Part shown: piece by piece, positions 1 through 38,826 of the stretch | How positions within the stretch are numbered: the stretch's first letter is position 1 | How the letters are laid out: each line of letters begins with the position of its first letter | Assembly (NCBI GenBank): GCA_018714145.1 | Contig: DVNS01000088.1 | Coordinates: 1-38,826 of the forward strand | DNA from: Candidatus Avilachnospira avistercoris | GTDB taxonomy: Bacteria; Bacillota; Clostridia; Lachnospirales; Lachnospiraceae | Direction of reading: 5' to 3' | DNA: 38,826 bases | The notes under the pieces: model-generated | The model's input: the letters and a program-made list of their open reading frames with translations, nothing else | What the model was told of the DNA's origin: nothing | The model's database searches: none | Position numbers and translations under genes: made by a program

Positions 1-591
1 GATTCCGTTCTTATTTTGGCTTTTTCCCTGCCTTTCAGCTTTAAGTTTTTTCCCGAGTCCATAATAGGTCTCGATATAGAAGCCTGAGATGACGAGCTGT
101 GCTCCGTCCTTTTCCGCAAGCTCGTACATGTCTGAAAGCATGGTCTCCCCGCAGTAGTCGTCACTGTCGAGGAACATGAGATACTTACCCCTGGCAATGT
201 CTATGGCCCTGTTTCGTGCTGCAGGGGCGCCGGCGTTTTGCTGGTGGATGACTTTTATGCGGCTGTCCTTTTCAGCATAGGCATCACATATCTCGCCGCT
301 CTTATCCGGAGAACCGTCGTCCACGGCTATGAGCTCCCAGTCTTCAAATGTCCTGCCGTCTGATGTGCGCTGAGCTATCACAGAGTCAATGGCCTTTGCC
401 ACATAGTCCTCCACCTTATACACAGGCATAATAACAGAGACTTTTATGTCAGCCTCTGCTCCCAGACAATCAGTCTGCGCATGACGTTCATCAGAAGCCG
501 CAGCTTCACCGTACTCCGTAGCACTCAGGGTTTCAGAGTGTGCCCCGGTTTTATTTATATATGGTGTTTTTTTCGTATCTTCGCTTATCAT
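1..591 (-). CDS. Family 2 glycosyltransferase, 3' end cut by the window edge
   Basis: Read by hand because the ORF runs off the window at base 1, so it is missing from the ORF track; 197 codons are visible without a stop. The GT-A core begins near residue 52 with KVSVIMPVY, followed by VDDGSPDKS and the DxD-type motif LDSDD that binds the metal and nucleotide sugar. About 50 residues before the core are low-complexity and charged, and no good Shine-Dalgarno precedes the ATG at 591, so the true start is uncertain. It is the last visible gene of the minus-strand polysaccharide cluster, 60 bases after a second GT2 gene, and should add a sugar to a lipid-linked repeat unit at the inner face of the membrane. 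The acceptor and donor sugars cannot be predicted. Confidence 0.85.
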   Translation of the reverse strand, partial: MISEDTKKTPYINKTGAHSETLSATEYGEAAASDERHAQTDCLGAEADIKVSVIMPVYKVEDYVAKAIDSVIAQRTSDGRTFEDWELIAVDDGSPDKSGEICDAYAEKDSRIKVIHQQNAGAPAARNRAIDIARGKYLMFLDSDDYCGETMLSDMYELAEKDGAQLVISGFYIETYYGLGKKLKAERQGKSQNKNGI

Positions 592-651
592 GATATTTAT
601 AACATCAGTGCAGGTAAGCTAAACTTCCCTTTTATTAGCTTTTATTTGTTT

Positions 652-1971
652 TTATTTGCTTTGATTGGCTGTGGAATTTTTGAGCCTTCTGTAAATGACT
701 CCTCCGCCGAGCATGAGCTTTATCGGCATTTCGGCATAGTAAATTAGCTTAAACAGCCTCTCGCTGTGACAAAAGCTCCTCACAAGTGGTTTCTGGTCTG
801 GCCTAAGGCTTTTCAGCGCATTGCCATGTCCATATTGTTTAAAGATTTCTTTTATATATAACGCATGCTTTCCTGTAAGGCCCCAGTCAGAGACTCCCTT
901 ATCTGAAAATGCTTCCTTGGCCTGTTCCTTTCCGGTCTGTTCCTTTCCTGAGAATGCTTTTTCCGAAAGCAGCATGACCTCAAGTGCCATCAGCCCCTGA
1001 TTCAGTAGCTCTACTCTTAAATTGTCACAGGCCTTTTTGCCGAATTTAACCTCTGCGGAGACATTGTCCCCTTCCAGTATGCCATCTATGACTTTCATGG
1101 CGGCAAGGTAGGGCTTTGGACTTATCTGCTTACTTAGACCGGAGGAACTATCGTCGTAGTAATAGAGTCTGTCCTTGGTGAAGCATATACTCGCTGCCCT
1201 TGAAAATAAACTGAGGTTGAATTCCAGGTCCTCGTTGATGTGAAGTTCCTCGTTAAATCTAAGGTCTCCGATAAGCTCCCGTCTATACAGCTTGTTCCAT
1301 ATACCCCAGCCAAACGGGCGCTTGCTGTCAGTTATAAGGTCAAACATCTCCGGCTTTTCGCTTAAGATAAATGCCTTTTTTAAACTGCTATTTGTTGTTT
1401 CCCAATCACTTCGTAAAGCATCTTTGCTGCTAGCCGAGGTATTGTTGGTTGTAGATGCAGTTTTAGATATGGTCTCAGCCATACTGTCCTGCGAGCTAAT
1501 ACTGCTGCCGCAGGTATCTTCTATTTTTTTTATTTCGCCGCCAGATCGACAACTCGAAACTTTGATGCCCTCAGATGCCTCAGCCTTTATCGGCGCAAAG
1601 CCGCATAAGGCTATATCTGCGCCGGTCTGTTCAAGCTCTGCTGCAAGTCGTTCATACATGAACGGAGAAAGGCTGTCGTCGGAGTCCGCAAAGGCTATGT
1701 ATTCCCCTGCTGCCGCAGCCAGACCTCGGTTTCTTGCCGCAGCGGGGCCTTTATTTTCCTGACGGATGGATATGACATTGTCATGGATCTCGGAAAGCTT
1801 GCGGCAGATATCACGGCTCCCATCAGTGGAGCCATCGTCCACAAGTATCAGCTCCAGCGGCTCATAACTCTGGGACAGGACGGCCTCTGCTGCACGCCGC
1901 AGGCTCATTTCCCGGTTATATACAGGCATTATGACGCTTATAAGCTTTTTCCCCATTGCTTTAGTGGACAT
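652..1971 (-). CDS. Family 2 glycosyltransferase of the surface polysaccharide cluster
   Basis: A 439-residue protein whose first 120 residues form a GT-A fold: ISVIMPVYNRE near residue 11, VDDGSTDGS near 44 and the DxD motif ADSDDS near 95. It should transfer a nucleotide-activated sugar in the cytoplasm during assembly of an exopolysaccharide or capsule unit. Residues about 131-197 are a Ser/Thr/Lys-rich low-complexity insertion between the catalytic core and the conserved downstream part that resumes at FILSEKPEMFDL. A shorter one, with a repeated GKEQ, lies near residue 350. No convincing ribosome binding site precedes the ATG at 1971; Met6 is an alternative start. A spacer of 183 bases without a clear promoter separates it from the sugar transferase gene upstream. 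Confidence 0.9.
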   Translation of the reverse strand: MSTKAMGKKLISVIMPVYNREMSLRRAAEAVLSQSYEPLELILVDDGSTDGSRDICRKLSEIHDNVISIRQENKGPAAARNRGLAAAAGEYIAFADSDDSLSPFMYERLAAELEQTGADIALCGFAPIKAEASEGIKVSSCRSGGEIKKIEDTCGSSISSQDSMAETISKTASTTNNTSASSKDALRSDWETTNSSLKKAFILSEKPEMFDLITDSKRPFGWGIWNKLYRRELIGDLRFNEELHINEDLEFNLSLFSRAASICFTKDRLYYYDDSSSGLSKQISPKPYLAAMKVIDGILEGDNVSAEVKFGKKACDNLRVELLNQGLMALEVMLLSEKAFSGKEQTGKEQAKEAFSDKGVSDWGLTGKHALYIKEIFKQYGHGNALKSLRPDQKPLVRSFCHSERLFKLIYYAEMPIKLMLGGGVIYRRLKNSTANQSK

Positions 1972-2154
1972 TATTAAATAAAGTGCCAGTATTTCAAATC
2001 TATATCTTTAAATTTGCCGCTATATTGGTCTTAATATCTCCAAGTATATAGAAATAATACCCAGGGACTTCAGATATATTTAATATCAGATATTTTTAAA
2101 CCATTATTAGGATATGAAGGCGGCCAAATTCCATCATGAACACCTTTCCCAAAT

Positions 2155-3690
2155 TTACTTTCCCATCTCCTCGGACTGTTCCTCGGAGAAGCCCTCGGTG
2201 CTTTCCTTGGTGAATACTATCTTGATGGTCTTTAGTATGAGCTCTATGTCGAGTATCAGGCTGTAGTTCTGGATATACATGAGATCCAGCTTGAGCTTGT
2301 CGTAGGCCGAGGTGTTGTATTTGCCGTAGACCTGAGCGTAGCCCGTGAGTCCGCCCTTGACATTCATGCGATAGGAGAACTCGGGTATCTCGGCAGTGTA
2401 TTTGCGCACATGCTCCACCCTCTCAGGCCGGGGCCCTACTATGCTCATGTCTCCCTTAAGTATATTGAGGAGCTGGGGCAGCTCGTCTATGCGGGCAGCC
2501 CTGATGACCGCTCCCACCTTGGTTATCCTCGGATCCTTTTCCGTGGCGGGGACTGAAATGCCCGCCTTTTCCGCATCCGGTATCATGGAGCGGAACTTAA
2601 GTATGTCAAATACCCTGCCTCCCTCGGTGCATCTCTGCTGCCTGAAGAATACGGGACCGCCGTCCTCGAGCTTTATGCAGAGGGCCGTGATGAGCATGAC
2701 AGGGGAAAGTATTATCGTTGCTATCAGGGATATGACTATATCCATGCTGCGCTTTATGATACGCTGCTCTATGGTGAGACCGTGGTTGCGGTTTAAAAAT
2801 ACCGGTGAATCAAATATGTGCAGCACCTCACTGCTCTTCAGTATGACGTCCGTAAGCTTGGGAAGGGTGTAGGTGCGTATGCCGTTTGCATAGCAGGCCT
2901 TCACAAGATCATTGCGAAGCTCCGCCGGTATGTCGCCTATGACCACTCCGTCGTAGCCCCGGCACTGTTCTATGATAGGAGCGACGATGTCCTCATCAGA
3001 TATTGTCCCAGAGGAAGCTGAGGGGGAGGGCACATTTTCACTGGAAATGCTGCCTGTCCGGCAAATATCTTCCTTGGCCTCAGCTGACAAAGCTGCCTTG
3101 CTGCTGCCAGCCTCGTCTCCGCTCTCCTTGGGCCTGAAGCTTGGCATATCCTCGAGCTTCACGGTCTTACAGAGCTTGTATCTGTCGGGCCTTGTGATGA
3201 ATTTGGCTCCGAGCTTGTCCTCATATTCTCCGTAAAATAGTATCAGCCTCTGGGGCGGAAAGCTCCTTACGAATATCTGGTTCGATATTATCTCCCAGAT
3301 GACGATGAGCACCACGTCGATAAGGGTCATGACTATGAGCCAGAGGGGCGAAAGATACCATGTGGCTATGGGGATTATCATGGAGATGTAAATGACCGCA
3401 TTGGTGACCGCGGTGGCTATGCTCTGGCTGAGTATCAGATCGAATACCCGATAATAGCCGAGCTTCAGTCCGCCGTATATATTGCCAAAGAGCATCAGCA
3501 CGACCATGTATACTCCTGCCACGAAGAAATTACCCTTAAAGAGGTAGGGTCTGCGGACGAGGGGGTTGTAAAATCTTGTCCATATATAGTAAAACAGGGC
3601 AGTTTCTAATAGTATCAGGACTGCCCCTAAGATCATCCGTGCTATGTGACGGTTTCTGTCTTTTTTTACTGTCTGTGAAAAATCATTCAT
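2155..3690 (-). CDS. Polyprenyl-phosphate sugar-1-phosphate transferase (WcaJ/CpsE type)
   Basis: This enzyme loads the first sugar-1-phosphate onto undecaprenyl phosphate and so starts repeat-unit synthesis. The N-terminal third has about four hydrophobic segments, then a CoA-binding-like middle domain. The C-terminal catalytic domain starts near KRSMDIVISL and shows GGPVFFRQQR, LKFRSM, the RIDELPQLLNILKGDMS block and VGPRPE, all typical of the bacterial sugar transferase family. A Ser/Ala/Glu-rich insertion (about residues 186-232) splits the middle domain. I place the start at the ATG at 3690. The ORF track begins at a TTG at 3699 that overlaps the stop of the upstream gene. No clear Shine-Dalgarno precedes either, so translational coupling is likely. 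Confidence 0.93.
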   Translation of the reverse strand: MNDFSQTVKKDRNRHIARMILGAVLILLETALFYYIWTRFYNPLVRRPYLFKGNFFVAGVYMVVLMLFGNIYGGLKLGYYRVFDLILSQSIATAVTNAVIYISMIIPIATWYLSPLWLIVMTLIDVVLIVIWEIISNQIFVRSFPPQRLILFYGEYEDKLGAKFITRPDRYKLCKTVKLEDMPSFRPKESGDEAGSSKAALSAEAKEDICRTGSISSENVPSPSASSGTISDEDIVAPIIEQCRGYDGVVIGDIPAELRNDLVKACYANGIRTYTLPKLTDVILKSSEVLHIFDSPVFLNRNHGLTIEQRIIKRSMDIVISLIATIILSPVMLITALCIKLEDGGPVFFRQQRCTEGGRVFDILKFRSMIPDAEKAGISVPATEKDPRITKVGAVIRAARIDELPQLLNILKGDMSIVGPRPERVEHVRKYTAEIPEFSYRMNVKGGLTGYAQVYGKYNTSAYDKLKLDLMYIQNYSLILDIELILKTIKIVFTKESTEGFSEEQSEEMGK

Positions 3691-3695
3691 AAAAA

Positions 3696-5630
3696 TCAAT
3701 TAGTGCGGTAAGCCTCGCCTACGCATATCGAAAGCAGCAGTATCATCATCGGTGTGGCCGTAGGTGCGCTGATGGCGATGACCGAAGCCGCAGTGTAGGA
3801 AAGCACTGCAAATGCACAGGCGATGGATATGGGCGTGGCCGTGGGCCTTTCGTCGATCAGGGTGACCTTGACCTCAGTCTTTAACGAGTCCCCGGCCTTG
3901 GCCTTTTTATGGGCCTTGCCGCCTGAGGAAGCCTTTAAAGAAGCATCGGAAGCTGCTGCCGCCTTAGCCTTATCTCCATCGGCTGTCTTAGATGAAGCAG
4001 CTGAAAGCTGTTCAGCCTCGGTGTTCGGCTTGTCCGACCTGTGCTTAAGGCCTATCTGCACTCTCCTCAGCTTTCCGAACATACCTGTCAGTATGACAGT
4101 AATGATGCCCATGTAGTAGCAGAAGCAGCCTATGATGCCGGTGCTGAATAAGTACTGAAGGACCTCGTTGTGGGGCGAGTCATAGGTCTCATTGACCAAA
4201 TCCATCATGTTAAAGAGGTCATAGATGGAGGTATATACGCCGTAGGTCTCGGGGCCTGCACCGATGAGCTTCCTGAAAAGCGGGAAATCAGAAAAATATC
4301 CCGTCAGCAGTCTCCAGTTATAGCCCCTGTTGGTGCCCCAGCTGTCGTTGAATATGAGGAAGCTCTTATAAGCCTCGTAGCGTTCGGGATGACCGCCGGA
4401 ATTGGCATCGACGAAGATATAGATGATGCCAAAAAGGGCTGCTGCTCCCATAAGCCCCCAGACTATCCTAAGTCCTATGCTTACAGGCTCCGAAAGATAG
4501 GCATCAAAGCCATAGTCCTTTGCATCAAGGCGCTTTCCATAGAGCCTTCTATAGGTGGAAAAGCTGAGTATGTAGTAAAGGGCTCCGACAAACAGCACCG
4601 TGGCAAGGAGGGCTCCGATAAGCTCTGTCTGAGTATTTGCAAGCTTAAGCATGATGCCCCATTTGAAGTCGGGAAGCACATCAAAATATACCGAGCCTCC
4701 GGCGGCCTCTGCCGCTGCATTGAGCCCCTTGAAATATGATGTCAGTTCTCCGGTCCCGTACATGGAAAACATGAAAATGGCAAGCAGTCCGATGTATGAG
4801 GTCACTCCCCTTCTGTCCTTAAAGGATACGAAGGGCAGGAAATATAAGACTGCTGCCGTGGAAAGCAGGGCATTGTCCGAGGAGGCCATGATGATGGCCA
4901 TGAAATTTATGAAGGAGGCTATGCCGTACCACAGCTTCCTTAGCCTTCCCTGCTTCGTGTCCGTGGGCTCAAGCACGAACATGGCCGAGGATACGGCTAT
5001 GTATAGGGCCTGTATCATGGTCAGGGAATTGATGTTTCCGATGCCGGAGGAGAAGTCATATCTCTTTATGGCATCGTCGATGGCAGCCCTCCATCCGAAG
5101 ATATCAAAGCCAAGATAATCGGTGATACCCCAGAGACAGAGTATGACTCCGCCTAAAAGGAAGACATCTATATGCCACTTCTTAGCCTCGTAAAATCTTG
5201 AAAAGAGGACATAGGTGGCTGCATAGAACAGCCATAAAAACAGTCCCTGATAGCGTCCGTACTGTCCCCAAAAGGCCTCATTGGGATACTCCGAGCATAC
5301 CGTCGATATGATGCTCACCAGCATGAAGCCGATGAAAAAATAGTCGGGAAGCCGAAGATACTTTTTGATATTTGAGGGCAGAAGCTCCTTAAAAAGGGCC
5401 TTTATGCCCCGTCCGTGGTCCTTCCCCGCCCCAGAAAGCGCATACATCAGGCCAATGATTGCCGCCAATCCCGATATCACCGCACAGCTCACCCAGAAAA
5501 GGTAAAACTTGTCGTTCAATATGTCAAAATACTTGTCATGAACGAACAGAGGAAAGGCTATGGATAAAAATATCACATAGCAGCCAAGGAGCTTCGATAT
5601 GATGTTTTTTACACGTTCACTGCTCTGCAT
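3696..5630 (-). CDS. O-antigen ligase / polysaccharide polymerase-like membrane protein
   Basis: A 644-residue multispanning protein with roughly ten or more hydrophobic segments and a large extracytoplasmic loop (about residues 395-480) containing NRGYNWRLLTGYFSDF and SPHNEVLQYLFSTGIIG. That block, with its invariant His in the SPHNE context, is the hallmark of the Wzy_C/O-antigen ligase superfamily. In a Gram-positive setting it more likely polymerises or ligates surface polysaccharide than LPS O-antigen. Residues about 523-587, before the final membrane segments, are a Lys/Ala/Ser-rich low-complexity insertion predicted to lie outside the membrane. It starts 7 bases after the upstream lipoprotein gene and its TGA touches the start region of the sugar transferase, so the genes form one transcript. 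Confidence 0.88.
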   Translation of the reverse strand: MQSSERVKNIISKLLGCYVIFLSIAFPLFVHDKYFDILNDKFYLFWVSCAVISGLAAIIGLMYALSGAGKDHGRGIKALFKELLPSNIKKYLRLPDYFFIGFMLVSIISTVCSEYPNEAFWGQYGRYQGLFLWLFYAATYVLFSRFYEAKKWHIDVFLLGGVILCLWGITDYLGFDIFGWRAAIDDAIKRYDFSSGIGNINSLTMIQALYIAVSSAMFVLEPTDTKQGRLRKLWYGIASFINFMAIIMASSDNALLSTAAVLYFLPFVSFKDRRGVTSYIGLLAIFMFSMYGTGELTSYFKGLNAAAEAAGGSVYFDVLPDFKWGIMLKLANTQTELIGALLATVLFVGALYYILSFSTYRRLYGKRLDAKDYGFDAYLSEPVSIGLRIVWGLMGAAALFGIIYIFVDANSGGHPERYEAYKSFLIFNDSWGTNRGYNWRLLTGYFSDFPLFRKLIGAGPETYGVYTSIYDLFNMMDLVNETYDSPHNEVLQYLFSTGIIGCFCYYMGIITVILTGMFGKLRRVQIGLKHRSDKPNTEAEQLSAASSKTADGDKAKAAAASDASLKASSGGKAHKKAKAGDSLKTEVKVTLIDERPTATPISIACAFAVLSYTAASVIAISAPTATPMMILLLSICVGEAYRTN

Positions 5631-5637
5631 CCTGTTA

Positions 5638-6222
5638 TCAGCTGTCTGCCTTGATGACCGTATTGCGAAGTCTCATGTCCCTCTGCTCTATGTAGCTCTC
5701 CTCGTAGGTCTCATAGTCAGGGTCAAGGGGTATCTCTCCCCCTGCAGGTATGTCAAGGTCAAGGAGATACTCTCCCTCGGGAGCGCTCTCCTTCTTTACT
5801 GTAAACTTGAGGGAAAAGTCGTCCCAAACATTGCCGAAGCTCTCCTGATCTCCGCCGTTATACTCAGCGGACTGTACTGAGATGGCTCCTGCGGTCCTTC
5901 TGATGATGGCGCTCGCAAAGACCTCAGCATCCTCAAGCTCTGCATCATCTATGCAGGTGGCGGTGATGGTGACTGCCTTGGGCTCGTTGGTACCGTCGAT
6001 ATTGACATTGGTTATGAAGATATAGGGGTTGTCCTCGTCAAAGGCATCCATGACGTCGTTGTGCACCTGTACGAAATCGATGCTTACTCCGGTGTGGGGA
6101 GTAAGGTCGGGGGACTCCATGTAGGAGGTCCTCTCCTGAGGTACGCAGCCGGCGGTAAGTGCTGCCATGGAGGCTGCGATGCCGAAGATAAGGCCCTTGA
6201 TATATCTTGATCCGTTTCTCAT
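5638..6222 (-). CDS. Lipoprotein of unknown function, first gene of the polysaccharide operon
   Basis: A 194-residue protein with a basic N-terminus, a hydrophobic stretch and the lipobox LTAGC (Cys26), so it should be exported and lipid-anchored on the outer face of the membrane. The mature part is acidic and appears beta-rich (for example ITNVNIDGTNEPKAVTITATC), with no family I recognise. It is the promoter-proximal gene of the minus-strand cluster and ends 7 bases before the polymerase gene. A role as an assembly or anchoring partner of the polysaccharide machinery is an inference from position only. Confidence 0.8.
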   Translation of the reverse strand: MRNGSRYIKGLIFGIAASMAALTAGCVPQERTSYMESPDLTPHTGVSIDFVQVHNDVMDAFDEDNPYIFITNVNIDGTNEPKAVTITATCIDDAELEDAEVFASAIIRRTAGAISVQSAEYNGGDQESFGNVWDDFSLKFTVKKESAPEGEYLLDLDIPAGGEIPLDPDYETYEESYIEQRDMRLRNTVIKADS

Positions 6223-6418
6223 AGTTTATCTGTTCCTCTCCTAAATACATTTATTCACGCAAAAAACCTACGGCGTCCTTAAAAGTACGCCTGATATAGG
6301 CCTTCTGCATGCTTATTGTTTATCTCTATGGATATGATGTATTGCCCAAGCAATACCATCAAAGCGCCATATCACCTTACGATACAGCGCACTTTAAAGC
6401 ACTATGTGCTCTCGCAAT

Positions 6419-6427
6419 ACTATAACA
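6419..6427 (-). promoter_or_regulatory. Extended -10 promoter for the polysaccharide operon
   Basis: On the minus strand the sequence reads TGT TATAGT, an extended -10 element (TGn plus a five-of-six match to TATAAT). No good -35 is present, which fits an extended -10 promoter. Transcription would start near 6412, giving a leader of about 190 bases before the lipoprotein gene. The early leader contains the repeated ATTGCGAGAGCAC motif and a small hairpin AGCAC-TAT-GTGCT. Confidence 0.5.
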
Positions 6428-6528
6428 TAAACGAACTAAAATTTCGACTTTTTAGCAGTTTTTTCAAATTTTTGTAAGGAATTGCGAGCGGCGAGACATA
6501 TTCTCATAAAAATCTAATAAATTTGGGG

Positions 6529-6534
6529 TATAAT
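6529..6534 (+). promoter_or_regulatory. Candidate -10 box of the two-component operon
   Basis: A perfect TATAAT lies 170 bases before the response regulator start. I see no matching -35 at 16-18 bases, so an activator may be needed. The first perfect hairpin (GTCCTCAC-AAA-GTGAGGAC, 6535-6553) begins immediately after the -10, so it covers the predicted start site near 6541 and could act as an operator as well as an RNA stem. Confidence 0.4.
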
Positions 6535-6589
6535 GTCCTCACAAAGTGAGGACTGAGCCGTTTCGCGGCTCTCACCGTTCTCTGAACGG
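6535..6589 (+). repeat. Three tandem perfect hairpins in the leader of the response regulator gene
   Basis: Hairpin 1 is GTCCTCAC-AAA-GTGAGGAC (8 bp, 6535-6553). Hairpin 2 is GAGCCG-TTTCG-CGGCTC (6 bp, 6555-6571). Hairpin 3 is CCGTTC-TCT-GAACGG (6 bp, 6575-6589). They are spaced by 1 and 3 bases and none is followed by a T-tract, so they are not ordinary terminators. They are followed by the nested hairpin at 6608-6639, making a heavily structured 5' leader. Confidence 0.75.
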
Positions 6590-6703
6590 CGGATTACAAA
6601 TGCCGCAGTATTGCGAGAGCACGAAGTGCGAAGCAATACGTCATAGCGTCATTGACTTAACTGAGGCTTTGACAGCCGCACGACGTGAATAAGGAGTAAC
6701 TTT

Positions 6704-7375
6704 ATGCGTATACTTATAGCTGAAGATGAAAAGGATATGAATAAGCTCATTACGAGGGTGCTTGAGAAGGAGGGCTACAGCGTGGACTCCTGCTTTGACG
6801 GCGAGGAGGCCCTTGATTATCTTGAGTCCGCAGACTATGATGCAGCCATACTTGATGTGATGATGCCGAAGAAGGACGGCTATGAGGTGCTTAAGGCCCT
6901 TCGGGCAAAGGGAAGCAAGCTCCCGGTGCTTTTTCTTACTGCAAGGGACAGCATAGCCGACAGGGTCACGGGGCTCGACCTTGGAGCTGATGATTATCTC
7001 ATAAAGCCCTTTGATTTTGATGAGCTCCTTGCGAGGATACGGGTCATGACGAGGCGCAAGGCGGGCCAGAGCAGCAGTTTGATAAAAATCGGAGACCTTA
7101 CCATAGACACGGCGAGCCACGAGGTGCGCCGGGGCGACAGACTGATAGAGCTCTCCTCAAGGGAATACGGCCTGCTGCGCTACATGGCCTCAAATCAGGG
7201 CCGGGTGCTGTCAAGGGAGCAGATAGAGGACCATATCTATAACTTTGACTATAGCGGCGGCTCCAATGTGGTGGATGTGTATATCAGCTACCTGAGGAAA
7301 AAGATAGACGGCCCCGGCGAGCCGAAGCTCATACATACGGTATGGGGCTCGGGCTGGGTGCTCAAAGAGAAGTGA
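6704..7375 (+). CDS. OmpR/PhoB-family response regulator
   Basis: A 223-residue cytoplasmic DNA-binding regulator. The receiver domain (about 1-118) shows the acidic pair EDE (7-9), the phosphoacceptor Asp51 in ILDVMMP, Thr79 in FLTARD and Lys101 in LIKPFD. The C-terminal winged helix (about 128-220) contains the family landmarks LSSREYGLLRYM, VLSREQIEDHIY and the end motif HTVWGSGWVLK. AAGGAG sits 8 bases before the ATG. The gene lies upstream of a sensor kinase on the same strand, after a long structured leader. It probably controls its own operon and possibly the PepSY lipoprotein or the divergent polysaccharide genes; the targets are inferred. Confidence 0.97.
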   Translation: MRILIAEDEKDMNKLITRVLEKEGYSVDSCFDGEEALDYLESADYDAAILDVMMPKKDGYEVLKALRAKGSKLPVLFLTARDSIADRVTGLDLGADDYLIKPFDFDELLARIRVMTRRKAGQSSSLIKIGDLTIDTASHEVRRGDRLIELSSREYGLLRYMASNQGRVLSREQIEDHIYNFDYSGGSNVVDVYISYLRKKIDGPGEPKLIHTVWGSGWVLKEK

Positions 7376-7401
7376 TGATCTCAGCATTTATGCTATAGCA
7401 A

Positions 7402-7484
7402 GGCAGCTTTGAACTCCCATGATATCAGGCGAAGAACTGCGACGAGTGCGGAAGCTTTTGATATCAAACGAAGGCCGTGCTGCC
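7402..7484 (+). repeat. Structured spacer between the response regulator and kinase genes
   Basis: The 156-base spacer contains outer arms GGCAGC (7402-7407) and GCTGCC (7479-7484) and two copies of the palindromic octamer TGATATCA (7420-7427 and 7459-7466), which can pair with each other. The spacer is longer than usual for a regulator-kinase pair, which often overlaps. It may tune kinase expression relative to the regulator through RNA processing or structure. There is no T-tract, so it is not a standard terminator. Confidence 0.5.
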
Positions 7485-7531
7485 GATGCAGCGTCTTTAA
7501 TTAAAGGAGCTGCCCGAAGAAGGATTTTCCC

Positions 7532-8989
7532 ATGAAACATAAAATGTCGATAAAACTTAGGCTGACCCTCTGGTTTACGGGCTTCATGGCCCTGATGGCA
7601 GCGGTGTGCCTGCTCCTCATCCTAGTTATCGGAAGCCGGGTCTCTGAGGACCGGGCTCTTAGTCTCCTTGATCTGAGCGTCCGGAGCGATATAGAAAATA
7701 TCCATTATGCAGACGGGAGGCTCACGCTGGAGCCGGAGCTGAGCTTTTATGAAAATGACATCTATAAGCTCATCTACAATAAGAGCGGTGCCGTGCTCGG
7801 CGGCCAGACCCCTCCGGGCTTTGATATCTCTGAGCCCCTTGAAAATGGGGTGACTAGGGTCCTGCATAAGGGAGGAGAAAGCTTCCTCGTCTTTGACCTT
7901 TTCATACCCTCGGGCTGGGAGGACGGCGTATGGCTGAGGGGCATATCCGAATATCCGGATATAGAGGATACCCTCGGGCGGAGCATGACCATTTTCCTTA
8001 TCATACTTCCGTTCATCATCATATCCGCTTCGGTGGGCGGGTATTTCCTCATAAAGAGAGCCCTGCTTCCCATCGAGCTTGTGACTAAGGCTGCAGGCAG
8101 CATATCAGAGGGAAGGGACCTGAGCCGCAGGATAAACAGCAGCACGGTCGGCGATGACGAGGCCGGACGCCTTGCGGATGCCTTTGATCATATGTTTGAG
8201 AGGCTTGAGCGCTCCTTTGAGGCCGAGAAGCAGTTTGCCTCCGATGCCTCCCATGAGCTCAGGACCCCCACGGCGGTCATAGTGGCCCAGTGCGCCTATC
8301 TGGATAAGTATGCCGACGAGCTGTCGGACTATAAGGAGGGCGTGGAGGTCATCAAGCGTCAGGCAGGGCGGATGTCCTTGCTGATAGACAGGCTCCTTGA
8401 TATCACAAGGCTCGACTTCGGCACGAAAAAGCTGGAGCTCTCAGATACGGATGTCAGCGAGCTGGTAGGTCTCATCTGTGAGGAGCAGGACAGCGGCGTA
8501 AGGGGTATAAAGCTGAGTGCTGACATAGCCCCCAACATCCACAGGCTGGTGGACCCGTATCTGTTTTCAAGAGTGGTCAATAACCTCCTTGACAATGCAA
8601 GGAAATACGGCAGAGAGGGCGGACATATATGGGTGAGCCTTTCCTATTATGACGGGGCTTCAGATATAAAACAGGAAAATGCCTCCTCACCGGTAAGGCT
8701 GCCCCTCGTCTCCCATCTTCAGGCAGAGTCCTCCATAGCTAAGGCCGAAGGGGACAATGCTTCCCAGAAAAAGGCCGTGCTCACGGTCAGGGATGATGGC
8801 ATAGGTATGACCGAGGATGAGCTTTCCAAGATATGGCAGCGCTTCTATCAGGCCAATCCCTCAAGGAGCGAGGGCACGGGAAGCGGCCTTGGCCTTTCCA
8901 TGGTAAAGCAGATAGTGGAGCTCCACAGGGGAAGCATAACTGCGGAAAGCACTTATGGCGAGGGAAGTACATTTACAGTGATATTTTAA
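7532..8989 (+). CDS. Membrane sensor histidine kinase
   Basis: A 485-residue partner of the upstream response regulator. Transmembrane helix 1 is about residues 10-33 and helix 2 about 150-174, bracketing an extracytoplasmic sensor domain of about 115 residues. HAMP follows (about 175-228), then HisKA with the phosphoacceptor His241 in SHELRTP, and HATPase_c with the N-box NNLLDNARKYG, DDGIGM, an F-box-like WQRFYQ and the G2 motif GTGSGLGLSM. An unusual low-complexity insertion of about 40 residues (373-412) sits between the N-box strand and DDGIGM, inside the ATP-binding domain. AAGGA lies 8 bases before the ATG. The signal is unknown; the kinase-PepSY arrangement suggests envelope or peptide stress. 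Confidence 0.96.
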   Translation: MKHKMSIKLRLTLWFTGFMALMAAVCLLLILVIGSRVSEDRALSLLDLSVRSDIENIHYADGRLTLEPELSFYENDIYKLIYNKSGAVLGGQTPPGFDISEPLENGVTRVLHKGGESFLVFDLFIPSGWEDGVWLRGISEYPDIEDTLGRSMTIFLIILPFIIISASVGGYFLIKRALLPIELVTKAAGSISEGRDLSRRINSSTVGDDEAGRLADAFDHMFERLERSFEAEKQFASDASHELRTPTAVIVAQCAYLDKYADELSDYKEGVEVIKRQAGRMSLLIDRLLDITRLDFGTKKLELSDTDVSELVGLICEEQDSGVRGIKLSADIAPNIHRLVDPYLFSRVVNNLLDNARKYGREGGHIWVSLSYYDGASDIKQENASSPVRLPLVSHLQAESSIAKAEGDNASQKKAVLTVRDDGIGMTEDELSKIWQRFYQANPSRSEGTGSGLGLSMVKQIVELHRGSITAESTYGEGSTFTVIF

Positions 8990-9173
8990 TGATTTTCTAA
9001 TAAATAAGCGTTATGATATGGGCATAAAGGATAAGCAGGCTGCAGGCAGGGCTGCACGAACTAAGGAAAATGAGAATGTGTCAGCGATGTCACGAAATTT
9101 TATTAAGGACAAGGCCATGGCAGCGGCATAAAATATAAGCTAAGGGACCCTAAGGGCCCATATAGGAGGCAAA

Positions 9174-10259
9174 ATGAAAAAAAGGACAGTGGTATCAGTA
9201 TTAACGGCAGGACTTATCTGCTCGGCAATGTTTATCGGAGGCTGCTCCAGCTCCTCGGAGCGCAGCGTGGCAGATTATATAGGCATCGATGCGGCACAGG
9301 AGGCGGCCCTCAGTGCAGCAGGCATAAGTGAGGCCGATGCAGAGTTTTCCGTATCGGGACTGGACAGCAGGGACGGTACCTTTTTCTATGAGGTGAGCTT
9401 CACCTCCGGTGATAAGTCCTATAGCTATGACATAGATGCCCTTACCGGCGTGGTGATAGAGGAGGCCATCTCCCCTATCGAGGACGGAAGCGGCTTGGGC
9501 AATACATCTGATGATGCTTCCTCTGAGACTTCCCCTGAGGTTTCGGCGCAAAGAGCCGATGCAGATAAGAAATCTGCTGCCGGGACCATGGCAGAGGCTG
9601 CTTCGGGTGAGGCTGTTTCTCCCGAGGCTTCAGGAAATGGAGCTTCTGCACAGGTTCCTTCAGCAAAGGATGGCTCGAATTCAGGCGCTCAGGCGTCTTC
9701 AGGCAGGCCTCAGGGCGGCGGCTCAAACGGGCTTATAAGCCGTGAGGAGGCAGAGAGCATAGCCCTCAGCGATGCAGGACTTGAGGCTTCTGAGGCAGCA
9801 AGGCTCCGCTCGGAGCTCGACCGTGATGACGGCTGGATGATATATGAGGTAGAATTTTATGGACCCGATGGCCTCGAATATGACTATGCCATCAATGCAG
9901 AGACCGGAGAGATAGTAGCCAGCGGTTTTGATATGGATGACGACCATTACTGGCTGAGCAAGCTTCAGAACGGTACCGGTGCCGGAAACGGCGGCAATGG
10001 CAATGCCTATGGAAATGGAAACGGCGGACAGGGAGCAGGCTCCACTGCTGCATCCATAAGTGAGGATGACGCAGCCGCCATAGCCCTTGAGCGTGTGCCT
10101 GGTGCTGCTGCCAATGATCTGCGTATCCACCTTGACCATGACGACGGACGTCTTGTATATGAGGGAGAGATAGTTTACGACCGTATGGAGTATGAATTCA
10201 AGATAGACGCCCTCAGCGGAAGCATCCTTGAGTGGGAGTCCGAGCGCTGGGATAGATAA
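9174..10259 (+). CDS. Lipoprotein with three PepSY domains
   Basis: A 361-residue exported protein with lipobox IGGC (Cys24). It carries three PepSY-like domains (about residues 38-95, 187-248 and 292-361), each with a helix containing an EA/DDA-type start and a beta hairpin ending in a Y-x-I-D/N-A-x-T/S-G pattern (YDIDALTG, YAINAETG, FKIDALSG). An Ala/Ser/Glu-rich linker (about 96-185) and a Gly/Asn-rich linker (about 262-290) separate them. PepSY domains are known as protease inhibitor or propeptide-type modules and commonly sit beside two-component genes in Clostridia. It follows the kinase after 184 bases and has AGGAGG before the ATG, so it may be a target or accessory of the system; that role is inferred. 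Confidence 0.9.
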   Translation: MKKRTVVSVLTAGLICSAMFIGGCSSSSERSVADYIGIDAAQEAALSAAGISEADAEFSVSGLDSRDGTFFYEVSFTSGDKSYSYDIDALTGVVIEEAISPIEDGSGLGNTSDDASSETSPEVSAQRADADKKSAAGTMAEAASGEAVSPEASGNGASAQVPSAKDGSNSGAQASSGRPQGGGSNGLISREEAESIALSDAGLEASEAARLRSELDRDDGWMIYEVEFYGPDGLEYDYAINAETGEIVASGFDMDDDHYWLSKLQNGTGAGNGGNGNAYGNGNGGQGAGSTAASISEDDAAAIALERVPGAAANDLRIHLDHDDGRLVYEGEIVYDRMEYEFKIDALSGSILEWESERWDR

Positions 10260-10295
10260 ACTTCAGTATAAGCAGCATAGCTTAAGAACATATAA

Positions 10296-10433
10296 GGTGC
10301 TGCTGCAAAATAGGTTTTAAAATTATTATTAAGTAAAAAAGGTTAGTGAAAACTCAAAACCAAGGTTTTCACTAACCTTTTTTTATCAACGGATTTTTGT
10401 TTGGGTCTGAAAACTATATTTTGCAGCAGTGCC
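10296..10433. repeat. Nested palindromic element around a bidirectional terminator
   Basis: The outer arms CTGCTGCAAAATA (10300-10312) and TATTTTGCAGCAG (10417-10429) are a perfect 13-bp inverted repeat, extended imperfectly on both sides. They enclose an AT-rich segment with the terminator hairpin at its centre. The nested design, about 138 bases in total, resembles a small palindromic repeat or miniature mobile element, but no target-site duplication is obvious and no second copy exists in the window. Confidence 0.55.
10335..10384. terminator. Bidirectional Rho-independent terminator
   Basis: A perfect 13-bp stem GGTTAGTGAAAAC (10341-10353) and GTTTTCACTAACC (10365-10377) is flanked by six A before and seven T after. 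It works in both directions and sits between two convergent genes, the PepSY lipoprotein (plus) and the DUF3842-like gene (minus). Confidence 0.92.
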
Positions 10434-10480
10434 CTTTTGATTGAATACAGCTATCCCGCATGCTCTGCATATTAGAATGC

Positions 10481-10909
10481 TTATTTCTCCAGCTCCTGCC
10501 CTATGCGGAGCACCGCCTCCTGTACGAGGCGGCCCACATTGAGGTCCGATACGCCCACAACTATGTTGTCGCAATGGTTCATGGGTATGAGGACCCTGAC
10601 CGCCCTGCTCTGCCCCACGGACTTGGCCATGCGGGGGGATATCTCCCCGTAGAGGGAATCAGCTATGACTATGCCTATGGGCCCTGCTATGATGTCCGCC
10701 CTCTGGGCACAGACTGCGATGGCATTTTCTCCGGTGGCGCCATGGTCCGCACCAGCCTTGAGCATGGCAGCGGTGGCCTGACTGTTGGTACCGGCGGCTA
10801 TGAGCTCTGTTTCCGGATAGGCCTTCTTAAGCTCAGAAATGAGCTGACGGCCTATGCCGCCTCCCTGAGCATCTATGATAAGTATCGATTTTTTTGCATT
10901 TTTATTCAT
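10481..10909 (-). CDS. DUF3842-like small protein
   Basis: A 142-residue protein beginning MNKNAKKSILIIDAQGGGIG, with a Rossmann-like glycine motif near residue 15 and a later IAAGTNSQATAAMLKAGAD segment. From memory this matches DUF3842, a family of about 135 residues common in Clostridia with no established function; a nucleotide-binding role is inference. I chose the ATG at 10909. The ORF track extends to a TTG at 10945, adding 12 residues that do not resemble the family and run into the opposite-strand promoter. No strong ribosome binding site is visible. It is monocistronic and convergent with the PepSY gene. Confidence 0.85.
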   Translation of the reverse strand: MNKNAKKSILIIDAQGGGIGRQLISELKKAYPETELIAAGTNSQATAAMLKAGADHGATGENAIAVCAQRADIIAGPIGIVIADSLYGEISPRMAKSVGQSRAVRVLIPMNHCDNIVVGVSDLNVGRLVQEAVLRIGQELEK

Positions 10910-10938
10910 GGCTAAGATTTTAGCACAATATTTTCTGC

Positions 10939-10967
10939 TTGACAAATCTGTTTTTGTGCATTATTAT
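10939..10967 (+). promoter_or_regulatory. Consensus promoter for the Met-rich leader and metNIQ
   Basis: TTGACA (10939-10944), a 17-base spacer and TATTAT (10962-10967) form a near-consensus housekeeping promoter. The predicted start is near 10974, 33 bases before the ATG of the methionine-rich ORF. The start region of the divergent DUF3842-like gene lies just upstream, and a TATAAT can be read on the minus strand over the same -10 bases. Confidence 0.85.
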
Positions 10968-11006
10968 ACGGCCCATAAGATATTTTCAGTTTGAAAGGCA
11001 GTTTCC

Positions 11007-11138
11007 ATGTTCGTAAAGACTCGTGACATGATGGATATGGCTATGATGTTCGGCATGATGATGTGCATGTGCCGAATGTTCGTGATGCCAAAATCCAATA
11101 GAGTCCGCATGGATCAGCCGTACCCTGACATCCTATGA
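11007..11138 (+). CDS. Methionine-rich 43-residue leader peptide
   Basis: Too short for the ORF track. The translation starts MFVKTRDMMDMAMMFGMM and ends PYPDIL. It has 13 Met in 43 residues, 11 of them between residues 8 and 27, plus Cys20 and Cys22. An AAAGG lies 8-12 bases before the ATG and a consensus promoter lies upstream. The next gene on the strand is metN, with an intrinsic terminator between. By analogy with trp, his and leu leaders, the likely role is to measure charged Met-tRNA by ribosome stalling. The alternative is a free-standing Met/Cys-rich microprotein that binds a metal or inserts in the membrane. The link to metNIQ is inferred from position and codon content. Confidence 0.7.
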   Translation: MFVKTRDMMDMAMMFGMMMCMCRMFVMPKSNRVRMDQPYPDIL

Positions 11139-11194
11139 TGCCGCGGGGTGATACATAAGAGGTCTTGACTAAGATCATATATCATTGTTTATTA

Positions 11195-11226
11195 CGCAGG
11201 TCTGTGCATACGGACCTGCGTTTTTT
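11195..11226 (+). terminator. Intrinsic terminator between the Met-rich ORF and metN
   Basis: The stem CGCAGGTC (11195-11202) pairs with GACCTGCG (11213-11220) across a 10-base loop and is followed by six T. It sits 57 bases after the leader ORF stop and 116 bases before metN. I see no clear promoter between it and metN, so read-through would control metNIQ expression. Confidence 0.9.
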
Positions 11227-11341
11227 GATTTCATAAAGGGCTTAGGGCAGAAAGGAAATACTCTTCATCAAAATGATTTAGTGAAGGATATGCTATTCTT
11301 GATCGGAGGAGCAGAAAGCCTGAGCCTGAAAAGGAGAAAAG

Positions 11342-12535
11342 ATGAGTTTGAAGGCTATCGACAATGAAATAAGGCTCCAAGAGGAGGAGCCAGTGAGATC
11401 CCCTGAGGCTGCAGACAGCAGTTCATCAGGGAAGGCTGAGGGCTCAGGCAATGCCAAGGGCCTAAACAATGCCAAAGGCCTAGGCAGTGCCAATGGCTCA
11501 GAGGCTTTGGACGGCTCTCTTAGTGGGGAGGATATCATCGAGCTTCGCCACATAGGTAAGGAGTTCAAGACCTCCGGAGGACCGGTGACAGCCCTCTGCG
11601 ATATCGACCTTAATATAAAGAAAGGCGAGATATTCGGCATCATAGGCCTCTCAGGAGCGGGAAAGAGCACGCTGGTGCGCTGCATCAACCTGCTGGAGGT
11701 GCCTACCACGGGAGAGGTCATATTTGAAGGCAGGAATATAGCAGCTCTCCCCGAGCGGGAGCAGCGGAAGGCAAGGCAGTCCATGGGCATGATATTCCAG
11801 CAGTTCAATCTCCTTTCCCAGAGGAATGTCCTTAAGAATATCTGCTTCCCCCTGGAGCTTGCAGGTGTGCCTAAGAAACAGGCTGAGGCGAGGGCCAAGG
11901 AGCTTCTGGGACTTGTGGGACTTTCAGACAGGGCCTGCTCCTATCCTTCCCAGCTTTCAGGCGGACAGAAGCAGAGGGTAGCCATAGCAAGAGCCATAGC
12001 CACAAACCCCAAGGTGCTGCTTTGTGACGAAGCTACCAGCGCCCTTGACCCGGATACGACGAAGTCCATACTTGAGCTCCTTCGCCGCATCAATAAGGAG
12101 TTTGGCATCACGGTCATAGTCATCACCCATGAGATGAAGGTCATAGAGGCCATATGCGACAGGGTAGCCATCATAGACCAGAGCCGAATAGCCGAGGTCG
12201 GGGCCGTGGCGGATATATTTTCAGATCCAAAGTCAAAGATAGGCCGGAGGCTCATCCTCGGGGATGCGGTGAATAACGTAAGCTTCAAGGGCAGCCGCAA
12301 GGTCAGGATAACCTTTGACGGGCGAAGCTCCATGGAACCTGTGATAGCAAATATGATACTAAGTCTCAGGGTGCCGGTGAATTTTCTTTACGCCTCCCTT
12401 AAGGACATAGGAGGCACGGCCTTCGGCCATATGATAGTCCAGCTTCCCGAGGAGGAAAGTGATGCGACAAGGGCCCTTAATTATCTTAAAGCTCAGGGCA
12501 TAAAGTACGAGGAGGTGACAGAGGCAGATGTTTAA
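11342..12535 (+). CDS. metN: Methionine ABC transporter ATP-binding protein
   Basis: The cytoplasmic ATPase of the methionine importer. It shows Walker A GLSGAGKST (about residue 101), the Q-loop region MIFQQFNLL, signature LSGGQ (about 204), Walker B LLCDEATSALD and switch His in VITHEM. The C-terminal 75 or so residues form the NIL domain, which in known MetN proteins binds L-methionine and inhibits transport. Residues about 10-58 are an unusual Gly/Ser/Ala/Asn-rich leader containing three tandem hexapeptides encoded by 18-base repeats. The start at 11342 is well supported by AAAGGAG eight bases upstream, so the extension should be translated. It overlaps metI by 8 bases. Confidence 0.96.
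   Translation: MSLKAIDNEIRLQEEEPVRSPEAADSSSSGKAEGSGNAKGLNNAKGLGSANGSEALDGSLSGEDIIELRHIGKEFKTSGGPVTALCDIDLNIKKGEIFGIIGLSGAGKSTLVRCINLLEVPTTGEVIFEGRNIAALPEREQRKARQSMGMIFQQFNLLSQRNVLKNICFPLELAGVPKKQAEARAKELLGLVGLSDRACSYPSQLSGGQKQRVAIARAIATNPKVLLCDEATSALDPDTTKSILELLRRINKEFGITVIVITHEMKVIEAICDRVAIIDQSRIAEVGAVADIFSDPKSKIGRRLILGDAVNNVSFKGSRKVRITFDGRSSMEPVIANMILSLRVPVNFLYASLKDIGGTAFGHMIVQLPEEESDATRALNYLKAQGIKYEEVTEADV
11447..11500 (+). repeat. Three 18-base in-frame tandem repeats in the metN 5' region
   Basis: Units at 11447-11464, 11465-11482 and 11483-11500 share the core CAATGCCAA(G/A)GGCCTA with the third copy diverged. They encode GNAKGL, NNAKGL and GSANGS. The units preserve the reading frame and lie only in the disordered N-terminal extension, which suggests repeat-driven growth of that segment. 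Confidence 0.8.
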
Positions 12536-13190
12536 TTCAGAGTTTATAGAGATGTTTGGTTCGGAGATAGGAGCCACCCTTTATATGGTCCTCGTCTCCT
12601 CTCTCGTATCCTATGTGATAGGGCTTCCGCTGGGAGTGCTCCTTGTGGTAACAGATGAAGAAGGCATACACCCGATGCCCCTTTTAAATAAGGTCGTGGG
12701 GCTCATCGTAAATCTGCTCCGCTCGGTGCCCTTCCTTATCATGATAGTCATTGCCCTGCCCCTTACAAGGGCCGTGGTGGGCACCACCCTAGGAGCTACG
12801 GCGGTCATTCCTCCCTTGGTGGTATCGGCAGCTCCCTATGTGGCCCGTATGGTGGAGTCCTCCTTTAAGGAGGTGGACCGGGGCGTCATTGAAGCAGCCA
12901 AATCCATGGGAGCCTCGACCTCGGAGATCATTCTCAAGGTGCTGATACCGGAATCAAAGCCCTCCCTGCTCGTGGGCGCAGCCATTTCCATAACTACCAT
13001 ACTTGGATATTCGGCCATGGCAGGAAACCTTGGAGGCGGCGGTCTCGGGGCCATAGCCATAAACTACGGCTACTACAGGCGGGAGCCTGTGACCATGTGG
13101 GTGGCAGTCATACTGCTGATGCTGCTGGTTCAGGTCATTCAGGAGCTGGGACTGAGGCTCGCAAGGCACAGCGACAAGAGGGCAAGATAA
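12528..13190 (+). CDS. metI: Methionine ABC transporter permease
   Basis: A 220-residue inner membrane permease with about five hydrophobic helices. The coupling (EAA) loop is visible as GVIEAAKSMGAS followed by IILKVLIPES, which contacts the MetN ATPase. Length and helix number match the MetI family. The start overlaps the last 8 bases of metN, and GAGGAGGTG about 10 bases upstream supplies the ribosome binding site. It is co-transcribed with metN and works with MetQ to import D- or L-methionine. Confidence 0.95.
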   Translation: MFNSEFIEMFGSEIGATLYMVLVSSLVSYVIGLPLGVLLVVTDEEGIHPMPLLNKVVGLIVNLLRSVPFLIMIVIALPLTRAVVGTTLGATAVIPPLVVSAAPYVARMVESSFKEVDRGVIEAAKSMGASTSEIILKVLIPESKPSLLVGAAISITTILGYSAMAGNLGGGGLGAIAINYGYYRREPVTMWVAVILLMLLVQVIQELGLRLARHSDKRAR

Positions 13191-13437
13191 AGTAAGGCAG
13201 AAGCTTCTGCAGTCCAAGGTCTAATATGAAAAGCCTAATATGAAAAGCCTAAAATAATAAAGACCTATAGTAATTTGAAAAAAATAAAATAATAGTTCCT
13301 GCAAAGTTTCAGCAGAAAGCCTAACGAAGCAGACGAACTTACAAAGCTTCAGCAAGAAAAATCTTATAGCTAAAATAAATCATGGAATACAAGGGCGAAA
13401 GCCCCAGTAGATAAAAGAAAAAGAGGAGAATAAAATT
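13191..13437 (+). repeat. metI-metQ spacer with short repeats
   Basis: The 247-base spacer contains two adjacent copies of a 14-base unit CTAATATGAAAAGC (13221-13248) followed by a partial third, and two similar segments CAAAGTTTCAGCAGAAA and CAAAGCTTCAGCAAGAAA. I see no clear terminator or promoter, so metQ is probably co-transcribed, though the spacer could allow separate control of the abundant binding protein. Confidence 0.5.
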
Positions 13438-14334
13438 ATGAAGAGATCCACACTTTTAACAACAGCCATCGCTATCACTGCAGTCCTTTCCCTTACAGCC
13501 TGCGGAGGCTCCAAGGAGGAGACCACTGCTGCAGCCACAGAGGCCGCTGCTGAGACTGAGGCAGCCGCAGATACCGAAGAAGCCGCTGAGGCAGATCCCG
13601 AAGAGCTTGTCGAGATAGTGGTAGGTGCAAGCCCTGCACCCCATGCAGAGATACTTGCAGCCGCAGAGCCGGTGCTCAATGAGGCTGGCTATACCCTCGA
13701 TATCGTGGAGTATACTGACTATGTTCAGCCTAATCTGGCCCTTGAAGCAGGAGAGCTCGATGCCAACTATTTCCAGCACGGACCCTATCTTGAGCAGTTC
13801 AACGTGGAGCAGGGCACGGACCTCGTAAGTGCAGGCACCATCCACTATGAGCCCTTCGGCATCTATGCAGGAAAGACCGCAAGCTTAGAAGAGCTCGCTG
13901 ATGGCGCTACCGTAGCAGTGCCCAACGATACCACCAATGAGGCAAGGGCCCTTCTGCTCCTTGAGGCACAGGGACTTCTTACGCTCAAGGAGGGCGCTGG
14001 ACTGGATGCCACAAAGAACGACATCGTAGAAAATCCCAAGGACCTTGATATCCTTGAGGTAGAGGCAGCCCAGATACCCCTTTCCCTTCAGGACGTGGAT
14101 ATAGCAGTCATCAACGGCAACTATGCCATAGATGCAGGCCTTAAGGTCAGCGATGCCCTCGCAGTAGAGGCCTCAGACTCAGAGGCAGCCGTTACCTACG
14201 GAAATGTGGTAGCAGTAAAGGCCGGCGAGGAAACCAGTGACAAGGCCCTTGCCCTTGTGGAAGCCCTTAAGAGCGATACTGTAAAGAGCTTCATCGAGGA
14301 GACCTATGAGGGCGCTGTAGTTCCGATGTTCTGA
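13438..14334 (+). CDS. metQ: Methionine-binding lipoprotein
   Basis: The substrate-binding component of the importer, belonging to the NlpA/MetQ family, 298 residues. The signal peptide ends at the lipobox LTAC (Cys21). An Ala/Glu/Thr-rich acidic linker follows (about residues 24-58), then the binding domain, starting VEIVVGASPAPHAEIL. Family landmarks include ANYFQHGPYLEQFN, AGTIHYEPFGIYAGK, VAVPNDTTNEARALLLLE, DIAVINGNYA and the C-terminal SFIEETYEGAVVPMF. AGAGGAG precedes the ATG. It is anchored to the outer membrane face and delivers methionine to MetNI. Confidence 0.96.
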   Translation: MKRSTLLTTAIAITAVLSLTACGGSKEETTAAATEAAAETEAAADTEEAAEADPEELVEIVVGASPAPHAEILAAAEPVLNEAGYTLDIVEYTDYVQPNLALEAGELDANYFQHGPYLEQFNVEQGTDLVSAGTIHYEPFGIYAGKTASLEELADGATVAVPNDTTNEARALLLLEAQGLLTLKEGAGLDATKNDIVENPKDLDILEVEAAQIPLSLQDVDIAVINGNYAIDAGLKVSDALAVEASDSEAAVTYGNVVAVKAGEETSDKALALVEALKSDTVKSFIEETYEGAVVPMF

Positions 14335-14356
14335 TATATGTAAAGCTTAAGCATTA

Positions 14357-14422
14357 GTTCTGCTAAAACTTCTGCACAGGGCTTCTGCTTCGCAAGGCCT
14401 TTAAGCAGAAGTTTTACAGAAC
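14357..14422 (+). repeat. Long stem-loop downstream of metQ
   Basis: GTTCTGCTAAAACTTCTGC (14357-14375) pairs with GCAGAAGTTTTACAGAAC (14405-14422), an 18-bp stem with a single bulged C. No T-tract follows directly, so it is more likely an mRNA 3' stabilising structure than the terminator, which comes next. Confidence 0.7.
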
Positions 14423-14456
14423 ATATATCTCTTGGTTTTTAATATTATCTTTGATT

Positions 14457-14507
14457 AAAGGAGCTGTCGATAACAGATGAGATGTCTATTATCGGCAGCT
14501 CCTTTTT
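14457..14507 (+). terminator. Rho-independent terminator of the metNIQ operon
   Basis: AAAGGAGCTGTCGATAA (14457-14473) pairs with TTATCGGCAGCTCCTTT (14489-14505) with one G-T wobble, and the 3' arm runs into five T. It is a long strong stem placed after metQ. Confidence 0.92.
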
Positions 14508-14511
14508 GATG

Positions 14512-14540
14512 AAAAAGGACGGGCCCCGAGGGGCCCGCCC
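14512..14540 (-). terminator. Terminator of the amidohydrolase operon
   Basis: The GC-rich inverted repeat GGACGGGCCCC / GGGGCCCGCCC (14517-14527 and 14530-14540) is followed on the minus strand by TTTTT (14516-14512). It lies about 100 bases after the last minus-strand gene and back to back with the metNIQ terminator. Confidence 0.8.
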
Positions 14541-14641
14541 AGAAGATGCTTGGCTTCATAAACTTGAATCATCATCTTTATTTTAGCTTTTGCTATTTTT
14601 ATTTGCCTAAAGACATGCTGCATGACATAGGCTTAAGGTGA

Positions 14642-15355
14642 TTACTTTTTATTCTTATCAATCGGTATCATCTCTATCTGTCCATGCTTATAAAGCACCC
14701 AAGCGCAGAGCACTATGAGGGGCATGGTGATGAGCATCATGATGCCCTCCATGCCGGAGGTGGACATAACGAACAGGTTGATGAACAGCACGAGCAGCAT
14801 GGGGAGTACCACGCACTTCATCTTGCCCTTGGCGATGTATTCTCCGCACTTGTTGTCAAACATACCTAAGAATAGGGAGCCAAACAGGGCCGGAAGCATG
14901 TACGCCGATGCGGTCTGCACTGCAGGCAGGCTGAGCAGCGGCTGAAGGGGTACGAGCAGTACCACTCCGAGGGCTATGATAAGGGTCGTAATGACGGAAG
15001 AGGCTGCTACTGCAAGGCTGGCAACCGTATCGCCCTCATCTGTGCCTTGGCTGGCCCCTGCGAGGGACATGGCATTGATGGCACAGGGCATCTTCAGATT
15101 AATGACATTTCCGGTAAGAAAGGTGATATAGGCTGAAGAACCGAGTATCGGGGTGTAGCTGAGCACCTCAGAGATATTGACCGGCAGGAATACTGCCAGA
15201 AGTCCGCTGGCTACTGCTATGAGAGTACCAAGGTCCTTGGGCCATACACCGTAGACCGTGCATATGATCGCAGGTATGCCAAGCATGAATGCTACGCCTA
15301 TGATGACGCCGATACGTCCGAAGCGATGTGTATTATTGAAATATTTGCTATCCAT
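14642..15355 (-). CDS. Small multispanning membrane protein, partner of the DUF5058-like gene
   Basis: A protein of 237 residues with about six hydrophobic segments and no family I can name with confidence. It starts MDSKYFNNTHRFGRIGVIIG. I use the ATG at 15355 because GGGAGG lies 8 bases upstream. The ORF track starts at 15391, inside the end of the preceding gene and upstream of that site. It is encoded directly after a similarly sized membrane protein and after an M20 amidohydrolase. The likely reading is that the two membrane proteins form a heteromeric transporter for the amidohydrolase substrate or product. That is inference from operon structure, similar in logic to AbgT with AbgAB. 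Confidence 0.8.
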   Translation of the reverse strand: MDSKYFNNTHRFGRIGVIIGVAFMLGIPAIICTVYGVWPKDLGTLIAVASGLLAVFLPVNISEVLSYTPILGSSAYITFLTGNVINLKMPCAINAMSLAGASQGTDEGDTVASLAVAASSVITTLIIALGVVLLVPLQPLLSLPAVQTASAYMLPALFGSLFLGMFDNKCGEYIAKGKMKCVVLPMLLVLFINLFVMSTSGMEGIMMLITMPLIVLCAWVLYKHGQIEMIPIDKNKK

Positions 15356-15372
15356 ACCATTTTCCTCCCGAT

Positions 15373-16086
15373 TTAAAATACCTTGGTCCATATAAGGGAC
15401 GACAGCATGCCGACTACCAGTGAGTCAGCCATGATGAAGTTGCCAAGCTTCTTCCAGCCTGTCTTTTTGATGATGAGCTGGTGAACTATGGCTGTTGCTG
15501 CCGAGGTCAGAAGGACTGCGATGTATACCGCTCCGCTGGTAAGCATACTGGGAAAGTATACCGCCATAAGTGCGAGCTGCAGGACATTGATGGCCAGCAC
15601 TGCAAAGGGACCCTTGGCATTGAGCTTATTGATATTTTTACTGATGCTCTTTCCGAAGATGAGTACACCAAGGATGCCGCCGAGGATACTGATGCTCATG
15701 ACGAACATGACCGTACCTACTACAGTGGGATCTCCGGCACTTCCAAGGGCTGCCAGTGACTCATAGCCTGCGCCGGTAGCCACCATCTCTGCGGCCATCA
15801 GCTCGTACATGAGGGAGCCTACGACCGAGAGCCTGAACCATGACCAAGGCACGCCTATGACTGCTGCCAGTGTGAACAGTCCTATAACTATGGAGATAGA
15901 CGGTATGATGGAAAATATCATGGATGAGGTTATGATGCCCTTTATCTTGGTCTTATCCATGCCAATGTCCAAAGCATGCTTATAGGAACGAAAAAGTGTC
16001 AGTAATGAAAATACCAGTATGAAGCCTATGCCCAGTATGACAAGTATATACAGGAGCTTGCTGTTAAGTATCTCTATAAATGTCAT
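15373..16086 (-). CDS. DUF5058-like membrane protein
   Basis: A 237-residue membrane protein with about six hydrophobic helices, containing AALGSAGDPTVVGTVMFVMSISILGG and SYKHALDIGMDKTKIKG. From memory these match DUF5058, a family found next to M20 peptidases in Clostridia. Family assignment is by recollection and was not searched. It follows the amidohydrolase gene by 18 bases and precedes the second membrane gene by a short spacer, so the three form one operon. A transport role is inferred; no ATP-binding protein is present, so transport would be secondary. Confidence 0.75.
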   Translation of the reverse strand: MTFIEILNSKLLYILVILGIGFILVFSLLTLFRSYKHALDIGMDKTKIKGIITSSMIFSIIPSISIVIGLFTLAAVIGVPWSWFRLSVVGSLMYELMAAEMVATGAGYESLAALGSAGDPTVVGTVMFVMSISILGGILGVLIFGKSISKNINKLNAKGPFAVLAINVLQLALMAVYFPSMLTSGAVYIAVLLTSAATAIVHQLIIKKTGWKKLGNFIMADSLVVGMLSSLIWTKVF

Positions 16087-16104
16087 GATGTTTCTCCTTT
16101 ATCA

Positions 16105-17556
16105 TCAGTGCTGTTCAGCCTTGGGATTTACTTCCGTATAGGAAATGCCGTCGGGGATGGGGCACTCGTATTTGCCGCCGGTCTCCGCATAAAGCTCTGC
16201 CTTTGCCTTTTCTATGAGCTCAGGGTCCTCATAAAGCTTTGCTGCGGTAAGGGCTATGGCTCTGGCTGCAGCTATGCTGCCCTTGTCACCAATGCCGGTG
16301 CCGACCTGTCCGGTAAACTGCCATGTATGGGCACTTGTGCCGGGTATGGCTGTGGCTGCACTGAGCTGGGCAGTGGGTACGATATAGCTTACATCACCCA
16401 CATCGCTGGAGCCTGTGGCTACTATCTCCAGCATACGCTCTGAGAATGGAATTACTGCCGTATTAAGGGGACGCTTTGCAAACTCCTCCTCGCTTATGCC
16501 ATTGAGCTTTGCGCCCTGAGCCAAGACCTTAGCCTTGGCATCCTCGGGAAGGATATCAAGAAATCTCCTTGCGACCTCATAATCCGCCTCATCGAAGTCA
16601 GGGCCTCCTGCCTCAAGGAAGCTGTCGCTCATGACCTTAGCAAGTGTAGCATTGGGGATGACATCACTGAGGCCTCCAAGCACGGTTATCTTGACCTCAG
16701 TCTCAGTCATGAGGGCGGCTCCATTGGCTATCTTCTTGATACGGTCAAGGATGGCTGCACAGTCGCTGAGCTTCGGCGCCCTTACAAAGTAGAGCAGGGA
16801 AGCCGTAGCCTGTACCACGTTGGGAGCGTCTCCGCCGGCATCAAGATAGGCATAGTGCACCCTTGCCTGACTGATGATATGCTCGCGCAGATAGTTGACG
16901 CCCATATTCATAAGCTCGCAGGCATCCAAGGCACTGCGGCCATCCTGAGGGTTCATGCCTGCATGGGCCGTGCGGCCCTTAAAGTCAAATCTTACCTTAT
17001 AATAACCTACCATGCGTGCTGCAACGGTAATGTTGGTGTCCATGGGATGCCATGTAAGTGCGGCATCAAGTCCTGAGAAGCAGCCTGCCTTTGCCATAAA
17101 GGCCTTTCCGAATCCGGTCTCCTCTGCAGGACAGCCGAAAAACTTTACTGTGCCCTTTGAGCCGCTTGCTTTAAGCCACTCCTTGATGATAACGGCAGCT
17201 CCTACTGCCCCTGCGCCCAAGGCGCTGTGTCCGCAGCCGTGGCCGCAGCGTTTTCCGGGGATGGGTCTGTGTTCTGCCACACCGGCCTCCTGGCTAAGGT
17301 TAGGAAGGGCGTCGTACTCTCCTAAGATGCCGATGACAGGCTTGCCCTCGCCCCAGCTCGCCTCTATGGCTGTGGGTATGCCGCCTACCCCAAGGGAGAC
17401 TGAAAATCCCTCCTGCTTCAAGGTATCGGCTATCAGAGCGCTGCTTTCTGTCTCCTCGTAACCAAACTCCGCACACTTCCAAACGCCTTGGTTCACTCCG
17501 GCTATAAGTCCGGCCTTCTCCTCGGTCGTCTGACGAATAAATTGCAAATTATCCAT
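16105..17556 (-). CDS. M20-family amidohydrolase (AbgB-like)
   Basis: A 483-residue cytoplasmic metal-dependent hydrolase. Counted from the ATG at 17556, it shows GEYDALP (79-85), the metal-binding CGHGCGH (104-110), the catalytic PAEETG (143-148) and WHP (169-171), followed by the insertion-type dimerisation domain and a C-terminal GTSAHTWQFTGQVGTG segment. The AbgB/aminobenzoyl-glutamate hydrolase subgroup fits the motif spacing, but the substrate is unknown. AAGGAGG lies 5 bases before this ATG. The ORF track start at 17601 overlaps the predicted -10 box and is rejected. It leads an operon with two small membrane proteins. Confidence 0.92.
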   Translation of the reverse strand: MDNLQFIRQTTEEKAGLIAGVNQGVWKCAEFGYEETESSALIADTLKQEGFSVSLGVGGIPTAIEASWGEGKPVIGILGEYDALPNLSQEAGVAEHRPIPGKRCGHGCGHSALGAGAVGAAVIIKEWLKASGSKGTVKFFGCPAEETGFGKAFMAKAGCFSGLDAALTWHPMDTNITVAARMVGYYKVRFDFKGRTAHAGMNPQDGRSALDACELMNMGVNYLREHIISQARVHYAYLDAGGDAPNVVQATASLLYFVRAPKLSDCAAILDRIKKIANGAALMTETEVKITVLGGLSDVIPNATLAKVMSDSFLEAGGPDFDEADYEVARRFLDILPEDAKAKVLAQGAKLNGISEEEFAKRPLNTAVIPFSERMLEIVATGSSDVGDVSYIVPTAQLSAATAIPGTSAHTWQFTGQVGTGIGDKGSIAAARAIALTAAKLYEDPELIEKAKAELYAETGGKYECPIPDGISYTEVNPKAEQH

Positions 17557-17599
17557 CATGTCCTCCTTAGCTATGTATTTGTGCAATTTAGCTACCCGC

Positions 17600-17628
17600 A
17601 TGATACCACTTTATAAAAATTTTAGCAA
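17600..17628 (-). promoter_or_regulatory. Promoter of the amidohydrolase operon
   Basis: On the minus strand TTGCTA, a 17-base spacer and TATCAT give a reasonable housekeeping promoter. Transcription would start near 17594, giving a leader of about 40 bases that contains the AAGGAGG site. This placement supports the downstream start codon. Confidence 0.65.
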
Positions 17629-17716
17629 TATAAATAAAAGTTAATATTTAGTATATAAATTATTTATACTTTGTTGCGGCAGCAAACGAGGGTAACACGA
17701 GCGAAATAGGTTTTTA

Positions 17717-17755
17717 CAAAAAAATCGGGCTCAGGAATCATCTCCTGAACCCGAT
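17717..17755 (-). terminator. Terminator of the first cell-wall-binding protein gene
   Basis: ATCGGGCTCAGGA (17724-17736) pairs with TCCTGAACCCGAT (17743-17755) with one mismatch. On the minus strand it is followed by seven T. It sits about 95 bases after the end of the gene at 17849. Confidence 0.9.
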
Positions 17756-17848
17756 AATTTTACTTCATCTTTAAAACCCAAAATTTTAAGTCCTGCAAAG
17801 TTCTTGTCTGGATGACTTTCAAACTTGCAGGCTTAGTTTCGCTTAAAT

Positions 17849-19165
17849 TCAGCCCTGTACCCAAGCGCCGGTGCTGTCTACCATGAATACGCCGTCTATG
17901 ACGGTGCTCCTTGCAAGATAGCCATAGGCTCCGCCTGTGCTGCCCTCAGGATAGAAATAGTAGAACTTGCCGTCTATCTGGTACCAGCCGGTGACCATGG
18001 CTCCGCTTTCATTGAAGTAGTAGCGGTTTCCATTAACTTCCCACCACATATTGCCTATCATGCAGCCGTAAAATGCGTCCGGCGTATTATTCATGAAATA
18101 CCACTTGCCATCGTCATGGACCCAGCCTATACGCATATCTCCGTTAGTCGGATCCAGATAATACCACTGTCCCCTCTCGTCCTGATACCAGCCCGTAAGC
18201 ATCTTGCCGGTGTTGTCAAAGCGGTAACGCTTGCCGTTTATGGTCAGCCAGTCATTGGTTATAAGAGAGCCGTTTGGATAACGGAAATACCAAGTATTGC
18301 CCACCTGTATCCAGCCCGCTGCAGAGGTATTGCCGGTACCATTGGGCAGGAGGTTTCCGGTGGCTGCACTGGTGGAGCTGCTTCCGCCATTTTCATCTGC
18401 GGTGGTCTGTCCTGAGCCATCGGAGACCTGAGAGGCCTCTATATACATGGAATTGGACTCGGTCCATTCGGATCTCTTGCCTATGGAGGTGCTTATGGAG
18501 GGCGGTGCCACGCTCCTTACCCTGAAGCTGTAGTCTCCCTCCCTTGTCATATAGGGGTAAAAGTTATAGGTGGTACCGTGAAAGTTGGTCAGTCTCTTGA
18601 CCACGGCTGAGCCCCTGTAGCAGGTAATGTCATAGTAGCCAGAGGAATACCTTCCGCCGTCCCAGATGGCTACTCCCCGCTGGGAGGACCAGTAGGCCTC
18701 TATGGGCTGCTCATAGGTGCCCCTGACCGGGTCCAGTCTTACTGTTATCTCAAGGGTATAGCCGCTGTCACGGGTGGCTGCGGAGATGAATTCGCCCTTT
18801 GAGACGTGGACATTGTTGGAATTGTAGGCGCCCCTGAACAGGTAAATGGTGGTGCCTGCTGAGCTGGAGGTCTCCTTGGGCAGAGCATAAAGATATATCT
18901 TTACCCTCGGCTGGTCCCCGACCCGTAGCATGGAGGTGTCATCCAGCCACTCAGCACTTTCAAGGTAATAATACTGATTGTCCAGAGCTACGCTGACATA
19001 GGACTCCGCATCACCCGATAGGGAGTCTCCGGTGCTGAGGTCCGCAGTATTTATCGTCACCCTTACCGAGGGTATGGGCTTTATGCGCTCATAATAGGCA
19101 TAGGAGGAGAAGGTCCCTATGATAAGAAGCGCCAGTGTTATGATGATAAACCTTATCTTTTTCAT
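17849..19165 (-). CDS. Exported protein with C-terminal choline-binding-type repeats
   Basis: A 438-residue protein with an N-terminal hydrophobic signal or anchor (residues 5-24). Residues about 30-240 look beta-rich and contain no family I recognise. A Ser/Thr/Gly linker (about 245-280) follows, then five or six aromatic-glycine repeats such as GWIQVGNTWYF, GWYQDERGQWYYLD and GWYQIDGKFYYFYPEG, which are cell-wall-binding repeats of the choline-binding type (CW_binding family). These bind choline-decorated teichoic acids or related wall polymers in known proteins. AGGAGG precedes the ATG. It stands alone with its own promoter and terminator. Confidence 0.9.
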   Translation of the reverse strand: MKKIRFIIITLALLIIGTFSSYAYYERIKPIPSVRVTINTADLSTGDSLSGDAESYVSVALDNQYYYLESAEWLDDTSMLRVGDQPRVKIYLYALPKETSSSAGTTIYLFRGAYNSNNVHVSKGEFISAATRDSGYTLEITVRLDPVRGTYEQPIEAYWSSQRGVAIWDGGRYSSGYYDITCYRGSAVVKRLTNFHGTTYNFYPYMTREGDYSFRVRSVAPPSISTSIGKRSEWTESNSMYIEASQVSDGSGQTTADENGGSSSTSAATGNLLPNGTGNTSAAGWIQVGNTWYFRYPNGSLITNDWLTINGKRYRFDNTGKMLTGWYQDERGQWYYLDPTNGDMRIGWVHDDGKWYFMNNTPDAFYGCMIGNMWWEVNGNRYYFNESGAMVTGWYQIDGKFYYFYPEGSTGGAYGYLARSTVIDGVFMVDSTGAWVQG

Positions 19166-19209
19166 ATTTCCTCCTTCTCTCCAAACAGGAGAAACGGATA
19201 TCTATCTAT

Positions 19210-19239
19210 GCTATGCAGCTTCGTATGCCGCTGCATAGC
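19210..19239 (-). repeat. Perfect 10-bp hairpin in the leader of the wall-binding gene
   Basis: GCTATGCAGC (19210-19219) and GCTGCATAGC (19230-19239) flank a 10-base loop in the roughly 180-base 5' leader. It lies 45 bases before the start codon and has no T-tract, so it may stabilise or regulate the mRNA. Confidence 0.7.
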
Positions 19240-19351
19240 CTTAGGCCTGCATCTATCCTTTGCGGGCTGAAGTTCATATCCATGAGCCGAAGTCAAAGAA
19301 TAAGCATAAGCTTAAACCGAAGCCATGGCACATTATCCCTTTGTAATTCTG

Positions 19352-19380
19352 ATTATATAATTTCCCCTTCAAATAGTCAA
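19352..19380 (-). promoter_or_regulatory. Strong promoter of the first cell-wall-binding protein gene
   Basis: On the minus strand TTGACT, a 17-base spacer and a perfect TATAAT form a near-consensus promoter. It begins about 105 bases after the ribosomal operon terminator and about 190 bases before the coding start. The rest of the 380-base gap 19166-19545 is otherwise empty. Confidence 0.9.
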
Positions 19381-19484
19381 TTTACGAATTATATACTATA
19401 TCTTACAAATAATATAACCGGCGACAAAGCTGCGTCTCTGCTGCTGGACGTTTAATGGGTACTGCTGTCTTAGCCATTCACGGC

Positions 19485-19510
19485 AAAAAAGAGCGGAGCC
19501 TCAGCTCCGC
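19485..19510 (-). terminator. Terminator of the ribosomal superoperon
   Basis: A perfect 7-bp stem GCGGAGC-CTCA-GCTCCGC (19493-19510) is followed on the minus strand by a TC-interrupted run of six T (19490-19485). It lies 36 bases after the rplQ stop codon. Confidence 0.9.
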
Positions 19511-19545
19511 CCTTTCCAAATGTCGTTTGATATGTCTCTTAAGCC

Positions 19546-20094
19546 TTAAACGAGCTCAAGTACGACCTCCATGGCTGCATCGCCCTTACGAGGTCCGATC
19601 TTGATGATACGGGTGTATCCGCCGTTGCGGTTAGCATACTTGGTTCCGTACTCATCAAACAGCTTTCCGACGATATCTGCCTGCTTTGTGCCCTTCTTGC
19701 GTCCGGCCTGCTTAGCAGGTACTTCTGTTACATCATAAAGCATGGAAAGCATCTTACGTCTTGCATGAAGCCTTGAGGGTTTGTCCTTCTTGATGGTCTT
19801 CTTTACTTCATCATAAACGGTGACCTTCTTCTGCTTGCCGTTTATCTCCTTGACCTCTTTTACCCTCTTTCCGTCCTTGTCCTTACGGGGAACCTTAGCT
19901 GTGACCTCAACGGTCTCATAGTTATCCCTCTCCTTGACAGCAAGGGCGATAAGGGGCTCAGCCAGTCTGCGAACTTCCTTGGCTCTGGCCTCGGTGGTAA
20001 CTATCCTTCCATGATAAAGAAGGGCGGTAACCTGATTACGAAGAAGGGCCTTCCTCTGTGATGATGTCTTTCCTAACTTTCTGTATCCCGGCAT
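19546..20094 (-). CDS. rplQ: Ribosomal protein bL17
   Basis: A component of the large subunit near the peptide exit tunnel. It starts with the family signature MPGYRKLGKTSSQRKALLRNQ. At 182 residues it is much longer than the roughly 120-residue E. coli form because of a Lys-rich insertion (about residues 62-98) between LIALAVKERDN and PSRLHARRKM. Comparable inserts are familiar in Lachnospiraceae bL17. It is the last gene of the alpha segment, with AGGAGG upstream and the operon terminator downstream. Confidence 0.97.
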   Translation of the reverse strand: MPGYRKLGKTSSQRKALLRNQVTALLYHGRIVTTEARAKEVRRLAEPLIALAVKERDNYETVEVTAKVPRKDKDGKRVKEVKEINGKQKKVTVYDEVKKTIKKDKPSRLHARRKMLSMLYDVTEVPAKQAGRKKGTKQADIVGKLFDEYGTKYANRNGGYTRIIKIGPRKGDAAMEVVLELV

Positions 20095-20248
20095 TTCTTT
20101 TTCCTCCTATTGTGCCTGTGGTCTTATCAATGGGAACGGATTTCCTAAGCACTGCTTAGTCATCCGCCGCACGATGCACCGCCATAAGTAATAACATCTT
20201 ATGTGTCTGCTTCGCGCTTATCCTTGGACAGCAAAGGCTGCCTTCGGC

Positions 20249-21202
20249 TTACTCCTGAGTATTGAGTGAAAGGCCTAATTCCTTAAGCTTTGCAAGGACC
20301 TCATCAAGGGACTTGCGGCCAAGGTTGCGGACCTTCATCATCTCATCGGGAGTCTTGGAGCAAAGCTCCTGTACTGTATTGATACCTGCCCTCTTAAGGC
20401 AGTTGTATGAGCGGACGGAAAGCTCCAGCTCATCTATATTGATAGCCATGACCTTGCCCTTCTCGTCATCTTCCTTCTCTATCATGACCTCGGCTTCTTT
20501 AGCATTTTCCGAGAGGTCTATGAAAAGATTCAGATGCTCTGAAAGGACCTTGGCCGCAAGGCTCACTGCCTCATCGGGAGCAAGAGTACCGTTGGTATAT
20601 ACATCCAGCGTCAGCTTATCAAAGTCTGTCTGCTGGCCCACACGGGTATTCTCCACGTTCATATTCACACGCTCTACGGGGGTGAATATGGAATCCACGG
20701 CAATGCTGCCTATGGGCATATCATCTGATTTGTTCTTATCGGCTCCGGCATATCCCCTTCCGTCGATGATCGTAAGCTCCATATTGAGTCTGGCCTCGGG
20801 GCCGCTCAGGGTAGCGATCACCTGATCAGGGTTCATGATCTCTATATCACTGTCAACCTGAATATCCGATGCCCTTACCACACCCTCGCCCTCATAGTCA
20901 ATGTATGCGGTCTTGGGAGCAGAATCAGCTGCGTGATTCTTTATGGCAAGCTCCTTGACATTCATGACTATCTCCGTCACGTCTTCCTTGACGCCGGGGA
21001 TAGATGAAAACTCATGAAGCACACCGTTTATTTTGATCCTGCTGACAGCCGTGCCCGGAAGAGATGAAAGCATGATGCGTCTCAAAGAGTTGCCTAAGGT
21101 GATACCGTAGCCTCTCTCCAAGGGCTCGCATACAAACTTGCCATACTTCTTATCATCCGAGATCTCCACGATCTCCACGTTTGGTTTCTCAAACTCAAAC
21201 AT
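20249..21202 (-). CDS. rpoA: RNA polymerase alpha subunit
   Basis: A 317-residue subunit that nucleates polymerase assembly. The N-terminal domain (about 1-230) contains [20 protein letters not shown]. The C-terminal domain (about 250-310) contains [22 protein letters not shown] and LGRKSLDEV, the helix-hairpin-helix surface that contacts UP-element DNA and activators. GAGAGGAG precedes the ATG. The spacers on both sides (108 and 154 bases) are longer than the others in the operon and hold stem-loops. Confidence 0.98.
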
Positions 21203-21260
21203 TTAGCGCACTCCTCTCTTCGGCGCTGACAAGATAATATCCAGACAGTATTCAATGTAC

Positions 21261-21291
21261 CGGCAATACATAGACCATGTATGATGTGCCG
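21261..21291 (-). repeat. Nested stem-loop between rpsD and rpoA
   Basis: CGGCA-ATACAT (21261-21271) pairs with ATGTAT-GATG-TGCCG (21277-21291), making an 11-bp stem with a four-base bulge on one side. There is no T-tract, so it is not an intrinsic terminator. It could be a processing site or a regulatory element that sets the ratio of ribosomal proteins to polymerase alpha. Confidence 0.6.
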
Positions 21292-21310
21292 ATACACTGA
21301 AGCTTGGACA

Positions 21311-21904
21311 TTATTTTGAATACAGCTCGACTATAAGCATCTCGTTTACGGGTACGTCGATGGCTTCTCTCTTGGGAAGCTCCTTGACTGTTCCTTTTAA
21401 GTTCTCCTTGTCGGACTCGAGCCACTCGGGAACAAGACGTGCGCCTGTTACCTCCATGACATCCTTATATCTCTGGGAGCCCTTGTACTTCTCCTTTATC
21501 TCGATGGTGTCACCGGCCTTCACAAGGTATGAAGGGATGTTGACCTGCTTGCCGTTTACAAGGACGTGCTTATGGTCTACTATCTGCCTTGCCTCTTTTC
21601 TGGTACGAGCCCATCCGAGACGGAAAAGCACATTGTCAAGCCTTGACTCAAGCATGACCATAAGGTTCTCACCGGTCTGGCCTTCCATGCGCTCAGCCTT
21701 GGCATAGTAGTTACGGAAGGGCTTCTCAAGCACACCGTAAATGAACTTTGCCTTCTGCTTCTCACGAAGCTGTGTCCCATACTCCGAAAGCTTCCTTCCG
21801 GCTCTCTGGGTCTTCCTTTTAGACTTTTTATCGATTCCTAAATATACAGGATCCAAATCAAGAGATCTGCATCTTTTAAGAACAGGAACTCTATCTACTG
21901 CCAT
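21311..21904 (-). CDS. rpsD: Ribosomal protein uS4
   Basis: A small-subunit assembly protein that binds the 5' domain of 16S rRNA, 197 residues. The S4 RNA-binding motif is visible around RLDNVLFRLGWARTRKEARQIVDHKHVLVNGK. The zinc cysteine cluster of some S4 paralogues is absent, so this is the non-zinc form. In many bacteria S4 represses its own operon by binding mRNA. GGAGG lies upstream of the ATG. Confidence 0.98.
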   Translation of the reverse strand: MAVDRVPVLKRCRSLDLDPVYLGIDKKSKRKTQRAGRKLSEYGTQLREKQKAKFIYGVLEKPFRNYYAKAERMEGQTGENLMVMLESRLDNVLFRLGWARTRKEARQIVDHKHVLVNGKQVNIPSYLVKAGDTIEIKEKYKGSQRYKDVMEVTGARLVPEWLESDKENLKGTVKELPKREAIDVPVNEMLIVELYSK

Positions 21905-21919
21905 TTCTTACCTCCAAAA

Positions 21920-22324
21920 TCAGACTCTTCTACGCTTAGGCGGACGGCATCCGTTGTGAGGAACGGGGGTAACGTCCTTTATGCTGGTCACCTGCAGTCC
22001 TGCTGCCTGAAGAGCACGAATGGCTGCTTCACGTCCGGAACCGGGACCCTTTACCATTACATCTACTGTCTTTAAGCCATGAACCAAAGCCGCTTTGGTG
22101 GCAGTTTCGGCAGCCATCTGAGCTGCATACGGAGTAGATTTCCTTGAACCTCTAAATCCCAGACCACCGGCACTTGCCCATGATAAGGCGTTGCCCTGTG
22201 CATCAGTCAATGTCACGATGGTGTTGTTGAATGATGACTGGATATGTGCCTGTCCGTGTTCAACGTTTTTTCTTACGCGCTTTTTTGTAGTCTTCTTAGC
22301 GCCTGCTGACACTTTCTTTGCCAT
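21920..22324 (-). CDS. rpsK: Ribosomal protein uS11
   Basis: A platform protein of the small subunit, 134 residues, with a lysine-rich N-terminal tail and the family core [19 protein letters not shown] and [15 protein letters not shown] at the C-terminus. It sits between rpsM and rpsD in the alpha segment, 15 bases from the next start, consistent with co-translation. Confidence 0.98.
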
Positions 22325-22398
22325 ATAAAACTAACCTACTTTCTTTCCAATGGGTTTCTGTGCTTAAAACATGCGGATCAGCATGATCTTGGCACTGA

Positions 22399-22767
22399 TT
22401 ACTTCTTCTTGTTTGCTACGGTCTTCTTCGGGCCCTTGCGTGTCCTTGCGTTCGTCTTGGTCCTCTGACCGCGAACGGGAAGGCTCTTCCTGTGACGGAT
22501 TCCGCGATAGCATCCGATCTCCTGCAGTCTCTTGATGTTCATGGCTATCTCTCTTCTGAGATCACCCTCTACAACCTGTGACTGAGCGATAACGTCAGCT
22601 AATCTCTTAACCTCTTCATCAGTAAGATCCTTGACACGAGTATCCGGATCGACATTTGCCTCCGCGAGTATGCGCTTTGAAGAAGGAAGTCCGATACCAT
22701 AGATATAGGTAAGTCCTATCTCGATACGCTTCTCTCTCGGAAGATCCACGCCAGCTATACGAGCCAT
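22399..22767 (-). CDS. rpsM: Ribosomal protein uS13
   Basis: A small-subunit head protein that contacts P-site tRNA and forms bridge B1, 122 residues. It shows [25 protein letters not shown] at the start and the C-terminal basic tail [24 protein letters not shown] precedes the ATG. It follows rpmJ by 14 bases. Confidence 0.98.
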
Positions 22768-22781
22768 GTTTTACCTCCTGA

Positions 22782-22895
22782 TCATCCTTGTCTCTGTTTA
22801 TGCTTGGGGTTCTCGCAGATAACTCTTACGACACCCTTTCTCTTTATAACCTTGCATTTTTCGCATATAGGTTTTACCGAAGATCTAACTTTCAT
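22782..22895 (-). CDS. rpmJ: Ribosomal protein bL36, zinc type
   Basis: Too short for the ORF track: 37 residues beginning [14 protein letters not shown] and ending NPKHKQRQG. The zinc ligands Cys11, Cys14, Cys27 and His32 are all present, so this is the zinc-binding (C+) form. An AAGGAG site lies upstream. It is the first gene after a strong internal promoter and leads the alpha segment. Confidence 0.97.
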
Positions 22896-22936
22896 TTGAA
22901 TCTCCTTTCTATACACCCGGACAGAGTTGCCGAAAT

Positions 22937-22965
22937 ATTATAGCAAAATACTTGTGCATTTGCAA
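22937..22965 (-). promoter_or_regulatory. Internal promoter ahead of rpmJ-rpsM-rpsK-rpsD-rpoA-rplQ
   Basis: On the minus strand TTGCAA, a 17-base spacer and TATAAT with an upstream TG (TGC TATAAT) make a strong extended -10 promoter. It lies in the 150-base infA-rpmJ spacer, the natural boundary between the spc and alpha segments, and would give a leader of about 35 bases. Confidence 0.88.
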
Positions 22966-23045
22966 GCCTTGCAAAGCTTATTTTTTAACTGTTTCCAGCC
23001 TTTTTTGCCTGTATTTTCGGCTTTTTCCTCTCCCGGACTATCCTG

Positions 23046-23264
23046 TTACTTATCTCTCCAAATTATGCGTGCTTTGGAGAGGTCGTAGGGACTCATCTCA
23101 AGTGTCACCTTGTCTCCCGGCAATATCCTGATGTAGTTCATGCGGAGCTTGCCGCTGATGTGAGCAAGTACCCTATGTCCGTTTTCAAGCTCTACCTGAA
23201 ACATAGCGTTGGGGAGCTTCTCGACTACGGTGCCCTCGAGTTCTATAACGTCTGCCTTAGACAT
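23046..23264 (-). CDS. infA: Translation initiation factor IF-1
   Basis: A 72-residue OB-fold protein that occupies the A site of the 30S subunit during initiation. The family sequence is clear: [43 protein letters not shown] and a C-terminal IIWRDK. AGGAGG precedes the ATG, and it follows map by 24 bases. No KOW-domain gene is inserted between map and infA. Confidence 0.98.
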
Positions 23265-23288
23265 CCTTACCTCCTGTGAGTTCGCGCC

Positions 23289-24068
23289 TTAGAGCACGCC
23301 ATAAAGCTTCTTTTCTTCAGCCGTAAGTGAAAGCACCTCCGGCTCTCCGTTCCTTATCAGGATCGTATTTTCATAATGGGCCGAATAGCTTCCGTCCTCC
23401 GTAACGAAGGTCCAGCCATTGTCCGTCTCCCGTACGGCGTAGGTCCCCATGTTTATCATGGGCTCCACTGCAATGGTCATATTGGCACGAAGCTTGGGGC
23501 CCCTAGTGGTGCAGGTGAAGTTCGGCACCTCGGGATCCTCGTGCATCTCGCGGCCTATGCCGTGACCCACCAGATCCTCTACTATGCCGTAGCCATAGGG
23601 TATGATGAAATCCTCTATAGTCCGTCCGATGTCATTGACATGGTTGCCTGCCACTGCAGCCTTTATGCCTTCAAAGAAGCTCTGCCTCGTAACTTCTATG
23701 AGTTTTGCAGCTTCATCGCTTATCCTGCCCACTGCATGGGTCCTTGCCGCATCTGACTGCCAGCCCTTGTAGATGACGCCGGTATCCACTGATACTATGT
23801 CACCCTCCTCAAGGTATCTATGCTTACTGGGAATGCCGTGAACCACCTCGTCGTTGACTGAGACGCAGGCGGAGGCCGGAAATCCGTCGTAATCCTTGAA
23901 GGACGGGATGCATCCCATGGACCTGATGGTCTTTTCGCAGATGTGATCCACGTCGTAGGTAGTCATGCCGGGCCTTATCTTATCGGCTATCTCCAGATGG
24001 ACCTTAGCCAAGATCTCTCCGGCCTTCCGCATCAGCTCTATCTCATGCTCTGATTTGATGCTTATCAT
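23289..24068 (-). CDS. map: Methionine aminopeptidase, type I
   Basis: Removes the initiator methionine from nascent proteins, 259 residues. Metal ligands of the pita-bread fold are seen in VDTGVIYKGWQSDAARTHAVG (two Asp), GHGIGREMHEDP (His), VEPMINMG (Glu) and EDGSYSAHYENT (Glu). The substrate-pocket His lies in VNDEVVHGIP. The short type Ia form has no N-terminal zinc finger or SEC-C motif. The start codon overlaps the adk stop by one base, so translation is coupled. Confidence 0.97.
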   Translation of the reverse strand: MISIKSEHEIELMRKAGEILAKVHLEIADKIRPGMTTYDVDHICEKTIRSMGCIPSFKDYDGFPASACVSVNDEVVHGIPSKHRYLEEGDIVSVDTGVIYKGWQSDAARTHAVGRISDEAAKLIEVTRQSFFEGIKAAVAGNHVNDIGRTIEDFIIPYGYGIVEDLVGHGIGREMHEDPEVPNFTCTTRGPKLRANMTIAVEPMINMGTYAVRETDNGWTFVTEDGSYSAHYENTILIRNGEPEVLSLTAEEKKLYGVL

Positions 24069-24709
24069 CAGGCGATGGCCTCCGTGATGGCCTTGAACAC
24101 CTCAGAAGGCGCCTTGGTACCGTCTACCTCCTTGAGTATGCCCTCCTTCTTATAGAAGTCTATAAGGGGCTGGGTCTGCTCATGATAGGTGGCAAGTCTT
24201 GCCTTTACTGTCTCAGGCTTATCGTCAGCCCTCTGGATGAGCTCTGCTCCGCAGAGGTCGCAGATGCCTTCCTTCTTGGGAGGAGTAAATGTCACATGAT
24301 AGGAAGCTCCGCACTTGGGGCAGCTCCTCCTTCCGGACATACGTCCCTCTATGACCTCGTCGGGCACGTCTATGTTGACTGCCACATCGAGGGCATCGCC
24401 CTTGTCTGAAAGGGCCTTCTTAAGGCTCTCGGCCTGAGGTATGGTACGGGGGAAGCCGTCCAGTACATAGCCGTTTTTGCAGTCGGGCTCAGATATACGG
24501 GAAAGGAGCATGCCTATGGTCACCTCATCGGGTACGAGGGCTCCCTTGTCCATGTATTCCTTGGCCTTCATGCCAAGCTCCGTGCCGTTCTTTATATTAG
24601 CGCGGAAGATATCCCCTGTGCTTACATGGGGGATATCAAATTCCTTCGCTATATTGACTGCCTGAGTTCCTTTGCCCGCTCCGGGCGCTCCGAGCATAAC
24701 TATCTTCAT
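24068..24709 (-). CDS. adk: Adenylate kinase, zinc-lid type
   Basis: Interconverts ATP plus AMP with two ADP. The protein is 213 residues from the ATG at 24709, which is preceded by GGAGG at a 6-base spacing; the ORF track starts 18 bases earlier at TTG. The P-loop is [10 protein letters not shown] near the N-terminus, with [10 protein letters not shown] in the AMP-binding region and [10 protein letters not shown]. The lid has two Cys pairs, CPKC and CDLC, typical of Gram-positive zinc-binding enzymes. It sits between secY and map, the usual Firmicutes order. Confidence 0.97.
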
Positions 24710-24723
24710 ATTCCGCCTCCGGA

Positions 24724-26043
24724 TCAATCATTCAAAAATCCCTTGTAGTTACGAACTAAGAGCTGGGACTCTATGCTCTTGATAGTCTCCACGATGACGC
24801 TGACTATGATGATGAGGCTGGTGCCGGTAAAGGAAAGGTGTCCCATACCGAAGACTCCGGTCACTATCATCGGCGTCACGCAGGCTATCAGAAGTCCAAT
24901 AGCTCCGATGAAGATAACATAATTAAGTATGTGGCTGAGATAGTCGCTGGTGGGCTTTCCGGGCCTTACGCCGGGGATGAAGCCTCCGTTTTTCTTCATG
25001 TTGTTGGCTATCTCAAGAGGGTTGAAGGTAATGCTGGTGTAGAAGTATGCAAACAGCACTACCAGTGCGATATAGATAAGCAGGCCTATCGTCGGGAACA
25101 GGTCTCTCGGGTTGCACCAGTTGTTGGAGCTGAGAATGCTCAGTATCCTTCCCGCCGTGCTGGTACCGCTGACTCCAAGGAAGGAGCCTACAACTACCGG
25201 CATGGACATGATAGAGGAAGCAAAGATGACGGGGATGACTCCGGCGGTGTTGACCTTGAGGGGAATGTTGGAATTCTGTCCTCCCACAAGACGCCTGCCC
25301 TGCATCTTCCTTGAATACTGGACCGGTATGTTCCTCGTTGCATCGTTGAGCACGATGGTGTAAACGATAAGAGCTATAACTGCGACAAGTATTATCACAA
25401 GCGCAAGTACTATCATCGGCACGCTCTTTCCGCTTATGAACGAATAGTAAAGGGTGCTGACATCCGTAGGCAGGGATGAAAGGATATTGAAGAGGAGCAC
25501 CATGGAGATACCATTTCCGATACCCTTGTCGGTGATCTGCTCTCCTATCCACATAAGGATTGCCGTGCCTGCGGTCATAGTTATAACGCATACGATTATA
25601 CTGCCGACATTGTAATCATACAGAAGGCCCTGTCCGCCGAAGCCTATAGCCATGGCTGCCGACTCGATAAGGGCAAGGGCCACGGTCATGTACCTCGTGT
25701 ACTCGGCTATCTTCTTACGTCCTGTCTCTCCGTCCTTCTGGATCTCCTCAAGGGCAGGGATCGCTATCGTAAGCAGCTGTATGATGATAGATGATGTGAT
25801 GTAGGGCGAGATGCTGAGGGCAAATACAGAAAGCTGGCTGAAGGAGCCGCCCGTCATCGCATTGAACCAGCCGAATCCGTCCAGTCCGCCTATGGCTGAG
25901 AATAAGAACTCAAAGTAATAGGCATTGACACCGGGGATAGGGATGGTCGAACCCAACCTTATCACTATCAGCATGAGGAAAGTGAAGATGAGTTTTTTCC
26001 TGACCTCATCCACTCTCCATGCATTTTTCAGCAGTTTCCACAT
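24724..26043 (-). CDS. secY: Protein translocase channel subunit SecY
   Basis: The central pore of the Sec translocon, 439 residues with ten predicted membrane helices. It starts [18 protein letters not shown]. The plug region follows [10 protein letters not shown], later segments include [15 protein letters not shown], and the cytoplasmic loop has [17 protein letters not shown] lies 7 bases before the ATG at 26043. The ORF track start at 26151 is within rplO and is rejected. It follows rplO by one base. Confidence 0.97.
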
Positions 26044-26044
26044 A

Positions 26045-26488
26045 TCAGATCTCCTCGCAGGTTCCGCCGCATCCTTCGATCTTAGCCTTTGCAGTCTCAG
26101 AGAAGGCGTTTGCCTTAACAGTGAGCTTCTTTGTGAGCTCTCCGTTTCCAAGTACCTTTACTCCGCAGAGCTCGTCCTTGATTATCTTCCTGTCAAGGAG
26201 TGCCTGTGTATCAACGGCTGCGCCGTCCTCAAAGTACTTCTCTAGAGTGCTGATATTGATTATCGCATATTCTACTCTGTTGCGGTTTGTGAAGCCTCTC
26301 TTGGGAAGTCTCCTGTAAAGGGGCATCTGTCCGCCTTCAAAACCGGGTCTCGGCGCGCCTGAACGTGCCTTCTGTCCCTTGTGGCCATATCCTGCGGTCT
26401 TTCCATTTCCTGAGCCGTGTCCACGACCCTTTCTGAAACTATTTTTATGCTTGGAACCGGCAGCCGGCCTCAAATTTGATAATTCCAT
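26045..26488 (-). CDS. rplO: Ribosomal protein uL15
   Basis: A large-subunit protein, 147 residues, with the Gly/Arg/Lys-rich N-terminal extension that threads into 23S rRNA ([24 protein letters not shown]) and a globular C-terminal domain. It lies between rpmD and secY as in nearly all bacteria. Confidence 0.98.
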
Positions 26489-26503
26489 CGTAAACCTCCT
26501 TGA

Positions 26504-26686
26504 TTAGAGCTCTTCTACTTTTACGAGGTGCTGAACCTGCCTTAACATACCTCTTACAGCCTGATTGTCGGGAAGCTCATTGGTTGAATTGATCTTCCTA
26601 AGGCCCAAGGCAGCTACGGTCTTCTTGTTCTTGGGTACCGCACCTATAGGAGATTTTATAAGTGTAACCTTTAATTTCTCTGCCAT
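26504..26686 (-). CDS. rpmD: Ribosomal protein uL30
   Basis: A small large-subunit protein of 60 residues, MAEKLKVTLIKSPIGAVPKNKKT at the start. I use the ATG at 26686, which has AGGAGG 8 bases upstream; the ORF track adds a GTG codon. Located between rpsE and rplO in the spc segment. Confidence 0.97.
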   Translation of the reverse strand: MAEKLKVTLIKSPIGAVPKNKKTVAALGLRKINSTNELPDNQAVRGMLRQVQHLVKVEEL

Positions 26687-26701
26687 CACTCTGTCCTCCT
26701 G

Positions 26702-27211
26702 TTATCGTAAGATCTCGTCCACAGACTTGCCTCTGAGGGCAGCGTACTGCTCCGGAGATTTCATGGCCTTGAGACCCTCAAGAGTGGCGAGCACACAGTT
26801 CACCTTGTTGTTGGAACCCAAGGATTTGGTACGGATGTTCTTTATTCCTACCATCTCTATGACTGCACGGGCAGGGCCTCCTGCGATAACACCGGTACCT
26901 TCGGGAGCTCTCTTAAGAAGTATGGTGGAGCTTCCGAATACTCCGAAGAAATCGTGGGGTACTGATTTGTTCTTGTCAAGGGGTATCTCTACAAGGTTCT
27001 TCATGGCTGCTTCCTTGCCCTTCCTTATAGCCTCGGGCACCTCTGCTGCCTTGCCAAGTCCTGCTCCCACATGTCCGTTGCCGTCTCCTACGACTACCAG
27101 TGCGGAGAACCTCATGGTACGTCCACCCTTAACGGTCTTGGATACACGCTTGATGGCCACGACTCTGTCGTTCAATTCTAATGTCTTAGGATCAATAATT
27201 GTACGTCTCAT
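26702..27211 (-). CDS. rpsE: Ribosomal protein uS5
   Basis: A small-subunit protein at the mRNA entry channel that affects decoding fidelity, 169 residues. It has the double-stranded RNA-binding S5 motif in [37 protein letters not shown] and the C-terminal domain with [31 protein letters not shown] lies upstream of the ATG. Confidence 0.98.
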
Positions 27212-27222
27212 CTTTCTCCCCC

Positions 27223-27588
27223 TTAGAATTCAAGTCCGGCTTCGCGTGCCGCCTCTGCAAGCGCCTTGACTTTTCCGTGATAGATAAAGCCGCCTCTGTC
27301 AAATACCACTTCCTTGATGCCCTTTGCAAGAGCCTTCTCGGCGATGGCCTTGCCGACGAATGCGGCTGCTTCCTGATTGTCGGTATACTCAAGCTCCTTG
27401 GCATCCTTATCAAGGGTGGATGCTGCACAGAGGGTGTTTCCTACTGTATCATCGATGATCTGAGCATACATGTGCTTATTCGATCTGAAAACGCAAAGAC
27501 GAGGTCTCTCAGCCGTGCCGGAGATACGATTACGAAGTCTTGCGTGCTTTTTATGACGAATTTCGCTCTTTGACTTTTTGTTTATCAT
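27223..27588 (-). CDS. rplR: Ribosomal protein uL18
   Basis: Binds 5S rRNA in the central protuberance, 121 residues. Typical features are [37 protein letters not shown] and the C-terminal [33 protein letters not shown] is upstream. It lies between rplF and rpsE. Confidence 0.98.
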
Positions 27589-27605
27589 GTCATTCTCTCC
27601 TTAGC

Positions 27606-28148
27606 TTATTTCTTACCGGTCTTACCGACTTTGCGTCTGATAGTCTCAGTCTCATACTTGATGCCCTTGCCCTTATAAGGCTCCGGGGGCCTCTTCATCC
27701 TTATCTCGGCTGCATACTGTCCAACCTTCTCCTTGGAGATTCCCTTGACGATTATCTTGTTCTGTCCGTCAAGTACGGTCTCTATGCCTTCGGGATCGTC
27801 CATCTCTACGGGATGGGAATATCCGAGGTTGAGCACGAGCTTCTTGCCCTGCTTAGCTGCCCTGTAACCTACACCGTTGACCTCAAGCACCTTCTGGTAG
27901 CCCTCAGAAACTCCGGTCACCATGTTGTGGATGAGGGTCCTTGTAAGTCCGTGAAGGGCCTTGATCCTCTTAAGATCGTTGGGACGGGTAACGACTACCT
28001 TGCCGTCCTCCTGAGCTATGGTGAGCTCATGAGCGAACTGTCTTGTGAGCTCTCCCTTAGGTCCCTTTACTGTCACAACGTTGCCGTCTGCTATACTTAC
28101 GGTAACTCCCGCCGGTATAACGACCGGCTGCTTTCCGATTCGTGACAT
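27606..28148 (-). CDS. rplF: Ribosomal protein uL6
   Basis: A large-subunit protein near the factor-binding centre, 180 residues with two repeated alpha/beta domains. It begins [15 protein letters not shown] and carries the C-terminal signature [22 protein letters not shown] lies before the ATG. Confidence 0.98.
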
Positions 28149-28202
28149 CGAAAAATCCTCCTTCTTAAATTGTCGGCCCTAAGGCCGTTTTCAGATATTG
28201 TC

Positions 28203-28604
28203 TTACCAAACGAAGCAAAGGACTTCGCCGCCAATGCCTCTCTGTCTAGCCTCTTTGTCAGTCATGATGCCCTCATTTGTGGAAATGATGGCGATGCCGA
28301 GTCCGCCGAGCACCTTGGGCATATCCTCCTTGCCTGCGTATACACGAAGGCCGGGCTTTGATATCTTCTTAAGGCCGGTGATTATCCTTACGGACTTATC
28401 CTGAGCGTACTTAAGTGTTATCCTTATGTCCTTGAAATTGCCGTTCTGAACGAGCTCGTACTTCTCTATATAGCCCTCCTTGTAAAGGATGTCAGCTATA
28501 GCGTTCTTCATCTTGGATGAGGGTACATCCACCGTCTCATGCTTACGCATATTTGCGTTGCGGATCCTTGTAAGCATATCCGCAATAGGATCACTCATAG
28601 TCAT
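28203..28604 (-). CDS. rpsH: Ribosomal protein uS8
   Basis: Binds helix 21 of 16S rRNA and in E. coli represses the spc operon, 133 residues. It shows [19 protein letters not shown] at the start and [16 protein letters not shown]-type ending. Two start codons are possible (28604 or the ATG at 28598); the Shine-Dalgarno is weaker and more distant than for its neighbours. It lies 44 bases after rpsN. Confidence 0.97.
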
Positions 28605-28647
28605 AATTGATACACGATATCCTTTCTTATGTTCTTAGCGTCGTCTA

Positions 28648-28833
28648 TTACCAGCTTGCCTTCTTGACTCCGGGGATCTCGCCCTTATAAGCCAGCTCAC
28701 GGAAGCAGATACGGCAGATGCCATACTTTCTGAGATAAGCATGGGGTCTTCCGCAAATCCTGCATCTGTTGTACTCCCTTGTGGAGAACTTAGCCGGACG
28801 CTGCTGCTTTATCTTCATGGATGTCTTAGCCAT
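28648..28833 (-). CDS. rpsN: Ribosomal protein uS14, zinc type
   Basis: A 61-residue short form with the zinc ligands CRICGR and CRICFR. It starts [24 protein letters not shown]. The zinc-type short S14 is typical of Gram-positive ribosomal operons. An AAGGAG site is upstream. Confidence 0.98.
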
Positions 28834-28851
28834 GTCTCTTTAGCTCCTTCC

Positions 28852-29391
28852 TTATCTCGCGAAGGGCATGTTGAAGAGCCTTAAGAGCTCCTTTGCCTCT
28901 TCGTCAGTCTTAGCAGTCGTAACAAAAATGATGTCCATACCCCTGGTCTTATCGACCTTATCGTACTCGATCTCGGGGAATATGAGCTGCTCCTTAAGGC
29001 CCAGCGCATAGTTTCCTCTTCCATCGAAGGAGTTGGGGTTGACGCCTCTGAAGTCACGCACACGGGGGAGCGCAAGATTGATAAGACGGTCTGCAAAATC
29101 GTACATCTTCTCGCCGCGGAGAGTTACCTTACATCCGATAGGCATGCCCTCACGGAGCTTGAAGTTTGCAACTGACTTCCTTGCCTTGGTCACAACAGCG
29201 TGCTGTCCTGAAATTATCTCCAGATCTCTGACAGCAGAGTCTAAAACCTTGGCATTTTCCTTAGCTTCACCAATACCCATATTGATGACTATCTTCTCGA
29301 GCTTGGGCACTTCCATGATGTTCTTATAGCCGAACTTCTTGATCATGGCATCCCTGATCTCGGAATTGTAGATATCCTTTAATCTGGCCAC
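28852..29391 (-). CDS. rplE: Ribosomal protein uL5
   Basis: Binds 5S rRNA and contacts P-site tRNA, 179 residues. Landmarks are [44 protein letters not shown] and the C-terminal [21 protein letters not shown]. The start is GTG at 29391, supported by AAAGGAG nine bases upstream, with no better ATG in reach. Confidence 0.97.
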
Positions 29392-29410
29392 AGTTTTTTA
29401 CTCCTTTCGC

Positions 29411-29716
29411 TTATGCTATAACCTTGCCTGTCTTCTTTGCGAAGCGGACCTTCTTGCCGCCCTCGACCTTGAAGCCTACCTTGGTGGGCTGGCCGTCGGA
29501 AAGCAGCATGACGTTGGATACGTCGATGGGCCTCTCAGCCCTTACGATGCCGCCCTGAGGATTGGCCTGTGAAGCCTTCTGATGCTTCGTGACCATGTTG
29601 ATGCCCTCAACGACTACCTTGCCTGCCTTGGGATCGACACTGAGAACTTTTCCGTCTCTGCCCTTGTCCTTGCCGGCAATGACTCTGACCATATCGTCCT
29701 TCTTGATCTTCTGCAT
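29411..29716 (-). CDS. rplX: Ribosomal protein uL24
   Basis: An early assembly protein of the 50S subunit, 101 residues, with the KOW motif in [38 protein letters not shown] precedes the ATG at 6 bases. It lies between rplN and rplE. Confidence 0.98.
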
Positions 29717-29727
29717 TGGGCACCTCC

Positions 29728-30096
29728 TTACAGTACTTCCGGTGCTAAGGAAACTATCTTCATGAACTGATGGTCACGAAGCTCCCTTGCTACCGGCCCG
29801 AATATACGGGTCCCTCTCGGGGTCTTATCGTCCTTGATTATAACGGCTGCATTCTCATCGAAACGGATGTAAGAGCCGTTTGCACGGTGGGTCTTGTGAA
29901 CGGTGCGGACAACTACTGCCTTCACCACATCACCCTTCTTTACAACGCCGCCGGGTGTTGCATCTTTGACCGAAGCAACGATGACGTCGCCGATGCGTGC
30001 ATACCTCCTTGTTGATCCGCCCATGACACGGATGCAAAGGAGTTCCTTAGCACCGGTATTGTCGGCAACCTTAAGTCTGGTCTCCTGCTGTACCAT
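29728..30096 (-). CDS. rplN: Ribosomal protein uL14
   Basis: A large-subunit interface protein at intersubunit bridges, 122 residues. It begins [24 protein letters not shown] and ends [12 protein letters not shown], the canonical family ends. AGGAGG-like sequence precedes the ATG. Confidence 0.98.
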
Positions 30097-30111
30097 ATTA
30101 CTCCTTCCTCC

Positions 30112-30366
30112 TTATCTGGCCTTCTCAACTATCCTGACAAGTCTCCATCTCTTTGTCTTGGAAAGAGGCCTTGTCTCCATAACTTCTACCTTATCGCCCT
30201 CGCCGCACTCATTGTTTTCATCGTGGGCCTTAAGCGTATATGTCCTCTTGACAATCTTACCGATCAAAGGATGCTTAACATTATCCTCGATAGCAACCGT
30301 GATAGTCTTGTCCATCTTGTTGCTGATCACCTTGCCGGTACGAGTCTTTCTGAGATTTCTTTCCAC
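30112..30366 (-). CDS. rpsQ: Ribosomal protein uS17
   Basis: An OB-fold small-subunit assembly protein, 84 residues, with [22 protein letters not shown] and a C-terminal [18 protein letters not shown]. The start is a GTG at 30366, preceded by AAAGGAG. No in-frame ATG lies close upstream. Confidence 0.97.
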
Positions 30367-30391
30367 GGTTAATGCTCTCCTTTCCTACGGT

Positions 30392-30598
30392 TCAGCTTAC
30401 TTTCTGCTTCTGCGTGATAACAGTCTGGATCCTTGCTATGTTCTTTCTTACCTCGCTGATCCTAGCTGTGTTATCAAGCTGGTTGGTAGCATTCTGGAAT
30501 CTGAGATTGAAAAGTTCCTTTTTGGCAGTTACGAGATCCTCGTTTAAAGCCTTGATGTCCTTAGCCTTGAGCTCATCTAAATACTTCTTACTTTTCAC
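30392..30598 (-). CDS. rpmC: Ribosomal protein uL29
   Basis: A small two-helix protein at the tunnel exit that helps dock SRP and trigger factor. I choose the GTG at 30598, giving 68 residues starting as [12 protein letters not shown], because family members begin this way and AAGGCGG lies 8 bases upstream. The ORF track begins at 30607, and an ATG at 30604 is also possible. It overlaps the end of rplP by a few bases. The core [22 protein letters not shown] is highly typical of Clostridia. Confidence 0.93.
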
Positions 30599-31025
30599 TG
30601 TCATCACCGCCTTCTAAATCAGCCTTGGAAACTATCTTGCATGTAAGCGGTAACTTATGCATGGCAAGACGAAGTGCCTCCCTAGCTGTCTCCTCCGGAA
30701 CGCCCGCTATCTCGAAGAGCACACGGCCCGGCTTAACTACTGCTACATAAAACTCAACTGCGCCCTTTCCGGATCCCATACGAACTCCGATAGGCTTAGA
30801 TGTTACAGGCTTGTCGGGGAATACCTTTATCCATACCTGACCGCCACGCTTGATGTAACGGGTCATGGCGATACGGGCTGCCTCGATCTGATTTGCCTTA
30901 AGCCAGCAGGACTCGGTAGCGACAAGGCCGAACTCTCCGTACGCGATCTTGTTTCCGCGCTGAGCTCTGCCCTTCATGGAACCACGCTGCTGCTTACGAT
31001 ATTTTGTCCTCTTAGGCATTAACAT
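30588..31025 (-). CDS. rplP: Ribosomal protein uL16
   Basis: A large-subunit protein that helps position A-site tRNA, 145 residues. It starts [21 protein letters not shown], the canonical beginning, with [26 protein letters not shown] later. It begins 2 bases after rpsC ends, and its own 3' end overlaps rpmC. Confidence 0.97.
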
Positions 31026-31027
31026 GA

Positions 31028-31684
31028 TTATTTATCGCTCCCTTCCTTTTTCTTCTCAGGGAGTATCTCCCCCTTGTATATCCATACCTTGATGCCAAGC
31101 TTACCATAGGTGGTATCTGCCTCGGCAAAGCCATAGTCTATGTCGGCACGCAGGGTCTGAAGGGGTATGGTACCCTCTGAATAGAACTCTGACCTTGCGA
31201 TATCTGCTCCGCCAAGTCTTCCGGAAACGGCTGCCTTGATACCGAGAGCGCCGGCCTTCATGGTCCTCTGCATAGCCTGCTTAAGGGCACGCCTGAAGGA
31301 TGCACGATTTTCAAGCTGCTGAGCGATGCTCTCTGCAACGAGCTGAGCGTCGCGGTCGGGCCTCTTTATCTCCTTGATGTCCACGAAGAGCTTGTTCTTT
31401 GTGTACTTCTGGACCTCTGCCTTAAGCTTGTCTATCTCTGAGCCGCCTCTTCCAATGACTACGCCGGGCTTAGCGGTGTAGATGATGACTCTGACTCTGT
31501 CAGCCGTCCTCTCTATCTCGATCTTGGAGATACCGGCGGCCTCAAGCTTCTTCTTAAGGAACTTCCTGATATTGTAGTCTTCCACAAGGTTGTCGGCAAA
31601 ATCCTTGCCCTCTGCATACCATCTGGAATCCCAGTCTTTAATAACGCCGACTCTGAGGCCGTGCGGATTAACTTTCTGTCCCAT
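31028..31684 (-). CDS. rpsC: Ribosomal protein uS3
   Basis: A small-subunit protein at the mRNA entry tunnel, 218 residues. It has [24 protein letters not shown] at the start, the KH-domain motif [15 protein letters not shown] and the C-terminal [13 protein letters not shown]-type end. AGGAGG precedes the ATG. Confidence 0.98.
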
Positions 31685-31699
31685 GCTTTCCTCCTCCGA

Positions 31700-32089
31700 T
31701 TACTTCTTCTCGTCGAGAACTACGGTGATGTGGCTGGTGCGCTTCTCTATGCGGTACGCCCTGCCCTGTGCTCTCGGCTGGATCCTCTTCATTGTGGGTC
31801 CCTTGTTTGCGTAGCACTCTGCTACATAAAGGTTCTCCCTGTCCATGTTGTTATTGTTCTCTGCATTGGCTGCCGCAGATTCAAGTAACTTCTTGACTAA
31901 AGAAGAAGCGTATCTCGGATTGTAGGTCACGATACCGATGGCGGTATTGAGATCCTTGCCCCTGATGGCATCCAAGATGAAGCATGCCTTCTGCACCGAA
32001 ACTCTTGCATAAGAAAGCTTAGCGCTGGGTCTCAAATCCTTAACGGCATTTCTCTCTCTCTTTATCTGTGATCTATGTCCTCTTGCCAT
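31700..32089 (-). CDS. rplV: Ribosomal protein uL22
   Basis: Lines the peptide exit tunnel through its beta hairpin, 129 residues. It contains ARVSVQKACFILDAIRGKDLNTA and RIQPRAQGRAYRIEKRTSHITVVL, the hairpin tip where macrolide-resistance changes occur in other species. AAGGAGG lies upstream. Confidence 0.98.
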   Translation of the reverse strand: MARGHRSQIKRERNAVKDLRPSAKLSYARVSVQKACFILDAIRGKDLNTAIGIVTYNPRYASSLVKKLLESAAANAENNNNMDRENLYVAECYANKGPTMKRIQPRAQGRAYRIEKRTSHITVVLDEKK

Positions 32090-32118
32090 AGTAGATCTTT
32101 CCTCCTTTCACGCTCTGC

Positions 32119-32403
32119 TTATCTTGCGCCGGTCTTCTTCTCGTCCTTGCCGTGGCCCCTGTAGGTCCTTGTGGCAACGAACTCACCTAACTTATGACCG
32201 ACCATGTCCTCTGTTACGAATACGGGAACGTGCTTCCTGCCGTCATGCACTGCAATGGTGTGGCCGACCATCTGAGGGAAGATAGTAGAACGGCGTGACC
32301 ATGTCTTTATAACAGACTTCTGTCCGGAAGCGTTCATAGCATCGACCTTCTTAAGAAGAGAAGCGTCAGCGAACGGTCCCTTTTTCAATGAACGATTTGC
32401 CAT
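32119..32403 (-). CDS. rpsS: Ribosomal protein uS19
   Basis: A small-subunit head protein partnering uS13, 94 residues: [49 protein letters not shown] and [18 protein letters not shown] precedes the ATG. Confidence 0.98.
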
Positions 32404-32423
32404 AATCTTTTATCCTCCTGCTA

Positions 32424-33269
32424 TTACTTAATGGCTCTGCCATCACGTCTTCTTACGATCAGCTTGTTGGAAGCCTTCTTACCCTTTCTGGTCTTAAGAC
32501 CAAGAGCAGGCTTGCCCCAAGGAGTAGAAGGACCGGGACGTCCGATAGGTGCTCTTCCTTCTCCACCACCATGAGGGTGATCGTTGGGGTTCATGACGGA
32601 ACCTCTTACGGTAGGCCTTATGCCCATGTGCCTCTTGCGTCCTGCCTTACCATAGTTGATAAGGTTGTGCTCTCCGTTTCCTACCACACCGATGGTAGCA
32701 CGGCACTCGATGGGAACCATACGCATCTCGCCTGAAGGGAGACGAAGGGTCGCATAAGCACCCTCCTTAGCCATAAGCTGTGCGGAGTTTCCTGCGGAAC
32801 GTACCATCTGGCCGCCCTTGCCGGGAAGCATCTCGATGTTGTGTACGTTGGCTCCTACAGGGATCTGGGAAAGGGGAAGGCAGTTGCCGACCCTTGCCTC
32901 AGCGTGCTCGCCGCTCATAACGGTCATGCCGTCTGTAAGACCCTGAGGAGCGAGGATGTAGGACTTGGTGCCGTCTGCATAGCAGATAAGGGCAATGTTG
33001 GCTGATCTGTTGGGATCGTACTCGATGCCGATGACCTTAGCCTCGATACCGTCCTTTGAATTCCTCTTGAAATCTATTATCCTGTACTTCTGTCTGTTTC
33101 CGCCGCCGTGATGTCTGACGGTTATCTTACCCTGATTATTGCGTCCGGAAGTCTTCTTCTTTCCGGCAAGAAGGGATCTCTCAGGGGTCTTCTTTGTGAT
33201 CTCAGAGAAATCAGACCCGGTCATGTTCCTTCTTGAAGGTGTATAGGGCTTGTATGTCTTGATACCCAT
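32424..33269 (-). CDS. rplB: Ribosomal protein uL2
   Basis: A core protein needed for subunit association and peptidyl transfer, 281 residues. It begins [21 protein letters not shown] and carries the conserved loop GVVGNGEH and [19 protein letters not shown], whose His is the most conserved residue of the family. AGGAG is upstream. Confidence 0.99.
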
Positions 33270-33324
33270 GAATTGATTCTCCTTATTGATTTATTGTCGC
33301 AGTCTCATCTGCATATTTTGCGGC

Positions 33325-33624
33325 TTACAGTCCTTGGAATATCTCTATGGACTTGGAATCCTCTGTAAGAGTAACGATGGCCTTCTTGGTCTTCGCAGTC
33401 TTACCTACGTTCATGCCGCGTCTGCGGTCCTTACCGGGCCTCTGCATGGTGTTGACGCTTTCCACCTTGGTCCCGGGGAACATCTTCTCAACAGCTTCCT
33501 TTATCTGGGTCTTGTTAGCCTCAGGGGCTACGAGGAAGGTGTATTTGTTATGTGCCATCGCGCTCATGGAAGACTCCGACACAACGGGCTTAAGTATCAC
33601 GTCATAATAATTGATAGCTGCCAT
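33325..33624 (-). CDS. rplW: Ribosomal protein uL23
   Basis: A tunnel-exit protein that docks trigger factor and SRP, 99 residues. It starts MAAINYYDVILKPVVSESS and has KTQIKEAVEKMFPGTKVESVNTM followed by the RNA-binding loop RPGKDRRRGMNVGKT. The start codon overlaps the rplD stop by one base (TAATG). Confidence 0.98.
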   Translation of the reverse strand: MAAINYYDVILKPVVSESSMSAMAHNKYTFLVAPEANKTQIKEAVEKMFPGTKVESVNTMQRPGKDRRRGMNVGKTAKTKKAIVTLTEDSKSIEIFQGL

Positions 33625-34244
33625 TATGCGTATACCTCCTCAATATCTGAAACCGACTTCTTTGTGAGCACTACGGTCGAATACTTCATCACATCATAGG
33701 TGTTGAGAGTGCCGACCTGAGTCGTCTTTACATCCTCGATATTCCTTGCGGAGAGGATGACATTCTTATCCATGCTGTCAAGAACGAAAAGTGCCTTCTC
33801 GATCTTGAGAGCGTCCATCATCTTCTGGAACTCCTTTGTCTTGATCTCGGGAAGAGCAAGCTCGTCAAGGACGATGAGCTTTCCAGCCTCTACGCGGCTC
33901 GTAAGAGCTGACTTAAGGGCTGCCCTCTTTTCCTTCTTATTCATAGACATGCTGTAGTCTCTGGGTACGGGTGCGAATACTACTCCGCCGCCGGTCCACT
34001 GAGGAGCCCTGATGGAGCCCTGCCTTGCGTGGCCTGTTCCCTTCTGTCTCCAAGGCTTCCTTCCGCCTCCGGATACTTCAGATCTTGTCTTAGCCTTCTG
34101 TGTACCCTGACGCTTGTTGGCAAGCTGGGCAACTACGGCCATGTGCACGAGATTTTCGTTGACTTCGACGCCGAATACGGCATCGTTAAGCTCTATGGTA
34201 TCAACCTGCTCGCCCTGCATGTTGTATACAGCTACGTTTGCCAT
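33624..34244 (-). CDS. rplD: Ribosomal protein uL4
   Basis: Contributes to the exit tunnel and, in E. coli, represses the S10 operon by binding its leader, 206 residues. It contains RQGTQKAKTRSEVSGGGRKPWRQKGTGHARQGSIRAPQWTGGG, the tunnel loop. AGGAGG precedes the ATG. The presence of a structured leader upstream of rpsJ makes autoregulation by this protein worth considering. Confidence 0.98.
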   Translation of the reverse strand: MANVAVYNMQGEQVDTIELNDAVFGVEVNENLVHMAVVAQLANKRQGTQKAKTRSEVSGGGRKPWRQKGTGHARQGSIRAPQWTGGGVVFAPVPRDYSMSMNKKEKRAALKSALTSRVEAGKLIVLDELALPEIKTKEFQKMMDALKIEKALFVLDSMDKNVILSARNIEDVKTTQVGTLNTYDVMKYSTVVLTKKSVSDIEEVYA

Positions 34245-34273
34245 GTTAAGTTTCCTCCTTTCCTTCCACCAAG

Positions 34274-34909
34274 TTACTTAGTTACCTTAACTGTCTCTTT
34301 GATGGTTATAAGGGATTTCTTCGGTCCCGGAACAGAGCCCTTAACCAACAGCAGATTGTTTTCAGCATCGACCCTTACGACCTCAAGGTTCTCTACAGTC
34401 CTCTGTACTGAACCCATATGACCGGGCATGCCCTTTCCCTTGAACACACGTCCGGGAGTAGTGGCAGGTCCGTTTGAACCCTGATGCCTGTGGAACTTGG
34501 AGCCGTGCTTCATGGGGCCTCTGTGCTGACCAAGTCTCTTGACTGCACCTTGGAAGCCCTTACCCTTTGTGATAGCCGTAGCATCCACATGGTCGCCTAC
34601 TGCGAAGATGTCTGCCCTGATCTCATCAGCTACCTTATAGTCAGAAGCATTTTCAAACCTGAACTCACGAAGATATCTCTTAACAGAAACTCCTGCCTTC
34701 TCAAAGATACCCTTCCTGGGCTTGTTGGCAAGCTTCTCCCTGAGCTCTCCAAATCCTACCTGAACAGCCTCGTAGCCGTCATTGTCCATCGTCTTCACCT
34801 GAGTTACCACACAGGGTCCGGCAAGAAGGACGGTAACAGGCACTAATTCGCCGTTCTCGGCAAAGATCTGAGTCATGCCTACTTTTGTAGCAAGTATTGC
34901 CTTCTTCAT
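34274..34909 (-). CDS. rplC: Ribosomal protein uL3
   Basis: An early assembly protein near the peptidyl transferase centre, 211 residues. It begins [26 protein letters not shown] and has the long extension [33 protein letters not shown] precedes the ATG. A 239-base spacer, unusually long for this operon, separates it from rpsJ. Confidence 0.98.
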
Positions 34910-35148
34910 TAAACTGTTTCCTCCTTATTTAATCTACAGCGGAATGCCCGCAGGCATTCATGAAAGACCAGCGCATCGCTTGGCGATGAAAGGTACTTTC
35001 AATTTATATGCAGCGGCCTGAAACTGCCGGAGCTCTCCGGTGTTGTCCAGTCTGTGCCGCCCATAAGCTTTTTTATGCGGTTCTCGGAGCCATGCTCCGT
35101 GCCGCATGGCCGAAGCCCTTATCTTAGCCTAAGCCTGTTTCTATGGGC
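34910..35148 (-). promoter_or_regulatory. Structured rpsJ-rplC spacer
   Basis: This 239-base spacer contains no ORF I can support. It holds a perfect 7-bp hairpin GAATGCC-CGCA-GGCATTC at 34942-34959 just before the rplC ribosome binding site, and a nested stem at 35075-35107 with outer arms ATGCGG/CCGCAT and inner arms CGGAGC/GCTCCG. No T-tract follows on the minus strand, so these are not intrinsic terminators. Most species have only a few tens of bases here. Confidence 0.6.
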
Positions 35149-35625
35149 TTAAGCCTCTGCGCCCTCTGCCTTCTCGGCCTTGGGAGCCTTAGCCTGAGGC
35201 TTCCTGTCAGCTGCCTTTCCTGCAGGCCTCTGCTGCTTAGCAGGTCTGGGCTTTCTCTGAACGGGCTTTGTGATGAGCTGCTTTCTGGGAGCTCTCTTGC
35301 CCTTGTCTGCCTCATTCTTCATCTGAACATCGATATAAACTCCTGCAGGCATATCCAGCCTCTGAAGGGTCTCCATGGTCTTGGGACCGGGATTGATGAT
35401 ATCGATGAGCCTCTTGTGTGTCCTCTGCTCGAACTGCTCACGGCTGTCCTTATACTTATGAACTGCCCTAAGGATAGTAACTACTTCCTTCTTTGTGGGA
35501 AGGGGTACGGGCCCGCTGACCTCTGAACCTGTCTTCCTGCAGCTCTCAACGATCTTTGCTGCAGACTGATCTACCAGCTGATGATCGTAAGCCTTGAGTG
35601 TGATCCTCATGATCTGATTTGCCAT
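35149..35625 (-). CDS. rpsJ: Ribosomal protein uS10 with a long C-terminal tail
   Basis: Residues 1-103 are a complete uS10 ([67 protein letters not shown]). This protein forms part of the A-site side of the 30S head and doubles as NusE in antitermination. The normal protein ends near 102 residues, but here about 55 more follow, rich in Lys, Ala, Pro and Gln (for example [17 protein letters not shown]). The reading frame is uninterrupted to the stop at 35149. AGGAGG lies upstream. It is the first gene of the superoperon. Confidence 0.97.
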
Positions 35626-35645
35626 AAAAAAAGTCGCCTCCTATT

Positions 35646-35774
35646 CGTACTTTTAATGCAGTACGACAAGTGGTGACTGTACACGCGCCCGGGTGTGTCC
35701 TGTTGCTTCCCGCAATCATGTTACCCGGCTCCGGCCTTATACCGGAACAACTTATCTGGTACAGTGACTTGTCG
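35646..35774 (-). promoter_or_regulatory. Structured leader of the S10 operon
   Basis: On the minus strand CGACAAGTCACTGTAC (35774-35759) can pair with GTACAGTCACCACTTGTCG (35682-35664), leaving a three-base bulge and enclosing about 75 bases with further GC-rich stems (CCGG/CCGG and ACAC-CCGGGCG-GTGT). A second hairpin, CGTACT-GCATTAAA-AGTACG (35665-35646), abuts the ribosome binding site. The sequence is a good candidate for ribosomal-protein autoregulation. I could not place a convincing promoter upstream. Confidence 0.55.
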
Positions 35775-35885
35775 CCAACTCTGTCTTGACATTTACTCCC
35801 TGCAAAAACCTCCCGGCACTTATGTATTCGCACCGACAGCAACCTTGCAGATCCTCGCTATCATGCCACAGCCTAATAAAGATAG

Positions 35886-35919
35886 CACAAAAGCGCCTGC
35901 ACAGCAAGCGCTTTTTGTG
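35886..35919 (-). terminator. Terminator-like hairpin after the second wall-binding gene
   Basis: On the minus strand CACAAAAAGCGC and GCGCTTTTGTG form a stem around an 11-base loop, with the T-run lying inside the 3' arm. It is 41 bases after the stop codon at 35960. It probably limits read-through into the S10 operon. Confidence 0.6.
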
Positions 35920-35959
35920 TCTGGATATATTGTATTTTGTATTTTTTTTGATACAGTTG

Positions 35960-37312
35960 TTAATTATACGATATCTCAAATACAGGAACTACAAGCTCGC
36001 TCACCTCTGCATAGGCTCCGTCCATCCACTTACCGGAGGAATCCGACTTATACTCAGCCTCCTCCTTGTTGGAGTTCAGGTTCTTCCTGATGGTGCCGCT
36101 CTTGGTCACGAGGTAGGTCTCTCCCTTTACCGTATAGTAGGCATAGGAAGTATCTATGGCCTTCTGAAGGAGGCCCATGTAGTAGAGCTTTCCGTTCTTG
36201 ACTCCGGTATAGCCGTAGCCCGAGCCGTCAAAGTAGAAGGTGTAGGTATTGCCCTCTGCATCCGTGATGCTGCGGTCTCCCTTCTGCAGGCAGCACTGCT
36301 GGCGGTTACCGAAGTACATGCTGGTGACGTCGCCGTTGGTCCTCCTTACCTTACGAAGGCCGTATACGGGGTTGCCGTACTCATTGAACAGATAGGTCTC
36401 AGTCTTTCCGTCCTTCTCAAGGCGCTTGAACTTGGCCACGAGGGTCTCGTCATTGTCATCGCCGGAAACATCGGTGCCATAGTAAGGCTGACCCTTGGAG
36501 TCGAAGTAGTACCACTCAACATTGCCAAGGGAGCTTATGCCCTCGGGAGGGTAAGCTGAGAGCCATCCCTGATGAGCTGCCCCGTAGGTGCCTATGCTCT
36601 CCGTATCATTGTAATATCTGTAGCCTGATATCGCAGGGGAAGCATCGCTGTCCACCTGTACCCAGCCGGTCATCATACGTCCGGCATAGTCGAAGGCATA
36701 TCTGTTGTTGTTGATGACCATCTCCTTATAGCTTCCGTCAGTCTCTGCTCTGACAGCCTTTCCCGAGGAAAGGAAGTAGAACCAGTACTTGCCGTCGGTG
36801 GTATAGGGTCCGCTCTGATCGTCATCATATACCAGATACTCAGGGGGCTCTATGTATCTCCAGGTGGAGGTCACCATGCGTCCGCCGGACTCGGGATCAC
36901 AATAATAAAGAGAATTACCGTCCTCTACCCAGCCGGTCATCATGGAACCGTCATAGTCGAAATAGTACCAAAGCCCGTTTATCTGTCTGGAGTGATTGGT
37001 GATAAGCTTTCCGTTGCTGTCAAAATAATACCACTTGCCGTCTATCTGGCGCCATCCGTCAGTCACCATCTTGCCGTCGGCATCAGCATAGCGCTCATAG
37101 TCTATGAAGGCATTGGTCACCATATAGCCGTCGCTTCCAAGATAATAATATCCGCCGTCACCGGAAATGCGCCACTCATTTGTGACCTTGGAGCCGTTCT
37201 GGATATAGGTCCAGCGGCCGTTCTCCATGGTCCAGCCATCTGCAAGGGCCGTAAATGCACAGGCCGCAGTGATGCCGGCAGTAAGGAGCATAGTTTTAAA
37301 TAATCTCTTCAT
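35960..37312 (-). CDS. Exported protein made mostly of choline-binding-type repeats
   Basis: A 450-residue protein. The signal peptide (about 1-25, KRLFKTMLLTAGITAACAFTALA) is followed directly by aromatic-glycine wall-binding repeats over nearly the full length, such as GWTMENGRWTYIQNGSKV, GWRQIDGKWYYFDSNGK and GLWYYFDYDGSMMTGW. No separate catalytic domain is evident, so it may be a structural wall protein or an adhesin. I use the ATG at 37312, which has GGAGAGGG upstream. The ORF track adds 28 residues that do not look like a signal peptide and that cover the promoter. Confidence 0.9.
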   Translation of the reverse strand: MKRLFKTMLLTAGITAACAFTALADGWTMENGRWTYIQNGSKVTNEWRISGDGGYYYLGSDGYMVTNAFIDYERYADADGKMVTDGWRQIDGKWYYFDSNGKLITNHSRQINGLWYYFDYDGSMMTGWVEDGNSLYYCDPESGGRMVTSTWRYIEPPEYLVYDDDQSGPYTTDGKYWFYFLSSGKAVRAETDGSYKEMVINNNRYAFDYAGRMMTGWVQVDSDASPAISGYRYYNDTESIGTYGAAHQGWLSAYPPEGISSLGNVEWYYFDSKGQPYYGTDVSGDDNDETLVAKFKRLEKDGKTETYLFNEYGNPVYGLRKVRRTNGDVTSMYFGNRQQCCLQKGDRSITDAEGNTYTFYFDGSGYGYTGVKNGKLYYMGLLQKAIDTSYAYYTVKGETYLVTKSGTIRKNLNSNKEEAEYKSDSSGKWMDGAYAEVSELVVPVFEISYN

Positions 37313-37367
37313 TGATCCCTCTCCAAAAAAAAGACAGTTGCCCTGAATTTCTTTTTTACTATTATGA

Positions 37368-37396
37368 AGTATATCAGCATCGGGGCTCTTTAACAA
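37368..37396 (-). promoter_or_regulatory. Promoter of the second cell-wall-binding protein gene
   Basis: On the minus strand TTGTTA, a 17-base spacer and TATACT give a good housekeeping promoter, with a leader of about 50 bases to the ATG at 37312. Its position confirms that the longer ORF start at 37396 is not used. Confidence 0.8.
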
Positions 37397-37441
37397 TGAA
37401 TAAATGCTGTCATAATTCTTACGAATAGTATATGAAGTGCC

Positions 37442-38455
37442 TTAGGCCTCACCCACCCAGAGGCCTGCTGCTCCGCAGGGAAGTATGAGGCCATTTTCCA
37501 TGACGGGAAGCCCTATCTCATCGGACTCGACCCTGCCCTTATGCCGTGAGGCCACGATGGAGCTCAGCATATAGCTCAGCACCCCGGCCTGAAGCCCCGT
37601 GGTGTAGGAATTTATCAGGAAAAACAAAGCTTCATCGGACAAAAGCCTTTCGCAGAGCTTCACAAAGTCAAAAATGTCATCCTCTATCTTCCATATCTCT
37701 CCCTTAGGCCCCCTGCCGTAGGAGGGTGGGTCCATGATGATGGCATCATAGGTATGGCCCCGTCTGAGCTCCCGTTCCACGAATTTGGTGCAGTCGTCCA
37801 CGAGATAACGTATGGGTGCCTCGGAAAGTCCGGAGGCGGAAGCATTTTCCTTAGCCCAAGTGACCATTCCCTTTGAGGAGTCCACATGAGTAAGTTCTGC
37901 TCCCGAGGCTGCGGCAGCAAGGGTAGCGCCGCCGGTATAGGCAAAGAGGTTCAGCACCTTGGGGGCCTTTCCTGTGCGCTCAAGACGCTTCCTTATGAGC
38001 CGGGAACAGCGGTCCCAGTTCACCGCCTGCTCTGGAAACACTCCCGTATGCTTGAAGGAAAAGGGCTTGAGATTAAATACTATGCGGTTTGAGCGGCTGC
38101 CCGCCTTAGGCTCCGATACATGCCCTGATGCGGTATCCGCCGGCGAGGCAGTCATTTTATCCTTGGCCGGGGCTGAGGCATCCTGTACCTTCCTTTCCGC
38201 AGGTCCTTCTCCCTCAGGAAGCTCATAGCTTATCTGCCACTGCTTTGGCAGGTCAAAGAATTCCCAGCTTCCACCACCCTTCTGAGAACGGTGGTAATGG
38301 GCATTGGGCTTTTTCCAGCCCTGAGCCTCGCGCTCAGTTTTCCATATGACCTGAGGATCCGGCCTGATAAGCAGATACCCTCCAAAATCCTCGAGTTTTT
38401 CCCCCGAGGAGGCGTCTATCACTTTATAATCCTTCCATCTGTCAGCGATAAGCAT
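37442..38455 (-). CDS. Class I SAM-dependent methyltransferase (RlmI/RlmK-like)
   Basis: A 337-residue cytoplasmic enzyme. The SAM-binding motif I is VLNLFAYTGGATLAAA, motif II includes THVDSSKGMVTWAKENA and the catalytic or target-binding DPPSYGRG is present. This arrangement matches the methyltransferase domain of the RlmI/RlmKL rRNA methyltransferase group, although the N-terminal PUA domain is absent. The rRNA target is therefore uncertain. A low-complexity insertion of about 45 residues (77-123) splits the N-terminal region from the catalytic domain. GAAAGG lies 6 bases upstream of the ATG. Confidence 0.9.
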   Translation of the reverse strand: MLIADRWKDYKVIDASSGEKLEDFGGYLLIRPDPQVIWKTEREAQGWKKPNAHYHRSQKGGGSWEFFDLPKQWQISYELPEGEGPAERKVQDASAPAKDKMTASPADTASGHVSEPKAGSRSNRIVFNLKPFSFKHTGVFPEQAVNWDRCSRLIRKRLERTGKAPKVLNLFAYTGGATLAAAASGAELTHVDSSKGMVTWAKENASASGLSEAPIRYLVDDCTKFVERELRRGHTYDAIIMDPPSYGRGPKGEIWKIEDDIFDFVKLCERLLSDEALFFLINSYTTGLQAGVLSYMLSSIVASRHKGRVESDEIGLPVMENGLILPCGAAGLWVGEA

Positions 38456-38826
38456 GGTGCGCCTTTCTTTAATATGGGCAAATCGTATTTTATGTAAATA
38501 TTGATCTATGATTTCAGGTTGTTTCCCTCATTATCAACTCACAATTAAAATACGTCTGGCAGATCGACGAGCTATGCTGCGTCGCCCTGACAAGCAGGTG
38601 CTCTACTGCAGAGCATCCAAGTTCAAAACAATCCTGATGAATCGTAGAAAGCTTAGGAGTACATATCATATTAAGTGTCCGAATCCTGCAACTTCACAAA
38701 TCAACAATATATTTTAAAATTATTTACCATAGAGTCAAATATTGCAAGTATTAATTTTCAAAATATTATATTTTCATTTCCCTTTTCCACTTATGGCAGC
38801 TTGATTTTATTCGTTTCTGCGATTAT
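38456..38826. other. Gene-free right end of the window
   Basis: No ORF here resembles a known family. The 69-codon plus-strand ORF at 38508-38717 has no ribosome binding site and a composition unlike its neighbours. A weak minus-strand promoter (TTTACA, 18 bases, TATTAA) may serve the methyltransferase gene. The last 120 bases are strongly AT-rich. Confidence 0.5.

Follow-up and report, generated by a model that had tools for sequence, protein, structure and literature searches.

How is a methionine importer controlled in a member of the Lachnospiraceae when its operon is preceded by a short ORF rich in Met codons? In Firmicutes, amino-acid leader control is usually exerted by T-boxes, which read tRNA charging through premature termination, and the methionine genes of this host group have previously been thought to be under S-boxes, T-boxes or repressors. 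The DNA analysed here, called the window, is a stretch of 38,826 nucleotides from Candidatus Avilachnospira avistercoris (contig DVNS01000088.1); the genome of this Lachnospiraceae-family bacterium is 1.57 Mb in 143 contigs and 87% complete. No covariance-model match to the T-box (RF00230) or to the SAM riboswitch of the S-box type (RF00162) was found in the window at gathering or loose Rfam thresholds, in agreement with an earlier note on this DNA that had seen neither RNA at the leader. The only Rfam match above cut-off in the window is an S10-Clostridia ribosomal protein leader (35769-35863, minus strand, 52.5 bits).

The leader region is flanked by a divergent DUF3842 gene on one side and by metNIQ on the other. 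A sigma-70-type promoter (TTGACA-17-TATTAT, 11/12 match, 10939-10967), of a type shared with the homologues, would start transcription near 10974. It is followed, all on the plus strand, by a Shine-Dalgarno-like GAAAGG (10993-10998), a leader ORF of 43 codons with 13 Met and 2 Cys (11007-11138), and an intrinsic terminator with a hairpin of 12 bp (11194-11221, -20.0 kcal/mol) and a T run that extends to 11226. The operon comprises metN, encoding a methionine ABC importer ATPase with a NIL domain (11342-12535), metI, encoding a MetI-type permease (12528-13190), and metQ, encoding an NlpA-family binding lipoprotein (13438-14334), all plus-strand genes assigned by domain matches; the solved relatives of the lipoprotein include MetQ methionine-binding proteins. 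From the promoter to metN, no second plus-strand promoter-like match was found. The earlier note had listed the consensus promoter, the Met and Cys codon counts with 11 Met within 20 codons (codons 8-27), the terminator, and the lack of a clear promoter before metN, and each of these stands; only the distance from stop codon to terminator, given as 57 bases, is corrected to 55 nt.

The 43-residue peptide of the window, MFVKTRDMMDMAMMFGMMMCMCRMFVMPKSNRVRMDQPYPDIL, is exceptional in composition. Among the 391 ORFs of 25-70 aa that the two strands of the window contain, its Met fraction of 0.29, start excluded, ranks highest (mean 0.031, sd 0.037), and a composition-only estimate places the chance of at least 12 Met in 42 codons at about 1e-12. 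Pfam gave no match for this peptide, and NCBIfam no real match among four leader peptides. Between relatives, gap lengths are divisible by three in 61 of 73 cases within the ORF versus 20 of 89 in the spacer, which suggests that the ORF is translated; the Fisher p of 4e-15 is merely indicative, as the sequence pairs share history and are not independent. Third-position changes in the ORF are only slightly in excess, as expected of a frame made mostly of ATG codons and under constraint at the RNA level too. Within the ORF, an inverted repeat (TTCGGCA...TGCCGAA, 11049-11076, plus strand, fold of -13.6 kcal/mol) may form a pause hairpin; the repeat recurs in several relatives, so that the GMMMCMCR codons appear to serve both peptide and RNA.

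The arrangement is not peculiar to the window. Further loci were collected by a MetN search of 299 Lachnospiraceae genomes followed by reading upstream, and the same order of promoter, Shine-Dalgarno sequence, Met-rich ORF, terminator, and metN is found in 48 diverged Lachnospiraceae loci, among them loci of Hungatella, Enterocloster, and Lacrimispora. A near-consensus promoter (at least 9/12) is present in 47/48 of these leaders, a Shine-Dalgarno sequence likewise in 47/48, and an intrinsic terminator after the ORF in all 48; within the genus, the Met-rich ORF and terminator precede six more metN orthologues and one paralogue. MxxxxxMQMNMxMMxGMxMxMCRMxxCxK is the consensus of the peptide, with a core, including MCRMxxC, that is conserved and a C-terminal part that varies. 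A profile of the peptide gave 18 matches in the 299 whole genomes, one per genome, each directly before metN by its coordinates; since many of the matched peptides helped to build the profile, the weight lies in the absence of other matches, and the own-genome match (E=3.7e-10) is to a peptide already included in the profile. The same profile found nothing beyond Lachnospiraceae in 391 Clostridia genomes. When the core DNA pattern was scanned across all GTDB species, one genome each, it returned 31 short ORFs of the Lachnospiraceae type, upstream of metN wherever the downstream sequence suffices, and in other taxa matched almost only within long unrelated ORFs. Named hosts include Hungatella hathewayi, H. 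effluvii, Enterocloster citroniae, Lacrimispora celerecrescens, and Clostridiales 1_7_47FAA. In L004, L005, L036, L044, and L047, where a dipeptidase gene precedes metN, no leader was found before that gene in the stretches examined. In L050, two tRNA genes lie immediately upstream of the Met-rich leader (924-1092).

The most probable answer, and one held with high confidence on these comparisons, is that metNIQ is under ribosome-mediated transcription attenuation of the trp type, with the leader acting as a sensor of charged elongator Met-tRNA. Comparison of relatives supports the ORF, its translation, the terminator, the complementarity of three RNA segments described below (A, B, and C), and the exclusive linkage to metN. 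The stalling, the termination, and the direction of control, as we infer them, would run as follows. With methionine plentiful, the ribosome would pass the Met codons and segment B would be masked by it or held by segment A, the terminator (C paired with D) would form, and transcription would stop. With methionine scarce, the ribosome would stall in the Met run, B, lying downstream, would remain free to pair with C, the 5' arm of the terminator, and the blocked terminator would let metNIQ be transcribed. Without translation, A would pair with B and termination would be the default. Segments A, B, and C plus the terminator thus form a predicted equivalent of the 1:2, 2:3, and 3:4 layout of trp.

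In the window, segment 2 (B, GCATGGATCAGC, 11107-11118, plus strand) is the candidate 5' strand of the antiterminator and is conserved in relatives, while segment 3 (C, GCAGGTCTGTGC, 11196-11207, plus strand) would serve, from its complementarity and folding, both as 5' arm of the terminator and as 3' strand of the antiterminator; the two form 11 of 12 possible base pairs. In the closest relative, L003, inspection of the sequence gives 13/14 B:C pairs, with a duplex of -18.5 kcal/mol. The earlier note was right in its core idea of a ribosome-mediated Met attenuator, which comparison strongly supports, and wrong about the pairing. Its antiterminator (CCGTA with TACGG and GAC with GTC, from 11111-11133) is not conserved and reaches -8.7 kcal/mol versus about -15 kcal/mol for 11107-11118; the TACGG that it took for the 5' side of the terminator sits in the loop and 3' arm; and, contrary to its caution, the conserved antiterminator is not short. 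The alignment of related leaders that it had suggested shows the Met-rich ORF to be conserved across the 48 loci and the terminator stem to covary strongly in relatives, with 6 of 9 consensus pairs altered on both sides.

The consensus of B is YTGYATGGATTGTGA, and in nearly all leaders it sits within about -35 to +15 nt of the point where the stop codon ends; a recognisable B is missing from 8 of the 48. Whole-leader MAFFT alignment produced too many gaps in the spacer, so separate alignments were made for B and for the terminator. When the best partner of the terminator 5' arm was sought without constraint, it fell at B in 29/40 leaders (4.3 expected), and 82% of the pairs between B and that arm are standard in 39 sequences versus at most 46% in slid registers. 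Native B:C combinations outpair swapped partners (p=5e-5 for 37 loci, p=1e-4 for 19 diverged loci), with B in this and the A:B swap test chosen by sequence consensus, independent of pairing. Covariation is modest, with three pairs changed on both sides and a score reached in 14/500 shuffles, a consequence of B being so conserved, and what carries the case for B:C is therefore complementarity, together with position and the swap test. Shuffle z-scores per locus for the partner of C are also weak (mean -0.75), which again leaves the argument to the position and swap tests.

The opposing pairing, A:B, was compared in the same way. In 31/36 leaders (6.5 expected), B has its best partner in A, at the first Met codons of the leader ORF, and native A:B outpairs swapped combinations (p=5e-5; p=8e-4 for 16 diverged loci). 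This pairing of B with the opening of the Met run holds for most relatives, but not in this form for the lineage of the window, where the predicted partner is another stretch of the Met run, A' (segment 1, 11050-11067, plus strand), which would pair with B at -15.1 kcal/mol when no ribosome is present.

Folding models, in which thermodynamic equilibrium stands as a proxy for a kinetic process, predict antitermination when ribosomes stall on Met codons. For the window RNA up to the terminator loop, folded with and without a ribosome as the earlier note had proposed, the minimum-energy structure with a ribosome placed on each of five Met codons (11028 to 11085) in turn contains B:C, an alternative that excludes the terminator; in the ribosome-free fold B:C is absent, with B sequestered upstream and the terminator left free. 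Over the 48 leaders, mean upstream pairing of C is 0.72-0.74 in the stalled state, 0.53 ribosome-free, and 0.41 with the ribosome at the stop codon, a model in which just the RNA downstream of the ribosome was folded. C stays paired upstream (above 0.5) in 16/48 leaders with the ribosome at the stop and in 29/48 without a ribosome. B of the window occupies the stretch 18-29 nt upstream of the stop codon's end, and a ribosome at the stop covers it at its edge only, so that termination in this state must lean on A':B; the state is less certain here than where B straddles or follows the stop codon.

The alternative that survives best, though we consider it unlikely, concerns the signal: the leader might sense cysteine, or methionine and cysteine jointly, instead of methionine alone. 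Most of the aligned peptides have at least one Cys downstream of the Met run, and other metN lineages have short ORFs with mixed Met and Cys runs, namely those of L057, L065, L068, and L084, with MMCCCC, DMMMCC, NMMMCC, and NMNMMMCC, each followed by a hairpin and a T run, which are perhaps Met/Cys attenuators of a second type. In the window and most relatives, however, Met codons are several-fold more numerous than Cys codons and come first. A wider proposal is that the attenuator is family-wide and reads both sulfur amino acids, Met codons preceding Cys codons, with a shortage of either charged tRNA opening the importer, the MMCCCC and NMMMCC variants tuned towards cysteine, and at least one further metN clade (L015) having gained its own Met leader; this is possible but unlikely. 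L015 (G004), from a metN paralogue clade mostly bearing T-boxes, has a Met-rich leader, MQSRNCMAVMYMGMMMW, and a terminator, possibly an independent gain.

A second alternative keeps the ribosome and changes the cause of its arrest: the MCRM core would stall the ribosome as a nascent peptide in response to free methionine or SAM, as in TnaC or plant CGS1. The conservation of MCRMxxC does exceed plain Met richness, but the CR codons also build the in-ORF hairpin, some lineages lack CR altogether (for example MMMCCVSEC), and the residues directly before the stop vary. Arrest in the Met run at high methionine would also expose B and turn the importer on, which is the wrong sign, and we regard nascent-peptide arrest as improbable. 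Less probable still is that the ORF encodes a small trans-acting protein rich in Met and Cys, for instance copper- or heme-binding, that lies beside metN through co-transcription only. Motifs rich in Met and Cys, MMMCMCRM among them, do resemble metal-binding peptides, and the conserved peptide core fits a functional protein; yet the ORF occurs exclusively between the metN promoter and terminator, segments A, B, and C coevolve, conservation does not extend to the C-terminal part of the peptide, and T-boxes take its place at related metN genes. That the locus holds a plain premature terminator and a chance ORF, with any regulation due to an unknown protein or riboswitch, is hardly credible given the conserved ORF with its codon-multiple gaps and Shine-Dalgarno sequence, the coevolution of B:C and A:B, and the lack of an Rfam match at the leader, even if intrinsic terminators before genes are common and the relative L093 has a terminator without the ORF. 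In L093 and L145 (G135), the promoter and a typical terminator are kept before metN and the Met-rich ORF is absent, through a natural deletion or an assembly slip; it looks like a single loss. The earlier note had named a terminator kept without such an ORF as evidence against its idea, and L093/G135 is the only such case among the inspected leaders.

The attenuator reading with methionine as the signal places the leader beside several known systems. Like the E. coli trp leader, and those of his, leu, thr, ilv, and phe, it combines a cognate-codon run in a leader ORF with three RNA segments that compete upstream of a fourth and with an intrinsic terminator before the operon; unlike these, it uses the Met codon, precedes an importer operon, occurs in a Firmicute, and has unrelated sequence. 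In a comparative survey, the amino acids given attenuator motifs are His, Leu, Thr, Trp, Ile/Val, and Phe, with Met absent (PMC3766115). Leader-peptide control in Firmicutes is represented by the hisS and hisZ leader peptides of bacilli, where no Met leader was found (PMC2965389), and by a leucine-rich leader peptide in S. aureus (PMC5794164); these resemble the present case in host group and principle and differ in amino acid. The only precedent found is a predicted metL leader before metNIQ in Streptomyces lividans, also a short ORF, but with three Met codons, leaderless, and with no clear terminator (PMC8079986). The metL peptide, MSTTSDRTPATEATTTPGARCMCRRMCAF (PMC8079986), shares the string CMCR with that of the window, which may be chance, convergence, or homology. 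No report of a methionine attenuator in Firmicutes was found in the literature searched, subscription papers lying outside its coverage. What is new here is the amino-acid specificity, the sequence family, and the full set of competing segments; leader-peptide attenuation itself is classic.

Within the genus, T-boxes precede metN paralogues of 45% identity, and L034 and L052, which fall inside the attenuator clade of metN or next to it, have a T-box where the Met leader would otherwise stand. On the MetN tree, the three leader states form clusters but require about 10 changes. These T-boxes resemble the attenuator in the function of the gene controlled and in reading tRNA charging, and differ in binding the tRNA directly and in having no ORF. 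Elsewhere in the genome of the window, the sole SAM riboswitch precedes metK (L001, contig 42). No B12-dependent MetH was found in this genome, 87% complete as it is, and only one match to a MetE-type C-terminal domain; the organism may accordingly rely on imported methionine.

If the attenuator operates as proposed, it would make methionine one more amino acid that a leader-peptide attenuator, complete with a full set of competing RNA segments, can read. Translation of any leader starts with fMet-tRNA, and this switch must therefore distinguish a lack of elongator Met-tRNA from a lack of initiation. The Hungatella and Enterocloster isolates open the switch to testing. Since related metN genes carry T-boxes, the locus would be a natural case of one sensor of tRNA charging swapped for another.
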